A stretch of 64,000 bases of DNA. Source: Crossiella sp. CA-258035 (lineage in GTDB: Bacteria > Actinomycetota > Actinomycetes > Mycobacteriales > Pseudonocardiaceae). Location: NCBI RefSeq assembly GCF_030064675.1, contig NZ_CP116413.1, positions 1,830,001 to 1,894,000 on the forward strand, given 5' to 3'. How positions within the stretch are numbered: the first letter of the stretch is position 1; each line of letters begins with the position of its first letter. Positions 1-64,000 of the stretch are shown here, piece after piece. Under the pieces are notes generated by a model, which saw nothing but the letters and a program-made list of their open reading frames with translations, did no database searches and was not told the origin of the DNA. The translations under genes were made by a program, and so were the position numbers.

Positions 1-597
<597 letters not shown>

Positions 598-677
598 CAA
601 AGTTGCTACGCGTCCACTGTGTGGTTCTGAGAGAACCAGCTAGCGTCCACTGACGAAGTGTTTGGTTTTTTCATAGT

Positions 678-797
678 GTTTCGGTGGTTATGGCGGAGGG
701 GAAACGCCCGGTCCCATTCCGAACCCGGAAGCTAAGTCCTCCAGCGCCGATGGTACTGCATGCGTGAGTGTGTGGGAGAGTAGGACGCCGCCGAACG
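678..797 (+). rRNA. rrf: 5S ribosomal RNA
   Basis: A complete 5S rRNA of about 120 nt. It begins GTTTCGGTGGTTATGGCGG and contains the conserved CATTCCGAACCCGGAAGCTAA segment around 716-736. It ends with GGGAGAGTAGGACGCCGCCGAAC, which pairs with the 5' end. It follows 23S by about 80 nt, as in the usual rRNA operon order, and is followed at once by a strong terminator. Ends may be off by one or two bases. Confidence 0.97.
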
Positions 798-836
798 TGT
801 AGCCCGAAGATTCGTCTTCGGGCTACACGCTTTTTT
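797..836 (+). terminator. rRNA operon Rho-independent terminator
   Basis: A perfect 14-bp stem (GTGTAGCCCGAAGA pairing with TCTTCGGGCTACAC, 797-828) with a TTCG tetraloop is followed by GC and six T at 831-836. It begins directly at the 3' end of 5S rRNA and closes the rRNA operon. Confidence 0.95.
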
Positions 837-927
837 GCGTTCGAAGTGCCTGCGGGCGAGGCTTGTTTGGCTGGTGTGCGTCGGGGCAACTGGTGTCGCT
901 GGGTGGCGCTGGAGGTTCGGTTGGTTC

Positions 928-1052
928 GGTGTGGTCGATTTGGTTTGGGGCCCCTGGGGCGGCCTTTTGGGCAGGAAGGGGCAGGCCTGGCGGCCTGCCC
1001 AATCGCCTTCCAGCGTACGGCCGCCCTGCCCCAAACAAAATCGACCACACCG
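928..1052. repeat. Long imperfect inverted repeat (large hairpin)
   Basis: The arms CGGTGTGGTCGATTTG.. (928-952) and its complement (1028-1052) match over 25 bp with one mismatch. Pairing continues inward through GGGCGGCC-type sequence. The centre contains a second hairpin, GGGCAGGCC-TGGC-GGCCTGCCC. The whole 125-bp unit could fold as one rod. It may be a MITE-like relic or a structured intergenic element; no coding capacity or target-site duplication was recognised. Confidence 0.7.
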
Positions 1053-1127
1053 CCCGCGGAAGGTGGGCTGGCGCTGGGTGGTGCTGGCCCGCGCAAACCA
1101 GAGTTGCCACGGGCCATGCTGTCCCGG

Positions 1128-1456
1128 CACCCGGCACCCGGCACCCGGCACCCGGCACCCGGCACCCGGCACCCGGCACCCGGCACCCGGCACCCGGCAC
1201 CCGGCACCCGGCACCCGGCACCCGGCACCCGGCACCCGGCACCCGGCACCCGGCACCCGGCACCCGGCACCCGGCACCCGGCACCCGGCACCCGGCACCC
1301 GGCACCCGGCACCCGGCACCCGGCACCCGGCACCCGGCACCCGGCACCCGGCACCCGGCACCCGGCACCCGGCACCCGGCACCCGGCACCCGGCACCCGG
1401 CACCCGGCACCCGGCACCCGGCACCCGGCACCCGGCACCCGGCACCCGGCACCCGG
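1128..1456. repeat. 47-copy perfect heptamer tandem repeat
   Basis: The unit CACCCGG (equally GGCACCC) is repeated without interruption from 1128 to 1456, 329 bp or exactly 47 units by position. No copy deviates on reading. Because 7 is not a multiple of 3 and the unit has no stop, all six frames remain open, giving meaningless repeats such as RHPAPGT or CRVPGAG. A perfect array of this length is typical of slippage-prone, length-variable DNA. It ends about 195 bp before the GNAT start. Confidence 0.97.
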
Positions 1457-1651
1457 CGCGCCCCTCTCGTCCCGTCCCCGTCCCCGTCCGCTCCCCGCTC
1501 CCCGCGCCCCGCCGACTGGCCGGCTTTGGGCCCGGCTTCCTGAGCCGTGCCGCCCCCCGCTTCCCAGCCCTATCTCCCGGTGGTCCGTCCCTCCCCTGGC
1601 AGGGCCGCAAAATCGGTCGCACTGGTCTCGGGGGCGGCGCACTCTGGGTAT

Positions 1652-2539
1652 ATGGATGCGCAGGTGCACGGGAATGTGGAGCTGTTCTGGAAGGTTGCGG
1701 GGCCGCACTTTCTCGCTGATCCGGTTCGCAACACCGTGGCGATCACCGTCATGGAGCGGGTGCTGGCGGGGACCGAGACTGATCGGGCCGGCCTGTTGAT
1801 GCTGACTGTGCACGACAACTCCGGCGCGCTGGTTGGTGCGGCACTGCGTACTCCGCCTTGGCCCGTTCTTGTTGGTGGGCTGCCGTTGGCGGCTGTTCCC
1901 GCGACCGTGGACGCGATGGCCTTGCACGTGCCGGAGTTGAACTTCGTGTCGGGGCCGCGGGAGGTGGCTGAGGCGTTCGCGCGGGCTTGGACTGAGCGGA
2001 CCGGGTGTGCCTCGCGGGTGCGGACGGCGATGCGGACGTTCCGGTTGGGGGAGTTGGTCATGCCGGAAGTGGTTGGGGCGGCTCGGATTGCCGGGCCGGG
2101 GGACCTTGAGCTGTTGGCGCGGTGGCGGGAGGCGTTCAACCTGGCGGGGTTTGGGGCCTCGACCGTTGATGAGCGGGCTGGGGTGTTGGCGGCGTTGGCG
2201 GCTGGGGATCCGCACTTCCTGTGGGAGGTGGATGGGGTGCCTGTCTCGGTGGCGTTCACCAATGTGCCCAGCGGGGGGATGGCGCGGATTCGGTACGTGT
2301 ACACGCCGGAGGAGTTTCGCGGCAACGGGTATGCCTCGGCGGTTACGGCGGCGGCCTCGCAGTGGGCGGTGCGGCAGGGGGCTACCGATGTGGTGCTGTT
2401 CACCGATCTTGGGGATCCCGTGCCGAACCGGATCTATCCGCGGCTGGGGTATCGGCCGGTGCTGGATGTCAGCGAGATCGAGTTCTCAGCTGGGGCTGCT
2501 GACGGGGCGGTTGCGGACGTGGGAGGAGAACACCAGTGA
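1652..2539 (+). CDS. GNAT family N-acetyltransferase
   Basis: Predicted 295-residue acetyltransferase that would transfer an acetyl group from acetyl-CoA to an unknown amine. The C-terminal half has the GNAT core: beta strand RIRYVYTP, then the acetyl-CoA loop RGNGYAS at about 223-229, and a closing NRIYPRLGYRPV segment typical of the last GNAT strand. The N-terminal ~140 residues look like a degenerate second GNAT-like half. The start is the ATG at MDAQVHGN; upstream in-frame codons run into the C-rich tract. The last 54 bp overlap the convergent Lrp/AsnC gene. Substrate unknown. Confidence 0.85.
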   Translation: MDAQVHGNVELFWKVAGPHFLADPVRNTVAITVMERVLAGTETDRAGLLMLTVHDNSGALVGAALRTPPWPVLVGGLPLAAVPATVDAMALHVPELNFVSGPREVAEAFARAWTERTGCASRVRTAMRTFRLGELVMPEVVGAARIAGPGDLELLARWREAFNLAGFGASTVDERAGVLAALAAGDPHFLWEVDGVPVSVAFTNVPSGGMARIRYVYTPEEFRGNGYASAVTAAASQWAVRQGATDVVLFTDLGDPVPNRIYPRLGYRPVLDVSEIEFSAGAADGAVADVGGEHQ

Positions 2540-2929
2540 AGTAGTGGTCTCACCGTACTGCTGAGCGTGGTCGACCAGGCCCTCCAGTTCACCCATGGAC
2601 TTGCAGCGCACGCGCAGCAGCCAGCAGTCGTCGCCGGTCACGTGGTCGGCATCGCACACCGACGGCAGGGCCAGCACTCGCTCCCGGAACCTCGGGGAGT
2701 CCAGGCTCCGGACCCTGACCCGGACGATGGCCTGAATGGGCAGGCCGAGCAGCTGGGGGTCGACCACCGCGGCGTAGCCGGTGATCACTCCCAGCTGCTC
2801 CAGTCTGCGGACCCGTTCCGTGGTGGCTGGGGCGGACAGGTTGACCCGGCGGGCCAGTTCGGTGAAGGTCATCCGGCCGTCCTGCTGGAGGTGTTCCAGG
2901 ATGCGCCAGTCCAGGTCGTCGAGGTCCAC
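2486..2929 (-). CDS. Lrp/AsnC family transcriptional regulator
   Basis: 147-residue feast/famine regulator. The N-terminal winged helix-turn-helix (about 3-60) reads DLDWRILEHLQQDGRMTFTELA.. with the recognition region LSAPATTERVRRLEQLGVI, which is classic Lrp/AsnC. The C-terminal half is the RAM ligand-binding domain (VRVRVRSLDSPRF, DHVTGDDCWLLRV). Length is normal for the family. It starts with GTG. It is convergent and overlapping with the GNAT gene and divergent from the rhodanese gene (112-bp gap), whose promoter it may control. An amino acid ligand is likely, but which one cannot be seen. Confidence 0.93.
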   Translation of the reverse strand: MDLDDLDWRILEHLQQDGRMTFTELARRVNLSAPATTERVRRLEQLGVITGYAAVVDPQLLGLPIQAIVRVRVRSLDSPRFRERVLALPSVCDADHVTGDDCWLLRVRCKSMGELEGLVDHAQQYGETTTSLVFSSHVRNRPVSSPS

Positions 2930-3041
2930 GGGCGATATCCCTCGTCAAAGCTCGGTTTTCGCGGGGAAACACAGGCACAGCCAGGCTAGAACCAGGAAGC
3001 GGCCATGTTCGAGCGCGTCCCACTGCCCGAGAATTTTCCCC

Positions 3042-3491
3042 ATGCTGACCACATCGAACGTACTTCGTTTTCCGCCGGCCGAGCCCGCGGTGGCGGCCGC
3101 GCACTTCGCCGCGGAGCTGGCCTTCGAGGCGGATCCGGATGATGTGCACCGGGATCTGGTGGCGGGGACGGCCGATGGGTATGTGCTGGTGGAGTGCCGG
3201 CGGGCGGAGGCGTTCGCGGCCGCGCGGATTCCGGGGGCGGTCAACCTGCCGTATGCCGAGCTGACCGCGGAGAGCACGGCGGGGCTGGACCGGGGGCTGG
3301 TCTATGTCTGCTACTGCGAGAGCTTCGAGTGCAATGCGGCGACCAAGGGGGCGGCGCGGTTGGCGGGGCTGGGGTTTCGGGTGAAGCGGTTGTCCGGGGG
3401 GATTCGGGCCTGGATGGCGGCGGGGTATCCGGTGGAGGGGGCGGCGGGCCCGGGTGATCATGTCCACCGGGCGGTGGCCTGCGCTTGTTGA
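3042..3491 (+). CDS. Rhodanese-like domain protein
   Basis: 149-residue single-domain rhodanese, a possible sulfurtransferase. It has the N-terminal rhodanese strand GYVLVECRRAEAFAAARIPGAVNLPY, the active-site loop YVCYCESFECNAATKGAA, where the Cys before NAAT occupies the usual persulfide-forming position, and the closing RLSGGIRAWMAAGYPVEG. The ATG at MLTTSNVLRF is chosen because upstream in-frame sequence overlaps the divergent regulator's control region. Divergent pairing with the Lrp/AsnC gene suggests amino acid or sulfur control. The sulfur donor and acceptor are unknown. Confidence 0.87.
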   Translation: MLTTSNVLRFPPAEPAVAAAHFAAELAFEADPDDVHRDLVAGTADGYVLVECRRAEAFAAARIPGAVNLPYAELTAESTAGLDRGLVYVCYCESFECNAATKGAARLAGLGFRVKRLSGGIRAWMAAGYPVEGAAGPGDHVHRAVACAC

Positions 3492-3515
3492 CGGGCAGCG
3501 CCTAGGCTTTCTGGC

Positions 3516-4262
3516 ATGACCTCGGTGCTTGTTGTCCAGCCTTCCGATCTGGATCCGCTCGGCCCGCTCGCCGACTGGCTGCTGGACGCCGGCGCCGAGA
3601 TCCACCTGGTCCGCGCGGGGCAGGAACCGATCCCGGCGAGCCTGGACGGCTACCGGGCGGTGGTGTGCCTCGGCGGGGAGATGGGCGCCTACGACGACGC
3701 CGAGCACCCCTGGCTCAAGGACGTGCGGGCGCTGCTCGCGCACGCGGTGGCGCGGCGGGTGCCGGTGCTGGGCATCTGCCTCGGCGGGCAGCTGCTGGCG
3801 GCGGCCACCGGGGGACAGGTGCGGCCGGGGGAGGCCGGGCCGGAGGTGGGCACGCTGCTGGTGGCCAAGCGGGACGCGGCGGCGCAGGACCCGCTGTTCG
3901 GGCCGATGCCGATGACGCCGGACGTGCTGCAGTACCACTCCGACGAGATCGCCACCCTGCCCGGCGGGGCCACGCTGCTGGCTTCCTCGCCGAAGTACCC
4001 GAACCAGGCATTCCGGGTCGGGGACAACGCCTACGGGCTCCAGTTCCACATCGAGACCACGCCTGAGCTGGTGCGACGCTGGGCGGAGCACTCGCCGGAG
4101 GAGGCCGCGTTCGCGCCGCGCGGTCACCTGGAATATGAACACCTCGTGGAGCGGCACCAGGACCTGGCCGAGGTGTGGCAGCCGTTCACCGAGCGGTTCG
4201 TCAAGCTGGCCTCGGGTGAGCTGAGTGCGGCGGCGCCCGGTCGCCGGCTGCCGCTGGTGTAG
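3516..4262 (+). CDS. Type 1 glutamine amidotransferase (GATase1)
   Basis: 248-residue class I glutamine amidotransferase-like protein. The nucleophile elbow GICLGGQLLA (Cys at about 87) and the C-terminal HxE pair in FHIETT form the Cys-His-Glu triad. The oxyanion-region CLGGEMGAY is also present. It is a stand-alone GATase, similar to GMP synthase-like or GuaA-family homologues found beside glnE in actinomycetes. It ends three bases before glnE, so the two are probably co-transcribed, suggesting a role in glutamine nitrogen use. The ammonia acceptor is unknown. Confidence 0.9.
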   Translation: MTSVLVVQPSDLDPLGPLADWLLDAGAEIHLVRAGQEPIPASLDGYRAVVCLGGEMGAYDDAEHPWLKDVRALLAHAVARRVPVLGICLGGQLLAAATGGQVRPGEAGPEVGTLLVAKRDAAAQDPLFGPMPMTPDVLQYHSDEIATLPGGATLLASSPKYPNQAFRVGDNAYGLQFHIETTPELVRRWAEHSPEEAAFAPRGHLEYEHLVERHQDLAEVWQPFTERFVKLASGELSAAAPGRRLPLV

Positions 4263-4265
4263 CGG

Positions 4266-7200
4266 ATGACCTTCACCGATCCCAGGGCCACCCCCTCGCC
4301 CGCGCGGTTCGGGCTGACCGATCCGCGCGCGGCGGACCTGCTCGGCGAGGTGGGCTGGTGGGGCAGGCCCGGCGCGGAGACCAAGCTCGCCGCGCTGTCC
4401 CGCAGCGCCGATCCCGACCTGACCCTGCGCAGCCTGGTCCGGCTGCGCGAGGCCCTCGGCACCGGCTGGCCGGTGCTGGACGAGCGGCTGCGCACCGAGG
4501 CCGGGCTGCGGGCCCGGCTGTTCGCGGTGTTCGGCGCCTCCAGCGCGCTGGCCGACTTCCTGATCGCCGACCCGGCCCGGCTGGACGCGCTGGACGGCGC
4601 GTTGGACGTGCCGCTGCCCGAGGTCGCCGAGCTGACCGGGCGGCTGCTCGCCGCGGTCGGCGCCGACTCAGCCGAGCCGGTGTGGCGCGCCCAGCTGCGC
4701 GGTGCGGAGGCGGTGCGGGCGCTGCGCGAGGCCTACCGGCTGGAGCTGGTGCGCATCGCGGCCGCCGACCTCGCGCCCACCGTCGACGGCACCGCGCCCG
4801 AGGTGTCCTACGAGACCGTCGCGGCGCTGCTGTCCGACCTGGCCGGGGCCGCGTTGCAGGCTGCGCTGGCCGTGGGCGTGCGGGAGGTCGTGCCTGCCGA
4901 CGCGGTGGAGATGCCCTGCCGGATCGCGGTGATCGCGATGGGCAAGTGCGGGGCGCGCGAGCTCAACTACGTCAGCGATGTGGACGTCATCTTCGTCGCC
5001 GAGGGCGATGCCGGGCTGGCCACCAGGCTGGCCGCGGCGCTGATGCGGGTGGCGGGCGAGGCGTGTTTCCAGGTGGACGCGGCGCTGCGGCCGGAGGGCA
5101 AGGCCGGCGCGCTGGTGCGCACCCTGGACGGGCACGTCGCCTACTACAAGCGGTGGGCGCGGACCTGGGAGTTCCAGGCGCTGCTCAAGGCGCGGCCGGT
5201 GGCCGGGGACGCCGAGCTCGGACAGTCCTATGTGGACGCGCTCGCGCCGATGGTGTGGTCGGCCGGGGACCGGGACCACTTCGTCGTCGACGTGCAGGCC
5301 ATGCGGCGCAAGGTCGAGGAGCACGTGCCAGCCGGGCTCGGCGACCGGGAGCTGAAGCTGGGCCGGGGCGGGCTGCGGGACGTCGAGTTCGCGGTGCAGC
5401 TGCTGCAGCTGGTGCACGGGCGCGGCGACGCCGAGCTGCGGGTGCTCTCCACCATGGACGCGCTGCGGGTGCTCGGGCACGGCGGCTACGTCGGGCGGGC
5501 GGACGCGGCCGGGCTGGCCGAGTCCTACCGGTTCCTGCGCACCCTGGAACACCGCCTGCAACTGCAACGGCTGCGGCGCACCCACCTGTTCCCCGCCGAC
5601 GACGACCGGACCGGGCTGCGCTGGCTGGCCAGGGCCGCCGGGGTCCGGCCGGACGGGCGGCGCAGCTCCGGCTCGGTGCTGCAGGCCGAGTTCCGCTCGC
5701 ACTGCAACCGGGTGCGGCGGCTGCACGAGAAGCTGTTCTACCGGCCGCTGCTGGAGGCGGTGGCCAGGGTGCCCAGCGAGGGGCTGCGGTTGTCCACCGA
5801 GTCGGCCACGCTGCGGCTGGCCGCGCTCGGCTACGCCGCCCCGGACGGCGCGCTGCGGCACATCGAGGCGCTGACCAACGGGGTGTCCCGGCGGGCCGCG
5901 ATCCAGGGCGCGCTGCTGCCGGTGCTGCTGGACCTGTTCGCGCACAGCCCCGATCCGGACGGCGGGCTGCTCGCCTACCGCCGGGTGTCCGAGGCGCTGG
6001 CCACCACGCCCTGGTACCTGCGGCTGCTGCGCGATGAGGGCGCGGTGGCCGAGCGGCTGGCCTTCCTGCTGGGCACCTCGCGGGTGGTGCCGGACCTGCT
6101 GGTGCGCGCGCCGGAGGTGCTGCGGCTGCTCGCCGACACCCCCGCGCTGGCCGGGCGCGACCCCGCCGAGGTCGCGACCTCCTTGCGCAGCACCGTTTCC
6201 CGCTACACCGACCCGGTCACCGCGGTCACCGCGGCCCGGTCGATGCGCAGGCACGAGCTGCTCAGGGTGGCCTGCGCGGACCTGCTCGGCGAGCTGGCGC
6301 TGCCCGCGGTGTGCGCCGCGCTGAGCAGCGTGTGGGTGGCGGTGCTGGAGTCCGCGGTGGACGCGGCCTGCCGCGCGGTCACCGCCGAACGCGGCTCGCG
6401 GCCGGCCACGATCGCGGTGATCGGCATGGGCCGCCTCGGCGGTGCGGAGCTCGGCTACAGCTCCGACGCCGACGTGCTGTTCGTGTGCGAACCCGTCGCC
6501 GGAGCAGCGGACAACGAGGCCGTCCGGTACGCGTCCGCGGTCGCCGAGCTGGTCCGCAGGCTGCTCGGCGCGCCCAGCCAGGACCCGGCGCTCCAGGTCG
6601 ACGCCGACCTGCGGCCCGAGGGGCGCAGCGGACCGCTGGTGCGCACCCTGGATTCCTACCGCGCCTACTACACCCAGTGGGCCGAGGTGTGGGAGCAGCA
6701 GGCGCTGCTGCGGGCCCGGCCGGTGGCGGGCGATCCCGAACTGGGCCAACGGTTCCAGCGGATGATCGACCCGGTGCGCTACCCGGCCGCCGGGCTGGAG
6801 CACGCCAGCGTGCTCAACATCCGCCGGATCAAGGCCAGGGTGGACGCCGAGCGGCTGCCCCGCGGCGCCGACCCGGCCACGCACACCAAGCTCGGCCGCG
6901 GCGGGCTCGCCGACATCGAGTGGACCATCCAGCTGCTCCAGCTCCAGCACGCGCACGCCGTGCCCGAGCTCCGCACACCGTCCACACTGGACGGACTGGC
7001 CGCCGCGGAGACCGCGGGACTGGTCCAGCCCGCCGACACCGCCGCGCTGCTGGCGGCCTGGAACATGGCCACCCGCGCCCGCAACGCGGCCACCCTGGTG
7101 CGCGGCAAACCCACCGACCAGCTGCCCAGGCAGGGCCGGGAGCTGGCCGCGGTGGCCCGCGCCATGGGCTATCCGGCCGCGACCGATCCCGGGGAGTTCG

Positions 7201-7268
7201 TCGACGAGTACCGCAGGGTCACCCGTCGGGCCCGAGCGGTGGTGGAGCGGCTGTTCTACGATTCCTGA
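4266..7268 (+). CDS. glnE: Bifunctional glutamine synthetase adenylyltransferase / adenylyl-removing enzyme
   Basis: 1000-residue GlnE, which adds AMP to a Tyr of glutamine synthetase when nitrogen is plentiful and removes it when scarce. It has the family's two nucleotidyltransferase-like halves. The N-terminal half carries GMGKCGARELNYVSDVDV near residue 224, and the C-terminal half GMGRLGGAELGYSSDADV near 720; the SDxD aspartates bind metal. Each is followed by a GlnD-associated helical domain (KLGRGGLRDVEF, KLGRGGLADIEW). Length is normal. The substrate GlnA is encoded at 22957-24381, and the two genes were probably neighbours before DNA accumulated between them. Confidence 0.97.
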   Translation: MTFTDPRATPSPARFGLTDPRAADLLGEVGWWGRPGAETKLAALSRSADPDLTLRSLVRLREALGTGWPVLDERLRTEAGLRARLFAVFGASSALADFLIADPARLDALDGALDVPLPEVAELTGRLLAAVGADSAEPVWRAQLRGAEAVRALREAYRLELVRIAAADLAPTVDGTAPEVSYETVAALLSDLAGAALQAALAVGVREVVPADAVEMPCRIAVIAMGKCGARELNYVSDVDVIFVAEGDAGLATRLAAALMRVAGEACFQVDAALRPEGKAGALVRTLDGHVAYYKRWARTWEFQALLKARPVAGDAELGQSYVDALAPMVWSAGDRDHFVVDVQAMRRKVEEHVPAGLGDRELKLGRGGLRDVEFAVQLLQLVHGRGDAELRVLSTMDALRVLGHGGYVGRADAAGLAESYRFLRTLEHRLQLQRLRRTHLFPADDDRTGLRWLARAAGVRPDGRRSSGSVLQAEFRSHCNRVRRLHEKLFYRPLLEAVARVPSEGLRLSTESATLRLAALGYAAPDGALRHIEALTNGVSRRAAIQGALLPVLLDLFAHSPDPDGGLLAYRRVSEALATTPWYLRLLRDEGAVAERLAFLLGTSRVVPDLLVRAPEVLRLLADTPALAGRDPAEVATSLRSTVSRYTDPVTAVTAARSMRRHELLRVACADLLGELALPAVCAALSSVWVAVLESAVDAACRAVTAERGSRPATIAVIGMGRLGGAELGYSSDADVLFVCEPVAGAADNEAVRYASAVAELVRRLLGAPSQDPALQVDADLRPEGRSGPLVRTLDSYRAYYTQWAEVWEQQALLRARPVAGDPELGQRFQRMIDPVRYPAAGLEHASVLNIRRIKARVDAERLPRGADPATHTKLGRGGLADIEWTIQLLQLQHAHAVPELRTPSTLDGLAAAETAGLVQPADTAALLAAWNMATRARNAATLVRGKPTDQLPRQGRELAAVARAMGYPAATDPGEFVDEYRRVTRRARAVVERLFYDS

Positions 7269-7270
7269 CG

Positions 7271-8203
7271 GTGAAGGCAATCGCGTTCGAGGAGTTCGGC
7301 GGACCAGAGGTGCTGCGCCTCCAGGAGCTGCCGGACCCGATCCTCGGTCCGGAGAACTCACTGGTCCAGGTGCGTGCCGCGGGGGTGAACCCGGTGGACT
7401 TCAAGATCCGCCAGGGCCACCTGCGGGGCGTGCTGCCGCACCACTTCCCGCTCATCCCCGGCTGGGACCTCGCCGGGGTGGTGACCGCGGTGTTCCCCAA
7501 CGTCACCGAGTTCGCCCCCGGTGACGAGGTCTTCGGCTACATCCGCAAGGACAGCGTGCAGCACGGCGCCTACGCCGAGCAGGTGGCCGCCCCGCAGCGC
7601 GCCATCGTGCGCAAGCCGGCCGGCCTGGACTGGGTGACCGCGGGCGCGCTGCCGCTGGTCGGGCTGACCGCGTTGCAGGCGCTGACCGCGGCCGGGGTCG
7701 GTGACGGCGACACCGTGCTGGTGCACGCCGCCGCGGGCGGGGTCGGGCACGTCGCGGTGCAGCTGGCCAGGGAGCTGGGCGCCAAGCGGGTGCTCGGCAC
7801 CGCCTCCCCGCGCAACCACGACTACCTGCGCGAACTGGGCGCCGAACCGGTCAGCTACGGCGAGGGCCTGGTGGAGCGGGTGGCCGGGCTCCTCGGTGGC
7901 GACGGCAAGGTGGACGCGGTCGTCGACCTGGTCGGCGGCCAGGCCCTGGCCGACTCGCCGCGCCTGGTCAGGGACCCGGCCCGGCACTCCTCGATCGTCG
8001 GCGCCGAGGTGCTGGCCCAGGGCGGCCGGTACGTCTTCGCCCAGGCCGACCGGGCCCAGCTGACCTACCTCGGCGACCTGGCCGCGAGCGGGCGGCTGCG
8101 GGTGGACATCCAGCAGAGCTTCCCGCTGGCCGAAGCCGCCGCGGCGCACCGCCTCCTGGAGCAGGGGCACGTCCGCGGCAAGCTCGTCCTGACCGTCGGC
8201 TGA
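7271..8203 (+). CDS. Zinc-independent MDR/quinone oxidoreductase-like NADP-dependent oxidoreductase
   Basis: 310-residue medium-chain reductase. The N-terminal GroES-like fold starts VKAIAFEEFGGPEVLRL. The cofactor motif VHAAAGGVGHVAVQLARELGA (about 150-170) is typical of quinone oxidoreductases, and no zinc-ligand Cys cluster is present. Its GTG start lies two bases after the glnE stop, so translation is probably coupled to glnE. It is convergent with the next gene with only one base between the stops. The real substrate is unknown. Confidence 0.9.
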   Translation: MKAIAFEEFGGPEVLRLQELPDPILGPENSLVQVRAAGVNPVDFKIRQGHLRGVLPHHFPLIPGWDLAGVVTAVFPNVTEFAPGDEVFGYIRKDSVQHGAYAEQVAAPQRAIVRKPAGLDWVTAGALPLVGLTALQALTAAGVGDGDTVLVHAAAGGVGHVAVQLARELGAKRVLGTASPRNHDYLRELGAEPVSYGEGLVERVAGLLGGDGKVDAVVDLVGGQALADSPRLVRDPARHSSIVGAEVLAQGGRYVFAQADRAQLTYLGDLAASGRLRVDIQQSFPLAEAAAAHRLLEQGHVRGKLVLTVG

Positions 8204-8204
8204 G

Positions 8205-8501
8205 CTACGGGGCGGCTTCCCCGGCAGGCACGGCGATCTCCTCGTCGTCCTCCTCGGGGAGGTCGTCCTCGTCGTCCTCCATGGGCGGGGCGTCGTAGAC
8301 GTCGACCACCCACTCCTCCAGCAGCACCTCGCCGCCGTCGTCGGGGGCGCTCTGCAGGACCACGCGGTTGCGCACGGTCACGCCGAGTCCGAGCCGCTCG
8401 GCGGCCTCCAGGGACTCGACCGCGTCGGCGAGGTTGTCGTAGAAGTGGCTGACAATGCGGGTGGGCACATCGGGCTCGTCTTCGCGGAGACTGTCGGTCA
8501 C
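8205..8501 (-). CDS. Small acidic conserved-type hypothetical protein
   Basis: 98 residues starting at a GTG (VTDSLREDEPD). The middle (IVSHFYDNLADAVESLEAAERLGLGVTVRNRVVL) looks like a compact alpha/beta unit. The tail is strikingly acidic (MEDDEDDLPEEDDEEIAVP). No family was recognised. It is convergent with the oxidoreductase and divergent from the DinB-like gene, whose start lies 48 bp away, so the two may share a promoter region. The acidic tail suggests a soluble binding protein, which is speculation. Confidence 0.7.
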   Translation of the reverse strand: MTDSLREDEPDVPTRIVSHFYDNLADAVESLEAAERLGLGVTVRNRVVLQSAPDDGGEVLLEEWVVDVYDAPPMEDDEDDLPEEDDEEIAVPAGEAAP

Positions 8502-8549
8502 GCCTGGCAAGCTACTCGCCGTGGAGCCGGAGTGCGGGGAGGCACGAGC

Positions 8550-9008
8550 GTGATCAGTCAGGCGGACTACCTGTTCTTCGTCGACCGGGCACTGGACGGG
8601 ATGACCGGCATCCTGCTCGGCCTCGGCGACGAGCTGGCCAACCGCAAGCCGGCGCTGCCCGGGGCGAACACGCCGTACCAGGTGCTCACCCACTGCCTGG
8701 GCGTGGTCGAGTTCTGGGGCGGGCAGGTGGTGGCCGGGCGGGAGGTGCGCCGGGACCGGACGGCGGAGTTCACCGCGGCCGGGCCGGTGGCCGAGCTGGT
8801 CGAGCGGACCGCGGCGGTGCGCGCCCGGTTCGCCGCCGACGTGGCCGCGGCCGAGTTCAGCGCGCCGGTCCGGCGGGAGCCGCCGCCGCACTGGCGGAAC
8901 TACCCCGGCGGGATCAGCCAGGGCGCGGCGCTGCAGCACGTCTACGAGGAGCTGGCCCAGCACCACGGCCAGCTCGAGGTCACCAGGGATGCCCTGCTCG
9001 GCGGTTGA
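8550..9008 (+). CDS. DinB-superfamily (DUF664-like) protein
   Basis: 152-residue four-helix DinB-type protein. His residues at the usual metal positions are seen in VLTHCLGVVEFWGG and in the terminal QHVYEELAQHHGQLEVTRD. In actinomycetes such proteins are often mycothiol-dependent transferases or isomerases; here the substrate is unknown. The GTG start at 8550 is preceded by GGGGAGG with good spacing, which decides against longer frames. Confidence 0.85.
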   Translation: MISQADYLFFVDRALDGMTGILLGLGDELANRKPALPGANTPYQVLTHCLGVVEFWGGQVVAGREVRRDRTAEFTAAGPVAELVERTAAVRARFAADVAAAEFSAPVRREPPPHWRNYPGGISQGAALQHVYEELAQHHGQLEVTRDALLGG

Positions 9009-9058
9009 GCGCGCCCGCTGGTCTGCCAGGATGAAGGCACCGTCCCGAGGAGTTGAGA

Positions 9059-9487
9059 GTGGCCATCGCCCGCGCCAGCGCGTCCCTGCGACTGTTCAGC
9101 ACCAAGGCGGCCGCGGCCGCGGTCACCGAGGCCCTTGACCTGGAGCCGACCACCTCGGCCGAGCGCGGTGAGCCGATCGGCAAGAGCATCTCGACCCCTC
9201 GGGAGCAGTCCATGTGGCTGCTGGAGAGCGAGGCCGAGCCCGAGGAGCCGCTCTCGGCGCACCTGGAGTGGCTGCTGGCGGAGCTGGACGGAAAGCTCGG
9301 CACGCTCGCCGGGCTGGCCGGGGACTACGAGGTCGACGTGTGGTGCACGGTGGAGGCCACCAACGGCCAGGGCCAGCTCACCTTCGCCCCGGAGCTGACC
9401 GCCCGGCTGGCCGGCCTGCCCTGCCCGTTCTCGGTCGACCTGTACCTCTCCGACGCCGAGGACGACGAGGAAGAGGGCGAATTCTGA
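9059..9487 (+). CDS. DUF4279 domain-containing protein
   Basis: 142-residue protein with the layout of DUF4279: strand ARASASLRLFS, helix and EALDLEPTTSAERGEPIG, then WLLESEAEPEEPLSAHLEWLLAELDGK, and a final strand VDLYLS followed by an acidic tail. Members are small, uncharacterised, often immunity- or accessory-like proteins. The GTG at 9059 has GAGGAG six bases upstream and is preferred to the TTG at 9053. No operon partner is obvious. Confidence 0.75.
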   Translation: MAIARASASLRLFSTKAAAAAVTEALDLEPTTSAERGEPIGKSISTPREQSMWLLESEAEPEEPLSAHLEWLLAELDGKLGTLAGLAGDYEVDVWCTVEATNGQGQLTFAPELTARLAGLPCPFSVDLYLSDAEDDEEEGEF

Positions 9488-9591
9488 AGATCTTGTCCAT
9501 ACATCTGGAGCAACTCCAGTAGGTCGGACGGACCCCTGACTTTCGGCCAAAAGTGCTGGTCAACTGCGTGTTTACGATCACTTTCCGACTC

Positions 9592-9609
9592 TTCGGAAAC
9601 GATTCCGAA
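9592..9609. promoter_or_regulatory. Perfect inverted repeat upstream of a small gene (possible operator)
   Basis: TTCGGAA-ACGA-TTCCGAA, a perfect 7-bp inverted repeat with a 4-base spacer, sits 93 bp upstream of the 53-residue gene at 9702, in a locally A+T-richer region. Its form fits a dimeric repressor site. It has no T-tract and is not a terminator. Confidence 0.4.
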
Positions 9610-9701
9610 ACTCTCCGCTATCCCAGATTCGCCTGATGGGGTGACGCGGAGCGGCCTAGCCTCGTGGGCAGTTGGTTAGTACCCGGCTGGAGGAGGACGT
9701 A

Positions 9702-9863
9702 ATGGTCGAGCAGAACGGGCAGTCGCCACGGGCCGCCGGTGACCAGGCCACTCGCACATCGCCGGTGCACCGTGCCCCCTCGCCCATGCTGTTGGCCGAG
9801 GCCGCGCGCGCCCGCAAGGAACGGGCACAGGCGGAGGCCCAGCGCCGGGAGCACCAGTCCTGA
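9702..9863 (+). CDS. Small basic hypothetical protein (53 residues)
   Basis: Reads MVEQNGQSPRAAGDQ.. and ends with a charged helix AEAARARKERAQAEAQRREHQS. It has an excellent ribosome binding site (GGAGGAGG, five bases before ATG) and is followed by a terminator, so it is very likely translated although short. The Arg/Glu-rich C-terminus should form a single amphipathic helix. No family was recognised. Confidence 0.75.
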   Translation: MVEQNGQSPRAAGDQATRTSPVHRAPSPMLLAEAARARKERAQAEAQRREHQS

Positions 9864-9884
9864 CCCGCTGACTCGAGGAGTCCC

Positions 9885-9914
9885 AGGGCCGGGCGGCGAC
9901 ACGCTGCCCGGCCC
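9885..9914. terminator. Bidirectional terminator-like hairpin
   Basis: A perfect 10-bp G+C-rich stem AGGGCCGGGC / GCCCGGCCCT with a 10-base loop lies between the convergent genes ending at 9863 and 9924. It has no U-tract, as is common in actinomycetes. Confidence 0.75.
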
Positions 9915-9923
9915 TCGGTCTGT

Positions 9924-10283
9924 CTAACCGCTGAGCTGCTCGAAGCTCTCCTGCGCCGCCATGACCTCGTCGCCGTGCTGATGTGCCCACGCGCCGAAGG
10001 CCTCGATCGGCCCCAGCAGGCTGCGGCCCAGCTCGGTCAGCCGGTACTCCACCCGCGGCGGCGCCTCCCGGTAGCTGTCCCTGGCGATGAGGCCGTTGTA
10101 GGCGAGCCGGTGCAGGGTCTCGGTGAGCACCTTGGTGCGGATGCCGCCGATCTCCCGGCGCAGCTGCACCGGCCGCCGCGGCCCGTGCCGCAGCGCCCAC
10201 AGCACCACCGGGTTCCAGGTGTTGGCCATCAGGTCGAAGGCCAGCCGCGCCCGGCAGTCGGCCAGGTAGTCCCGCTCCGCCAT
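9924..10283 (-). CDS. HxlR family transcriptional regulator
   Basis: 119-residue winged-helix regulator. It matches HxlR: CRARLAFDLMANTWNPVVLWAL at the start, RRPVQLRREIGGIRTKVLTETLHRLAYNGLI as the helix-turn-helix, and the beta wing EAPPRVEYRLTELGRSLLGP. The start MAERDYL (ATG at 10283) is chosen. It is divergent from the F420-reductase-like gene (98 bp between starts), the classic arrangement in which HxlR represses a neighbouring redox gene. The inducer is unknown. Confidence 0.92.
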   Translation of the reverse strand: MAERDYLADCRARLAFDLMANTWNPVVLWALRHGPRRPVQLRREIGGIRTKVLTETLHRLAYNGLIARDSYREAPPRVEYRLTELGRSLLGPIEAFGAWAHQHGDEVMAAQESFEQLSG

Positions 10284-10381
10284 GAACACCGCCCCAGCCT
10301 GCCCGAGCCGTCGCACACCGTTCGGTGCCCATCGCCCTTCCTACCGTTCCGGCAGTGGAACTCCAACCGGAAGGCAACACG

Positions 10382-10984
10382 ATGCGCATCGGCATCCTCG
10401 GCGCGGGCGGCATGGCCGACGCCCTCGGCACCCAGTGGGCCCGCCAGGGCCACGACCTGATGATCGCCACCCGCACCAACCCGGCCCCGCTGGCCACCCG
10501 CCTGGGCGCTCGCACCGGCGACTACGCCGAGGCCGCCGCCTTCGGCGAGGTCCTGCTGCTGGCCGTGCCGGCCGCCGCGGCCCTGGACGTGCTGACCGCG
10601 GCCGACCTGCCACCGGGTCGCACCGTGATCGACTGCGCCAACCCGGTCGGCCCGGACTGGACCCTCACCACCGACGGCGCCTCCCTGGCCGAACAGCTCG
10701 CCACCACGGGCGCCCACGTGGTGAAGGCCTTCAACCTGTGCCACGTCGACATCTGGCGAATGACCCCACCGGCCTTCGCCGCCCGCCCGGTCCTGGTCCC
10801 CCTGTGCGGCGACCACCCGGAGTCCCTGGACCGGGCCGGGAGCCTGGTCCGGGACCTGGGCTGCACGCCGGTGGTGGCCGGCCCACTGTCCAGGGCCGCC
10901 CTGCTGGAGGCCACCGCCGCCTTCGCCATCGGCCTGTGGATGAACGGCGCGGACGCCCAGGCCATGCTGCCGCCTCTGGGCTGA
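10382..10984 (+). CDS. NAD(P)-binding protein of the F420H2:NADP oxidoreductase / ProC-like family
   Basis: 200-residue single Rossmann protein. The N-terminal RIGILGAGGMADALG is a textbook dinucleotide loop; the next strand ends in TR at the NADP-phosphate position. The segment DCANPVGPDW and VVKAFNLCHVDIW resemble F420-dependent NADP reductases (KAFN motif). It is probably controlled by the divergent HxlR gene. Whether it uses F420 or another acceptor cannot be read from sequence. Confidence 0.85.
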   Translation: MRIGILGAGGMADALGTQWARQGHDLMIATRTNPAPLATRLGARTGDYAEAAAFGEVLLLAVPAAAALDVLTAADLPPGRTVIDCANPVGPDWTLTTDGASLAEQLATTGAHVVKAFNLCHVDIWRMTPPAFAARPVLVPLCGDHPESLDRAGSLVRDLGCTPVVAGPLSRAALLEATAAFAIGLWMNGADAQAMLPPLG

Positions 10985-10988
10985 CCGG

Positions 10989-11453
10989 TCAGTCCCAGTG
11001 GTTGAAGGTCAGCTCGCCGACGGTCGCCGGTCGCCAGTAGCTGATCTGCTTGTGCTCGTGGACGTTCAGCTCACTGAGGTCCACTGTGGACAGTGAGGTG
11101 TCCAGCTCTGCCGCGGTGCAGACGCGGAAGCTCGACCAGGCGGTCAGGGTCGCCGCCCAGCGCGGTTCGTCGCGGAAGACCGGTGGTGCGCCGGGGTTCT
11201 CGGGTGGTTCGGCGAAGGCAAGTAGGTGAAGCGCGTTGTGGCACAACAGGTCGAAGCGGCGCTCGCCCTCGCGGATCCGGGCGGTGGTGTAGTTCGGCGT
11301 CGCGTGGGGGAGGAGGAACTCCTCGACGTGGGCGCCGAGCTCGCGCGCCACCGCCTCGCACAGGGTACGGAACTGGGTGGGGTCCGATGCGGGGGTGGTG
11401 ACGTTGAAGCTGGTGGAGCCGTGCGGGAGACGCATGGTCCCAGTCTGCGCCAC
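10989..11453 (-). CDS. Hypothetical protein, about 154 residues
   Basis: No family recognised. The sequence is well-behaved and coding-like (SFNVTTPASDPTQFRTLCEAVARELGAHVEEFLLPHATPNYTTARI, then FDLLCHNALHLLAFAEPP). It looks like a soluble alpha/beta protein. Start uncertain: GTG at 11453 (VAQTGTMRL) or ATG at 11435 (MRLPHGS); neither has a clear ribosome site. It is convergent with the F420-reductase-like gene and divergent from the sirtuin gene. Confidence 0.65.
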   Translation of the reverse strand: MAQTGTMRLPHGSTSFNVTTPASDPTQFRTLCEAVARELGAHVEEFLLPHATPNYTTARIREGERRFDLLCHNALHLLAFAEPPENPGAPPVFRDEPRWAATLTAWSSFRVCTAAELDTSLSTVDLSELNVHEHKQISYWRPATVGELTFNHWD

Positions 11454-11498
11454 AAATCGATCGTCCGATCGGCCAAGGCTTGACTAGGGTCGGTCGCC

Positions 11499-12251
11499 AT
11501 GAGCGAGCTGCGACCGGACTGGGCGCGCGGGGTGCGCCGAATCGCCGTGCTGACCGGCGCGGGCATCTCCACCGACTCCGGCATCCCCGACTACCGCGGC
11601 CCCGACGGCATCTGGACCCGCGACCCCGAGCTCGCCAACCTGTTCACCCTGGAGAACTTCCTCACCGACCAGGACATCCGCCACCGCTTCTGGCAGCGCT
11701 ACCTGGACCACCCGGCCTGGCGCGCCCGGCCCAACCCAGCCCACCAGGCCCTCGCCGACCTGTCGGGCGGCCCCGCCGTCCGAGTCCTGACCCAGAACAT
11801 CGACGGCCTGCACCAGCGCGCCGGGGTACCGGCTCGCAAGGTGCTCGAACTGCACGGCAGCATGCACCAGACCGTCTGCTGTGGTTGCGCCGCAACGACT
11901 CCCACGCCCGAGGTGCTGGACCGGGTCCGCGCAGGCGAGACTGATCCGTCCTGTGTGGACTGTGGCGGGATCCTGAAGCTGGCGGTGATCCTGTTCGGGC
12001 AGCAGCTGGACAGCGAGGTCATCGGCAAGGCCCGCGCGGTGGCGGCGGCGAGCGAGGTGTTCCTGGCGGTGGGCAGCTCGCTGCAGGTGGAGCCGGCGGC
12101 CTCGTTGTGCGCGGTGGCGGTGCGCGGCGGGGCGAAGCTGGTGGTGGTGAACGCGGCGCCGACGCCGTATGACGAGCACGCGGTCGAGGTGATCCGGGAG
12201 CCGATCGGGGAGGTGCTGCCCCGCATCTGCCGGGACCTGTTGGCTGGGTAG
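11499..12251 (+). CDS. NAD-dependent protein deacylase, sirtuin family
   Basis: 250-residue Sir2 protein that removes acyl groups from lysines using NAD. Motifs in order: GAGISTDSGIPDYRG (NAD loop), TQNIDGLH (TQNxD), the catalytic His in ELHGSMH, a zinc ribbon CCGC..CVDCGG, then VGSSLQVEPAA and VNAAPT. All key residues are present and length is normal. It probably lay beside the original glnA terminator before the integrative element arrived; the strong hairpin at 12275-12324 follows its stop. Confidence 0.95.
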   Translation: MSELRPDWARGVRRIAVLTGAGISTDSGIPDYRGPDGIWTRDPELANLFTLENFLTDQDIRHRFWQRYLDHPAWRARPNPAHQALADLSGGPAVRVLTQNIDGLHQRAGVPARKVLELHGSMHQTVCCGCAATTPTPEVLDRVRAGETDPSCVDCGGILKLAVILFGQQLDSEVIGKARAVAAASEVFLAVGSSLQVEPAASLCAVAVRGGAKLVVVNAAPTPYDEHAVEVIREPIGEVLPRICRDLLAG

Positions 12252-12274
12252 CCGTCAGCGTGCGGCGTGCGGAA

Positions 12275-12324
12275 ACGGCCGAGGGCCGGGCGGTCTTGGT
12301 GACCGGCCCGGCCCTCGGCCGTTG
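12275..12324. terminator. Strong terminator-like hairpin, original glnA terminator (left copy)
   Basis: An 18-bp stem AACGGCCGAGGGCCGGGC (12275-12292) pairs with GCCCGGCCCTCGGCCGTT (12307-12324). Nearly the same sequence (about 47 of 51 bases) recurs at 22812-22861. It lies 17 bp beyond the TGA that the last codons of glnA would have at attL, so it is probably the pre-integration terminator of glnA. It also serves the convergent sirtuin gene. Confidence 0.85.
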
Positions 12325-12338
12325 TTCAGCTACTGCGG

Positions 12339-12353
12339 ATCACACGTCGTAGG
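12339..12353. other. attL core of the integrative element
   Basis: GATCACACGTCGTAG, identical to 22955-22969 at the glnA 3' end. Read on the minus strand it is CTACGACGTGTGATC, which spells the last three sense codons of GlnA (Tyr-Asp-Val) and TGA. The left copy is followed inward by unrelated sequence and outward by a glnA-type terminator, as expected of the displaced end of a target gene. The exact crossover cannot be placed within the 15 bp. Confidence 0.7.
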
Positions 12354-12460
12354 AGTGCCACAGGCCGTCCCTGACCAGCGCCGCTTGCATCTGCACCCGT
12401 TCTGACCTGCTGGTTCTCTGTCGATGTTGGTCGTCGTTGGTTGACCTTCGTCGGCCTCAG

Positions 12461-12478
12461 ACGGCCTGGAGACGGCCT
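12461..12478. repeat. 18-bp direct repeat near the left end (possible integrase arm site)
   Basis: ACGGCCTGGAGACGGCCT occurs here and at 22892-22909, in the same orientation, 108 bp inside attL and 46 bp inside attR. The left copy sits in a run of four CGGCCT motifs (12452-12485). In the circular form the two sites would flank attP on either side, as arm-type sites of tyrosine integrases do. Confidence 0.6.
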
Positions 12479-12486
12479 GACGGCCT

Positions 12487-12523
12487 CGGCCCTCACCCCG
12501 GTTCGACCACGGGGTGAGGGCCG
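12487..12523. terminator. Perfect 14-bp hairpin inside the element's left end
   Basis: CGGCCCTCACCCCG pairs perfectly with CGGGGTGAGGGCCG around a 9-base loop, followed by TTG. It would insulate element transcription from the chromosome at attL. No U-tract is present. Confidence 0.7.
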
Positions 12524-12868
12524 TTGCTGTGTGAGGGCCTGGTGCTCATCGACCTCGTGCCGACGTGGCCCGGTGGCAAGCCGGTGGGCTGGTCGATCCG
12601 GTCACGGGTCGAGCTGTCCACGGGCGCGGCAGCGATCGCCGGAAGCAGTCGAGCAGGGTGACCGGGCTGGCGATCGTGACGGTCTGGTGGTGCTGGCAGC
12701 TCGGCTCTGGTGCCGGCGCGCGGCTACCGGCGCCGGGATCGTCGCACGGGTCGCCGGGCGCAGCGGCGGGCCGGTCGCCGCAGCGGAGCGGATGGCGACC
12801 GTGCCCGGATGGGTGCGCCCGGCGCAGCCAGGGCGACCACCCGCCGCGCGCCGCTGGCGGCGCGCCTT
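12524..12868. other. Element left-end stretch without an assignable gene
   Basis: About 345 bases of high-G+C DNA. A short plus-strand frame from the GTG at 12542 reads VLIDLVPTWPGGKPVGWSIRSRVEL.. and stops after 39 codons. It looks like a fragment of a former gene, but no family was recognised and no ribosome site precedes it. It ends in the palindrome GCGCGCCGC-TG-GCGGCGCGC (12847-12866). Longer frames on both strands here are low-complexity Arg/Pro shadows. Confidence 0.5.
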
Positions 12869-12909
12869 GATTCCATAGAGTCAAACTCGATTCCATAGAG
12901 TCAAACTCG
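12869..12909. repeat. Two-copy 20-bp tandem repeat at the edge of the low-G+C cargo
   Basis: GATTCCATAGAGTCAAACTC is repeated twice head to tail at a 20-bp period. It immediately follows a G+C-rich palindrome and marks an abrupt drop in G+C. The exonuclease gene ends 21 bp further on. It could be a junction left by cargo insertion or a binding site. Confidence 0.75.
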
Positions 12910-12930
12910 GCAACGTTCCCAACTGGATTA

Positions 12931-13551
12931 CTAGTGTGCGAATACGTCCGGCCAGCGGCGGACCTGGAGATCCACATGCGTTGGCAGAAAGGAGCAGCAC
13001 TTCGCAAATAAATCACTCAGGCCTGATTTGTTAAGCCTGGAAGACAGAGATTTGTATAGTGGAATTAAGTACTCGACGTCAGCGGCTGCGTAAGCAAGCT
13101 GTTCGGCCGACAATTCGACCGCTTGCCAATTGCTAAGCCTCTGATCTTTGCTGATTTGAACGCCGAGAATTCTGTCAAGTAACGACTGAAGGCTGTGTGT
13201 CGACTTGTCGCCATATGGATCGAGAAGTCTGGAGGCTACCTTTGTGCACGCGATATTGGCAGGCTTCACGCCCCACTTGCTTACCATGAAGCGAAGATCG
13301 AAAGGCGCATGGTGAAAGATCTTCTTCGTGGTGGGGTCGGCGATCAGTTGGCATAGGTTGGATGGGGAATTGACTCCGATTCGGGCGACGAAAGTTCCCG
13401 TCATGGGTGAATGGATTTGGCATGTTGCAATCTGATCGGTCGCCCAGTCGAGTCCGGTTGTTTCAATATCGCAAGCGACCAATCCAGCGCTGGTGAGTGC
13501 TCTAAGCTGCCATTCGTTGATATCTACCTCTACAATTTCAGGATCAGGCAT
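12931..13551 (-). CDS. RNase D-like 3'-5' exonuclease (DEDD superfamily)
   Basis: 206 residues, essentially only the catalytic domain; host RNase D is about twice as long with HRDC domains. All four acidic positions are visible: D28 and E30 in ACDIETTG, D85 in HHAPFDLRF, and Y154/D158 in YAAADVEYL, the DEDDy arrangement. The segment HSLQSLLDRILGVQISKDQRLSNW is typical of RNase D. The ATG overlaps the stop of the upstream membrane gene by 8 bp and has AGGAGAGAG before it, so the two are translationally coupled. Its base composition is much poorer in G+C than the flanks. Likely an effector or RNA-processing enzyme in the cargo; the target is unknown. Confidence 0.85.
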   Translation of the reverse strand: MPDPEIVEVDINEWQLRALTSAGLVACDIETTGLDWATDQIATCQIHSPMTGTFVARIGVNSPSNLCQLIADPTTKKIFHHAPFDLRFMVSKWGVKPANIACTKVASRLLDPYGDKSTHSLQSLLDRILGVQISKDQRLSNWQAVELSAEQLAYAAADVEYLIPLYKSLSSRLNKSGLSDLFAKCCSFLPTHVDLQVRRWPDVFAH

Positions 13552-14359
13552 CTCTCTCCTCATTCTTAGGCAAGGGAAATACCTTCCTGCTCTGCTGTCG
13601 GATAGATTCCAGGTCATTTCGGACGAAACTGTACAGGCTGCCGGGGCCTTGGCAAACGATTGTCGGTACGCTTCCCCTTTCTTGATGGTGTGAGTAAAGT
13701 GTAACAACCGCTGTATTGTCAAACCTGTATGCACTGTAGAGCAATGTTCCGGGACGGTAGTAGATAGATATGTTAGCGCTACCCTGCATCGAAAGACGTT
13801 CGAAGTCTTCCTTGGCTTCGACTATTAGATCGACGGTTCGCTCGGGAGTTTTCATAATGCGCGCAGCGAACTGCTTGACCGTTTCTGGGTCCTCGGCGTC
13901 AGGAAGAAATACCCTGATCTGGCAGTCCTTCTTCTTGGCGATCGCACGCAAATTTGACAAATTGCTATTGCGCCAAGTTTGACCGTAAGCGAAAAATATA
14001 TCAAGTTCGCGTGCTCGAGAAAAGAGATTATCCCAGTCGGCGTCTTTTAGGTACTCGGTACCCGCGCGTATGATTCCGGACCTTTCTAGATTGGTCGCAG
14101 AGCCTGTGATTTCGATGACTTCGCGAGCGAAGGAACGTTTGCTGGCCAGTTCCCAAAGTACAACTAGTGCCATGCCAGTGATAAGGGCGCTCCCTAGGTT
14201 ATTCACAACATTTTGAGCCCCGGGATTACTCTTGATTGCATCGAGTGTGCCTGCTATCCAAAGAAGAAGGAGTCCGACCGCTGCGGCGCCAACGGCGATT
14301 AGCACGGCCCTGTAGGTGCTTAGGGCTCGACGTGGACGTTCGCTTTCCAGGGATCCCAA
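13544..14359 (-). CDS. Two-helix membrane protein with a cytoplasmic sensor-like domain
   Basis: 271 residues. Membrane segments lie at about 18-39 (AVLIAVGAAAVGLLLLWIAG) and 52-73 (VNNLGSALITGMALVVLWEL), followed by a soluble domain. That domain contains IRVFLPDAEDPET, ISIYYRPGTLLYSAYRFDN and VPTIVCQGPGSLYSFVRNDLESI. These line up by eye, in the same order and spacing, with IRLLFGDPASPEV, VEIRFHRTTLYNSIFRFDH and APALHLRSQPTQGLFDIYAESFETV of the XRE regulator at 14960-15832. The start is a TTG with AAAGGGG upstream. Low G+C, coupled to the exonuclease gene. A membrane-tethered sensor or effector is inferred. Confidence 0.75.
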   Translation of the reverse strand: MGSLESERPRRALSTYRAVLIAVGAAAVGLLLLWIAGTLDAIKSNPGAQNVVNNLGSALITGMALVVLWELASKRSFAREVIEITGSATNLERSGIIRAGTEYLKDADWDNLFSRARELDIFFAYGQTWRNSNLSNLRAIAKKKDCQIRVFLPDAEDPETVKQFAARIMKTPERTVDLIVEAKEDFERLSMQGSANISIYYRPGTLLYSAYRFDNTAVVTLYSHHQERGSVPTIVCQGPGSLYSFVRNDLESIRQQSRKVFPLPKNEERDA

Positions 14360-14478
14360 TATTTGCCCCTTTGTTTTTTGCTAAGTCTACGAGATTAGCT
14401 CAATTGCGAGTTTGATGTCTAACTGTGTAAATGTTTCGCGAATTAGTGTCCCACGTCAGGGGGTGGTAGTGCTGATTT

Positions 14479-14949
14479 CTATGTGTAGTAAGGAGAGTCT
14501 CGATTGGAGAAACCGTGTTCAATCCGAAGTCGAATTGAAGGATGTATGTTAAGGCTGCCTACTTCTTCTCTGGTGACCCAGCAAACTTCCTTGGATTCGC
14601 TACTTGTGCGTAGAGTTCCACCGACAGGATTGGCGCGAAAGCAGATGGAGAACTCCTGTCGGACCTCTCCGTCACTGTAGGCGACAATATGATTGGGGTT
14701 TGAATAAATTCCGACTAGCTCTACGATGTCTACGATAATCCCTGTCTCTTCATCGAGTTCGCGAATTGTGGCTTCGGTGAGAGTCTCCCCGAGTTCGAGT
14801 TGTCCACCAGGGATGGAGTAGAAATCATTGTCGGTGCGGCGGATCATCAGGAGTCGTCCAGATTCGTCTTGGACGAAGGCGCTGACGGCGACGGCGATGC
14901 TGTTGGCCTTCGGGGCATTGGGGTCGTGGAAGTAGTCGACGCGTGCCAC
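14479..14949 (-). CDS. NUDIX hydrolase
   Basis: 156 residues. It has a perfect Nudix box from G49 to I71 (G-x5-E-x7-REL-x-EE-x-G-I), after IPG and before a typical beta sandwich (VGIYSNPNHIVAYSDGEVRQEFSICF). It would hydrolyse a nucleoside diphosphate linked to another group. The GTG start follows GAAGGGGAACCA and lies 10 bp after the XRE gene's stop, so they form an operon. The AICE pSAM2 encodes a NUDIX protein, Pif, that blocks redundant transfer into element-bearing cells; a similar role is possible here but not shown. Confidence 0.9.
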   Translation of the reverse strand: MARVDYFHDPNAPKANSIAVAVSAFVQDESGRLLMIRRTDNDFYSIPGGQLELGETLTEATIRELDEETGIIVDIVELVGIYSNPNHIVAYSDGEVRQEFSICFRANPVGGTLRTSSESKEVCWVTREEVGSLNIHPSIRLRIEHGFSNRDSPYYT

Positions 14950-14959
14950 TGGTTCCCCT

Positions 14960-15832
14960 TCAGAAGTCTGCGGGCGTGGACAGGTTCCAGACGGTCTCAA
15001 AGCTCTCGGCATAGATGTCGAACAGTCCCTGTGTGGGCTGGCTCCGCAGGTGCAGCGCTGGGGCGTGTGCTCCCTGGAACCCATACACATGGGTGTTGAC
15101 GATCATCTCGTGGTCGAAACGGAAGATCGAGTTGTAGAGCGTGGTCCGGTGGAACCGGATCTCCACGCCGTCCACTCCTTGCAGCGGCCGGTAGAAGGCC
15201 AGCGCATTGCGGATGCGGCCTCCAAGGGTCTCTGCGCCCAGGCCCTCCTCGTCGCTGCGAAGTGCGACCTCCGGGCTGGCCGGGTCGCCGAACAACAGGC
15301 GGATCTTGGCGCCCTTGGCGGCCTTGGTTGCCAGGCTGCGTACGAAGGTGGGGCGCTCGGTGAGGAACAGCGCGGCGTGGACCAGGACCTCTACGTGCCC
15401 GGTCGCGTTCGCGGTCAGCCGGTCCCACAGCTCGGACGGGATGGCGTTGCGGTGCGGGTAGGTGGAGACGATCTCACCGACCTCGGTGGCCGCGGGGCGG
15501 ATCACCGGTGCGGTGCCCGCGCCAGCGGCGGGGAGGGCGGCCGGCGGGGCCTGCGGGATGGGTGGTGCGGTGTCCGGGTCGTGGGGTGACAGCAGGGCTT
15601 CGATGCCGTGGCCGGGCAGCATCGCTTCGAGAATGCGGCAGTGGTCCGGATAGGGCAGGCCGATCAGCTCGCCGGAGAGCCAGCGGTAGAACTGGGCCTT
15701 GCTCGGGTACTTGCCGCGCAGGTCCGGGTCGACCTTCTTGGCCACCCGGTCGTACTCCTTGCAGAAGGCGCGGTAGCCCTGCAAGTGGCGCTGGCGGAGC
15801 AGGTACTTCAGCAGTGTGGGCTGCGGCGTCAT
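14960..15832 (-). CDS. XRE-like HTH regulator with a C-terminal sensor domain (DUF5919-like)
   Basis: 290 residues. The N-terminal ~70 residues are a helix-turn-helix of the type seen in Streptomyces regulators (GKYPSKAQFYRWLSGELIGLPYPDHCRILEAM). A Pro/Ala linker (88-110) follows, then a C-terminal domain (LWDRLTANATGHVEVLVHAALFLTERPTFV, IRLLFGDPASPEV, FRFDHEMIVNTHVYG, FDIYAESFETVW) that resembles DUF5919 as I recall it. The ATG has GGGAGG six bases upstream. It heads the operon with NUDIX. Four GACGAGA repeats lie just upstream. Probably an autoregulator of the element. Confidence 0.85.
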   Translation of the reverse strand: MTPQPTLLKYLLRQRHLQGYRAFCKEYDRVAKKVDPDLRGKYPSKAQFYRWLSGELIGLPYPDHCRILEAMLPGHGIEALLSPHDPDTAPPIPQAPPAALPAAGAGTAPVIRPAATEVGEIVSTYPHRNAIPSELWDRLTANATGHVEVLVHAALFLTERPTFVRSLATKAAKGAKIRLLFGDPASPEVALRSDEEGLGAETLGGRIRNALAFYRPLQGVDGVEIRFHRTTLYNSIFRFDHEMIVNTHVYGFQGAHAPALHLRSQPTQGLFDIYAESFETVWNLSTPADF

Positions 15833-15848
15833 GTCAGCCTCCCGAGCA

Positions 15849-15924
15849 GACGAGACGCGACGAGACTACCACCGCCATGAGACATAGACGAGACAAAGCG
15901 AGAGGTAGAAGTCGCAGACGAGAG
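15849..15924. promoter_or_regulatory. Four GACGAGA direct repeats in the divergent control region (operator or iterons)
   Basis: GACGAGAC occurs at 15849, 15859 and 15887 and GACGAGAG at 15917, all in the same orientation. They lie between the divergent XRE gene (start 15832) and the transfer/replication genes (start 16031). This is where an element repressor should bind. Iteron-type replication sites are an alternative. Confidence 0.6.
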
Positions 15925-16030
15925 CGCGACGCGATCTTGACGGGACGGACCCGGGCCGAACCTGAGTAAGCGCCGCTGACCTGGCGGTACGGGGCCGACA
16001 ACACGGCCAGTGAACAGGGAGGGCTCGAAC

Positions 16031-16471
16031 ATGGCGATCCAACGGGGGCACCGGTTCCCCATCGAATTCGATGAGGCGTTCGGCAAGGGCCTCGTCCTGG
16101 TGGGCGAGATCGCGCCCGACTTCGAGTACCAGGAGAACAAGAACAAGCCGCCCCGGCAGAAGGTCGACCCGGTGACCGGGAAGCGGCAGTGGGTCGGCAC
16201 CGTGACCGACCCGGACGAGACGAAGGCCAAGCGCGCGTCCTTCCAGATCACCTTTCTCGCCGACGTGCAGCCGGTGCCGCCCGCGCCGGAGGTGCTGCCC
16301 GGCATGCGGCCGATCGAGTTGGACGGCCTGACCGTGGAGCCGCGCTTGTCCGGCAACGGCGAGTTCAAGTACCAGGGCTGGCTGTTCCGGGCGACCGGGT
16401 TCAAGTCCGCGGTGACCTCGGCGTCCCGGCCTGGCGCGGCCAAGGGCGCCGATGGCGGCAAGGCGGCCTGA
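16031..16471 (+). CDS. AICE conserved hypothetical protein
   Basis: 146 residues, ATG with GGGAGGG six bases upstream; first gene of the element's rightward operon. It reads AIQRGHRFPIEFDEAFGKGLVLVGEIAPDFEYQENKNKPPRQKVDP and continues as a small beta-rich protein with an Ala/Lys tail. Proteins of this kind often open AICE replication/transfer operons, but I know of no assigned function. Its stop is two bases before the next ATG. Confidence 0.75.
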   Translation: MAIQRGHRFPIEFDEAFGKGLVLVGEIAPDFEYQENKNKPPRQKVDPVTGKRQWVGTVTDPDETKAKRASFQITFLADVQPVPPAPEVLPGMRPIELDGLTVEPRLSGNGEFKYQGWLFRATGFKSAVTSASRPGAAKGADGGKAA

Positions 16472-16473
16472 CG

Positions 16474-16707
16474 ATGCCCATCACGCGGGACGAACTGGGG
16501 ATGGACATGACCATCTCCATCTACGACGACACCTCGATCAGGGTCGCGCCCTGGGACGACGAGAACCTGTTGCTCGTCTTCGGCGGCCCGGTGCAGAAGA
16601 TCGTGATCGTGCTCGACCGGGACGACTTCCAGCGGTTGTACGAAGAGATGACGTCCGTGGTCAGCGGGGAGGCTGTTCCGGCTGAAGTGGCAGGTGAGCG
16701 CGGATGA
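16474..16707 (+). CDS. Small AICE hypothetical protein (77 residues)
   Basis: Reads MPITRDELGMDMTISIYDDTSIRVAPWDDENLLLVFGG, with a C-terminal acidic helix. It is beta-rich and acidic, possibly a small DNA-mimic or partner protein; that is speculation. The ATG is two bases after the preceding stop, and its own stop overlaps the next ATG by four bases, showing translational coupling inside the element's operon. Confidence 0.7.
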   Translation: MPITRDELGMDMTISIYDDTSIRVAPWDDENLLLVFGGPVQKIVIVLDRDDFQRLYEEMTSVVSGEAVPAEVAGERG

Positions 16708-17015
16708 CGGTCCACGTGTCGGTGGTGCCGGACGAGGGCACCACGGTGTCCCTGCTGACGCTCTCGACCGGCCAGCCCATGCTGGCGATCGCGGACAGCC
16801 ACTGCGGCGTGACCTTCACCGTGCGGGAGACACCGGACGGTGCGGCGCAGGCCGTGCTGGTGGCGCGGGAACTGGTCCGCCTGGCCGGCGAGTTCGCGGC
16901 GCTGACGGAGCGCTACGCCCGGCATGTCGCCTCGCTCCACCTCGCTCAGGCCAACCGGCAGCGGCAGCAGGAGGCGGCGGCGCAGAGTCGCCACGAGCTT
17001 CAGCGGGGCGAGTAG
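16704..17015 (+). CDS. Small AICE hypothetical protein (103 residues)
   Basis: Reads MTVHVSVVPDEGTTVSLLTLSTGQPMLAIADSHCGVTF, then a long C-terminal helix (ALVARELVRLAGEFAALTERYARHVASL..QANRQRQQEAAAQ) likely to form a coiled coil. It overlaps the preceding gene by four bases (ATGA). No family recognised. A 170-bp gap follows before the zinc-ribbon gene; it has a weak hairpin GAGCGGC/GCCGCTC. Confidence 0.7.
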   Translation: MTVHVSVVPDEGTTVSLLTLSTGQPMLAIADSHCGVTFTVRETPDGAAQAVLVARELVRLAGEFAALTERYARHVASLHLAQANRQRQQEAAAQSRHELQRGE

Positions 17016-17185
17016 CCGAGGAGTCTACTTAGGACAGTCCATAAAGGACAAACACGGGCCTGTGGGTGCCGTGGCGATGCCGCACGTCTTGTTGCGGCGC
17101 AAGGAGAACAAGGACACAAGAGCGGCTACCGGCCTAGGAACCTCGCCGCTCTCGTGCCGTCCACAACCTCAGGAAGTGAACAAGG

Positions 17186-17620
17186 ATGACTGTACGGCGT
17201 CCGGGAGACTTCCCGGCAGATGGGGTCCCTCGAAAAGGGCAACGGCGGTGCTCGACCTGCGGGAAGTTCGCCCGCATGTTGCCTGGAGATGACCAGTGCG
17301 GGGTGTGCGAGGGCTGGCTCCCGCTGGACTTCTCCGACCTGCTGAACAGTGGTGTGGCGCGGCGGGTTCGCCGGTCCAAGGCCGAGGTCTGGTCCGGGCT
17401 GCTGTCCCGGTTGCAGACGACCGGGATCTACCCGGTGCGGCTCGATGGCGCACCCGTGCAGCGGATGAAGCTCACCGAGGCTCAGGCTGGCGGACTGGCT
17501 TGCCTGGGGTGCAACCAGGCGTGTGGGATCGGCAAGGCCGCGTTCCGGCCTGCTGGGCACGTGGTGGGCGGGTCGCAGGTCTTCCGCTGTATCGCCTGCA
17601 TCGAAGGCGGTGAGCGGTGA
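17186..17620 (+). CDS. Zinc-ribbon protein of the AICE
   Basis: 144 residues with two Cys clusters: RRCSTCGKFARMLPGDDQCGVCEGW (CxxC-x14-CxxC) near 20-45 and CLGCNQACGIGKAAF..FRCIACIEGG near the C-terminus. Both look like zinc ribbons. It directly precedes the FtsK-like gene with a TGATG overlap, so it is co-translated with the transfer gene. A DNA-binding accessory of transfer or replication is the simplest guess; no direct evidence. Confidence 0.75.
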   Translation: MTVRRPGDFPADGVPRKGQRRCSTCGKFARMLPGDDQCGVCEGWLPLDFSDLLNSGVARRVRRSKAEVWSGLLSRLQTTGIYPVRLDGAPVQRMKLTEAQAGGLACLGCNQACGIGKAAFRPAGHVVGGSQVFRCIACIEGGER

Positions 17621-19119
17621 TGGCCGCCTTCTCCCGCAAGCCCTTGGCTGAACCAGCCGCGTTGGAGATCACCCGGCCTCGGCTGCCCTGGTGGACGCTG
17701 CTGCCGGGCTGGGCAAAGCTCGCGCTGCTGCCCGTGGCGCTGGTGTGGTCGGCTGGCTGGCTCGTTGTGCAGGCGGCACGGATCGTCGGGCGCTACCCGG
17801 TGCTGGTGTTCGGCGCGCTGGTGGTCTGGGCTGGTTACCGGCACCTCGGCGGGTGGTACCTCGGGCTGTTCGTCGCCCTGGCCCTCATCGTGCTCGGCTG
17901 GTGGGCCTGGGGACATCGGCCCTCGTTCGAGCGCTACTGCTGGTGTGAGGTCCGGACCGAGTGGCGGCGTTGGTCGGTCTACGGGTGGCAATGGCGTTCG
18001 GTGATGCGGCTGGCTGATCTCACGAAGTCGGTGCGGGGTGCGGAGTACCGGCCCAAGCTCGGCCGCGTCCGGGCTGATGGGTGGCGGGATCGGGTTCGGG
18101 TGCGGATGGTCAAGGGGCAGGCTCCGGAGCAGTGGGAGCTGCGGGCCTCCGGCCTGGCGCATGCCTTCGGGGCGACCTCCTGCCGGGTGCGGGTGCGCAA
18201 GCCCGGCCGGCTGGAACTGGACCTGGTGCACCGTGACCCGCTGGTCCGGCCCATCCCGGTGCCGGAACTTGCGGCCACGGATTCCGCGGTTGACCTCAAG
18301 CGCCTTGTTGTCGGGCGGACGGAGAGCGGGCGGGCGTTGACGCTGCGGCTGCTGGGCAACCACCTGCTGATCGTGGGTTCGACCGGGGCGGGCAAGGGCT
18401 CGGTCATGTGGTCGCTGCTCTGGGCCGTGGCCCCGGCGATCCGGGCCGGGCTGGTGCGCTTGGTGGGCATCGACCCCAAGGGCGGGATGGAGCTGGGGCA
18501 GGCTCCGGAGCTGTTCCACCGGCTCGCCTACACCAACGACCTGGAAGCCGTGGAACTCCTGGAAGGGCTGGCGGCGGAGCTGAAGGACCGGGCACAGCGG
18601 TACCGGGGCCAGCTGCGGCGCTGGAAGCCCGGCAACGGGGAACCGTTCACCCTGCTCGTGGTCGACGAACTGGCCGACGTGATCGCCTACCAAACTGACA
18701 AAGCGCTGCGGGAACGTGCGGCGCGGGCGGTGCAGACCATCGCCTCCCAGGGCCGCGCACCCGGCTTCGCCGTCCTCGGCCTCGTCCAGGACCCGCGGAA
18801 GGAAGTCGTCTCCTTCCGGCACCTGTTCGGCTCCAAGGTCGCCTTGCGGCTGGATGAAGCCGCCCAGGTCGACATGGTCCTGGGCGAGGGCGTCCGGCAA
18901 CGCGGGGCCGCTGCTCACGAGATCAGCGAGGGCACCCCGGGTGTGGCGTGGGTGAAGGAGGACGGGCGGCGGGAACCGGTGCGCGCCAGGGCCTTCCACG
19001 TCACCGATGCCGATCTACACCGGCTGGTCGACTACGTCACCGGACGCGACGCGGTGCACGCGGAAGTTCTGCCCTTCCCCGGCAGCGGCTACGACGTGGA
19101 CGGGGAGGTGGCGGCGTGA
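17620..19119 (+). CDS. FtsK/SpoIIIE-type DNA translocase, AICE transfer protein (TraSA/TraB-like)
   Basis: 499 residues. Two to three membrane helices lie at about 25-95 (LLPVALVWSAGWLVVQAARIVG, LGLFVALALIVLGWWAWG). The motor domain has Walker A GSTGAGKGS near 255 and Walker B LLVVDELADV near 345, then TIASQGRAPGFAVLGLVQDP. Actinomycete plasmids and AICEs transfer double-stranded DNA between mycelia with one such hexameric pump. It starts at ATG 17620 (GTG 17617 also possible) and overlaps Rep by four bases. The small C-terminal gamma-like region cannot be resolved by eye. Confidence 0.9.
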   Translation: MAAFSRKPLAEPAALEITRPRLPWWTLLPGWAKLALLPVALVWSAGWLVVQAARIVGRYPVLVFGALVVWAGYRHLGGWYLGLFVALALIVLGWWAWGHRPSFERYCWCEVRTEWRRWSVYGWQWRSVMRLADLTKSVRGAEYRPKLGRVRADGWRDRVRVRMVKGQAPEQWELRASGLAHAFGATSCRVRVRKPGRLELDLVHRDPLVRPIPVPELAATDSAVDLKRLVVGRTESGRALTLRLLGNHLLIVGSTGAGKGSVMWSLLWAVAPAIRAGLVRLVGIDPKGGMELGQAPELFHRLAYTNDLEAVELLEGLAAELKDRAQRYRGQLRRWKPGNGEPFTLLVVDELADVIAYQTDKALRERAARAVQTIASQGRAPGFAVLGLVQDPRKEVVSFRHLFGSKVALRLDEAAQVDMVLGEGVRQRGAAAHEISEGTPGVAWVKEDGRREPVRARAFHVTDADLHRLVDYVTGRDAVHAEVLPFPGSGYDVDGEVAA

Positions 19120-20753
19120 GCGAGCACGTGACCCGAGCGGAGCGGATGCGTCAGCCCCTCGCGCTGGATGTGGTGCGCTCGCTGGCGGAGACCAACGGCG
19201 TGTGCGTCCGGCCGCTGGCGCAACGGCGACTGGACTACGCCACCGGCCGGGTGGATGTGCTGCCGGTGGCCTGCGGCTCCACCGTGGCCTCGGTCTGCGC
19301 CCCGTGTGCGGACAAGGCCCGCAAGCTGCGGATGGCCCAGTGCCGCGAAGGCTGGCACCTGGCCGACGAACCCGACTTCAGTCCGAACGCTCCGACTGTG
19401 GACCAGGCCGCGCTGACCGAACTGCGGGCGACCCTGTGGGCGGACTACCAGGCCGCTCGGGCCGAGGGCGATGAGAGCGGGATGGAGGAACTGCGAGAAG
19501 CCGTCGCGGCCGTGGATGCGGAGCTGCGGGACGGTGGTGTGCGGGGCAAGCTCCCCGCGCTGGACCCACCCCTGTCCAAGCCGGTCAAGCGCTCGACCCG
19601 GCGTAAGCAGGACGTGCCGGAGTTGCCCCGCCGGCGGGTCTCCCGGCACACCGTGGGCCGGGAGTTCGCCGGATGGTTCCGCCCGTCGATGTTCCTCACC
19701 CTGACCCTGGACTCCTACGGGCGGGTGCGGGAGGACGGCACCCCCGTGGACCCCGACAGCTACGACTACCGGCGTGCCGCGCGGGACGCGGTGCACTTCG
19801 CCGCGCTCCTGGACCGGTGGGTGCAGAACCTGCGGCGCGCGGTGGGCTACGACGTGCAGTACTTCTCCACCGTCGAACCCCAACGCAGGCTGGCGCCCCA
19901 CTGGCACGCGGCAATCCGGGGTGCGATCCCGCATGACCTGCTGCGACTGGTCACCGCCGGGACCTATCACCAGGTCTGGTGGCCGAAGCATGACGAGCTG
20001 GTCTACCCCGGGGAGACGGCGCCGGTGTGGTGCGACCGAGCCAAGGGCTTCGTTGACCCGACCACCCGCCAAGTCCTGCCGACCTGGGAGGAAGCCCTCC
20101 CCGGCCCGGACGCATCGGACCCGGCGCATGTGGTGCGGTTCGGGAGGCAGATGCACTCCAAGGGCATCCTCGGCGGGACCGAGGAAGCCGGGCGGCACAT
20201 CGGCTACCTGACCAAGTACCTCACCAAGTCCATCAGCGAGTGCCACGAAGAGGCCACCGAACGCCAGCGGCGGCACGCCGACCGCCTGCATGCTGAACTG
20301 GCGATCACCCCGTGCTCGCCGCGCTGCGCGGTCTGGCTGCTCTACGGCATCCAACCCGCCGGGGCGCGGATGAACCTCACGCCGGGGCGCTGCAAGGGCA
20401 AGGCCCACCGGCGGTCCACGCGCGGGCTGCCGGGGCGGCGGGTGCTGGTGTCGCGGAAGTGGTCGGGCAAGTCCCTAGGCGATCACCGCCACGACCGGCA
20501 GCAGTTCGTTCGGCAACTGCTGCTGGACATCGGTGTCACGCCGGAGACGGACCGGGACACCAGTCAGGTGGTCTGGCAGAAGGTCGCCCCTGGTGACCCG
20601 GACGTGCCTCCCCGGGCGCACCTGCTTATGCACTCGGTGGCGGAGCGGCTGAGGTGGAAGGCCCAGTACTCGCTGGCGCAGTTGGCGGCCGGGGAGTCGC
20701 CGCAGCGCCGGATCTTTCGGCAACTCGACCGGCAGCGGCATAGGGGGCGGTGA
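19116..20753 (+). CDS. HUH-type replication initiator (RepSA-like)
   Basis: 545 residues. It has the three HUH rolling-circle motifs in order: FLTLTLDSYG near 190 (motif I), the metal-binding HWH in PHWHAAIRG near 261 (motif II), and the nicking Tyr region YLTKYLTKS near 363 (motif III). An N-terminal zinc-type cluster CAPCADKARKLRMAQC is also seen. It would nick the excised element for replication. The GTG overlaps the FtsK stop (GTGA), and its own stop overlaps Xis by one base. The origin itself was not identified. Confidence 0.9.
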   Translation: MSEHVTRAERMRQPLALDVVRSLAETNGVCVRPLAQRRLDYATGRVDVLPVACGSTVASVCAPCADKARKLRMAQCREGWHLADEPDFSPNAPTVDQAALTELRATLWADYQAARAEGDESGMEELREAVAAVDAELRDGGVRGKLPALDPPLSKPVKRSTRRKQDVPELPRRRVSRHTVGREFAGWFRPSMFLTLTLDSYGRVREDGTPVDPDSYDYRRAARDAVHFAALLDRWVQNLRRAVGYDVQYFSTVEPQRRLAPHWHAAIRGAIPHDLLRLVTAGTYHQVWWPKHDELVYPGETAPVWCDRAKGFVDPTTRQVLPTWEEALPGPDASDPAHVVRFGRQMHSKGILGGTEEAGRHIGYLTKYLTKSISECHEEATERQRRHADRLHAELAITPCSPRCAVWLLYGIQPAGARMNLTPGRCKGKAHRRSTRGLPGRRVLVSRKWSGKSLGDHRHDRQQFVRQLLLDIGVTPETDRDTSQVVWQKVAPGDPDVPPRAHLLMHSVAERLRWKAQYSLAQLAAGESPQRRIFRQLDRQRHRGR

Positions 20754-20947
20754 TGGGTAACAGCAACGACCGGCTGTGGAGCGTCCAGGACTTGTCGGCG
20801 TTCCTCGATATTCCGGTGCACACGATTCGGGGCTGGCGCAAGACCGGCTACGGGCCGCCCGCTCGGCGGGTTGGGAAGCACCTGCGCTGGGACCCGGTGC
20901 AGGTCCGCCGGTGGTTCGACGGGCTCGGCCAGAACGACGCGGCCTGA
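20753..20947 (+). CDS. Excisionase (Xis), HTH_17-type
   Basis: 64 residues forming one winged MerR-like helix-turn-helix: LWSVQDLSAFLDIPVHTIRGWRKTGYGPPARRVGKHLRWDPVQVRRWFDG. This is the standard excisionase of AICEs and actinophages, sitting between rep and int. It bends DNA at the att region to favour excision. The ATG overlaps the rep stop (TGATG). Confidence 0.93.
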   Translation: MGNSNDRLWSVQDLSAFLDIPVHTIRGWRKTGYGPPARRVGKHLRWDPVQVRRWFDGLGQNDAA

Positions 20948-20983
20948 CCACATTCGCTGCTGGGCCAAGGGGAGAAGACTGCC

Positions 20984-22222
20984 ATGGGGCACATTCAGGA
21001 CCGCTGGTTCAAGGTCGAGAAGGACGCGGTGACCGGTAAGCCGGTGCTTGATGCCAAGGGCAAGCCGGTGAAGGTGAAGACCGATCTGCACGGCGTCGGC
21101 CTGCGGTACAAGGTGCGCTACCTCGACCCGGACGGGAACGAGCGCAGCAAGACCTTCCCGAACGGGAAACTCGCACTGGCACAGGCGTTTCTGCACCAGG
21201 TCGAGAACGACAAGCACAAGGGGACGTACCTCGATCCGGACAAGGGGCGGGTGCTGTTCCGGAAGCTCGGTGAGGACTGGCTGAACTCGCGGACCTTCGA
21301 TGAGTCGAGCCGGGAGGGGACGGAGTTCCGGCTCAAGCTGCATGTGTTCCCGTACTTGGGGGACAAGGAGATCCGGGCGATCCTGCCGTCGCACATCCAG
21401 GAGTGGGACCGGGAGCTTCAGAAGAAGGGGCTTGCCGAGACGTACCGGCGGACGATCTTCGCCAACGTTTCGGCAATCTTCACGGCCGCGATCGACGATG
21501 AGCGGATCACGAAGAACCCGTGCAACGCGAAGTCGGTGACGAAGCCGCGGGGCGAGTACCCGAAGGTGGTGCCGTGGCCGGAGCAGCGGGTGCACGCGGT
21601 GCGGGCCAAGCTCGGGGAGCGGTACCGGGTCATGATCGACGCTGGGGCTGGGTGCGGGCTCCGGCAGGGTGAGGTGTTCGGGCTCTCGCCGACTGACGTC
21701 ACCGAGGATGGCCAGAAGCTGAGGGTCGAGCGGCAGATCAAGATCGTCCGGGGACGCCTGGTGTTCGCGCTGCCCAAGCACCGGAAGGTCCGGGAGGTGC
21801 CGCTATCCGCGACCGGGAATGCCGCGATCAAGGCGCACAGCGAGAAGTTCGAGCCACTGCCGGTGACGCTGCCGTGGGAGGAACCGGACGGCAAGCTGGT
21901 GACGGTGAACCTGCTGCTGTACACGCGGGAGCGGAAGCCGATCTACCGGCACTCGTTCAACCACCACGTGTGGAAGCCAGCTCTGCGGGAAGCCGGCGTG
22001 GAGAACCCGCAGCGGGCTGACGGGTTTCACGCTCTGCGGCACTTCTTCGCCTCGCTGCTGCTCGATGACGGGATCAGTATCCGGGCACTGGCCGAGTTCC
22101 TCGGGCATGCTGACCCGGCGTTCACACTGCGGGTGTACACGCACCTGATGCCATCCAGCCATGAGCGCACTCGTGGTGCCGTTGATCGTGTATTCAGCAG
22201 CACTAAGAGGAAAGCGGCTTGA
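20984..22222 (+). CDS. int: Tyrosine site-specific integrase
   Basis: 412 residues. The catalytic set is complete: first Arg in GCGLRQGEVFGL near 226, HALRH near 349-353, the second His in LGHADPAF near 374, and the nucleophile in RVYTHLM near 384. An N-terminal arm-binding region (GLRYKVRYLDPDGNERSKTF) and a SAM-like core-binding domain precede them. It is the last plus-strand gene, 733 bp from attR, and is presumed to recombine the 15-bp core in glnA. Confidence 0.95.
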   Translation: MGHIQDRWFKVEKDAVTGKPVLDAKGKPVKVKTDLHGVGLRYKVRYLDPDGNERSKTFPNGKLALAQAFLHQVENDKHKGTYLDPDKGRVLFRKLGEDWLNSRTFDESSREGTEFRLKLHVFPYLGDKEIRAILPSHIQEWDRELQKKGLAETYRRTIFANVSAIFTAAIDDERITKNPCNAKSVTKPRGEYPKVVPWPEQRVHAVRAKLGERYRVMIDAGAGCGLRQGEVFGLSPTDVTEDGQKLRVERQIKIVRGRLVFALPKHRKVREVPLSATGNAAIKAHSEKFEPLPVTLPWEEPDGKLVTVNLLLYTRERKPIYRHSFNHHVWKPALREAGVENPQRADGFHALRHFFASLLLDDGISIRALAEFLGHADPAFTLRVYTHLMPSSHERTRGAVDRVFSSTKRKAA

Positions 22223-22236
22223 CCAGAGCGCTGGCG

Positions 22237-22761
22237 TTACTCGCCATCGGCGAGGTCACGCGCCAGCGTGGCAGTGAGGTCGTCGAGACTGGATTCGATC
22301 ATCGGCCAGGAGATTTGCTCCGGTGGCTCCTGCTTCAAGGCGACGTAGCCGGTCATCATGTCGAGCTTCTCGACGTGGGTGAGAACCGATGGTGCGGTCT
22401 GAGGCGACAGCAAGCGCACGCGTCCCAGAAGGAGATCCATCTGTCGACGGTCGATGTCACCGGCGGACTTCGCATTGACCCAGTGACTCCACAGTTTCGG
22501 AGATGGGGATCGCCCGATGATCATGTAGTGCTGGAACTTCCGAAGGTCGCGCTGCCATTTGTCGACGGTCGCAAGTACGTCGGCGTACAGATCTCGCTTC
22601 TGGTCAGTGAATCTGTGGCGGTCTTCCCGCACCCACTGGGTTTCGCGGAGCTTGAACTCTCGCCGTCCTTGCATCAGTTGACCGACCACAACGCCGATGA
22701 GCGCGATCAGAGCACCGATCGCAGATGCACCCAACGGGATGAGCAGGTTGATGTTGGTCAT
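22237..22761 (-). CDS. Single-pass membrane protein of the AICE right end
   Basis: 174 residues. The ATG opens MTNINLLIPLGASAIGALIALIGVVVGQLMQGRREFKLRE, an N-terminal membrane helix followed by a basic stretch and a long helical cytoplasmic domain (QKRDLYADVLATVDKWQRDLRKFQ). This architecture is common in AICE and phage cargo of unknown function. It is convergent with int (14-bp gap) and transcribed towards the element interior, apart from the backbone operon; possibly an exclusion or defence protein, which is inference. Confidence 0.75.
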   Translation of the reverse strand: MTNINLLIPLGASAIGALIALIGVVVGQLMQGRREFKLRETQWVREDRHRFTDQKRDLYADVLATVDKWQRDLRKFQHYMIIGRSPSPKLWSHWVNAKSAGDIDRRQMDLLLGRVRLLSPQTAPSVLTHVEKLDMMTGYVALKQEPPEQISWPMIESSLDDLTATLARDLADGE

Positions 22762-22811
22762 GCAGAGACTGTGAACCTTCAGTGTCACCGAGCGGTGCCG
22801 ACAGGGACACA

Positions 22812-22861
22812 AACGGCCGAGGGCCGGGTGGTCGTGGTGACCAACCCGGCCCTCGGCCGTT
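22812..22861. terminator. Second copy of the glnA-type terminator, carried by the element
   Basis: AACGGCCGAGGGCCGGG (22812-22828) pairs with its complement ending at 22861. It matches 12275-12324 at about 47 of 51 bases. It lies 96-145 bp downstream of the glnA stop, so the element appears to restore a terminator to its target gene, as well as the codons. Confidence 0.85.
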
Positions 22862-22891
22862 GGAGCTGCTGGCGTCTCAGGTCCCAATCAC

Positions 22892-22909
22892 ACGGCCTGG
22901 AGACGGCCT
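22892..22909. repeat. 18-bp direct repeat near the right end (possible integrase arm site)
   Basis: ACGGCCTGGAGACGGCCT, identical to 12461-12478. It is 46 bp inside attR. See the left copy for the arm-site argument. Confidence 0.6.
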
Positions 22910-22954
22910 ATCCAGGGCCTCAAGCCAGGAAATGCCTGGTAGAAGCCCGGGACC

Positions 22955-22969
22955 GATCACACGTCGTAG
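22955..22969. other. attR core, overlapping the last codons of glnA
   Basis: GATCACACGTCGTAG covers the last three glnA sense codons (Tyr-Asp-Val), the stop codon and two bases beyond it. Identical to attL at 12339-12353. Integration here leaves the glnA reading frame intact because the shared core supplies the C-terminus. Confidence 0.7.
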
Positions 22970-24381
22970 TAGAGCGCGAACTCGTACGGGTGCGGGCGGA
23001 GGCGGATCGGGTCGATCTCGTTCTCGCGCTTGTAGGAGATCCAGGTCTCGATGACGTCTGGGGTGAACACGCCGCCCTCGAGGAGGAAGTCGTGGTCGCG
23101 CTCCAGGTTGTCCAGGACCTCGCCCAGGGAGCCGGGGACCTGGGGGACGTTCTTGGCTTCCTCGGGGGGGAGCTCGTAGAGGTCCTTGTCGATCGGGGCC
23201 GGGGGCTCGATCTTGTTCTTGATGCCGTCCAGGCCGGCCATCAGCATGGCGGCGAAGGCCAGGTACGGGTTGCCGGAGGAGTCCGGGCAGCGGAACTCGA
23301 CGCGCTTGGCCTTGGGGTTGTTGCCGGTGATCGGGATGCGGATGCACGCCGAGCGGTTGCGGGAGCTGTAGACCAGGTTCACCGGGGCCTCGTAGCCCGG
23401 CACCAGGCGGTGGTAGGAGTTCACCGTCGGGTTGGTGAAGGCCAGCAGGCTCGGCGCGTGGTGCAGCAGGCCGCCGATGTAGTGCCGCGCGGTGTCGGAC
23501 AGGCCGCCGTAGCCGGACTCGTCGTGGAAGAGCGGGGAGCCTTCCTTCCACAGCGACTGGTGGGCGTGCATGCCCGAGCCGTTGTCACCGTAGAGCGGCT
23601 TCGGCATGAAGGTGGCGGTCTTGCCGTTGGCCCACGCGGTGTTCTTGACGATGTACTTGAACAGCTGCAGGTCGTCCGCGGCGTGCAGCAGGGTGTTGAA
23701 CTTGTAGTTGATCTCGGCCTGGCCCGCGGTGCCGACCTCGTGGTGGGCGCGCTCGACGGTGAAGCCGGAGTCGATCAGGTTCAGTGTGATCTTGTCGCGC
23801 AGGTCGGCGAAGTGGTCGGTCGGGGAGACCGGGAAGTAGCCGCCCTTGAACTTGACCTTGTAGCCCTTGTTGCCGCCCTCTTCGTCGGCGCCGGTGTTCC
23901 ACCAGCCCGCGACCGAATCGACCTCGTGGAAGGAGGCGTTCTCCCGGTTCTCGAAGCGCACCGAGTCGAAGAGGTAGAACTCCGCCTCCGCCCCGAAGAA
24001 GCAGGCGTCGGCGATGCCGGACTCGGTGATGTACTGCTCGGCCTTGCGCGCGATGTTGCGCGGGTCGCGGCTGTACGGCTCCCGGGTCAGCGGGTCGTGC
24101 ACGAAGAAGTTGATGATGAGGGTCTTCTCGATCCGGAACGGGTCGAGCCGCGCGGTGGCCACATCGGGCAGCAGCAGCATGTCGGACTCGTGGATCGACT
24201 GGAAACCGCGCACCGAGGAGCCGTCGAAGGCGAGGCCCTCCTCGAACGTGTCGCGCTCGAACGAGGCGGCAGGCACGGTGAAGTGCTGCATGATGCCGGG
24301 CAGGTCGCAGAACCGCACGTCAATGAACTTCACGCCGTTGTCGGCGATGAAGCTCAGGACCTCGTCGGGATTGGTGAACAC
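22957..24381 (-). CDS. glnA: Glutamine synthetase type I (GlnA1)
   Basis: 474 residues, exactly the family length when started at GTG 24381 ([11 protein letters not shown]), which has AAGGAG about 10 bases upstream. It makes glutamine from glutamate, ammonia and ATP as a dodecamer. Visible motifs: [13 protein letters not shown], the beta-Asp loop DGSSVRGF, catalytic EAEFY, the ATP-site [27 protein letters not shown], and the adenylylation site [10 protein letters not shown] (Tyr near 402), the target of GlnE. The C-terminal Tyr-Asp-Val-stop is the integration site of the AICE. A GlnR-like box lies upstream. Confidence 0.98.
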
Positions 24382-24488
24382 CCTCGTTGGCTCCTTCGTT
24401 GTTGTGCCGGCAGGGCCGGCGTCTTCGCACGCCGTCAGGACAACCGGCGCAGAGCCGGCCCTGTTGCGAGTGACCGTATGACCATGGT

Positions 24489-24526
24489 GTTGCTCGGTCA
24501 TCACCCGAGTGTTTCACCGGTGTTAA
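24489..24526 (-). promoter_or_regulatory. GlnR-like tandem box upstream of glnA
   Basis: On the minus strand the region reads TTAAC-n6-GAAAC-n6-GTGAT-n6-GCAAC. The consensus I recall for actinobacterial GlnR is gTnAC-n6-GaAAC in tandem; spacing matches perfectly and most key bases agree. It is 108-145 bp upstream of the glnA start, where nitrogen control is expected, and 72 bp from the divergent RDD gene. Confidence 0.7.
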
Positions 24527-24597
24527 CGACGCCCCATCTCGGGGAACGGCACCACCTGGTCGGGGCAACCACATCAGCCCGGCCTACCCTTGACACC

Positions 24598-25050
24598 GTG
24601 AGCAGGTGGACGGGTTCGTGGTTGTCAGGACCGGGCGCGGCGCGGGAGGGTGATCCGGCCGAAGAGCCTGGTCATCGAGGGGAGCGGCTCGGGCTGCCGG
24701 AGTCCGGGCTGGGCTCGGTGGCCGGGACCGGACGCCGGTTCCTGGCGCTGCTCATCGACTGGGTGCCGTGCGCGGCGGTCGGCAACTTCCTCACCACCAA
24801 CCCGGCGGTGTCCACGATCGCGCTGTTCGCGTTGCTGACCGTGGTCAGCCTGGCCGTCTTCGGCCGTACGCCAGGGCACTGGGTGGCCGGGATCAAACCG
24901 GCCTCGCTGACCGGGCAGCGGCTGTCCTTCGGGCACTCGGTGCTGCGCACCCTGCTGCTGTGCCTGGTGATCCCGCCGCTGGTGATGGATGTGGACGGAC
25001 GTGGCCTGCACGACCACGTCGCCCGCACCGTCGTCACGATCGCGCGTTAG
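24598..25050 (+). CDS. RDD family membrane protein
   Basis: 150 residues starting at GTG (VSRWTGSWLSG). Three membrane segments follow the conserved TGRRFLALLIDWVPC (the R-D pair of RDD): at the start, around STIALFALLTVVSLAVFG, and LRTLLLCLVIPPLV, ending DGRGLHDHVARTVV, which is typical. RDD proteins are small integral membrane proteins of uncertain transport role. It is divergent from glnA and sits between glnA and the DUF4191 gene, as in mycobacteria (Rv2219A). Confidence 0.92.
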   Translation: MSRWTGSWLSGPGAAREGDPAEEPGHRGERLGLPESGLGSVAGTGRRFLALLIDWVPCAAVGNFLTTNPAVSTIALFALLTVVSLAVFGRTPGHWVAGIKPASLTGQRLSFGHSVLRTLLLCLVIPPLVMDVDGRGLHDHVARTVVTIAR

Positions 25051-25057
25051 AGCTGCC

Positions 25058-25801
25058 TCACCGGCGGCGGATGGTGCGCTGCACGTTGCGCATCTTCGCG
25101 CCCTGCGGCAGCGGGCCCTTGGGCAGCGCGGCGCCCCGGCTGGCCAGCGCGGCCAGTCGCTTCTCGATGACGTCCATCTGGGCCACGGTGATGTTGCGCG
25201 GCAGCTTGGACAGGTGGGTCTGCAGGCGGCGCAGCGGGACCTGCTTCTCGTCCTCGTCGTTGCCCACGATGACGTCGTAGATCGGGGTGTCGCCGATCAG
25301 CCTGCCGATGCGCTTCTTCTCCTGGGCGAGCAGCGGCTTCACCCGGTGCGGCACACCCTCGCCGACCAGCACCACACCCGGGCGGCCGAGCACCCGGTGC
25401 ACCGCGTCCAGCTGGGTGGTGCCCGCGACCGCCTGGGTCACCCGCCACTTGCCGCGCAGGTTGCCCAGCGCCCACGCCGCCGCGCCGGCCTGGCCGTCGG
25501 CCTTGGAGTACACGTTGCGCTGCACGCGCCGGCCGAAGATGCTCACCGCGAGCAACGCGCCGATGGCGATGCCCAGCGGCAGCACCACCCACGGGTAGCC
25601 GATGAGCCAGCCGATCCCGAACACCACGCCCGTGCTGCCCAGCACCGCCAGGATCATCAGCGGCAACAGCCACTTGTCCTCACGGCGCTGCATCTTGAAC
25701 GCTTCGAAGATCTGCTTGCGGCGTGCCTTGGACGCGGCGCGACGCTCGCGGCTTGCTTCCTTGGCAGCCGCCTTGTCCAGCTTGGGGGGCTTCGGGGCCA
25801 T
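25058..25801 (-). CDS. DUF4191 membrane protein
   Basis: 247 residues; ATG start MAPKPPKLDKAAAKEASRERR, a Lys/Arg-rich head, then two membrane helices (WLLPLMILAVLGSTGVVFGIGWL and YPWVVLPLGIAIGALLAVSIFG), then a soluble domain (RGKWRVTQAVAGTTQLDAVHRVLGRPGVVLVGEG). This is the actinobacterial DUF4191 family, always near lipA/glnA (Rv2219). Function unknown. It is convergent with the RDD gene with 7 bp between stops. Confidence 0.92.
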   Translation of the reverse strand: MAPKPPKLDKAAAKEASRERRAASKARRKQIFEAFKMQRREDKWLLPLMILAVLGSTGVVFGIGWLIGYPWVVLPLGIAIGALLAVSIFGRRVQRNVYSKADGQAGAAAWALGNLRGKWRVTQAVAGTTQLDAVHRVLGRPGVVLVGEGVPHRVKPLLAQEKKRIGRLIGDTPIYDVIVGNDEDEKQVPLRRLQTHLSKLPRNITVAQMDVIEKRLAALASRGAALPKGPLPQGAKMRNVQRTIRRR

Positions 25802-25900
25802 GGTCCCAGGATACGGCCGTGACCCCGGCTCACCTATTCGGGCGGGTGAAGCCCGAGCAGGAGCCCCCGCGACTCCGCGAAACAGCCGTCGCCTTGCGCG

Positions 25901-26077
25901 GAAGAGGCGTGGCGCGCCAGCGACACGGCGGGCTCTTGACTCCGCGGCGGGGTTGATTTTTCGCGTCGTGCGTTCGTGCCCTCGACACACCGAAGCTTGC
26001 TTCGGCGGTGTGGCGAGGGCACGAACGCACGACATAAGGAGCGAAAAATCCCGCGTGCGGAGCACGCCAATGTCACA
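25901..26077 (-). repeat. Nested-hairpin intergenic repeat, copy A (downstream of lipA)
   Basis: Member of a four-copy family (see 28211, 41561, 41831). Read away from the lipA stop: ACATTGGCG, a small hairpin GCGTGCTCCGCACGC, GGGATTTTTCGCTCC, then a perfect 20-bp stem with a GAAGC-AA-GCTTC tip, closing GCGAAAAATC, and a conserved trailer (AGAGCCCGCCGTGTCGCTGG). Left stem arm 25965-25984, right arm 26014-26033; outer arms 25955-25964 and 26041-26050. It probably terminates lipA. Confidence 0.9.
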
Positions 26078-26084
26078 GCTCCCG

Positions 26085-27086
26085 CTACCTGGCCATCAGG
26101 GCGGTGATCTCCTGGGCGCCCGGACCGGCCTCCGCGAGGTGGCTCAGGTGCTCGGGAACCTGCTCGCCGCGGAACTGCTTCGCCTGCGCGTACAGCCGCC
26201 CGGCGCGGTAGGAGGACCGGACCAGCGGGCCTGCCATCACGCCGGCGAAGCCGATGCGCTCCGCCGTTTCCTTGTGCGCGACGAACTCCTCCGGCTTGAC
26301 CCAGCGCTCCACCGGGTGGTGGCGCAGGCTCGGCCGCAGGTACTGGGTGATGGTGATGATGTCGCAGCCCGCGTCGTGCAGGTCCTGCAGCGCCTCGGTG
26401 ACCTCGTCCGGGGTCTCGCCCATGCCGAGGATCAGGTTGCTCTTGGTGACCAGGCCGGACTCGCGGGCCTCGGTGATCACCTGGAGGGAGCGCTCGTACC
26501 GGAAGGCGGGGCGGATCCGCTTGAAGATGCGGGGCACCGTCTCCAGGTTGTGCGCCAGCACCTCGGGGCGGGAGCCGAAGACCTCGGCCAGCTGCTCGGG
26601 GTCGGCGTTGAAGTCCGGGATGAGCAGCTCGACGCCGGTGCCGGGGTTGAGCGCGTGGATCTGGCGGACCGTCTCGGCGTAGAGCCAGGCGCCGCCGTCG
26701 GGCAGGTCGTCGCGGGCGACGCCGGTGACGGTGGAGTAGCGCAGGCCCATGGCCTGCACGGACTCGGCCACCCGGCGCGGTTCCTCGGCGTCGAAGTCGG
26801 CGGGCTTGCCGGTGTCGATCTGGCAGAAGTCGCAGCGGCGGGTGCACTGGTCACCGCCGATGAGGAAGGTGGCCTCGCGGTCTTCCCAGCACTCGTAGAT
26901 GTTGGGGCAGCCGGCTTCCTCGCAGACCGTGTGCAGGCCCTCGCGTTTGACGAGGCCCTTCAGCTCGCGGTACTCGGGACCCATCTTCGCCCTGGTCTTG
27001 ATCCACGAGGGCTTCTTCTCGATGGGCGTCTGGCTGTTACGAACCTCCAGCCGCAGGAGCTTGCGGCCCTCGGGCACCACGGTCAT
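26085..27086 (-). CDS. lipA: Lipoyl synthase
   Basis: 333 residues. A radical-SAM enzyme that inserts two sulfurs into octanoyl groups on E2 and GcvH proteins. The auxiliary cluster Cys are in [12 protein letters not shown] (about 56-67) and the SAM cluster in CTRRCDFC (about 81-88), followed by GKP and the [10 protein letters not shown]-terminal motif with the essential RSSY serine. The partner lipB is at 35565-36305, separated by accessory genes. The stop is hugged by repeat copy A. Confidence 0.98.
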
Positions 27087-27150
27087 ACCCGTCAGACTAC
27101 GTCCCCGCGGCCGGTGACCCCAGCCCAGCGGGGGAGGGCGCGGTCACACG

Positions 27151-28086
27151 TCAGGCCGGGTCCGGCGCGATCCCGGTCAACTTGCCGCTGACCTCGTACA
27201 ACTCCGCCGCCACCGCGGTGTCCTGGGACTCCGGCGAGCAGCCGGCCAGGCCGGGGCCGCCCCAGACCTCGCCCGGTCCGGCCGGTCCGTAGTACTGCCC
27301 GCCGCGCACCGTCGGCGCGGTGGCCGCGTACAGCTGGGAGAGCACCCCGCGCTCGGTGCGCATGGTGGCGACCTTGTTGAACAGGCCGACGCCGACCTCC
27401 AGCAGCTTGTTCCGCCTGGCCCGCCCGCCGTTGGCGGCCAGCTCGGTGTCGGTGAGGCCGGGGTGCGCGGCCAGGCTGAGCACGTCGGCGTCGGCCGCGG
27501 ACAGCCGGCGGTCGAGCTCCTGGGCGAACATCAGGTTGGCCAGCTTGGACTCGCTGTAGGCGACGAAGGCGTTGTAGCGGCGGCGCTCGTAGTTGAGGTC
27601 GTCCAGGCGCAGCGTGGTGCGGCGGTGCGCGAGGCTGGACAGGGTGACCACCCGCGCGCCGGGGGCCTGCCGCAGCGCGGGCATGAGCAGCCAGGTCAGC
27701 GCGGCGTGGCCGAGGTGGTTGGTGCCCATCTGGATCTCGAAGCCGTCCGCGGTGCGACCCAGCGGCGGGCCGAAGACGCCCGCGTTGTTCATCAGCACGT
27801 GCAGCCGGTCACCGGCGCGTTCCCGGATGTCCGCGGCCGCCGCGCGCACCGAGGCCAGGTCGGACAGGTCCAGCCGGACCAGTTCGACCTTGGCCCTCGG
27901 CGCGGTGGTGCGGACCTGGTCGACGGCGCGCGCCCCGCGCTCCGGCGAACGGCAGGCCAGTAAGAGGTGCGCGCCCTTGGCGGCCAGCGCGTAGGCGCTG
28001 TGCAGACCGAGCCCGGAGTTGGCCCCGGTGATCACGATGGTGCGCCCGCTCTGGTCGGGCATGTCCTCGGCCGTCCAGTCCCGCAT
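27151..28086 (-). CDS. Short-chain dehydrogenase/reductase
   Basis: 311 residues. Classical-type SDR with TGANSGLG (NAD(P) loop) near 20, NNAG near 104, catalytic Ser in VVTLSSLAHR and YSESKLAN (YxxxK) near 178. The longer C-terminus and MQMGTNHLGH-like region place it near the retinol dehydrogenase/WW-oxidoreductase-like group. Start MRDWTAEDMPD. Substrate unknown. It begins the accessory block between lipA and lipB. Confidence 0.92.
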   Translation of the reverse strand: MRDWTAEDMPDQSGRTIVITGANSGLGLHSAYALAAKGAHLLLACRSPERGARAVDQVRTTAPRAKVELVRLDLSDLASVRAAAADIRERAGDRLHVLMNNAGVFGPPLGRTADGFEIQMGTNHLGHAALTWLLMPALRQAPGARVVTLSSLAHRRTTLRLDDLNYERRRYNAFVAYSESKLANLMFAQELDRRLSAADADVLSLAAHPGLTDTELAANGGRARRNKLLEVGVGLFNKVATMRTERGVLSQLYAATAPTVRGGQYYGPAGPGEVWGGPGLAGCSPESQDTAVAAELYEVSGKLTGIAPDPA

Positions 28087-28210
28087 GCCGCCCACCCCGT
28101 CTCGCCGCCGTCGAGTGCCCAGTCTCCCGGACACCCAGTCCAACGCCGTGGGCGGGCGAGAGTTCCGAAGGGCGGGCAGAGAGGGGGATGCGCACCCACT
28201 TGCCGCGTTG

Positions 28211-28388
28211 GAAGGCGTGGCGCGCCAGCGACACGCCGGGCTCTTTGACCCTGCGACGGGTGTGATTTTTTCGCGTCGTGCGTTCGTGCCCTCGACACAC
28301 CGAAGCTTGCTTCGGGGGTGTGGCGAGGGCACGAACGCACGACATGAGGAGCGAAAAAATCCCGCGTGCGGAGCACGCCAATGTGACA
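28211..28388 (-). repeat. Nested-hairpin intergenic repeat, copy B
   Basis: Nearly identical to copy A, including both stem arms (GTCGTGCGTTCGTGCCC and its complement), the GATTTTTTCGC/GCGAAAAAATC outer arms and the trailer. It lies five bases beyond the stop of the gene ending at 28394, in the same relative orientation as the other copies. The rest of the 307-bp gap (28087-28210) shows nothing recognisable. Confidence 0.9.
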
Positions 28389-28393
28389 GTTCT

Positions 28394-28885
28394 TTAAGCG
28401 CTGGCAGCCATCCGCCGGAACAGTCCCCGGGTCGAGCTGCACCGGGACTGCGCGCGCTCGCCATCCCGGGCCAGTGCCAGGAACGCCGCCCCAACCCGCT
28501 CGATCTCCTCAGCGGACTCACGCACATCGGCCAGCCCGGTCACCAGCGCCAGCGTCCGCCGCTCGTGCGCGATCGCCTCCGGGATCTCGCCAGCGCCCGC
28601 GTCGAGCAGGCGGCGCAGCGTGGGCTCCTCGGTGGCAAGGCGCTGCCAGGCGGCGGTGGCGGCTTCGACCCGGTCGCCGTGTTCGTGCAGGGCGAGCTCG
28701 AGGTGGCCGGTGAGGCGGAGCATCCAGCGGTAGTGCAGGGCGGCCAGCAGTTCGGCGTGGTCGGTGAAGATGTCGGCGGCGTGGGGGATCTCCGCCAGCG
28801 GCACGGTGGATTCCCCGGTGCGCTCGGCCCAGCGCAGGGCGGCGTCGATGACGTCTCGCCGCCGGTAGAAGTCGTTCCAGCTCAT
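28394..28885 (-). CDS. Helical hypothetical protein divergent from a TetR gene
   Basis: 163 residues, ATG with AAGGAGG upstream. Composition is almost wholly helical (MSWNDFYRRRDVIDAALRWAERTGE.., HYRWMLRLTGHLELALHEHGDRVEAATAAW). No family recognised, though the helical bundle recalls TetR ligand domains without the HTH. Two identical-type operators lie between it and the TetR gene, so it is probably repressed by that regulator. Confidence 0.7.
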   Translation of the reverse strand: MSWNDFYRRRDVIDAALRWAERTGESTVPLAEIPHAADIFTDHAELLAALHYRWMLRLTGHLELALHEHGDRVEAATAAWQRLATEEPTLRRLLDAGAGEIPEAIAHERRTLALVTGLADVRESAEEIERVGAAFLALARDGERAQSRCSSTRGLFRRMAASA

Positions 28886-28930
28886 GGCGCCCCTCCTTGT
28901 CGCGACCCGCCCCATACCCGGAGTTTCCGG

Positions 28931-28989
28931 CGTACCGACGGTATGGCTCCGACACGGAGAACATACCACGAGTACGTACCGTCGGTATG
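28931..28989. promoter_or_regulatory. Paired palindromic operators between the TetR gene and its divergent neighbour
   Basis: TACCGACGGTA (28933-28943) and TACCGTCGGTA (28977-28987) are both perfect odd palindromes (TACCG-N-CGGTA), each within CGTACCGWCGGTATG, centred 44 bp apart. They lie upstream of both divergent starts (28885 and 29006), the expected place for TetR autoregulation and control of its neighbour. Confidence 0.75.
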
Positions 28990-29005
28990 TCGTAGTGTTG
29001 TGAGT

Positions 29006-29671
29006 ATGGCGACAGCGCGGCCGCGGCGTATGGAATATTCGGAATCCACCAGGCAGGCCCTGGTGGACAGCGCCGTGGAGCTGTTCACCAGAAAGGGTTA
29101 CGCGGGCACCTCGCTTGATGAGATCGCGGCGAAAGCGCGGGTCACCAAGGGCGCGCTCTACCACCATTTCGGCGGTAAGCAGGCATTGTTCGAGGCCGCT
29201 TTCGACTCGGTGGAGACCGACATGCTGGCCCGGCTGGCCAAGATCGTCGCGCAGCCCGGCGACCCGTGGGAGAGCGCGATGGCCGGTCTGCGCGCCTACC
29301 TGCGGGTCTGCCTCGAGCCCTCCTACCAGCGGATCGTGCTGCACGAGGGGCCGGTGGTGATGGGCTGGGAGCGCTGGCGGGAGGCCGAGGAGCAGTTCAG
29401 CTACGGCCTGGTGCGGGCCACCGTGGTCGGGCTGGCCGAGTCCGGCGAGATCGACGACCTGCCGGTGGAGCCGATGTCCCGGCTGATGTTCGGCGCGCTG
29501 GCCGGCAGCGCCACCCAGATCGCCAACGCGGCCGACCCGAAGAAGGCCAGCGAGGAGGTCGGGACCTGCATCGAGCGGGTGATGCAGGGCCTGCGGCTGC
29601 TGCACAAGGTGGGCAACGCCGAGCCGATCCGGGTGGAGACCTCGGTTCCGCGCAGGACGCGCCGTCGTTGA
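29006..29671 (+). CDS. TetR/AcrR family transcriptional regulator
   Basis: 221 residues. The N-terminal HTH is textbook TetR: RQALVDSAVELFTRKGYAGTSLDEIAAKARVTKGALYHHFGGKQALFEAAF. The C-terminal domain (VLHEGPVVMGWERWREAEEQFSYGLV) matches the TetR_C-type found in actinobacteria. ATG at 29006 is used; GTG at 29000 is an alternative. No clear ribosome site precedes it. Likely controls itself and the divergent helical protein through the paired palindromes. It ends 21 bp before the LLM gene, which may be co-transcribed. Confidence 0.93.
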   Translation: MATARPRRMEYSESTRQALVDSAVELFTRKGYAGTSLDEIAAKARVTKGALYHHFGGKQALFEAAFDSVETDMLARLAKIVAQPGDPWESAMAGLRAYLRVCLEPSYQRIVLHEGPVVMGWERWREAEEQFSYGLVRATVVGLAESGEIDDLPVEPMSRLMFGALAGSATQIANAADPKKASEEVGTCIERVMQGLRLLHKVGNAEPIRVETSVPRRTRRR

Positions 29672-29692
29672 ACCCGGGATAGCGTGTTCCGC

Positions 29693-30628
29693 GTGGACTT
29701 CAGGATCTTCACCGAGCCCCAGCAGGGGGCCAGCTACGACGATCTGCTCCGGGTCGCGCGCGCGGCCGAGGACGCCGGGTACGACGCGTTCTTCCGCTCC
29801 GACCACTACTTGAAGATGGGTTCGGTCAGCGGGCTGCCCGGCCCCACCGACGCCTGGGTGACGCTGGCCGGTCTGGCCAGGGAGACCAAGCGGATCCGGC
29901 TGGGCACGCTGATGACCGCGGCCACCTTCCGCTATCCGGGTCCGCTGGCGATCCAGGTCGCGCAGGTGGACCAGATGTCCGGTGGCCGGGTGGAGCTCGG
30001 GCTGGGCGCGGGCTGGTTCGAGGCCGAGCACCGCAACTACGGCATCCCGTTCCCGGACGTGGCCGAGCGCTTCGACCGCTATGCCGAGCAGCTGGCGGTG
30101 ATCACCGGGCTGTGGCGGACGCCGGAAGGTGAGACCTTCAGCTTCGACGGCGAGCACTACCAGCTGACCGACTCGCCCGCGCTGCCCAAGCCGGTGCAGG
30201 CCGGTGGCCCGCCGGTGCTCATCGGCGGCCGCGGCGCCAAGCGCACGCCCGCGCTGGCCGCGCGCTACGCCGCCGAGTTCAACCTGCCCTTCGCCGACCC
30301 GGCCACCGCGGTGCGCCAGTTCGAGCGGGTGGAGGCGGCCTGCGCGGAGATCGGCAGGGACCCCAAGGAGATCATCCGCTCGGCCGCGCTGGTGCTCTGC
30401 CTCGGCCGGGACGAGTCCGAGGTGGCCCGCCGGGCCGCGGTGATCGGCCGCGAGGTGGACGAGCTGCGCGCCAACGGGCTGGCCGGCACGGTGGCCGAGG
30501 TGGTGGACAAGCTCGGTGCCTGGCGCGAGCAGACCGGCATCAGCCGGGTCTACCTGCAGGTGCTCGACCTCGACGACCTGGACCACCTGGAGCTGGTGGC
30601 CGCCGAGGTCCTGCCGCAGTTCCGCTGA
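29693..30628 (+). CDS. LLM-class F420-dependent oxidoreductase
   Basis: 311 residues with the TIM-barrel layout of luciferase-like F420 enzymes: VDFRIFTEPQQGASYDDLLRVARAAEDAGYDAFFRSDH, LGTLMTAATFRYPGPLAIQVAQVDQMSGGRVELGLGAGWFEAEH and PVLIGGRGAKRTPALAARYAAEFN. This subgroup in actinomycetes uses F420 with unknown substrates. GTG at 29693 is preferred to GTG 29684 because related proteins begin at the MDFRIFTEPQQG-like sequence. Confidence 0.93.
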   Translation: MDFRIFTEPQQGASYDDLLRVARAAEDAGYDAFFRSDHYLKMGSVSGLPGPTDAWVTLAGLARETKRIRLGTLMTAATFRYPGPLAIQVAQVDQMSGGRVELGLGAGWFEAEHRNYGIPFPDVAERFDRYAEQLAVITGLWRTPEGETFSFDGEHYQLTDSPALPKPVQAGGPPVLIGGRGAKRTPALAARYAAEFNLPFADPATAVRQFERVEAACAEIGRDPKEIIRSAALVLCLGRDESEVARRAAVIGREVDELRANGLAGTVAEVVDKLGAWREQTGISRVYLQVLDLDDLDHLELVAAEVLPQFR

Positions 30629-31093
30629 TCAGGCCTTCAGCTGGCCCGCGATGTCCGCCGCGGCCGCCAGCAGCACCAGGGCCGGGACCAGCGCGGTCCC
30701 GCGCAGCCGGTAGCGACCGCGGCCGTCCTGTTCGACCAGGCCGGCCGCGGTCAGCGGTTTGAGGTGGTGGTACAGCTGGCCGGTGGAGCCGACCTCGGCC
30801 TCGGCCTGGAGCTCGGCCGCGGACCGCGCGCCCTGCTCGGCGAGCAGCCGGACCACCTTGGCCCGCACCGGGTGGCCCAGCGCGGCCAGCACCTCGATGC
30901 GCGGGCCGTCCGGCAGCGCGAGCACCCGGTTGGCCGGCAGGGCGATGGACCACTCCAGGTCGGGAGAGGTCAGGCGGCCCTGGTAGCTGATCACCCCACC
31001 GGCCTCGGCCACCGCCTGCTCGGCGATGCCCTCCAGGGCCGCCACCCTGGCCTCCAGGTCGGCGACGCGCTTGGCCAGCTGCTCGTTGGTCAT
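30629..31093 (-). CDS. ArsR-type winged-helix regulator with N-terminal coiled coil
   Basis: 154 residues. The N-terminus is a short coiled coil (EQLAKRVADLEARVAALEGIAEQAVAEAGG); the C-terminal half is an ArsR/HTH_20-like winged helix (RIEVLAALGHPVRAKVVRLLAEQGARSAAELQAE..GSTGQLYHHLKPLTAAGLVEQDGRGRYRLRG). The ATG overlaps the stop of the beta-lactamase-like gene by one base (TGATG), so it is probably co-expressed with and may control that gene. Convergent with the LLM gene, with no bases between the two ends. Confidence 0.85.
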   Translation of the reverse strand: MTNEQLAKRVADLEARVAALEGIAEQAVAEAGGVISYQGRLTSPDLEWSIALPANRVLALPDGPRIEVLAALGHPVRAKVVRLLAEQGARSAAELQAEAEVGSTGQLYHHLKPLTAAGLVEQDGRGRYRLRGTALVPALVLLAAAADIAGQLKA

Positions 31094-32196
31094 CAGCTGA
31101 GCATGCCTGGCGTTCCGGTGAGCGCGGTGGCCACCCTGTCCAGCCACGCCGGGTCGAGCAGCAGGTCGAGGACTGCGCGCAGGTAGATCGAGCTCTCCCC
31201 GGTGATGGCGGTCCAGTCCGGTTCGGTCATGCCGGTGAACAGCACCGCGACCGTGCCGATCCGGCCGTCCCGCCAGCGCACGGACATGCCCGCGGTGAGC
31301 AACCCGGCCAGCGAGCCGCCCTTGAAGCCGATGCCGGCCACCTCGGGCGGCCGGGCCGCGGCCAGGCTGTGCTCCATGTGCCGCCGGGCCGGTTCCGGGA
31401 AGCGGCCGGCCGCCAGCGCCCGGTGCAGTCCAGCCAGGGTGGCCGCGGAGGCGCCGCCGCTGTCCCGGACCCAGGCGGTCTGGGTGTCCCAGGACGGGAT
31501 GCCGGTGAGCACCTTGGCGCGGGCGTGCGCGCGGAAGGCCGGGTCGGTCAGGAAGCGCCGTTCCAGGCGCTCACCCATCTCCCGGCGCGGCACGCCCGGC
31601 CGGACCTCCTCCGGCAGCAGCAGGCAGAGGAAGTCGCCCAGCTTGGACCGGGTGTCCGCACCGGCCCAGCCGCCGCGCAGCGCGGCCCGGCGCAGTGCGG
31701 GCTCACCGAGCAGGTGGCGCAGGTAGTCGGTGGCCGCGTTGTCGCTGAAATAGATCATCGTGCCGGCGATCTGGTCCAGGGTGACCAGCTGGTCCGGGTC
31801 CTTGGCCAGGCGGGTCACCGAGTCCATCGGGATGCCGAGGGACTCCTGCGCGGCCACGTGCGCGCCGCCGTCGGTGTAGGGCAGGTAGAAGTTCTCCCAG
31901 TCGCCGACCCTGACCTTGGTCGCCGGGTCCAGCCGGGCCAGCGCGTAGGCGGCCAGGTGCACCGGCTTGACCGCCGAGGCCAGTGGCTGGGCGACGTGCG
32001 CGCGGTGGGCGAGGCACTTCCGGCCGTTGTGGGCGTAGGCGCTGACCAGGCCGGGGTTGGCGGTGAGCCAGGCGAGCAGGCCCTCCCGGGTGGTGAAGTC
32101 CGCGGCGGCGCGGGGTGCGGCGGTGGCCAGGCCGGGCAGCAGGGTCGCACCGGCGGCCAGGGCGGTGGCGGTGAGCAGGTGACGTCGAGACAGCAT
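31093..32196 (-). CDS. Exported serine hydrolase, class A beta-lactamase-like
   Basis: 367 residues. It starts with a twin-arginine-type signal MLSRRHLLTATALAAGATLLPGLATAAPRA, so it is likely secreted. The class A triad is visible: SAVK (catalytic Ser, near 76-79), SDN in MIYFSDNAATDYL near 150, and KGG in GFKGGSLAG near 290 in place of KTG. The KGG variant and missing clear omega-loop Glu-x-x-Leu-Asn make true penicillin hydrolysis uncertain. Coupled with the downstream ArsR-type gene. Confidence 0.85.
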   Translation of the reverse strand: MLSRRHLLTATALAAGATLLPGLATAAPRAAADFTTREGLLAWLTANPGLVSAYAHNGRKCLAHRAHVAQPLASAVKPVHLAAYALARLDPATKVRVGDWENFYLPYTDGGAHVAAQESLGIPMDSVTRLAKDPDQLVTLDQIAGTMIYFSDNAATDYLRHLLGEPALRRAALRGGWAGADTRSKLGDFLCLLLPEEVRPGVPRREMGERLERRFLTDPAFRAHARAKVLTGIPSWDTQTAWVRDSGGASAATLAGLHRALAAGRFPEPARRHMEHSLAAARPPEVAGIGFKGGSLAGLLTAGMSVRWRDGRIGTVAVLFTGMTEPDWTAITGESSIYLRAVLDLLLDPAWLDRVATALTGTPGMLS

Positions 32197-32234
32197 GGTT
32201 CCCCCGTCTTCCGGATTTCCGTAATTCCGGAAGT

Positions 32235-35200
32235 CTAGAGGATCGGAGTCCGGTTGTCCTCCAGTGCCTCGCCGAGCAGGGCCAGGCCCTGGTCCTGCTC
32301 CAGTCGCTGGCCGGCGGCGGTGGCCTGGCGGACGGCCAGTTCGGCGGCGGCGCGGGCGGCCTCGGCCTCGCCGAGGCCCAGCAGGGCCGCGCCCTGGGCG
32401 AGCAGCGCGCCGGGGCCCAGGCGAGTGGGTTCGCCGGCGGCGGCGATCAGGTCCAGGGCGGCGGTGGCCGCGGTCAGCGCGTCGCGCGGGCGGCCGGTCT
32501 GGCGGTGCGTGCGGGACTGGCCGACCAGCGCGGCGACCTGCGCCCACAGGTAGCCGCCTGCCTCGGCCAGCGCCTGGGCCTGGGCGTGCAGCTCGGCGGC
32601 GCGGCGGGGTTCGGCGCAGTCGGCGAGCACGGTGAGCGCGTCGGCCTCGCAGACCCGGTGCGCCAGGTCGCGGGCCAGCCGCAGGGCCTGCTCGGCCTCG
32701 CCTGCCGCCTGGTCGTGGTCGCCCAGCAGGCGGTGCGTCTCGGCCAGGGTGGTCAGCACCTCGACCGCGAGGCGGCGGTGGCCCAGCTCGCGGAAGTCGG
32801 TGAGGGCCTCGGTGAGCACCGCCTTGGCCTGGGCGTGCGCGCCGCGGACCAGGTGGGCGCGGCCGAGGCCGTAGCGGCCGTAGGTGACCACCAGCTGGGA
32901 GCCCTCGGCCAGGCCGATGTCCACGATGGTGCGGAAGTGCTCCTCGGCCTCGGCCAGCTCGGCCAGGTCCACGCACAGGTGGCCGAGGTTGGCCCTGGCC
33001 ATGGCCTGCCGGTGCGGGTCGGCCGAGGCGTGCGCCTGCCGCAGGTGCGCGCGGGCCTCGGTGAGCCTGCCCAGGTTGAGGCAGACCAGGCCGAGGTTGT
33101 TCAGGGTGGCGAACTCGCCGTCCTGGTCGCCCAGCCGCCGCTGGATGCGCAGCGCCTGCTCGTAGTGCCGGGCCGCGGTGTGGTTGTCGCCGAGGGTCCA
33201 GTGCAGGGTGCCCAGGCTCAGCCGCATGGCCGCCTCGCCGGGCAGGTCGGGTTCGGCGATGGCGGCGGCCAGTCCGGTCTCCACCACGTGCAGCCAGTCC
33301 GCGACCTGACCGGTGTGGTGGAAGTAGCCGCGCAGCGCGTCGGCCAGGTACCAGGAGTAGTGCGCCAGCGGTCCGGCGCAGATGGTCGCGGTGGCCGCGA
33401 TGTTGGCGCATTCGGCGCGCAGCCAGGCGATCGCCGCGGCCGGCCGGGGGGTCCGGTTCGGCCGGGGCGCGGGCAGCGGGAGCTGGACGATCTCCGGGTA
33501 CAGGCTGCGCGCGGCCGCGCGGGCGGTGTGCAGGTAGTAGGCCAGCAGCGCGCGCCGGGCCGCGTCCAGGGACTGGGCGGTCTCCTCGGCGGCGGCGCGT
33601 TCGGCGGCGTAGAGCCGGATCAGGTCGTGCGCCTGGTAGCGGTCGCCCGCCTGGTGCTGCACCAGGTTGGCGGTGCAGAGCTGGCGCAGCAGCGGCAGCG
33701 TGGTGTCGACGGGCAGCGCGGCCAGCGCGGCCGCGACCTCCTTGGTGAAGTCGTTGCCCGGCACCAGGCCGAGCAGCCGGAACAGGCGCTGGGCCGGTGG
33801 GTCGAGCATGTCGTAGGACAGGTCGAAGGCGGCCTGCACCGCGGTCGCGTCGTCGCCCTCGATGCGCAGCCCGGCCAGGCGTTCGGCGCTGAGCTCGGCC
33901 ACGTAGTCGGCGATCCGCGCGCTGGGGCGGCCGGCCAGGTTGCCCGCGGCCACCCGCAGGGCCAGCGGCAGGTGCCCGCAGAGCCTCGCCAGCTCGGCGG
34001 CCGCGGCGGGTTCGGCGGCGACCAGGTCCACGCCCAGGATCCCGGCCAGCAGGTGCTGGGCCTCGCCCGGGGAGAGCACCTCCAGCGGCACCGGGCGGGC
34101 GCCGTCCAGCACGGTCATCCCGCGCAGCGCGTTGCGGCTGGTGATCAGCACCGCGCAGCCGGGCTCGCCGGGCAGCAGCGCGCGCACCTGCTCCGGGCCG
34201 ACCGCGTTGTCCAGCACGATCAGCAGCCGCCGCCCGGTGAGCAGCGAGCGGTACTGCGCGGCCCGTTCCTCCGGCTCCAGCGGGATCTGTTCCGGGGTGA
34301 CGCCGAGGGCGCGCAGGAACCGGCTGAGCACGTCGGCGGGGGCCAGCGGCGGGCCGGGGGAGTAGCCGTGCAGGTTGACGTAGATCTGGCCGTCCGGGAA
34401 GTGCGCGCGCACCTCGTGCGCGGCCTGGACGGCCAGCGCGGTCTTGCCGACACCCGGTGGTCCGGTGAGGGTGACCACGGGCACCGACATGGCCGAGCCC
34501 GCACCGCGGAGCAGCTCGCCGATGTGGCCGATCTCGGCGTCCCGGCCCACGAAGTCGGCGATGTTGGGCGGCAGCTGGGACAACCCCGCCCCGCGCGGGG
34601 CGGCGGCCGAGGGGGCGCTGGTGTGCGGGGTGGCCGGGCCGAGGGAGCTGTCGTTGTTGAGCACGGCGCGGTGCAGGGCGCGCAGCTCCTCGCCGGGGTC
34701 CACGCCGAGCTCCTCGGCCAGCTTGCGGCTGACCGCCTGGAACGCCTCCAGGGCCTCGACCTGCCGGTTGGAGCGGTAGAGGGCGAGCATCAGCTGGGCC
34801 CAGAACTGCTCGCGCAGCGGGTACTGGCCGGTGAGGCCGTACAACTCGCCGACCACGTCCTGGTGCGCGCCCAGCCGCAGCCGGGCGTGCAGCCGGTCGG
34901 CCACCGCTTGCAGGCGCAGCTCCTCCAGCCAGCGGGCCTCGCCGGACTGGAGCGACTCCGAGGGCACGTCGGCCAGCGCGGGACCGCGCCACAGGGCGAG
35001 CGCCTCGGTGAGCAGGCCGACGATCCGGCGGGGGTCGTCACCGGCGAGCTTGACCTGCTCGGTGAGCCGCCGGAAGCGGTGGATGTCCAGGCACTCGGGG
35101 TCCAGCTCCAGGCGGTAGCCGTCGGGTTCGGTGTGCAGCAGCACCTCGGCGCCGAGGCTCTGGCGCAGTCGCATCACGTAGACCTGGAGGGTCTGCCTGG

Positions 35201-35384
35201 GCTGGCTGACCGGCTGCTCACCCCAGACCCGTTCGGCGAGCTCGTCGAAGGAGACGTGCTGGTTGGCCCGCAGCAGCAGGCTGGCCAGCACGGTCCGCTG
35301 TTTCGCGGCCTTCACCGTGGTGGGCTGCCCCCCGAGCAGCACCTGCAGTGGACCCAGCAGACCGAAGGACAACGGGCCGTGCAC
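32235..35384 (-). CDS. AfsR/SARP-type regulator with NB-ARC ATPase and TPR repeats
   Basis: 1049 residues from a GTG with GGGAGGG nine bases upstream. Order: OmpR-type winged helix (FGLLGPLQVLLGGQPTTVKAAKQRTVLASLLLRANQHVSFDELAERVWGE, about 5-95), BTAD domain (about 100-245), NB-ARC with Walker A GPPGVGKTALAVQ near 310 and RRLLIVLDNA near 390, then multiple TPRs (about 660-1020). Such proteins activate secondary-metabolite or morphological genes. Neighbours (beta-lactamase-like, ArsR, LLM) are possible targets; no biosynthetic cluster is in view. Confidence 0.93.
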   Translation of the reverse strand: MHGPLSFGLLGPLQVLLGGQPTTVKAAKQRTVLASLLLRANQHVSFDELAERVWGEQPVSQPRQTLQVYVMRLRQSLGAEVLLHTEPDGYRLELDPECLDIHRFRRLTEQVKLAGDDPRRIVGLLTEALALWRGPALADVPSESLQSGEARWLEELRLQAVADRLHARLRLGAHQDVVGELYGLTGQYPLREQFWAQLMLALYRSNRQVEALEAFQAVSRKLAEELGVDPGEELRALHRAVLNNDSSLGPATPHTSAPSAAAPRGAGLSQLPPNIADFVGRDAEIGHIGELLRGAGSAMSVPVVTLTGPPGVGKTALAVQAAHEVRAHFPDGQIYVNLHGYSPGPPLAPADVLSRFLRALGVTPEQIPLEPEERAAQYRSLLTGRRLLIVLDNAVGPEQVRALLPGEPGCAVLITSRNALRGMTVLDGARPVPLEVLSPGEAQHLLAGILGVDLVAAEPAAAAELARLCGHLPLALRVAAGNLAGRPSARIADYVAELSAERLAGLRIEGDDATAVQAAFDLSYDMLDPPAQRLFRLLGLVPGNDFTKEVAAALAALPVDTTLPLLRQLCTANLVQHQAGDRYQAHDLIRLYAAERAAAEETAQSLDAARRALLAYYLHTARAAARSLYPEIVQLPLPAPRPNRTPRPAAAIAWLRAECANIAATATICAGPLAHYSWYLADALRGYFHHTGQVADWLHVVETGLAAAIAEPDLPGEAAMRLSLGTLHWTLGDNHTAARHYEQALRIQRRLGDQDGEFATLNNLGLVCLNLGRLTEARAHLRQAHASADPHRQAMARANLGHLCVDLAELAEAEEHFRTIVDIGLAEGSQLVVTYGRYGLGRAHLVRGAHAQAKAVLTEALTDFRELGHRRLAVEVLTTLAETHRLLGDHDQAAGEAEQALRLARDLAHRVCEADALTVLADCAEPRRAAELHAQAQALAEAGGYLWAQVAALVGQSRTHRQTGRPRDALTAATAALDLIAAAGEPTRLGPGALLAQGAALLGLGEAEAARAAAELAVRQATAAGQRLEQDQGLALLGEALEDNRTPIL

Positions 35385-35564
35385 AGAAACCCTCCCCTGG
35401 ACCGGACCCTCCGGCGCATGACCCCCAGCTGTCGGACAGCGAGGAGCCAGCTTACGTCGCTGAGTGCCGAGTTCGGACACGTCCGAGTGAGGGCAACCCC
35501 GATTGGAGCAGTCAGCGAGGCGGGGTGAGCGGCGGGTCCGGCCGGGCGAGGACTCCGGTGCCGG

Positions 35565-36305
35565 TCAGTTGGGCAGCGCGAAGGTGATGCCCGGCGCGCT
35601 GACCTCCGGCCGCGGCAGCCAGCACTCCGACAGCGGCAGCGCGCCGGAGAGCGCGTCCAGCACGGCCTGCTCCGCCAGCGGCTCGACCTCGGCCACGGTG
35701 ACCCGGCGGCCCAGCTCCGCGGTCAGCGAGGTGACCCCGGCGTCGGCGATGCCGCACGGGATGATCCGCTCGAAGGCGGACAGGTCGGCGTCGCAGTTGA
35801 TCTCGAAGCCGTGCATGGTGACCCCGCGCTGCACCCGGATGCCGATCGCGGCGATCTTGCGCTCGATCCGGGTCTCGTCGGCGGCCAGCCACACGCCGCT
35901 GCGGCCCTCGACCCGGCCCGCGGGCAGACCGAGGTCGCGGCAGACCTTGATCAGGCCCTCCTCCACCCTGCGCACGTAGTCGACCACGTCCACCGGGTCG
36001 GTCAGCTTGACGATCGGGTAGCCGACCAGCTGGCCTGGCCCGTGCCAGGTGATCTTGCCGCCGCGGTCCACCTCGACCACCGGGGTGCCGTCCACCGGCC
36101 GGTCCTCCGGCTGGGTGCGCTTGCCCGCGGTGTAGACGCTGGGGTGCTCCAGCAGCAGCAGGGTGTCCGGGCCGTTGCCGTCGGCGCGGGCGTCCAGGAC
36201 CTCGCGCTGGAGGTCCCAGGCCTGTACGTAGTCAATGCTGCCGAGGTGACGGACCAGCACGGGTTCGCTGGACTCCCGGCAGGAGAGGTGACTGTTGTTC
36301 AGCAC
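35565..36305 (-). CDS. lipB: Octanoyltransferase
   Basis: 246 residues. LipB moves octanoate from acyl carrier protein to lipoyl domains. Motifs: [28 protein letters not shown], the catalytic Lys in [20 protein letters not shown] and the catalytic Cys in [14 protein letters not shown]. All are present and the length is normal. Start [12 protein letters not shown] (ATG). Substrate E2 is encoded 1.0 kb upstream; LipA lies 8.5 kb downstream, an unusual separation. Confidence 0.97.
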
Positions 36306-36314
36306 TCCTCGACC

Positions 36315-37223
36315 CTACGCCGCCGGTTCACCCTCCGGAACGGCGGCGGCCAGCGCCGCGGCCACCGTCGGGTGCTGGTGGACGTAGCCGTTGCGGCGCA
36401 GCACCGCGGGCAGCGCGCGCTGCCCGAACAGGGCCATCTCCTGGGCGGCCTCCGCGCCCAGGGCCAACTTGAGCGCGAACTCCGGCACCACCCAGGGCGC
36501 GGGCCGGTGCAGCGCCTCGGCCAGCGCGGCGGTGAACTCGGCGTTGGTCACCGGCGCCGGTCCGGTCAGGTTGACCGGGCCGCTGACCTGGCTGTGCTCC
36601 AGCGCGAACCGGATCGCGCCGACCTCGTCGTCCAGGGAGATCCACGGCATGTACTGGGTGCCGGAGCCCAGCCGCCCGCCGAGCAGGAAGGAGAACAGCG
36701 GCCGCAGCCGCCCGAGCAGGCCGCCGTGCGCGGAGAGCACCAGCCCGGTGCGCACCCGCACCACCCGCCCGCCGGACTCCTCGGCCGGCTCGGCGGCGGC
36801 CTCCCAGTCCCGGCACAGCCCGGCCAGGAAACCCGCGCCGGAGTCGGCGGTCTCGTCGATCTCCCGGTCGCCGGTGTCGCCGTAGTAGCCGACCGCGGAG
36901 CCGCTGACGAAGACCGGGATCCGGTGCCGGGCCACCGCCTCGGCCAGCACCGTGGTCGGCACGATCCGGCTCTCCCGCAGCTGGGCCTTGCGCTCCTCGG
37001 TCCAGCGCTTGTCGCCGATGCCCGCCCCGCTCAGGCTGACCACCGCGTCCGCGCCGTCCAGCGCGCCGTCGGCGAACTTGCCCGCCGGTGGGTCCCAGCG
37101 GCGTTCGTCAGGGGCGGCCGGGGCGCGGCGCACCAGGCGGATCACCTCGTGGTCGTTCTCCCGGAGCTCGCTCACCAGGGCGCTGCCGATCAGGCCGGAG
37201 GAACCGGCGACCACCACTCGCAT
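36315..37223 (-). CDS. TIGR01777-family NAD-dependent epimerase/dehydratase-like protein
   Basis: 302 residues. It starts MRVVVAGSSGLIGSALVSELRENDHEV (Rossmann loop), and has LSGAGIGDKRWTEERKAQLRESRI and VFVSGSAVGYYGDTGDREIDE, the hallmark of TIGR01777 (SulA-like) with a C-terminal DUF1731 (VLRRNGYVHQHPTVAAALA). Function unproven. It lies between lipB and the E2 gene as Rv2216 does, 9 bp before lipB, so the two form an operon. Confidence 0.94.
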   Translation of the reverse strand: MRVVVAGSSGLIGSALVSELRENDHEVIRLVRRAPAAPDERRWDPPAGKFADGALDGADAVVSLSGAGIGDKRWTEERKAQLRESRIVPTTVLAEAVARHRIPVFVSGSAVGYYGDTGDREIDETADSGAGFLAGLCRDWEAAAEPAEESGGRVVRVRTGLVLSAHGGLLGRLRPLFSFLLGGRLGSGTQYMPWISLDDEVGAIRFALEHSQVSGPVNLTGPAPVTNAEFTAALAEALHRPAPWVVPEFALKLALGAEAAQEMALFGQRALPAVLRRNGYVHQHPTVAAALAAAVPEGEPAA

Positions 37224-37271
37224 GCCTCGATCGTGCTGCATGCTCGCCGATACCGCGACCCGCCAACGGCC

Positions 37272-37306
37272 GAGGGGCCTCGCCGCGATGTGCGGCGAGG
37301 CCCCTC
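37272..37306. terminator. Terminator after the E2 gene
   Basis: A perfect 15-bp stem GAGGGGCCTCGCCGC / GCGGCGAGGCCCCTC with loop GATGT lies between the E2 stop (37325) and the epimerase start (37223). It separates the two minus-strand transcripts. Confidence 0.9.
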
Positions 37307-37324
37307 AGTGGTGTTCGTGTCGCG

Positions 37325-39127
37325 TCAGAGACCCAGGTCGGCCTCGAACGCGCCGTCCTCCAGGCGCTGCTTGACCGCGGTCAGGAACCGGGCCGCGTCC
37401 GCGCCGTCGACCAGCCGGTGGTCGTAGGACAGGGCCAGGTAGACCATGGAGCGGATGGCGATGGTGTCGCCACCGGCCTCGTCGGTCACCACGACCGCGC
37501 GCTTGACCACGCTGCCGGTGCCCAGGATGCCCACCTGCGGCTGGTTGATGATCGGCGTGTCGAACAGCGCGCCCCGGCTGCCGGTGTTGGTCAGCGTGAA
37601 GGTGCCGCCGCTGAGCTCGTCCGGGGAGATCTTGCTGCGCCGGGTGCGGTCGGCCACGTCGGCGATCTTGCGGGCCAGGCCCGCGATGTTCAGATCGCCC
37701 GCGTCGTGGATGACCGGGACCATCAGGCCCTTCTCGGTGTCCACCGCGATCACCAGGTGCTCGGCGCCGTGGTAGGTGACCTCGTTGGACTCGGCGTTGA
37801 TCGAGGCGTTGAGCTTCGGGTGCTGCTTGAGCGCCTCGACGGCGGCCTTGGCGAAGAACGGCAGGAACGAGAGCTTCACGCCCTCCCGCGCCTCGAACGC
37901 GCCCTTGGCCCGCGCGCGCAGCCGGGCGATCTTGGTGACGTCCACCTCGACCACCGTGGTCAGCTGCGCGGAGGTCTGCAGCGACTCGACCATCCGGCGG
38001 GCGATGACCTGGCGCGGCCTGGTCATCTTCACCGTCTTGCCGCGCAGCTCGGCCTCTGGCGTGCTGGCCGGTGCGGCCGCCCTCGGCGCCGAGCCGGAGC
38101 TCGCGGCCGGAGCCGGAGCCGCCGGAGCGGGCTTGGCGGCTTCCGCGGCGGCGGCCTTGGCGGCCTCGACCGCGGCGAGCACGTCCTGCTTGCGGATCCG
38201 GCCGCCGACCCCACTGCCCTTGAGCGAGCCCAGGTCGACCTTGTGCTCGGCGGCGAGCTTGCGGACCAGCGGGGTGACGTAGGGCGCCTCGCCGTTGCTC
38301 TCCTCAGCCGAGGGGGCCTGCGGAGCCGGCGCGGACTGCTGCGGCGCGGGGGCCTGAGCGCTCTGCTGCGGAGCCGGGGCCTGCTGCTGGGGAGCCTGCT
38401 GCTGCGGGGCCGGAGCCTGCTGCGGGGCGGACTCCTGCTGCTGCTCCTGCTGCGGGGCCGGGGCGGGCGCGCTCTGCTGCTGCGCGGGCTCGCCGCTGCC
38501 GATCACCGCGAGCTGGGCGCCGACGTCGACCGTCTCGTCCTCGCCGACGTTGATCTCCAGCAGGGTCCCGGCCACCGGGGACGGGATCTCGGTGTCGACC
38601 TTGTCGGTGGAGACCTCGAGCAGCGGCTCGTCCACGTCGACGGAGTCGCCGACCTGCTTGAGCCACCGGGTCACGGTGCCCTCGGTGACGGACTCGCCGA
38701 GCGCGGGCATGGCCACCGGGGTGCCCTCCGCCGCGCCGCCGCCGGACGGGGCCGACTGCTGCTGCTCCGGCTCGGGCGCCGGGGCGGACTGCTGCTGCTG
38801 GGCGGGCTCTGGCTCCGGTGCGGGCTGCTCGGACGGGGCGGCCGACGGCTGCTCGGCGGCGGGCGCCGGGGCGGAGTCGCCACCGCCGTCCCCGTCGCCG
38901 ATGACCGCCAGCTCGGCGCCCACGTCCACGGTCTCGTCCTCGTTCACGACGATGCGCTGCAGCACACCGGCGGCAGGGGAGGGGATCTCGGTGTCCACCT
39001 TGTCGGTGGAGACCTCAAGCAAGGGCTCGTCGACCTCAACGGTGTCGCCGACCTGCTTCAGCCACCGGGTGACAGTGCCCTCCGTGACGCTCTCGCCGAG
39101 CGCCGGCATCTGGACGGAGAAGGCCAT
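37325..39127 (-). CDS. sucB: 2-oxoacid dehydrogenase E2 (dihydrolipoamide acyltransferase), two lipoyl domains
   Basis: 600 residues. Two lipoyl domains ([16 protein letters not shown]) have attachment lysines at K43 and near K176. They are joined by long Gln/Ala/Pro-rich swinging linkers (about 85-130, 215-290). The peripheral subunit-binding domain ([34 protein letters not shown]) is followed by the catalytic domain with the acyltransferase His in [16 protein letters not shown] near 567. In mycobacteria the equivalent (DlaT) serves pyruvate dehydrogenase and peroxynitrite defence, so the symbol is tentative. Lpd lies just upstream. Confidence 0.94.
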
Positions 39128-39180
39128 CTTTCGCTAGCTCCTCGTGCTTGTGCTCACTGGGTTTGCCTCGCGCCGATCGA

Positions 39181-40554
39181 TCAGCCGTGCGCGTGCAGCG
39201 GCTTGCCGGCCAGGGCGAGGTGTGCCTCGCCGAGGGCTTCGTTCTGGGTCGGGTGCGCGTGCACCAGGGGGGCCACGTCGTCAGCGTATGCCTCCCAGTT
39301 GTAGATCAGCTGCGCCTCGCCGATCAGTTCGCCGACCCGCGAACCGACCAGGTGCAGCCCGACCACGGGGCCGTCGGTGGCCTTGACCAACTTGATGGCG
39401 CCCTTGGTCTTGAGGATCTGGGACTTGCCGTTGCCCGCGAGGTCGTAGATGACGGTCTCGACGGAACCGTACTTCTCCTTGGCCTGGGCCTCGGTGAGGC
39501 CGACCGAGGCGACCTCGGGCTCGCAGTAGGTGACGCGGGGGATCCCGGCCTCGTCGATCGGCTTCGGGTTGAGCCCGGCGATCTGCTCGGCGACGAGGAT
39601 GCCCTGCTGGAAGCCGCGGTGGGCCAGCTGCAGGCCCGGCACCAGGTCGCCGACCGCGTACACGTTCGGCAGGTTGGTGCGCAGGTACTCGTCGGTGAGC
39701 ACGAAGCCGCGGTCCATCTTGACCCCGGCCTCCTCGTAGCCGTGGCCCGCGCTGTTCGGGCCGCGGCCGACCGCGACCAGCAGCAGGTCGGCGTCGAGCT
39801 GCTCACCGGACTCCAGGGTGATCGACACCGAGGAGTCGGTCTGGGTGGCGCCGGTGAACCGGACGCCGGTCTTGAACTTGATGCCGCGGCGGCGGAAGGC
39901 CCGCTCGACCTGCTTGGAGCAGAACTCGTCCTCGGCGGGCACCAGGCGGGGCAGGGCCTCCACGATGGTGACCTCGGCGCCGAAGGAGCGCCACACGCTG
40001 GCGAACTCCACGCCGATCACGCCGCCGCCGAGCACGACGACCTTCTCCGGCACGAAGTCCAGGTTGAGCGCCTGGTCGCTGGTCATGACCCGGCCGCCGA
40101 TCTCCAGACCGGGCAGCGAGCGGGCGTAGGAGCCGGTGGCGAGCACCACGTTCTTGCCGGTGTAGCGCTGGCCGTCCACCACCACGGTGTTCGGCGCCTC
40201 GAAGGTGCCGGCGCCTTCGACCACGGTCACGCCCTTGCGCGACTTGAACATCCCGGCCAGGCCCTTGTACAGGTTGCCGACCACGGTGTCCTTGTAGGTG
40301 TTGACCCCGGCGATGTCGATGCCCTCAAGGCTGGCCTTGACACCGAACTGGTCGCTCTCCCTGGCCATGTCGGCCACCTCAGCCGCGTGCAGCAGCGCCT
40401 TGGTCGGGATGCAGCCGCGGTGCAGGCAGGTGCCACCGAGCTTGTCCTTCTCGACCAGGATCACGGACAGGCCGAGCTGGCTCGCGCGCAGCGCGCAGGC
40501 GTAGCCGCCCGAGCCGCCGCCAAGGATCACGAGGTCGGCGGAGGTGTCGGTCAC
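39181..40554 (-). CDS. lpd: Dihydrolipoyl dehydrogenase (E3)
   Basis: 457 residues from a GTG with GAGGAG eight bases upstream. FAD loop LGGGSGGYACALRASQLG, redox-active disulfide in GGTCLHRGCIPTK (near 41-53), NAD loop VVLGGGVIGVEFASVW, the second FAD motif YAVGDLVPG and the dimer-interface His in VHAHPTQNEAL. It reoxidises dihydrolipoyl groups of the E2 encoded 53 bp downstream; they form one operon. Confidence 0.97.
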   Translation of the reverse strand: MTDTSADLVILGGGSGGYACALRASQLGLSVILVEKDKLGGTCLHRGCIPTKALLHAAEVADMARESDQFGVKASLEGIDIAGVNTYKDTVVGNLYKGLAGMFKSRKGVTVVEGAGTFEAPNTVVVDGQRYTGKNVVLATGSYARSLPGLEIGGRVMTSDQALNLDFVPEKVVVLGGGVIGVEFASVWRSFGAEVTIVEALPRLVPAEDEFCSKQVERAFRRRGIKFKTGVRFTGATQTDSSVSITLESGEQLDADLLLVAVGRGPNSAGHGYEEAGVKMDRGFVLTDEYLRTNLPNVYAVGDLVPGLQLAHRGFQQGILVAEQIAGLNPKPIDEAGIPRVTYCEPEVASVGLTEAQAKEKYGSVETVIYDLAGNGKSQILKTKGAIKLVKATDGPVVGLHLVGSRVGELIGEAQLIYNWEAYADDVAPLVHAHPTQNEALGEAHLALAGKPLHAHG

Positions 40555-40801
40555 TTCGATCTCCTCATGGAGGCATCGTTTGCTGGGCGTTCTCTGGTGC
40601 CGACAACGCCGGTTCAGCGCGACGGGCATCCGCCATCTTGTCACCATGTCAGGGGTGCTCGCGACGCGGGATACCTACATCTCAGTACGCATGTCCTGGG
40701 TCACGCTGGGTGGATCATCGAGGCGGAGTTTCGCCCGGAATGTGACGTCCGCCTGACATCTGGCCTGGCAAGATCGGTGGCTGGAGCGAAGGAGGTGCGC
40801 G

Positions 40802-41146
40802 GTGGGCCTGTTCGACCGTTTCCGCCGCAAGGAGCGACCCGGCCAGCTGCGGTCGGCCTCGAACGCCGACACCGCCCACCTGGAAGCGTGGGCGGCGGCC
40901 CGGCACGGCGTCGAGGCGTACCTGGAACCCAAGACCACGGTGACCGAGACCACTGTCGTGTTCATCGCACACGACGGCGAGTGGACCCGGCGGCGCATCT
41001 CCGGGTTCGACGCCGCGCAGAAACTCGCCCGGAAATTGAAGATTCCGATGTACGAGGCCAACAAGGTCGGCTATCCACAGCGGATGCGCGACTACACCGC
41101 ACGACAGCGCGCGCAGCAGCGCCGCGACGGGAAGGCGTCAGGCTAG
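40802..41146 (+). CDS. Conserved actinobacterial hypothetical protein (114 residues)
   Basis: GTG start with AAGGAGG seven bases upstream. Reads GLFDRFRRKERPGQL.., a basic head, then a compact beta-rich core (VEAYLEPKTTVTETTVVFIAHDGEWTRRRI) and a helix (FDAAQKLARKLKIPMYEANKVGYPQRMRDYTARQRAQ). I recall it as a widespread actinobacterial protein beside lpd, of unknown function. It is divergent from lpd and directly adjacent to the next gene. Confidence 0.8.
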   Translation: MGLFDRFRRKERPGQLRSASNADTAHLEAWAAARHGVEAYLEPKTTVTETTVVFIAHDGEWTRRRISGFDAAQKLARKLKIPMYEANKVGYPQRMRDYTARQRAQQRRDGKASG

Positions 41147-41557
41147 GTGTCCACTTTCCTCGACCGACTCGCCGGAGTGGCCCAGGAACCCCTGTTCCTG
41201 GACCCGGCCGACCGCGCCCGCGAGCAGCGCGAGAACACCTGGTGGCTGACCACCGACGAGGCCGAGCGCGCCCACCTGGACACCACGACTCTGGTCGCGG
41301 TGCTCTCGGAACTGGCGGGCCGCCTTGCCGAGCGCGCGGTCGCTCAGCTTGCCGCGGCTCCGGTCACTTTTTATGCCTGGTACGAGGAGCTGGCTCGGCA
41401 GTTGCGGTGCTCTACCGGGTCTTGCGCGCCTTCAGAGCTGCCGTTTCCTGGCCGGGTGGTGCCGGTTACGGCGGAGACCGTGGTGTCGGCGTTCCTTGGG
41501 GAGAAGGAGCCGGATGACCGCGACGCGGTTGCCGCGTGGGTCGTGCCGCTGATCTGA
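41147..41557 (+). CDS. Hypothetical protein (136 residues)
   Basis: GTG start immediately at the base after the preceding stop, so translation is coupled. Reads STFLDRLAGVAQEPLFLDPADRAREQRENTWWLTTDEAERAHLDTTTLV, then helices and TFYAWYEELARQLRCSTGSCAPSELPFPGRVVPVTAETVVSAFLGE. No family recognised. A nested-hairpin repeat begins four bases after its stop. Codon use after 41365 becomes less G+C-biased at third positions, perhaps a recently altered C-terminus. Confidence 0.65.
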   Translation: MSTFLDRLAGVAQEPLFLDPADRAREQRENTWWLTTDEAERAHLDTTTLVAVLSELAGRLAERAVAQLAAAPVTFYAWYEELARQLRCSTGSCAPSELPFPGRVVPVTAETVVSAFLGEKEPDDRDAVAAWVVPLI

Positions 41558-41560
41558 GCT

Positions 41561-41737
41561 GTGACATTGGCGCGCTCCGCGCGCGGGATTTTTTCGCTCC
41601 TGAGTCGCCTTGTCGTGTGCCCGCCGCACGCGAAGCAAGCTTCGGATGCGTCGGGCACACGACAAGGCGACGCGAAAAAATCAACCCCACCGCGAGGTGA
41701 AGAGCCCGCCGTGTCGCTGCGCGCCACGCCTCTTTCG
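41561..41737 (+). repeat. Nested-hairpin intergenic repeat, copy C (different stem, same fold)
   Basis: Shares head (ACATTGGCGCGCTCCGCGCGC, GGGATTTTTTCGCTCC), tip (GAAGC-AA-GCTTC), outer arms and trailer with copies A, B and D. The main stem differs: TCGCCTTGTCGTGTGCCCG (41605-41623) with perfect complement at 41652-41670. The pairing of 19 bp is kept although the bases changed on both sides. It starts four bases beyond the stop of the 41147-41557 gene. Confidence 0.9.
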
Positions 41738-41830
41738 CAACGAGTTGTCGCGGTGGGATGGGGGCTCGGCGGAGTGTTGGCCGTTGTCGTACGGGGTGTT
41801 GGCCAAGTGGTGGTGGGGGTTACTTGTCGC

Positions 41831-42004
41831 GGGAGAGGCGTGGCGCGCCAGCGACACGGCGGGCTCTTGACCCTGCGACGGGTGTGATTTTTCGCGTCGT
41901 GCGTTCGTGCCCCCGACACACCGAAGCTTGCTTCGGGGGTGTGGCGGGGGCACGAACGCACGACTCAGGAGCGAAAAATCCCGCGCGCGGAGCGCGCCAA
42001 TGTG
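41831..42004 (-). repeat. Nested-hairpin intergenic repeat, copy D (downstream of pepA)
   Basis: Same family, inverted relative to copy C and facing it across about 95 bp of unremarkable DNA (41738-41830). Its head overlaps or abuts the pepA stop codon (42005-42007). Stem arms are of the A/B type with one paired change (TGCCCCCG/CGGGGGCA against TGCCCTCG/CGAGGGCA). Together C and D fill the gap between two convergent genes. Confidence 0.9.
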
Positions 42005-43501
42005 TCAGCCGTTCTCAGCGATGTCGGCCAGCACAGCCGCCAGGGTCCGGACCGGAACGCCCGTGCCACCCTTCGGCGTGTAACCGTGCGGCCCGCTGGA
42101 GTTGTAGGCCGGGCCCGCGATGTCCAGGTGGGCCCACTGCACGCCCTCCGGCACGAACTCGCGCAGGAAGATGCCCGCGGTCAGCATGCCGCCCCAGCGG
42201 TGGCCGGAGACGTTGGCCAGGTCGGCCAGGCGGGAGTCCAGGTCGGCGCGGAGCTCCTCCGGCAGGGGCATGGCCCAGCCGCCCTCGCCGGTGGCGCGGG
42301 CGATGCCGGCCACCCGGTCGCGGAACTCGTCGCTGCCCATGATGCCCGCGGTGCGCCTGCCCAGGGCGACCACCTGGGCGCCGGTCAGGGTGGAGGTCTC
42401 GATCAGGTAGTCCGGGTTGTCCTCGCCGGCCCGCACGATGGCGTCGGCCAGGATGAGGCGGCCCTCGGCGTCGGTGTTGAGCACCTCGACGGTCTTGCCG
42501 CCGTACATGGTCAGCACGTCGCCGGGGCGGTAGGCGGTGCCGGAGGGCATGTTCTCCGCCATCGGCACGGTCGCGGTGACCTCCAGCGGGTACTTCAGCT
42601 TGGCCGCCAGCACCACGGTGGCCACCACCGCGGCCGCGCCGCCCATGTCCATGGTCATCTCGTCCATGCCGGGCGCGGGCTTGATCGAGATGCCGCCGGT
42701 GTCGAAGGTGATGCCCTTGCCGACCAGGGCGACCTTCTTCTTCGCCTTCGGGCCCTGGTAGCTCAGCCGCACCAGCCGCGGCGGGCGGGAGGAACCGCCG
42801 CCGACGCCGAGCACGCCGCCGAAGCCGCCCTTGCGCAGCGCCTTCTCGTCCAGCACCTCGACGGTGAGGCCGACGGCCTCGGCGAGCTGGACCGCGCGCT
42901 CGGCGAAGGAGGCCGGGTACAGGTCGTTGGGCGGGGTGTTGACGAAGTCGCGGGCGGTGGTGACCGCCTCGGCGATCGCGGTGTTGGCCTTGAGCACGGC
43001 CTTGGCGTGCTTGTCCTTGGCGTCGGCGACCAGGAAGTCGGCCTTGGCCAGCGGCGCCTTGCCCGCGTCGGACTTGTAGCCGGTGAAGGCGTACGCGCCG
43101 AGCACGACACCCTCCACCGCGGCGCCCAGGTCCACAGTGGACAGCGTCACGGTCGCCTTGGCCACCCCGGCCAGCGCGCGGGCGGCCACCCCGGCGGCCC
43201 TGCGGACCTGCTCGCTGCTCGGGCCGTCCTGCCCGGCGGCGATCGCGCCGAGGCCGACCGCGACCACCAGCGGGGCGGTCAGCGCGCCGCGGGCGGGCAG
43301 CTTGACGAGTTCATCGGCCTTGCCGGTGGCGCCGAGAGCGCTCAACAGGGTGCTCAGCTCGCCGTCGAACGCGGCGTCGACCTGCTCGGCGCCCGGCGCG
43401 AGGAGCACGCCGTCGGATCCCTGGACGGTGCCGATGACCACCGCGTCGGTCGCGACGGACTTGGGATCGCTGTCGATCAGCGCAAGCTTGGGCGCGGTCA
43501 C
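42005..43501 (-). CDS. pepA: Leucyl aminopeptidase (M17)
   Basis: 498 residues. Cytosolic dizinc exopeptidase. The signature [14 protein letters not shown] is near 344, with the metal-site [32 protein letters not shown] and active-site Lys region before it. The N-terminal DNA/regulatory-type domain is normal. Start [12 protein letters not shown]. It matches Rv2213 by position. Divergent from the permease gene (197 bp). Confidence 0.97.
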
Positions 43502-43698
43502 GTGTGCTCCTTAATCCCGTCCCGCCCGAGCTGCGCGTGTCGAGGTCGGCGACGGCGTGTGTTCGTCGTTGTCGCGGCAAGCGGTTTCTTGGCCGCCGGC
43601 CCGGTGTAGTTCCCTGGGTCAGTGTTGCCGAAGGCTAATCCGAGTGGGCTATCCGCCCCCAAGGCGGCTATCGCTCTTTAATACAGTCCGAATACTGT

Positions 43699-44955
43699 GT
43701 GTCGGTGGCATTGGACGTACAGCGAGCATCGCGGGCCGGATCCGGTCACGCGGTCGGCGTGCCCGACCTGGTGGTGCTCGGCCTCGGCGGCATGCTCGGC
43801 GCGGGCGCCTTCGTGGGGCTGGCCCCGGCTGCCGAGGCGGCCGGCCGCTGGCTGCTGGTCGGCGTGCTGCTCGCGGCGCTGGCGGCATTGTGCAGTGCGT
43901 TCTCCACTTCTGACCAGTCCGCCGCCTACGTGGGCTACGGCAGCGGTTATGCCTGCACCAAGGAGCACCTGGGCCGCTGGCCGGGCAGGCTGGCCGGCAC
44001 CGGGCTGCTGGTCGGCAAGCTCGCCTCGCTGGCCGCGGTGGCCGGGGCCTTCGGCGCGTACCTGATGCCGGCGCGGCCCTGGGTGGCCGCGGTGACGGTG
44101 ATCGTGCTGGCCGCGGCGCTCGGCTCGGCGAACCTGGCCACCCCGCGCTGGGTGAGCTGGGCGGTCACCGGGTTCGTGGTCGCGGTGCTGGTCGTGGTGA
44201 TCATCGTCTGCTTCACCGTGCCACCACCCGAACAGGTGGTTCCGGTGAGCGGTCAGCCGGGCGCGGACAACCCGCGGATGCTGCTCACCGCGGGCTCGGT
44301 GGTGTTCTTCGGCCTGATCGGCTTCGAGCGGATCACCTCGCCCGCGGACGGCCGCGCCTACCCGCAGCGCAAGGTGCGCCTGGCCATCCCGTTCGTGATC
44401 GGCCTCGGCGCGCTGCTCTACCTGCTGCTCGGCTGGGCCACGCTGCGCCAGCTCGGCTCGGCCCGGCTGGCGCTCTCGCCGGCCCCGCTGCGGGACGCGG
44501 TGGTGGCCGCCGACGGCGCGGTGCTGCTGCCACTGATCAGCGCGGCCGCCGCGGTGGCGCTGGGCGCGATGGCGCTGATCGTCAGCGTGGACCTGCGCCG
44601 CGCGCTGCTCTCGCTGTCCAGGAACCGTGAGCTCCCGCTGGGCCTGAGCAAGTCGCCGTGGCGGGCGCAGCTGCTGGCCGCCGCGGGCGCGGGCGGGCTG
44701 GTGCTGCTGCTCAGCCCGGAGATCGCCCTCCAGTTCGCGGCCTGCTGCCTGCTCACCTACTACGCCTTCACCAACGCCGCGGCCCGGCTGCTGCTGGTGG
44801 AGGACCGCACCTGGCCGATGCGCACCGCCTGCCTGGGCCTTGGCCTGTCCGTGGTGCTGCTGATGAGCCTGCCTCCGGTGCTGTTGCTGGCGACGCTGGT
44901 CACGGTCGTGGCTGGATCCTGCGTCGCCGCCATGATCACCCGGCAATGGCGGTAA
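43699..44955 (+). CDS. APC-superfamily amino acid permease
   Basis: 418 residues, GTG start. About 10-12 membrane helices; the first contains [21 protein letters not shown], the APC substrate-binding glycine motif, followed by [25 protein letters not shown]. The family exchanges or imports amino acids or amines. Ends 10 bp before gcvT, so likely co-transcribed and possibly linked to glycine metabolism. An imperfect inverted repeat (ACAGT-CCGAAT-ACTGT, 43683-43698) abuts the start. Confidence 0.9.
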
Positions 44956-44965
44956 CTTCCCCCTT

Positions 44966-46072
44966 GTGACTGACACCCCGTTGCGCACCAGCCCCCTGCA
45001 CGAGTCACACCGTGCCCTCGGCGCCACCTTCGCGCCGTTCGGCGGCTGGGAGATGCCGATCCAGTACACCGACGGCGGCGTGGTCGCCGAGCACACCGCG
45101 GTGCGCGAGGCGGTCGGCGTCTTCGACGTCTCGCACCTGGGCAAGGCCCTGGTCGCCGGTCCCGGCGCGGCCGAGTTCGTCAACGCCAGCCTGTCCAACG
45201 ACCTGGGCCGGATCGCACCCGGCAAGGCCCAGTACACGCTGTGCTGCACCGACTCCGGCGGCGTGGTGGACGACCTGATCGCCTACCTGGTCTCGCCGGA
45301 GGAGGTGTTCCTGGTCCCGAACGCGGCCAACACCGCCAAGGTGGTCGAGCTGCTGGTGGCCGCCGCCCCCGAGGGCGTCACGGTGACCGGCCAGCACGAC
45401 GGCTTCGCGGTGCTCGCGGTGCAGGGCCCGAAGTCCGCCGAGGTGCTCGCCGAGCTCGGCCTGCCCAGCGACATGGACTACATGGCCTTCGCCGACGCGG
45501 ACTGGAATGGCCGCACGGTGCGGATCTGCCGCACCGGCTACACCGGCGAGCACGGCTACGAGCTGATCCCGGCCTGGGACGACGCCCCCGCGCTGTGGGC
45601 GAAGCTGCTGGAGGTCGCGGCTGAGCACGGCGGCCGGGCCTGTGGCCTCGGCGCCAGGGACACCCTGCGCACCGAGATGGGCTACCCGCTGCACGGCCAG
45701 GACCTGTCCCTGGAGATCAGCCCGGTGCAGGCCGGTTCCGGCTGGGCGGTGGGCTGGAAGAAGCCCGCGTTCTGGGGCCGCGAGGCGCTGACCGCCGAGC
45801 GCGCCAACGGCCCGGCCCGCAAGCTGTTCGGCCTGCGCGCGCTGGACCGGGGCGTGCCCAGGGCCGGGATGACCGTGCTCAGCGGCGGCGCGAAGGTCGG
45901 CGAGACCACCTCCGGCACGTTCTCCCCGACCCTGAAGACCGGCATCGCGCTGGCCCTGCTGGACACCTCGGCCGGACTGGAGCCCGGCGCCGAGGTCACC
46001 CTGGACGTCCGGGGCCGCTCGCTGCGCTGCGAGGTCGTGAAGCCCCCGTTCGTGGACTCGCACGTCCGGTGA
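44966..46072 (+). CDS. gcvT: Aminomethyltransferase, glycine cleavage T protein
   Basis: 368 residues, GTG start. Transfers the methylene group from lipoyl-bound aminomethyl to tetrahydrofolate. Family motifs: [77 protein letters not shown] and [21 protein letters not shown]. The usual folate-binding set is intact. Its stop overlaps the next gene's GTG. GcvH and GcvP are not in the window. Confidence 0.96.
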
Positions 46073-46740
46073 CCCGCACCCAGCCGCCACCCGAGTCGGT
46101 GACCATGACCTGGCAGCCCGGCGACGAGGTCCTCTACCGCTTCCGCCGCCTGGACGGCAGCCTCGGCTCGGTCACCCCGGCCAGGGTGCTCCGCGATGAC
46201 GGCGCCCAGCTGGTCTGCTGGATCCCGGACGGCACCAGGGTCCGCGCCACCCGGCTGGCCGACGGCCGCCACCAGCGCGAGGCCCCGCTGTCCGAGCGCT
46301 TCCGGATCCCGCGGATCCCGGTGCTCTCCAGCTGGCACGGCCACTCCAACCTGCGTCTGGTGGACGAGCACGCCTGGTCCAGCGTGTGGTGGTTCTTCAA
46401 CGCCGACGGCAGCTTCCGGCACTGGTACGTCAACCTGGAGCTGCCGATGGGCCGGGGCGCGGACTACGTGGACCGGGTGGACGGGGTGCTCGACGTGGTG
46501 GTCGAGCCGGACCTGACCTGGTGCTGGAAGGACGAGGACGAGGCGGAGGAGGCGGTCGCCGCCGGACTGTTCAGTGTGGCCCAGATGGGCCGGCTGCGGG
46601 CCGAGGGCGAGCGGATGATCGCGCTGGCCGAACAGGGCGCGTTCCCCTTCGACGGCAGCTGGTGCGACTTCACCCCCGGTGCGGGGTGGCCGGCGCCGGT
46701 GCTGCCCGCGGACCTCGCCGAGGGCCTGCCCGCGGTGTGA
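46069..46740 (+). CDS. DUF402 domain protein
   Basis: 223 residues, GTG overlapping the gcvT stop by four bases. Reads [27 protein letters not shown], then [62 protein letters not shown], the DUF402/FomD-like fold with acidic metal-binding residues (D-x-D-x-W-x-W-K-D). Members are nucleoside diphosphate/triphosphate hydrolases or FomD-type; here the substrate is unknown. Confidence 0.9.
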
Positions 46741-46745
46741 GACGT

Positions 46746-46778
46746 CAGTCCACCCGGCCGGAATGGCCGGGTGGACTG
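46746..46778. terminator. Terminator hairpin after the gcvT operon
   Basis: A perfect 14-bp stem CAGTCCACCCGGCC / GGCCGGGTGGACTG with loop GGAAT begins five bases after the DUF402 stop. No U-tract, which is common in high-G+C actinobacteria. Confidence 0.85.
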
Positions 46779-46845
46779 AACAGTAGGTCGTCCGACCATT
46801 GGGATGACGATGGTCGGGGGCAACACGAAGTACTACGCTGCTGCC

Positions 46846-47943
46846 ATGACGTCAACGGTGTCGTTCACCCGTAGCCTGAACCCCCAGCCCGCGTCTGGGG
46901 AGCGGCGGGCCGAGATCCTGGCCAAGCCCGGTTTCGGTCAGTACTTCACCGACCACATGGTCACCATCCGCTGGAACCCCGAGCAGGGCTGGCACGACGC
47001 GGCGGTGGTGCCCTACGGCAGCATCCCGCTCGACCCGGCGGCCATGGTGCTGCACTACGGGCAGGCGATCTTCGAGGGCCTCAAGGCCTACCGCCAGCCG
47101 GACGGCTCGATCGCCTCGTTCCGGCCGGAGGCCAACGCGGCCCGGCTGCGCGCCTCGGCGCAGCGGCTGGCCATGCCGGAGCTGCCGGACGAGCTGTTCC
47201 TCGGCTCGGTGCGCGAACTGCTCGACGTCGACAAGGCATGGGTGCCCACCGCGCAGGACGAGTCGCTGTACCTGCGGCCGTTCCTGTTCGCCACCGAGGC
47301 GGGCCTGGGTGTGCGCCCGGCCAAGGAGTACCTGTACGTGCTGATCGCCTCCCCGGCCGGCGCCTACTTCGCCGGTGGGGTCCGGCCGGTGAGCGTGTGG
47401 CTGTGCACCGAGTACGTGCGCGCCTCGCCCGGCGGCACCGGCGCGGCCAAGTTCGCCGGCAACTACGCCGCGTCCCTGCTCGCCCAGGCCCAGGCCGCGG
47501 AGCAGGGCTGCGACCAGGTGGTGTGGCTGGACGCGGTGGAGCGCCGGTGGGTGGAGGAGATGGGCGGGATGAACCTGTTCTTCGTCCTCGGCGAGGGCGA
47601 GAACGCCCGCGTGGTCACCCCGGAGCTCAGCGGCGCGCTGCTGCCCGGCATCACCCGCGACTCGCTGCTGACCCTGGCCGCCGACCTGGGTTACGCGGTG
47701 GAGGAGCGGCGGTTCTCCACCGAGGAGTGGGAGAAGAAGGTCGACTCCGGCGAGCTGACCGAGGTCTTCGCCTGCGGCACCGCCGCGGTGATCACGCCGG
47801 TCGGCCGGGTCAAGCACGCCGGTGGCGAGTTCCTGGTCAACGGGGGCGAGCCGGGCGAGCTGACCATGAAGCTGCGGGCCGCGCTGACCGGCATCCAGAC
47901 CGGCGGGACCGACGCGCACGGCTGGATGACCAAGCTCGGCTAA
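46846..47943 (+). CDS. ilvE: Branched-chain amino acid aminotransferase
   Basis: 365 residues from ATG 46846 ([13 protein letters not shown]). A class IV PLP enzyme that makes Leu, Ile and Val from their keto acids. Signature: [16 protein letters not shown], the PLP Lys in [16 protein letters not shown] near 201, [11 protein letters not shown] and [12 protein letters not shown]. Rv2210c in order. Its last four bases overlap the convergent LysR gene. Confidence 0.97.
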
Positions 47944-48788
47944 CCGCGGACGATCTCCCTGGTGAGCGCGAGGAACTCGGCGAGCCGCGGGTGCCGGTGC
48001 TCGGCGGGCCAGGCCAGGTGCACCGTCACCGGCGGCACCCCGGACAGCGGCACGTAGGCCACGCCCGCGTGCATGTGGTGGTGCCGGGTGCCGTCCGCGG
48101 TGACGCCGACGGCCCGGCCCGCCGCGATCACGGTGAGCCACTCGTCCACGTTGTGCACCCGCACGGTCTCCCCCGGTGGCGCGTCCGGCGGCCACAGCTC
48201 GGGGGTGGTGGTGCCGGAGAGCTCGTTGCGCGCCAGCGGCAGTCCGCTCAGCTCGCGCAGGGTCAGCTCGGACCGGGTGGCCAGCGGGTGGTCGGCGGCC
48301 ACCGCGGCGAAGCGGGCCTCGGTGTAGAGCGCGGCGCTGTCCAGCCGCGGGTCGTCGAGCTGGTGCCGGAGCAGGGCCACGTCCACCTCGCCCCGGCTCA
48401 GGCCGGCGGTCCGCTCGTCGAACCGGCGGATCTCCAGCGGCACCTCGGGCCGCCGCTCCCGCCAGGCGCGCAGGATCGCGGTGGTGTGCGGACCGGCCGC
48501 GGCCCAGGCGTAACCCAGGCGCAGTGGTGGTTCCGGGCCGGGGTCGAGGGCGGCGGCCACCGCGGCGAGCACTGCGCGGGCCTTGCCCGCGAACGCTTCC
48601 CCGTCGGCGGTCAGTCGCAGGTGCCGGGTGGAGCGGTCCACCAGTCGCCGGCCGAGCCGCTGCTCCAGCTGGCCGAGGGTGCGCGAGACCGCGGGCTGGG
48701 TGAGGTGCAGCCGCGCGGCGGCCGCGGTCACCGAGCCCTCCTCCGCGATGGCCAGGAAGCACCGGAAGTGACGCAGCTCGACGTCCAT
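47940..48788 (-). CDS. LysR family transcriptional regulator
   Basis: 282 residues. N-terminal [55 protein letters not shown], then a two-lobed effector domain beginning [18 protein letters not shown]. Divergent from the EamA transporter gene (69 bp between starts); LysR proteins commonly control a divergent exporter in this way. Effector unknown. Confidence 0.95.
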
Positions 48789-48857
48789 TACCGCCAAGCA
48801 TAACCGCTGCGTGATAAGCATTTCCGGGTTCGCCGCCGGCTACCTAGGCTCAGTGCC

Positions 48858-49748
48858 GTGACCGCGACCCTGGCCCCGGCCGACCAGCTCGGCGCCCGCC
48901 TGCACGGGGTGGCGCTGATCCTGGTCGGGATGAGCTCGGTGCAGTTCTCCGCCGCGCTGGCGGTGAGCCTGTACCCGGCGCTGGGCCCGCTCGGCGTGGT
49001 CACCCTCCGCCTGGCCGGCGCGGCCGTGCTGCTGCTGGCGCTGGCCCGCCCGGCGCTGCGCGGCCGCTCCCGCCGCGACTGGCGGACCATCACGCTGTTC
49101 GGCCTGGTGATGGCCGTGATGAACGTCTGCGTCTACCTGTCCATCCAGCGCCTGCCGCTGGGCGCGGCGATCACCTTCGAGTTCCTCGGCCCGCTGACCC
49201 TGGCGCTGGCCCTGTCCCGCCGCAAGCTCGACTTCCTCTGGGCCGCGCTGGCCGGCGCCGGCGTCCTGCTGCTGGGCAGCGGCCTGGACGGTGCGGACGC
49301 GGTAGGCGTGCTGTTCGCGCTGGCCGGCGCGGCCTGCTGGGCGGCCTACATCCTGCTCACCCGCCACCTGGGCCAGGCATTCAGCGGCATGGAGGGCCTG
49401 GCGCTGGGCGCGGCGGTGGGCGCGGTCGCGGTGCTGCCACTGGGGATCAGCGCGGCCGGGGCTGAGCTGGTGCGGCCGGGGAACCTGGCGCTGGGCCTGC
49501 TGGTGGGGCTGCTGGCCTCGGCGGTGCCGTACTCGATGGACCTGCTCGCGCTGCGCCGGCTGCCCGCCGGGGCGTTCGGGATCATGATGAGCCTGAACCC
49601 GGCACTGGCCGCACTGGCCGGGTTCCTGGTGCTGGGACAGGAGCTGGGCTGGTGGCAGCTGGCCGCGATCGGGCTGGTGGTGCTGGCCAGCGCGGGCGCG
49701 ACCGCCGCTAGCGGAACGCGGCGAGCGCGAGCACCAGCAGCACGGTGA
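48858..49748 (+). CDS. EamA/DMT-family transporter (RhtA-like)
   Basis: 296 residues, GTG start; ten membrane helices in two EamA repeats (GVALILVGMSSVQFSAALAVSLYPALGPLGVVTLRLAGA and GVLFALAGAACWAAYILLTRHLGQAFSGMEGLALG). Resembles threonine/homoserine exporter RhtA and purine exporters. Likely under the divergent LysR. The C-terminal 41 bp overlap the convergent cobS, an unusually long overlap. Confidence 0.92.
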   Translation: MTATLAPADQLGARLHGVALILVGMSSVQFSAALAVSLYPALGPLGVVTLRLAGAAVLLLALARPALRGRSRRDWRTITLFGLVMAVMNVCVYLSIQRLPLGAAITFEFLGPLTLALALSRRKLDFLWAALAGAGVLLLGSGLDGADAVGVLFALAGAACWAAYILLTRHLGQAFSGMEGLALGAAVGAVAVLPLGISAAGAELVRPGNLALGLLVGLLASAVPYSMDLLALRRLPAGAFGIMMSLNPALAALAGFLVLGQELGWWQLAAIGLVVLASAGATAASGTRRARAPAAR

Positions 49749-50454
49749 TCTCCGCCGCCGCGCCCAGCACGTCCCCGGTGACCCCGCCGAACCGCTTCCG
49801 CACGTGCCGCACCAGCAGCAGCACCACGCCCACCGCCAGCAGCACCCCGATCGGCCCGAGCCAGGGCCGGTCGTAGGTGGCGGCCGCGGCGGCCACGGTG
49901 AGGAACGCGGTCCAGGCGATCGGCACCGCGACCGGCTGGGAGCCCGCGACCAGCGCCCCCAGTCCCTCGGGCCGGGCGGCGGGCACGCCGTGGCGGCAGC
50001 ACCAGGCGAAGGCGGCGCGGCCGGCGGCCAGCGCGACCACCACCGCGCCCCAGCGCCCGGTCCCGGCGATCGCGGACAGGCTCACCGCCTGCGCGCCCAG
50101 CACCACGATCAGGGTGACCACGGCGAACGGGCCAGCGGAGCCGTCCCGCATGACCGCGAGGGCGCGCTCCGGCGGGCCGTAGCAGCCGAGGCCGTCGGCG
50201 GTGTCGGCCAGGCCGTCCAGGTGCATGCCGCGGGTGGCCAGCGCGAGCAGGCCGACCACCAGCAGACCCGCGAGCAGACCGGGAGCGCCCAGCCAGGTCA
50301 GGGCGAACAGGACCGCGGTGGCCGCCGCGCCGAGCAGCAGACCGGCGAGGGGGGCCACCGCGATCGCGGTGCGGGCCACGGCGGCGTCGACCGGGCCGGT
50401 GCGCACCGGCAGCACGGTGAGCCAGGACAGCGCCAGGCGGAGGCCGGCGGTCAT
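49708..50454 (-). CDS. cobS: Adenosylcobinamide-GDP ribazoletransferase (cobalamin synthase)
   Basis: 248 residues; integral membrane enzyme that joins adenosylcobinamide-GDP with alpha-ribazole (or its phosphate) to give cobalamin. The signature GMHLDGLADTADGLGCYGPPERALAVMRDGSAGPFAV with its Mg-binding Asp residues is near 75-110, among several membrane helices. Length normal. Last of the minus-strand order cobU, cobT, cobS. Confidence 0.96.
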   Translation of the reverse strand: MTAGLRLALSWLTVLPVRTGPVDAAVARTAIAVAPLAGLLLGAAATAVLFALTWLGAPGLLAGLLVVGLLALATRGMHLDGLADTADGLGCYGPPERALAVMRDGSAGPFAVVTLIVVLGAQAVSLSAIAGTGRWGAVVVALAAGRAAFAWCCRHGVPAARPEGLGALVAGSQPVAVPIAWTAFLTVAAAAATYDRPWLGPIGVLLAVGVVLLLVRHVRKRFGGVTGDVLGAAAEITVLLVLALAAFR

Positions 50455-50480
50455 TGGGCAGCGTCAGGGCCGGGCGGCCC

Positions 50481-50552
50481 GGGGCGGCCGGGCACGGTGG
50501 TGTGGCTGGGCGACTCGGGGCGGCCGGGCTCCGGGGTGTGGCTGGGCGTCAC
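50481..50552. repeat. 36-bp tandem duplication at the cobT stop
   Basis: Two adjacent 36-bp units beginning GGGGCGGCCGGGC and containing GTGTGGCTGGGCG, matching at about 30 positions. The second covers the cobT stop codon. It fills most of the 94-bp gap to cobS and may be a slippage product; no regulatory role seen. Confidence 0.65.
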
Positions 50553-51841
50553 AGGTCTTCCGGCGGGGCGACCGTGATGGCGGGGGCGGCCGGGGGCGCG
50601 GCGCGGTAGGACGTGTCGGCCGGGCTGTCGCGGGGTTCGTCAGCCGCCTGGGTGGCGGTGTGGCCGTGCCCGTAGCCGTAGCTGGCCGCGCTGGTGTCCG
50701 GCGTGCCGTCACTGGCCGCCTTGGCGACCGTGGCGGCCAGGCCCGCGGCGGTGGCGGCCACCGCTTCGACCGCGGGCGGCGTCAGCGGGGTGTCGCTCGG
50801 GCCGGAGATGCCCGCTTCCTCGAAGGTGGCCATCTCGGCCAGCACGCGGCCTGCCATGGTCAGCAGCGGCAGCGCGGCGACCGCGCCGGAGCCCTCGCCC
50901 AGGCGCAGCTTGAACTCCAGCAGCGGGGTGAGGTCCAGGTGTTCCAGCACGATCGAGTGGGCCGGTTCGACCGAGCGGTGGGCCGCCTGCCACCACTCGC
51001 GGGCGCCGGGGGCCAGTTCCTCGGCCACCATCGCGGCCGCGCCGACCACCACGCCGTCCAGCAGCACCGGGGTCTGCCGGATCGCCGCCTGGGCCAGGAA
51101 ACCGGCCATCGCGGCGATGTCCGCGCCCGCGCTGGTGCGCAGCAGGCCGATCGGGTCGGCGCTGACCGGGCGGGCGCGGCGCAGCGCGTCCCGGATGGCG
51201 GCGGTCTTGCGCATCCAGCCGTGGTCGTCGATGCCGGTGCCGCGGCCGACCACGGCCACCGGCTCGCTGCCGGTCAGCGCGGCGATCAGCACCGCGGCGG
51301 GGGTGGTGTTGCCGATGCCCATGTCGCCCGCGATGAGCAGGTCCGCGCCCCGGTCCACCTCCTCGTCCGCGATCGCCCGGCCCGCGGCCAGCGCGGCCAC
51401 CACCTCGGCGCTGCTGAGCGCATCCTCGCGGTCGATGACGCCGGAGGAACGGCGGATCTTGTGCCCGGACACCGACTCCGCGGTGTCGGCGTCCACCGAC
51501 AGGTCCTCGACCCGGACGGTCGCGCCCGCGGTCTCGGCGAGCACGTTCACCGCGGCCGTGCCGGCCAGGAAGCCGCCGACCATCTGCGCGGTGACCTCGC
51601 TCGGGTAGGCCGAGACGCCGTGCCGGGCGATGCCGTGGTCCCCGGCGAAGACGACCACCCTCGGCCGGGTCAGCGGCCGCGGCGGGCACTCGCCCTGGCA
51701 GGCCGCCAGCCACACGCCGAGCTGCTCCAGCCTGCCCAGCGAACCGGCGGGTTTGGTCAGCTGCGCCTGGCGCGCCTCGGCGTCACGGCGGGCCTGCGCG
51801 TCCGGTGGCGCCACCGGCGGGAACTGGACAACCTCGTCCAC
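50549..51841 (-). CDS. cobT: Nicotinate-nucleotide--dimethylbenzimidazole phosphoribosyltransferase with C-terminal extension
   Basis: 430 residues from a GTG preceded by GGAGGTTTCCCC. It makes alpha-ribazole phosphate, the lower-ligand precursor. Motifs: [64 protein letters not shown] and the catalytic Glu region [15 protein letters not shown]. Usual length is about 350; an extra tail of about 60 residues is Ala/Pro/Asp-rich with YGYGHGH and looks disordered. Confidence 0.95.
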
Positions 51842-51855
51842 TGGGGAAACCTCCG

Positions 51856-52395
51856 TCAGCGCAGCTTCAGCGGGACACCGGCGACGAGCAGCACAACCTC
51901 GTCGCACACCTCGGCGAGCCGGGCGTTCAGCCTGCCCAGCTCGTCACGGAAGAGCCTGCCAGAACGGGTCGCGGGCACGACGCCGAGGCCGACCTCCGCG
52001 GACACCAGCACCACCGGCGCGGCGCAGTCCGCCACCGCCGCGCGCAGCGCCTCGCCCCGCGCCCGCACCGGTGCCAGCGTCTCCGGACCGCCCTCCCAGG
52101 CTCCGGCGTCGTCCAGCAGGCCGGTCAGCCAGGTGGCCAGGTCGTCCACCAGGATCGGCGGATCTCCTTGTGTGGCTTGGGAAAGCAGCTCTGGCAGCTG
52201 CTCGCCGCACTCCACCGTGCGCCAGCTCGCCGGGCGGCGGCGCACGTGCTCGGCGATGCGGGCCTCCCAGTCCGCGTCGGCCGGATCGCGGCGGGCGGTG
52301 GCGACGTAGGTGGCGGCATCGGCGGGCAGCAGTCCTTCGGCGTGCGCGGACTTGCCGGAGCGCGCGCCGCCCAGCACCAGCGTGCGTCGCGTCAC
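51856..52395 (-). CDS. cobU: Bifunctional adenosylcobinamide kinase / guanylyltransferase
   Basis: 179 residues. Phosphorylates adenosylcobinamide and then forms the GDP derivative used by CobS. P-loop GGARSGKS at 9-16, the guanylylation-site His region [25 protein letters not shown] and [27 protein letters not shown], all as in the family. ATG start [10 protein letters not shown]. It lies 14 bp before cobT. Confidence 0.96.
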
Positions 52396-52443
52396 TGCTC
52401 GCTCCTCCTGCTCCGGCCTCGGCGATCACGTTACCGTTGCCGC

Positions 52444-52644
52444 ATGGCGTACCGGTGGCGTTACGAGGACTCGGCTGGCAGCGCGGTGGACGGTCCGGCG
52501 CTGGAGTTCGCCGACCAGGACGAGGCCGAGGCCTGGTTCAGCGCGGAGTGGGCCGAGCTGGCCGAGGCCGGGATCGAGCAGGTCCGGCTCTTCGACGGCG
52601 AGGACGAGGTCTACGGGCCGATGAGCCTGCGCCCAGCCGACTAG
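52444..52644 (+). CDS. Small conserved-type hypothetical protein (66 residues)
   Basis: ATG start; reads MAYRWRYEDSAGSAVDGPALEFADQDEAEAWFSAEWAELAEAGIEQVRLFDGEDEVYGPMSL. Acidic, one alpha/beta unit. I recall similar short proteins throughout actinobacteria (WRYED..F.sQ.eAE.W..), with no known role. Divergent from cobU (48 bp between starts) and convergent with the aldo/keto reductase. Confidence 0.8.
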   Translation: MAYRWRYEDSAGSAVDGPALEFADQDEAEAWFSAEWAELAEAGIEQVRLFDGEDEVYGPMSLRPAD

Positions 52645-52664
52645 CCGGGCGCAGACCCACGCGG

Positions 52665-53651
52665 CTAGGCGACGGCGGTGCGCCGCGGGTCGGTCTCCAC
52701 GAACCCGTCCAGCACCTCGTCGATCTTCTTCAGCAGCTCGGGCTCCAGGGTGACCCCGGCCGCTTTGACGTTCTCCTGGACCTGCTCCGGCCGGGTCGCG
52801 CCGATGATCGCCGAGGCCACGTTCGGGTTCTGCAGGACCCAGGCCACCGCCAGCTGCGCCATGCTCAGCCCGGCCTCCTCGGCCAGCGGCCGCAGGTTCT
52901 GCACCGCGGTGAGCAGGTCATCGCGCAGGAACCGGCTGACAAAGCCGCCGCCCCGCTCATCGGTGGCCCGCGAACCGGCTGGCGGGGCCGCGCCCGGCTG
53001 GTACTTGCCGGTGAGCACGCCCTGCGCGATCGGCGACCAGACGATCTGGCTGAGGCCCTCCCGCTCGGAGGCGGGCACCACCTGGGACTCGATCACCCGC
53101 CACAGCATCGAGTACTGCGGCTGGTTGGACACGAACGGCACGTTCAGCTCACGGGCCAGCGCCGCGCCCCTGCTGATCTGCTCGGCGTTCCACTCCGAGA
53201 CCCCGATGTAGAGCACCTTGCCCTGCCGCACCAGGTCGGCGAAGGCCAGCATGGTCTCCTCCAGCGGCACCGTGGTGTCGAACCGGTGCGCCTGGTACAG
53301 GTCCAGGTAGTCGGTGCCCAGCCGCTTCAGCGAACCGTGCGCCGCCTCCATGATGTGCTTGCGGCCCAGGCCCTTGTCGTTGGGCCCGCCGGGACCGGTC
53401 GGCCAGAAGACCTTGGTGAAGATCTCCAGGCCCTCCCGCCGCTGCCCGGCCAGCGCCCGGCCCAGCACCGACTCCGCGGCCGTGTTGGCGTAGACGTCGG
53501 CGGTGTCGAAGGTGGTGATGCCCGCGTCGAGAGCGGCCCGCACACACGCGTGCGCCTGCTCCTCCTCGACCTGGGAACCGTGGGTGATCCAGTTGCCGTA
53601 CGAGATCTCGCTGACCGACAGGCCGCTGCGACCGAGACGTCGAAACTCCAT
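52665..53651 (-). CDS. Aldo/keto reductase
   Basis: 328 residues, ATG start. TIM-barrel AKR with the catalytic set Asp/Tyr in TFDTADVYANTAAE, Lys in IFTKVFWPTG and His in LDLYQAHRFDTTVPLEE; NADPH-site SPIAQGVLTGKY and GATRPEQVQENVKA. Resembles the AKR12/KvBeta-like group. Substrate unknown; no partner genes in an operon. Confidence 0.94.
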   Translation of the reverse strand: MEFRRLGRSGLSVSEISYGNWITHGSQVEEEQAHACVRAALDAGITTFDTADVYANTAAESVLGRALAGQRREGLEIFTKVFWPTGPGGPNDKGLGRKHIMEAAHGSLKRLGTDYLDLYQAHRFDTTVPLEETMLAFADLVRQGKVLYIGVSEWNAEQISRGAALARELNVPFVSNQPQYSMLWRVIESQVVPASEREGLSQIVWSPIAQGVLTGKYQPGAAPPAGSRATDERGGGFVSRFLRDDLLTAVQNLRPLAEEAGLSMAQLAVAWVLQNPNVASAIIGATRPEQVQENVKAAGVTLEPELLKKIDEVLDGFVETDPRRTAVA

Positions 53652-53704
53652 AACGAAGATCCTAGGCGCGGTTCGTTCGCCCCGCTAAGGAGTTGGCTGA
53701 CTGG

Positions 53705-54340
53705 TCAGACCGCGTCGCCGGGCTTCACCCTTGGCTTGGGCATGCGGAGCTTGCGGATCTGGGTGGCCCTGGTGAAGGCGTACCAGCCAAGGCCGAAGCC
53801 GCGGCTGGTGTCCTGCGGGAAGCGCTCGCGGACCTTCCTGGTCACCAGGCGGCCCAGCACCACGCCTTCGATGATCATCGACAGCAGCATGAACATGCAG
53901 AACAGGCTGGCGTACTGCTTGATCATCGGGGACGGGGTGAGGATGGAGACGAAGACGATGATGGCCAGCGGCATGAACAGGCCCATCAGGTTGCGCCGCG
54001 AGTCCACCAGGTCCCGCACGTACGCCCTGGCCGGGCCGCGGTCGCGGGGCATCAGGTAGGCGTCGTCGCCGGCGTTCATCCGCTCGCGGCGGATGGCCGC
54101 GGCCTTGCGCCGGTCCTCCTTGTTGCCCTTGGCGCGGCGCAGTGCCTCGCGCTGGGTGCGCGGCGGCGGCGGGACCGGTCCGCGCTTGCGCACCTCGGCC
54201 TCACGGCGCTTCGGCGTCGCCCGGCCCTTGCCCGGCGTGCGCGCCTTCTCGCCCTCGATGGGCTCGGCGATCTCGGCCGAGGACGCCTGCTCTTCGGGCG
54301 CCGTGGCTGACTCGGTGCTGTTGCGACGGAGGAACCTCAC
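53705..54340 (-). CDS. DUF3043 membrane protein
   Basis: 211 residues, GTG start VRFLRRNSTESA. A basic disordered head (KGRATPKRREAEVRKRGPVPPPPRTQREALRRAKGN) is followed by DRGPARAYVRDLVDSRRNLMGLFMPLAIIVFVSIL and a second helix YASLFCMFMLLSMIIEGVVLG. Family DUF3043, actinobacterial, equals Rv2206 by position. Divergent from glycerate kinase (49 bp). Confidence 0.93.
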   Translation of the reverse strand: MRFLRRNSTESATAPEEQASSAEIAEPIEGEKARTPGKGRATPKRREAEVRKRGPVPPPPRTQREALRRAKGNKEDRRKAAAIRRERMNAGDDAYLMPRDRGPARAYVRDLVDSRRNLMGLFMPLAIIVFVSILTPSPMIKQYASLFCMFMLLSMIIEGVVLGRLVTRKVRERFPQDTSRGFGLGWYAFTRATQIRKLRMPKPRVKPGDAV

Positions 54341-54389
54341 GCAAACAGGGTAGGGCAGGGGCAAAACGGGCCGAGTACCGTCCGCCGTT

Positions 54390-55526
54390 ATGACGGACAA
54401 CTCAGGGCGAGTGGTGCTCATCGCCCCTGACTGTTTCGGCGGGACCCTCACCGCGAACGAGGCGGCCGAGGCCATCGCCGAGGGGTGGCGGCGGGGTTCG
54501 CCCGCCGACCAGCTCCTCCTTCGTCCGCTCGCCGACGGCGGCCCCGGTTTCGTGGACGTGCTGCACACCGCCCTCGGGGGCGAGCTGCACACGGTCGAGG
54601 TCACCGGGCCGCGCGGCGAGCCGGTGACCGCCGTGTGGCTGGCGCACGAGGGCACCGCATACATCGAGTCCGCGCAGGCGGCGGGACTGCACCTGGTCCC
54701 CAAGGCCGAACGCGCGGCAGGCGCGGCCACCACCCGTGGGGTGGGTGAGCTGCTGCTGGACGCGGTGCGCGCCGGGATGCGCACCGCGGTGGTCGGGCTG
54801 GGCGGCTCGGCCACCACCGACGGCGGCGCGGGCCTGTTCGCCGCGCTGGGCGCGGGGCCGGTGGACGCGCTGGGCGCGCCGCTGCCCGACGGCGGCGCGG
54901 CGCTGGTGGACTGCGCGGGGCTGGCCGGTCGGCCGGACCTGGGTGAGCTGCGGCTGGTCGCCGCCTCCGACGTGGACAACCCGCTGCTCGGCCCGACCGG
55001 CGCGGCGCACGTCTTCGGCCCGCAGAAGGGCGCGAGCCCAGAAGAGGTCGAGCAGTTGGACCAGGCGCTGACCCGCTGGTCGGAGGTGCTGCTGGAGGAG
55101 CTGGACGCCGACGTCGCCGGGCTGGCCGGAGCGGGCGCGGCAGGCGGGCTGGGTGGCGCGCTGCTGGCGCTGGGCGCGACCGTGGACTCCGGCGCGGACC
55201 TGGTCCGGCGGCTCAGCCAGCTGGACGCGGCGCTGGACTCCGCGGGGCTGGTGCTCACCGGCGAGGGCAGCTTCGACTGGCAGTCCCTGCGCGGCAAGCT
55301 GGTCAGTCGGGTGGCCGCGGGCGCGGCCGAGCGCGGGGTGCCCTGCCTGGTGCTCGCCGGTCAGGTGAGCGTGGGCCGCCGCGAGGCCGGCGCGGCCGGG
55401 GTCGAGGAGTCGTACTCGGTCACCGAGCACGTCGGTTCGGTGGCCGAGGCGATGGCCGAACCGGCCGGTGGGCTGAGCGGTCTGGCCGAGCGCGTGGCCG
55501 GCCAGTGGCGGAGCCCACAGAACTAA
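54390..55526 (+). CDS. glxK: Glycerate kinase
   Basis: 378 residues, ATG start. GckA/GarK-type kinase forming phosphoglycerate from glycerate. Motifs: VLIAPDCFGGTLTANEAAEAIAEGWRRG, LLRPLADGGPGFVDVLH, VVGLGGSATTDGGAGLFAALGA, AASDVDNPLLGPTGAAHVFGPQKGASPE and LTGEGSFDWQSLRGKLVSRVA. Matches the position of Rv2205c. Confidence 0.95.
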   Translation: MTDNSGRVVLIAPDCFGGTLTANEAAEAIAEGWRRGSPADQLLLRPLADGGPGFVDVLHTALGGELHTVEVTGPRGEPVTAVWLAHEGTAYIESAQAAGLHLVPKAERAAGAATTRGVGELLLDAVRAGMRTAVVGLGGSATTDGGAGLFAALGAGPVDALGAPLPDGGAALVDCAGLAGRPDLGELRLVAASDVDNPLLGPTGAAHVFGPQKGASPEEVEQLDQALTRWSEVLLEELDADVAGLAGAGAAGGLGGALLALGATVDSGADLVRRLSQLDAALDSAGLVLTGEGSFDWQSLRGKLVSRVAAGAAERGVPCLVLAGQVSVGRREAGAAGVEESYSVTEHVGSVAEAMAEPAGGLSGLAERVAGQWRSPQN

Positions 55527-55630
55527 CGCGGAGACATTGCTGTGCAACCATAGGAGTACGGGAACATCCCGGCTCAGGGCTGCGTTGCAGCTACGGTACG
55601 GGCCCGAGCGCCGACCTCGTAGGGAGAACC

Positions 55631-55993
55631 ATGACCGCCGAGAACACCACGGCGACCGAAGCGCAGACGCACGGCGTCACGCTGACCGACGCCGCTGCCA
55701 GCAAGGCGAAGGCGCTGCTCGACCAGGAGGGTCGAGACGACATGCACCTGCGCATCGCCGTCCAGCCTGGTGGCTGTGCCGGCCTGCGCTACCAGCTGTT
55801 CTTCGACGAGCGGACCCTCGATGGGGACGCCTTCCGTGACTTCGGCGGCCTCAAGGTCGCGGTGGACCGGATGAGCGTGCCCTACGTGGAAGGCGCCGTG
55901 ATCGACTTCGTCGACACCATCGAGAAGCAGGGCTTCACCATCGACAACCCCAACGCCGGTGGCTCCTGCGCCTGTGGTGATTCTTTCCACTAG
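55631..55993 (+). CDS. HesB/IscA family iron-sulfur cluster carrier (ErpA-like)
   Basis: 120 residues, ATG with AGGGAG upstream. A-type carrier that delivers Fe-S clusters. The three conserved Cys are C49 (VQPGGCAGLRYQ), C113 and C115 (GGSCACGDSFH). Rv2204c in order. Followed by a canonical terminator. Confidence 0.96.
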   Translation: MTAENTTATEAQTHGVTLTDAAASKAKALLDQEGRDDMHLRIAVQPGGCAGLRYQLFFDERTLDGDAFRDFGGLKVAVDRMSVPYVEGAVIDFVDTIEKQGFTIDNPNAGGSCACGDSFH

Positions 55994-56024
55994 TTCTGCT
56001 GGTAGCCCAGGGGCGCGAAAAACG

Positions 56025-56053
56025 GGACCGCGGAGTTCTCCGCGGTCCTTTTT
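56025..56053 (+). terminator. Rho-independent terminator after the HesB gene
   Basis: GGACCGCGGAG pairs with CTCCGCGGTCC (56025-56048), followed by TTTTT at 56049-56053. A canonical terminator, rare in this G+C-rich window. Confidence 0.92.
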
Positions 56054-56066
56054 CGTGTCCGCGAGC

Positions 56067-56240
56067 TCAGGCGCCGTAGTCGTCCATATCGCGGACCTGC
56101 GCCGTGCACACCTCGTTGACCTGCCACGATGCCTGGTTCCGCGGCAATGGCAGCAGGTGCTCCGACGAGCGCAGGGCGGGCGGGATCTCGGCGCAGTCGT
56201 CGATCAGCTCAGCCAGGGTGCTGGCGTCCGGAATCGTCAC
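56067..56240 (-). CDS. Short hypothetical protein (57 residues)
   Basis: GTG start; the frame reads VTIPDASTLAELIDDCAEIPP, continues as a short helical protein (SSEHLLPLPRNQASWQVNEV) and ends RDMDDYGA. Codon third positions are strongly G+C, as in real genes here, and the frame fills the gap between the HesB terminator and the kinase promoter. No clear ribosome site. No family recognised. Confidence 0.6.
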   Translation of the reverse strand: MTIPDASTLAELIDDCAEIPPALRSSEHLLPLPRNQASWQVNEVCTAQVRDMDDYGA

Positions 56241-56357
56241 ATCGAGGACGTTAGGACCGCTGATTGATGTGCGACAGCCTTACCACCAAGTAGTCTTCGG
56301 CTCCGGCCGTCTGCGACCGGAATGGGTGACGATGGCCTACCAGCAGTCGTCTCATAG

Positions 56358-58139
<1,782 letters not shown>

Positions 58140-58140
<1 letters not shown>

Positions 58141-58424
58141 CAGCCGCCCGCCACGGAGGGGATCACCTGGATCTCCGCGCCAGGGGGCAGCGGGGTGTCC
58201 GGGCCGTTGAGCCTGCGGCACTCCTCGCCGTTGACGTAGAAGTTCACGTAGCGGCGCAGCGTGCCCTGCTCGGTGCGCAGCCGCCGGTTCAGCGCCGGGT
58301 GGTCCGCGGCCAGCACGTCCAGCGCGCCGCCGAGGGTCGTCTGCTCCGGCAGGTCGAGCTCGAGGGTGGCGGCGCCGCCCGCGCTCGGGCGCAGCACGCC
58401 GGGCACCAGCACGGTGACACGCAT
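58140..58424 (-). CDS. MoaD/ThiS-family ubiquitin-like sulfur carrier
   Basis: 94 residues, ATG start. Reads MRVTVLVPGVLRPSAGGAATLELDLPEQTTLGGALDVLAADHPALNRRL.., and ends IQVIPSVAGG: a beta-grasp protein with the C-terminal Gly-Gly that is adenylylated and thiocarboxylated in MoaD/ThiS. No MoaE or ThiG is nearby. It is five bases after the BNR-repeat gene and overlaps the decayed gene's ATG. A pairing of MoaD-like and BNR-repeat genes is one I recall from other actinomycetes. Confidence 0.92.
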
Positions 58425-58429
58425 CGGGC

Positions 58430-59557
58430 TCACCGCCGGATCACGGCCGCGCGCACGCTCAGCACGTCCGGCAGGTGCTCGATGATCCGCTGCCAGCTGC
58501 CGCCCTCGTCCCGGCTGGCGTAGACCTCGCCGGAGCGGGAGCCGAAGTACACCCCGGGCACGTCCGCGTCGTCCACGCACAGCGCGTCCCGCAGCACCGT
58601 GGTCCAGAAGTTCTGCTGCGGCAGGCCCTTGGTCAGCGCGGTCCAGCTGTCGCCGGAGTCCTCGCTGCGGTACACCCGGCAGGCCCCGTCCGGCGGGAAC
58701 CGGTTGGCGTCGGCGGTGAGCGGGAAGCCGTAGACCACCTCCGGCCGGTGCGGGTGCACCGCGATCGGGAAGCCGAAGTCGCTGGGCAGCCCGTCGGCGA
58801 TGGAGGTCCAGTGCGCGCCGCCGTCCTCGCTGCGGTACACGCCGTGGTGGTTCTGCAGGAACAGCCGGTCCGGCTCGGCGGGGTTGCGGGCGATCTTGTG
58901 CACGCACTGGCCGAACTCCGGGTACGGGTCGGGCAGGAAGTAGGCCTTGATGCCGGAGTTGCTCGGCGACCAGTTGGTCCCGCCGTCCTCGGTGCGGTAC
59001 ACCCCGCCGGTGGACATGGCCACGGTGACCTGCGCCCGGTCGGTCGGGTGCGGCAGGATCGAGTGCACCGCCTGCCCGCCGTAGCCCGCGCCCCACTGCT
59101 CGCGGTGCGGGTGGTCCCACAGCCCCCGCACCATGTCGTAGGTGCGCCCGCCGTCGGTGGACCGGAACAGCGCCGAGGGCTGGGTGCCCGCGTAGACCAC
59201 CTCCGGCTGGTCCGCCGGCCCCGCGGCCAGCTGCCAGACCCGCTCCAGCGAGGTCCCGGTGTCCTCGGGGAAGGCCACCGGCGGGTGGTCCGGCTCCTGC
59301 CAGCTGGCGCCGAGGTCGTCGCTGGTGGCCACACTGGGCCCGAAGTGCTCGCTGGCCACGCCGGCCAGCAGGCGGGGCGGGTCCCGGCGGGTGTCCACGG
59401 CCACCGCGTAGACCTCGGTCATCGCGTGGTGCGGCCCGGACCAGGTCCAGTCCACCCGGTCGTTCTCGCTGGTGGCCAGCCACAGCCCCTTGCGGGTGCC
59501 GACGGCGAGCACCACCTGTTCCTCAGGCACGGCGTCCTCCGAAGTGATGTGGGTCAC
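58430..59557 (-). CDS. BNR/sialidase-like beta-propeller protein
   Basis: 375 residues, ATG start. No signal peptide is seen, so it is probably cytoplasmic. At least six Asp-box motifs (S/T-x-D-x-G-x-x-W) recur at regular spacing: SDDLGASW, STDGGRTY, TEDGGTNW, SEDGGAHW, SEDSGDSW, SRDEGGSW. That implies a six- or seven-bladed propeller. Sialidase catalytic Arg triad is not apparent, so enzymatic sialidase activity is doubtful. In an operon with the MoaD/ThiS-like carrier; a joint but unknown role is inferred. Confidence 0.9.
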   Translation of the reverse strand: MTHITSEDAVPEEQVVLAVGTRKGLWLATSENDRVDWTWSGPHHAMTEVYAVAVDTRRDPPRLLAGVASEHFGPSVATSDDLGASWQEPDHPPVAFPEDTGTSLERVWQLAAGPADQPEVVYAGTQPSALFRSTDGGRTYDMVRGLWDHPHREQWGAGYGGQAVHSILPHPTDRAQVTVAMSTGGVYRTEDGGTNWSPSNSGIKAYFLPDPYPEFGQCVHKIARNPAEPDRLFLQNHHGVYRSEDGGAHWTSIADGLPSDFGFPIAVHPHRPEVVYGFPLTADANRFPPDGACRVYRSEDSGDSWTALTKGLPQQNFWTTVLRDALCVDDADVPGVYFGSRSGEVYASRDEGGSWQRIIEHLPDVLSVRAAVIRR

Positions 59558-59621
59558 TGACGGATCGGAGGCTACGCGGACCCACCGACAATCTCGCGGC
59601 GACGGAATCGGGCTCGTCGGG

Positions 59622-59910
59622 TCAGGGCCCCTGGGTCAAGCGGATGAGCCCTGCTTCGGTGGGGCGGAAGCCGCAGGCGTCGAGGTAGAAGCGCCGCAAC
59701 CGCGGCTCGAAGTCCACGTGCAGCCATTCGCAGCCCGCCACCCGCGCCCGCTCCGGCCCGCACCGTCCCTGGCGCCCACCCAGCCGAGGCTGTGCCGCTT
59801 GACCCGGTGCCACCAGCCGGCCTCGGCCTGGCCTCCGTGCGACTGGACGAGATCGGTCATCTCCTCGTCGGAGATGGGATCCCGCCAGCCGCAGGAGATC
59901 GTCGCGGTCA
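59622..59910 (-). pseudogene. Remnant of a GNAT acetyltransferase gene with central deletion
   Basis: After asnB the minus strand reads TATISCGWRDPISDEEMTDLVQSHGGQAEAGWWHRVKRHSLGWVGARD, a GNAT N-terminus. It then shifts frame into ARVAGCEWLHVDFEPRLRRFYLDACGFRPTEAGLIRLTQGP, a GNAT C-terminus. The acetyl-CoA binding centre is missing and no good start codon remains. The rest of the 59558-59907 gap shows nothing else. Confidence 0.8.
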
Positions 59911-61833
59911 GAGCTTGACCGGGTAGTGCGGTTCCGGGACCTGCACCGTGATGCGGCGTTCCACGAAGATGCCGTGCCACAGCATGAACACCAGCAGCGC
60001 CCAGATCCGGCGGCTGTGGTCGAGCAGGCCGGAGCGGTGTTCCTCCAGGATGCGCAGCACCGCGTTCTTGTTGATCAGGTCGTCGGTGAGGGACTGGTGC
60101 ACGATGTCGCGGGCCCAGTCGTGCATCTCGTCCTTGAGCCAGTGCCGGACCGGGACCGGGAAGCCCAGCTTGCGCCGGTTGAGCACGTGCGCGGGCACGA
60201 TGCCGTGCATGGCCTGGCGCAGGGCGAACTTGGTGGTCTCCCTGGTGATCTTCTGGTCCTGCGGGATGCGCGCGGCCACCCGGAAGACCTCGGGGTCCAG
60301 GAACGGCACCCGCAGCTCCAGCGAGTTGGCCATGGTCATCTTGTCCGCCTTGACCAGGATGTCGCCGCGCAGCCAGGTGAACAGGTCGATGTGCTGCATC
60401 CGGGTGACCGGGTCCCAGGCCAGCGAGTCGCGGTACCAGCGGGCGGTCACGTCGGTGTGCGAGATGCGCGGGTCGTGCGTGCGCAGCACCTGCTGGATCT
60501 GGTCGTCGCGGAAGATGCGCGCGTTGCCGTAGTAGCGGTCCTCCAGGGCCAGCGCGCCCCGGCGGAGCAGGTCCTTGCCGCGCACGCCCTCCGGGATGCG
60601 GCTGGAGACCTTGCCCATGACCGAGCGCAGCGCGCCGGGCACCTTCTCGAACGGGGCCAGCGACAGCGGCTCGCGGTAGATCGTGTAGCCGCCGAAGAGC
60701 TCGTCCGCGCCCTCGCCGGAGAGCACCACCTTCACGTGCTGGCGGGCCTCGCGGGCGATGAACCACAGCGGCACCAGCGCCGGGTCGGCCACCGGGTCGT
60801 CCAGGTACCAGGTGATCAGCGGCAGGGCCTGCATCATCTCCTCCGCGGAGACGGTGCGGACCACGTGCTTGACCCCGATCGCGGCCGCGGACTCCGCGGC
60901 CACGTCCACCTCGGAGTAGCCGGTGCGCTCGAACCCGGTGGTGAAGGTGATCAGGTCCGGGTTGTGCTCCTTGGCCAGCGCGGCGATCGCGGTGGAGTCG
61001 ATGCCGCCGGAGAGGAAGGCGCCCACGGTCACGTCGGCGCGCATGTGCTTGGCCACCGAGTCGCGCATGACGCCCGCGATGTCCCGGTACAGCTGACCGG
61101 CCTCGGAGCTGGTGGTGATCGGGCGCGGGGCGAAGGTCGGCTGGAAGTACCGCTCGGTCACCACCTGGCCGCCGGGGGAGACGGTGAAGGAGGTGCCGGA
61201 CTCGATCCGGCGGATCGTGGTGTGCAGCGTCTCCGGCTCCGGCACGTACTGCAGGATCAGGTAGTGCTGCAGCGCGGCCTGGTCCAGCTTGGGCGAGAGG
61301 CCCAGCGCAGGGGCCAGGTCGAGCAGGCTCTTCTTCTCGCTGGCGAAGGCCACCCCGCCCGGACCGGCCGCGTAGAACAGCGGCTTGATGCCGAAGGGGT
61401 CCCGCGCGCCGAAGACGACCCGCTTCTCCGCGTCCCAGATCATGAAGGCGAACATGCCGCGCAGGCGGCCGACCATGGACGGGCCGAGGTGGTGGTACGC
61501 GGCCACGATGGCCTCGGTGTCGCCGTCGGTGGCGAACTCCGCGCCGAACTTGTCCCGCAGCTCCGCGCGCAGCTCCAGGTAGTTGTAGATCTCGCCGTTG
61601 AACAGGATCGTGTAGCGCCCGTTCGCGTAGTGCAACGGCTGGTGGGAACGCTCCACGTCGATGATCGACAGCCGGTTGAAGCCGAAGACCACGTCGTTGT
61701 TGTGCCAGGTGTCACTCTCGTCGGGACCACGGTGGCGCTGGCACTGGAGCGCCCTCGCAACGCTGCCGACAGCCGTGCCGATGTTCGCGTTGTTGTTCTG
61801 GGCGGAACACACCAGTCCAAGCAGGCCGCACAC
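59908..61833 (-). CDS. asnB: Asparagine synthase (glutamine-hydrolysing)
   Basis: 641 residues from GTG 61833, which leaves Cys2 (V-CGLLGLV) as the N-terminal glutaminase nucleophile after processing. Ntn domain: RHRGPDESDTW, NGEIYNY, ATDGDTEAIV, FGARDPFGIKPL. Synthetase domain: PP-loop AFLSGGIDSTAIAALA near 276, SGEGADELFGGY, and KADKMTMANSLELRVPFLDP. Family length normal. Equivalent to Rv2201. Divergent from ctaC. Confidence 0.96.
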   Translation of the reverse strand: MCGLLGLVCSAQNNNANIGTAVGSVARALQCQRHRGPDESDTWHNNDVVFGFNRLSIIDVERSHQPLHYANGRYTILFNGEIYNYLELRAELRDKFGAEFATDGDTEAIVAAYHHLGPSMVGRLRGMFAFMIWDAEKRVVFGARDPFGIKPLFYAAGPGGVAFASEKKSLLDLAPALGLSPKLDQAALQHYLILQYVPEPETLHTTIRRIESGTSFTVSPGGQVVTERYFQPTFAPRPITTSSEAGQLYRDIAGVMRDSVAKHMRADVTVGAFLSGGIDSTAIAALAKEHNPDLITFTTGFERTGYSEVDVAAESAAAIGVKHVVRTVSAEEMMQALPLITWYLDDPVADPALVPLWFIAREARQHVKVVLSGEGADELFGGYTIYREPLSLAPFEKVPGALRSVMGKVSSRIPEGVRGKDLLRRGALALEDRYYGNARIFRDDQIQQVLRTHDPRISHTDVTARWYRDSLAWDPVTRMQHIDLFTWLRGDILVKADKMTMANSLELRVPFLDPEVFRVAARIPQDQKITRETTKFALRQAMHGIVPAHVLNRRKLGFPVPVRHWLKDEMHDWARDIVHQSLTDDLINKNAVLRILEEHRSGLLDHSRRIWALLVFMLWHGIFVERRITVQVPEPHYPVKL

Positions 61834-62030
61834 GCTTCTCGCGCACCTCTCATGTCGACGACGTCGGCGCCCAGTATGCCCGCCGACACGCACGTGTTCG
61901 GCTCACCCCGAACGGGTAGGCAGGCTAGTGCTGGGCTAGAGTCCCGAACTGATTGCGACGGCAGGTCAACCGCGCTGGTGCGCGGGCGGCCGGGACCGTT
62001 TTCCAGCCTGTCACGAGGAGGCAGCGAGCA

Positions 62031-62957
62031 GTGGGCCGCAAGGAGGGCAACCGGGCAGCGCGGCTGGCCAAGGTCACCGGCCTGGTCAGCCTGGTGGGCG
62101 TCGCGGCCAGCGGCTGCTCCGCCGAGGAAGTGCTGCGTTTCGGGTGGCCGAAGGGGGTAACCCCGCAGGCCGAGGCGATGCGTCAGCTGTGGACCTGGTC
62201 CGTGATCGCCGCGCTGGTCGTCGGCGTGATCGTGTGGGCGCTGATCTTCTGGTCGATCATCTTCCACCGGAAGAAGTCCGAGGAGTTCCCGCGCCAGTTC
62301 CAGTACAACGGGCCGCTGGAGTTCGTGCTCATCGGACTCCCGATGGTCATCATCGTGGTGCTGTTCGTCTTCGCCACGCACGCGCAGAACGTGGTCACCA
62401 ACAAGGACAAGACACCGGACGTCAACGTCAAGGTGTGGGCCTTCCAGTGGAACTGGGAGTTCGAGTACCCCGAGTTCAAGACCCCGGACGGCCAGACGGT
62501 CCGGACCACGGGCTCGAGCACCGAGATCCCGCTGCTGGTGCTGCCGGCGACCAAGGAAGTCCGCTACACGATCGAGTCGAAGGACGTCATCCACTCCTTC
62601 TTCGTGCCGGAGTACAACTTCAAGCGGGACACCATCCCGTTCCCGCAGAAGAACAGCCAGGACAACGTCTTCCAGAACTCCATCGACCACGAAGGCGCCT
62701 TCGTCGGCCGCTGCGCCGAGCTGTGCGGCACCTACCACGCGGTGATGAACTTCGAGGTGCGGGCACTCCAGCCGCAGGTCTTCGACCGGTACATGCAGCT
62801 GCGCACCAAGCTGAACCCGGCCACCGGCAAGCCGTACACCGCGGCCGAGGCGCTCACCGAGCTCAAGTGCGGCGAGTGGTGCGCCCCGCAGGCGATCAGG
62901 ACCAAGCCGTTCGACACCAGCCGCACCTCCCGGAAGCCTTCGGGCGGGGACCGGTGA
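62031..62957 (+). CDS. ctaC: Cytochrome c oxidase subunit II
   Basis: 308 residues, GTG with GAGGAGG nine bases upstream. Lipoprotein signal ending AASGC (Cys29 lipid site). Two membrane helices (TWSVIAALVVGVIVWALIFWSIIF and EFVLIGLPMVIIVVLFVFATHAQNVV), then the cupredoxin domain with KVWAFQWNWEFEYP and the CuA site CAELCGTYHAVM (Cys, Cys, His, Met) plus an upstream H in DVIHSFFVPEYN. A C-terminal tail with two Cys (KCGEWCAP) follows. It takes electrons from the bcc complex. Confidence 0.97.
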   Translation: MGRKEGNRAARLAKVTGLVSLVGVAASGCSAEEVLRFGWPKGVTPQAEAMRQLWTWSVIAALVVGVIVWALIFWSIIFHRKKSEEFPRQFQYNGPLEFVLIGLPMVIIVVLFVFATHAQNVVTNKDKTPDVNVKVWAFQWNWEFEYPEFKTPDGQTVRTTGSSTEIPLLVLPATKEVRYTIESKDVIHSFFVPEYNFKRDTIPFPQKNSQDNVFQNSIDHEGAFVGRCAELCGTYHAVMNFEVRALQPQVFDRYMQLRTKLNPATGKPYTAAEALTELKCGEWCAPQAIRTKPFDTSRTSRKPSGGDR

Positions 62958-62997
62958 CCACCCTGGTGAGCAGCGCAGAACTGGAGTTGAGGGAATC

Positions 62998-63399
62998 ATG
63001 AAGGTCGAAGCGCGGATCTTCGAGTTCATCACGATCTTCTGCTTCGTGGCCGCGGTCGTCTACGGCTTCTGGGCCAAGGAGCCGGTGGGCACGGTGGCGC
63101 TGGTCCTCACCGGCGGCCTGACCCTGCTGTGCGGCACCTACTTCCGGTTCATCGCCCGCCGGATCGAGCCCCGCCCCGAGGACGTGGACGACGCCGAGAT
63201 CGCCGACGGCGCCGGCGAGCTGGGCTTCTTCAGCCCGGGCAGCTACTGGCCGGTCGGCCTGGCCGCCGCGGCCGCCTTCACCGGCGTGGCGATGGCCTTC
63301 TTCCACATCTGGCTGATCGTGCTCGGCCTGGTGGCTGTGCTGATCATGGTGGGTGGGCTGCTGTTCGAGTACCACACCGCCGCGCCCAGCCACGACTGA
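62998..63399 (+). CDS. ctaF: Actinobacterial cytochrome c oxidase subunit IV
   Basis: 133 residues, ATG with GGAGTTGAGGGAATC upstream. Four membrane segments (FEFITIFCFVAAVVYGFWA, TVALVLTGGLTLLCGTYFRF, YWPVGLAAAAAFTGVAMAFFHIWLIV, LGLVAVLIMVGGLLFEY), with the loop RRIEPRPEDVDDAEIADGAGELGFFSPGSYWP diagnostic of CtaF. Forms part of the bcc-aa3 supercomplex; operon with ctaC. Confidence 0.97.
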   Translation: MKVEARIFEFITIFCFVAAVVYGFWAKEPVGTVALVLTGGLTLLCGTYFRFIARRIEPRPEDVDDAEIADGAGELGFFSPGSYWPVGLAAAAAFTGVAMAFFHIWLIVLGLVAVLIMVGGLLFEYHTAAPSHD

Positions 63400-63416
63400 G
63401 CGTTTCCGCATCGCCG

Positions 63417-63451
63417 ACGGCGGGCGTTCCCCTGGTGGGGGCGCCCGCCGT
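63417..63451 (+). terminator. Terminator hairpin after ctaF
   Basis: ACGGCGGGCG (63417-63426) pairs with CGCCCGCCGT (63442-63451), extended inside by CCCC-TGGT-GGGG. It begins 17 bp after the ctaF stop. No T-tract. Confidence 0.85.
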
Positions 63452-63472
63452 TCGCGTTGGGGGAGGAGCTGG

Positions 63473-63700
63473 CCGGTCGTCTCAATGTGGTGGGGCGCGC
63501 AATATGACCGGTCGTCTCGGCTTGGTTGAGCCGCAATGTGGCCGCAATGTGACCGGTCGTCTCGAGTTGATTGGGGCGCAATATGACCGGTCATCTTACT
63601 GGGCTGGTGCCGCAATATGACCGGTCGTCTTAATTTGGTCAGGTGCGCAATGTGACCGGTCATCTTATCCGGCTGGTGGGCGCAATGTGACCGGTCGTCT
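63473..63700. repeat. Seven-copy ~35-bp array with a CGCAATRTGACCGGTCRTCT core
   Basis: The 20-bp core starts at 63498, 63543, 63577, 63611, 63646 and 63681; a truncated first copy (CCGGTCGTCT) is at 63473. Period is 34-35 bp, except one 45-bp step that contains an extra CGCAATGTGGC. Spacers of about 15 bp vary (GG-TTGAG.., TGGGCTGG-type). The centre GACCGGTC is palindromic; in copies 4 and 6 ATGACCGGTCAT or TGACCGGTCA is a perfect palindrome. It fills the 322-bp gap between ctaF and the next gene. Confidence 0.93.
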
Positions 63701-63721
63701 CAGGCTGGCAGGGAGGAACTG

Positions 63722-64000
63722 CTAGGCGCGGTGGCCAAGCCGGTCCGCGGACACCGGCTGATCCGCCAGCAGCTCGGTGAGGCGGGGCACGGCGAAGTCC
63801 ACCAGCGCCCGCGCGGGCAGCAGGCGGCACTCGGCCGCGCCCGCCCGGAACGGCCGGATCCCGGCCAGCTGCTCGAACTCCCGGCCCAGCAGCGGGAAGA
63901 ACCTGCCGTTGTCGTCGGCCACGTCCAGCGCCTCGCACCACACCCGCTCGCCGCCGACCAGCAGTGGGAACCGGCGCAGCTTCAGCCTCGGGCGGGGTGT
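63722..64000 (-). CDS. Hypothetical protein, C-terminal part (cut by window end)
   Basis: The visible 92 residues read TPRPRLKLRRFPLLVGGERV.., then WCEALDVADDNGRFFPLLGREFEQLAG and end RLTELLADQPVSADRLGHRA; the frame stays open to the window edge. The sequence looks coding (G+C-rich third positions). No family recognised. It is convergent with ctaF across the 35-bp array. Confidence 0.6.
   Translation of the reverse strand, partial: TPRPRLKLRRFPLLVGGERVWCEALDVADDNGRFFPLLGREFEQLAGIRPFRAGAAECRLLPARALVDFAVPRLTELLADQPVSADRLGHRA

What the first reader, a model, noticed from the sequence alone, without database searches (positions are those of the whole stretch)
12931..15832. AICE cargo with one apparent sensor domain in two versions, each paired with an enzyme
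Seen: the C-terminal domain of the 2-TM protein (13544-14359) and of the HTH regulator (14960-15832) share an ordered set of motifs: IRVFLPDAEDPET / IRLLFGDPASPEV; ISIYYRPGTLLYSAYRFD / VEIRFHRTTLYNSIFRFD; and VPTIVCQGPGSLYSFVRNDLESI / APALHLRSQPTQGLFDIYAESFETV. Each gene is followed at once (8-bp overlap; 10-bp gap) by an enzyme: a stand-alone DEDD RNase D-like exonuclease and a NUDIX hydrolase. Known: such sensor-effector pairs on mobile elements often form defence or element-exclusion systems. Inference: a membrane-gated exonuclease system and a transcription-gated nucleotide hydrolase sense the same kind of ligand. I know of no description of this pairing.
Basis: partly seen in the sequence, partly recalled or inferred. 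Interest (0 to 1): 0.85.

Follow-up and report, generated by a model that had tools for sequence, protein, structure and literature searches.

The report
Membrane PLD-like sensor with DNA dinuclease
A mobile element of a soil actinobacterium carries a two-gene unit, seen again in distant bacteria, that pairs a membrane protein bearing an enzyme-dead phospholipase-D-like domain with a nuclease that looks specialised for two-letter DNA fragments; the same kind of domain sits on the regulator next door, so the pair may watch for and erase the crumbs of degraded DNA.

Summary
Four genes lie on the minus strand of a 10.6-kb AICE that a conspecific genome lacks. The C-terminal domains of the 2-TM protein and of the HTH regulator are homologous (BLASTP E 5e-4; profile-profile 97.7 %, E 2.5e-12). 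The regulator's is DUF5919. The 2-TM protein's models as a phospholipase-D fold without the HKD motif, like TrmB. The 'RNase D-like exonuclease' is an NrnC/diDNase-family dinuclease, so it should cut dinucleotides, not long nucleic acid. The 2-TM gene is followed at once by it in 6 of 8 homologues found (window included), one in a 36 % GC MAG, and the two proteins co-diverge. The regulator-NUDIX pair matches the known AICE xre-nud module; both pairs are neighbours only here. One 2-TM/dinuclease pair carries both published qPCR primers of the studied Nocardioides alkalitolerans diDNase, so the published 'HTH protein' operon partner is probably this membrane protein. Best mechanism (inferred): a dead-PLD membrane receptor whose ligand, a deoxydinucleotide or DNA end, is kept low by the dinuclease, as a defence or exclusion device. 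'Membrane-gated exonuclease' and 'same ligand' are not shown.

The parts
12338..12358 (.). left att repeat of the AICE (21 nt, 19 of 21 identical to the right one)
   Evidence: the repeat finder D10; the conspecific genome G188 has one copy with the immediate left and right flanks side by side
22955..22975 (.). right att repeat of the AICE, at the 3' end of the minus-strand ORF 22957-24504 (reads as glutamine synthetase; recognised by eye, no family search)
12931..13551 (-). DEDDy dinuclease of the NrnC/diDNase family, 206 aa; D28, E30, D85, Y154, D158 present
   Evidence: PF01612 E 2.3e-32; PDB: 'ancestor of diDNase' 9qrf E 2.6e-51, 9f7g 8.9e-50, diDNase 9f7d 4.2e-34, NrnC 7mpr 3.6e-30
13288..13314 (-). 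EXOII motif HHAPFDLRF (residues 80-88), the diDNase type HHAxFD(L/I)xF
   Evidence: motif definition from PMC11706625 section 20
13544..14359 (-). 2-TM protein with C-terminal PLD-like domain, 271 aa, TTG start; overlaps the dinuclease gene by 8 bp
14141..14308 (-). membrane-spanning region, residues about 18-73
   Evidence: hydropathy peaks at residues 18-36 and 51-73; helices 10-38 and 46-85 in the model, partly at low confidence
13574..14080 (-). PLD-like domain without HKD motif, residues about 94-262
14479..14949 (-). NUDIX hydrolase, 156 aa, GTG start 10 bp after the regulator's stop
   Evidence: PF00293 E 2.1e-20
14960..15832 (-). HTH regulator with C-terminal DUF5919 domain, 290 aa
14972..15340 (-). 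DUF5919 match of the regulator, residues 165-287
17617..19119 (+). FtsK/SpoIIIE-type transfer protein of the AICE
   Evidence: PF01580 E 5.7e-12
18948..20753 (+). RepSA replication initiator (longest ORF; the true start probably lies further in)
   Evidence: PF20199 E 5.6e-100
20984..22222 (+). tyrosine integrase of the AICE
   Evidence: PF00589 E 3.8e-18

Best explanation
Genes 13544-14359 and 12931-13551 form a mobile two-gene unit. SHOWN by computation: protein one has an N-terminal membrane region (two helices predicted here) and a C-terminal PLD-fold domain without the HKD residues; protein two belongs to the NrnC/diDNase dinuclease family; the genes touch (overlaps of 4 to 26 bp in five loci, gaps of 4 and 9 bp in two, start codons as assumed), recur as a pair in several actinobacterial families and in a 36 % GC MAG, and co-diverge. 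INFERRED: the dead PLD domain faces the cytoplasm and binds a short nucleic acid or nucleotide ligand, most simply a 5'-phosphorylated deoxydinucleotide or DNA end; ligand binding changes the membrane part (clustering, leak or anchoring); the dinuclease removes the ligand and so sets the threshold and resets the system. DNA crumbs made when phage, plasmid or host DNA is being destroyed would be the trigger, which makes the unit a defence or element-exclusion device carried by mobile elements. The neighbouring regulator-NUDIX pair uses the same domain family with a DNA-binding instead of a membrane output; it is an AICE module of its own, not part of this unit.
For: Shared domain: (control 95). 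Fold. HxK(x4)D occurs in 1 of 25 proteins and there outside the HKD position, as read by eye. Dinuclease; motif HHAxFD(L/I)xF in 7 of 7 paired enzymes. Pairing: of 8 2-TM genes found with 2-TM or sensor queries, 6 (window included) have the dinuclease immediately downstream; a seventh pair, L189, came from a dinuclease query. Distance matrices of the 7 pairs correlate at r 0.90; 4 of 5040 label permutations, the true one included, do as well. Mobility: the AICE is absent from conspecific G188; L084 is a provirus contig in IMG/VR; L033 lies beside an integrase fragment and a transposase, L010 beside what reads as a transposase (by eye). Defence neighbours: type I restriction genes at L009, a STAND ATPase at L189. 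Published: tested diDNases act on deoxydinucleotides and 41.9 % of the genes lie within 10 genes of defence systems (PMC11706625). The fold's relatives include 5'-phosphate ssDNA-binding PLD3/PLD4.
Against: No ligand, binding, activity or phenotype was or could be tested. The PLD fold also binds sugars (TrmB) and lipids, so a nucleotide ligand is a guess. By hydropathy only 6 of 9 members show two peaks; L032, L189 and the N-terminally cut L010 show one. The window enzyme ends in His206 where the diDNases of the paper have Tyr, so strict DNA specificity is not assured. 2 of 8 2-TM genes (L011, L012) have no dinuclease beside them (6 of 9 pair if the distant L037 is counted); of 14 dinucleases examined 6 sit with HIRAN-HipA genes and one phage-contig copy has neither partner, so each half can live without the other. 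The searched phage, plasmid and viral-contig collections gave no 2-TM relative except the one provirus. PADLOC has no match for the 2-TM protein. The gene pairs at L018 and L010 have no clear defence genes beside them: the UvrD-type helicase at L018 hits GajB and DRT models but reads as a repair helicase. The paper reports that the N. [quoted passage not shown]
Confidence: 0.38

Rival explanations
1. The dead PLD domain binds incoming DNA at the membrane and recruits the dinuclease, which completes degradation started by other nucleases: a clean-up or nucleotide-salvage station for phage or conjugative DNA, not a signalling device.
For: Membrane anchor; PLD fold with nuclease relatives such as NucT, Nuc and PLD3/4; restriction genes next to one locus; PMC11706625 suggests clean-up alongside defence.
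Against: Actinomycetes with diDNases also have housekeeping Orn (PMC11706625 discussion); a dedicated membrane receptor is hard to explain; no interaction data.
Confidence: 0.22
2. Metabolic or regulatory cargo: the PLD-like domain senses a sugar or another metabolite as TrmB does, and the dinuclease is a fitness cargo without role in conflict.
For: Among the closest fold matches are the TrmB sugar-binding domain and TrmBL2; related HTH-sensor genes sit beside an aldo-keto reductase and a 2'-5' RNA ligase-like gene.
Against: Association with mobile elements and the tight pairing with a DNA-dinucleotide enzyme.
Confidence: 0.17
3. Element exclusion: regulator-NUDIX (Pif-like) and 2-TM/dinuclease together keep a second AICE out.
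For: Pif of pSAM2 is a NUDIX protein that gives conjugal immunity (PMC3218068 passages; NUDIX role also in PMC11706625); NUDIX follows the regulator in 12 of 18 genes in held genomes and 5 of 5 on viral contigs.
Against: The other 2-TM/dinuclease pairs have no regulator or NUDIX match within the stretches held, and of AICE genes only an integrase fragment at L033; the NUDIX was not compared with Pif itself.
Confidence: 0.1
4. The two genes are neighbours by transfer history only and have no joint function.
For: Both halves exist alone (L011, L012; HIRAN-HipA loci; phage contig L085).
Against: Touching order conserved in 7 loci including a 36 % GC MAG; co-divergence.
Confidence: 0.08

Closest known systems
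diDNase operons of Actinomycetes and Clostridia (Mortensen et al. 2025, PMC11706625)
   Same: Same nuclease family, same mobile and defence-rich settings, partner gene in operon; both published qPCR primers for the N. alkalitolerans diDNase match L032 exactly, and L032 carries the 2-TM gene just upstream.
   Different: The paper calls the operon partner an HTH protein, and its main text has no 'transmembrane', 'phospholipase' or 'PLD'; here it is a membrane protein with a dead PLD fold and no HTH match in 9 of 9 members. The window enzyme ends in His, not Tyr.
AICE xre-nud(-mdp) cluster and Pif of pSAM2 (PMC3218068)
   Same: HTH regulator together with a NUDIX gene in an AICE.
   Different: Homology of the regulator's DUF5919 domain with a membrane protein's domain was not met in the passages read; no sequence of that paper was compared.
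TrmB / TrmBL2 archaeal regulators
   Different: HTH instead of a membrane region; sugar or DNA binding; no nuclease partner known to me; 6-9 % identity.
CBASS effectors with two TM helices plus a nucleotide-sensing domain (Cap14, Cap15; recalled, no call)
   Same: Order of parts: 2 TM, then a cytoplasmic sensor domain.
   Different: No nucleotide cyclase among the 11 AICE proteins scanned; the sensor fold differs.

Membership tests
diDNase (NrnC-related deoxydinuclease) | EXOII motif HHAxFD(L/I)xF | tested here: met
   HHAPFDLRF at residues 80-88
diDNase (NrnC-related deoxydinuclease) | C-terminal tyrosine | tested here: not met
   Window and Lentzea enzymes end in His; 5 of 7 paired enzymes end in Tyr. 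So it is filed as a diDNase-like NrnC-family dinuclease. A published H81F/Y206H double mutant kept its DNA preference.
diDNase (NrnC-related deoxydinuclease) | about 200 aa with DEDDy residues | tested here: met
   206 aa; D28, E30, D85, Y154, D158 invariant in A5 (6 sequences)
diDNase (NrnC-related deoxydinuclease) | cleaves deoxydinucleotides only | not testable with these tools
   needs enzyme assay
RNase D | RNase D equivalog score and full length | tested here: not met
   TIGR01388 73 bits against a cut-off of 298.95, profile positions 35-180 of 363; protein of 206 aa
PLD superfamily | PLD fold | tested here: met
PLD superfamily, active enzymes | HxK(x4)D motif in the domain | tested here: not met
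   absent in P0001 and in 24 of 25 relatives tested; the one hit lies outside the HKD position, by eye
DUF5919 (PF19319) | score over the gathering cut-off | tested here: met
   regulator 33.6 bits, cut-off 23.5; the 2-TM protein itself has no Pfam match above cut-off
PLD fold for the DUF5919 regulator | structural match | tested here: inconclusive
AICE | RepSA, FtsK-type transfer gene, integrase, att repeats, empty site | tested here: met
CBASS | nucleotide cyclase (CD-NTase) gene | tested here: not met
   none among the 11 AICE proteins scanned with PADLOC; other small ORFs of the element were not scanned
Pif conjugal immunity factor | blocks redundant transfer | not testable with these tools
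   NUDIX domain only

The most novel reading that the evidence does not exclude
Linear deoxydinucleotides are a danger signal: a membrane effector with a dead phospholipase-D fold is gated by DNA breakdown crumbs, and a dedicated dinuclease is its off-switch; the same receptor fold is reused with HTH outputs and other ligand-handling enzymes (NUDIX, 2'-5' RNA ligase-like, aldo-keto reductase) across actinobacterial mobile elements.
Probability: 0.17. Interest if true: 0.92.

Novelty: new variant of a known kind. Interest (0 to 1): 0.6.

Why it matters
Why bacteria on mobile elements keep an enzyme that destroys only two-letter DNA is left open in the diDNase paper (PMC11706625, discussion). 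A conserved membrane partner with a receptor-like fold gives that question a concrete handle: test whether the partner binds the enzyme's substrate. It also probably corrects the nature of the published operon partner and links it by homology to the regulator of the recurrent AICE regulator-NUDIX module.

Tried and rejected
Rejected: (1) classical RNase D or long-substrate exonuclease: the closest solved relatives are dinucleases. (2) One four-gene system: none of the other 2-TM/dinuclease loci shows the regulator or NUDIX within the stretch held. (3) CBASS: no cyclase among the 11 proteins scanned. (4) An HTH in the 2-TM protein: no HTH match in 9 of 9 members at E 1.

Led nowhere: phages, plasmids and viral contigs for the 2-TM protein (one search returned only the known provirus); viral contigs for the regulator alone; BFVD search (one match under E 0.001, a PLD protein); structure of the regulator (too poor to decide); PHROGs for the 2-TM protein and regulator. 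A tree of 14 dinucleases puts 2-TM-linked and HIRAN-HipA-linked enzymes apart with one change, but that branch has 48/3 support only. Several genome searches drew overlapping samples, so their counts must not be added. L037, a distant protein (28 % identity, N-terminal hydrophobic stretch, no dinuclease match nearby), was left out of the 8 2-TM genes; with it the count is 6 of 9. Of the 68 and 26 viral loci, most are partial or below 35 % identity; I looked only at L084 and L085 (and L043, a DNA polymerase).
Full report
Anatomy. On the minus strand of an AICE lie a DUF5919 regulator, a NUDIX hydrolase, a 2-TM protein and a DEDDy nuclease. RepSA, an FtsK-type gene and an integrase follow on the plus strand. 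A 21-nt repeat (12338-12358 and 22955-22975) bounds the element. The conspecific genome G188 has one copy, with the immediate left flank (12316-12337) and the right flank (22976 on) side by side; further left, between window bases 12257 and 12315, G188 has about 780 bp of other sequence. So the element is about 10.6 kb and mobile. The 2-TM and nuclease genes have 51 % GC and the NUDIX 52 %, against 68 % for the regulator and 71 % for the window.

Nuclease. With the alignment of six paired enzymes the best PDB matches are 9f7g (E 1.7e-74), 9qrf 'ancestor of diDNase' (1.2e-73), 9f7d diDNase (1.2e-52) and NrnC (3.7e-49); 'Ribonuclease D' 1yt3 is at 3.1e-15. 9F7G and 9F7D are among the deposits of PMC11706625. 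The diDNase EXOII motif is present in 7 of 7 paired enzymes; the C-terminal Tyr is present in 5 of 7 and is His in the window and in Lentzea. The paper took that Tyr as a selection criterion, so I call the window enzyme diDNase-like.

Pairing. With 2-TM or sensor queries (390 genomes of the family, 8 with a match; a genome-contig scan, 4 loci; 394 genomes of the class, 12 with a match) I found 8 2-TM genes, the window's included. The other matches are sensor relatives with other N-termini: 3 with HTH and 9 weak ones. Six of the 8 have the dinuclease directly downstream: window, L009 (Lentzea pudingi), L010 (Saccharopolyspora spinosa), L018 (MAG titled only 'bacterium', 36 % GC, so probably not an actinobacterium), L032, L033. 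L011 (Actinokineospora bangkokensis) and L012 do not. L037, more distant, has none either. L189 is a seventh pair, found with a dinuclease query. With start codons as assumed, the genes overlap by 8 (window), 14 (L009), 4 (L010), 4 (L032) and 26 bp (L033) or lie 4 (L018) and 9 bp (L189) apart. With dinuclease queries in whole genomes at E 1e-25 (394, 220, 149, 190 and 54 genomes, overlapping samples), 9 genomes other than the window's have such a gene: 4 with the 2-TM gene and 5 with HIRAN-HipA genes; a Nocardiopsis plasmid copy is also HIRAN-HipA, and a phage contig copy (L085) shows neither partner. Pairwise distances of the 7 pairs correlate at 0.90, reached by 4 of 5040 permutations, the identity included.

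The published case. PMC11706625 (abstract and sections 17, 18, 20, 23, 27 and 28 read, passages elsewhere) reports that in 97 % of the analysed genomes (93 genes) diDNases lie in one of two clusters: about two thirds of these beside an 'HTH domain-containing protein', the rest with HipA and HIRAN genes. Both of its qPCR primers for the N. alkalitolerans diDNase match L032 exactly, inside the dinuclease gene, and the same sequence is a provirus contig in IMG/VR (L084), as the paper says of that gene. Just upstream is the 2-TM gene. As my sample has only 2-TM and HIRAN-HipA types (plus one phage copy with neither), the published HTH partner is probably this membrane protein; the supplement that would settle it was not open to me. 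Searches of the paper library for diDNase found one paper, for DUF5919 none, and wider term sets (listings only) showed no title on the 2-TM/PLD protein.

The regulator-NUDIX pair. NUDIX follows the regulator within about 100 bp in 12 of 18 such genes at 15 loci of held genomes and in 5 of 5 on viral contigs; no NUDIX match lies within the flanks of 21 other, mostly longer, DUF5919 loci (L044-L064). It matches the mdp-nud-xre cluster described for AICEs (PMC3218068, passages). Among the 2-TM/dinuclease loci it occurs only in the window. Other relatives of the sensor domain carry an HTH and are followed by an aldo-keto reductase (L013, L014) or a 2'-5' RNA ligase-like gene (L015).

Mechanism. 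A dinuclease is unlikely to be the main weapon against long DNA. The simplest reading of 'receptor-like dead fold in the membrane plus an enzyme that removes a two-letter DNA' is receptor plus ligand eraser. I hold this at 0.38, with recruitment/clean-up, metabolic cargo, exclusion and chance as rivals. The anatomy, homology and recurrence are firm, the second membrane helix less so (two hydropathy peaks in 6 of 9 members); ligand, membrane action and biological role are inferred.

Noticed in passing
L013:12600-14599 and L014:6892-9068: In two genomes an HTH-sensor relative overlaps an aldo-keto reductase gene by 4 bp, beside what reads as a radical-SAM, kinase and aminotransferase gene cluster (by eye).
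   Followed up: partly
L015:10391-11751: XRE-type HTH (by eye) fused to the sensor domain, followed by a 2'-5' RNA ligase-like protein (PF13563).
   Followed up: partly
window 22237-22887 (-): A 216-aa ORF with a hydrophobic stretch and no Pfam or PADLOC match at E 0.01 at the right end of the AICE: perhaps another unknown cargo gene.
   Followed up: partly
L044-L058: 15 genomes of one genus (g71) carry a DUF5919 protein in an open frame of 418-475 aa without NUDIX match in the flanks, as if a core gene of that genus.
   Followed up: no
L189:3273-6692: A STAND ATPase-TPR protein (PADLOC STAND_TPR, E 6.1e-79) lies next to a 2-TM/dinuclease pair.
   Followed up: partly
L034 and L035: Two regulator copies near each other, one with NUDIX and one without, in two genomes, near what reads as an HD-domain gene (by eye).
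   Followed up: no
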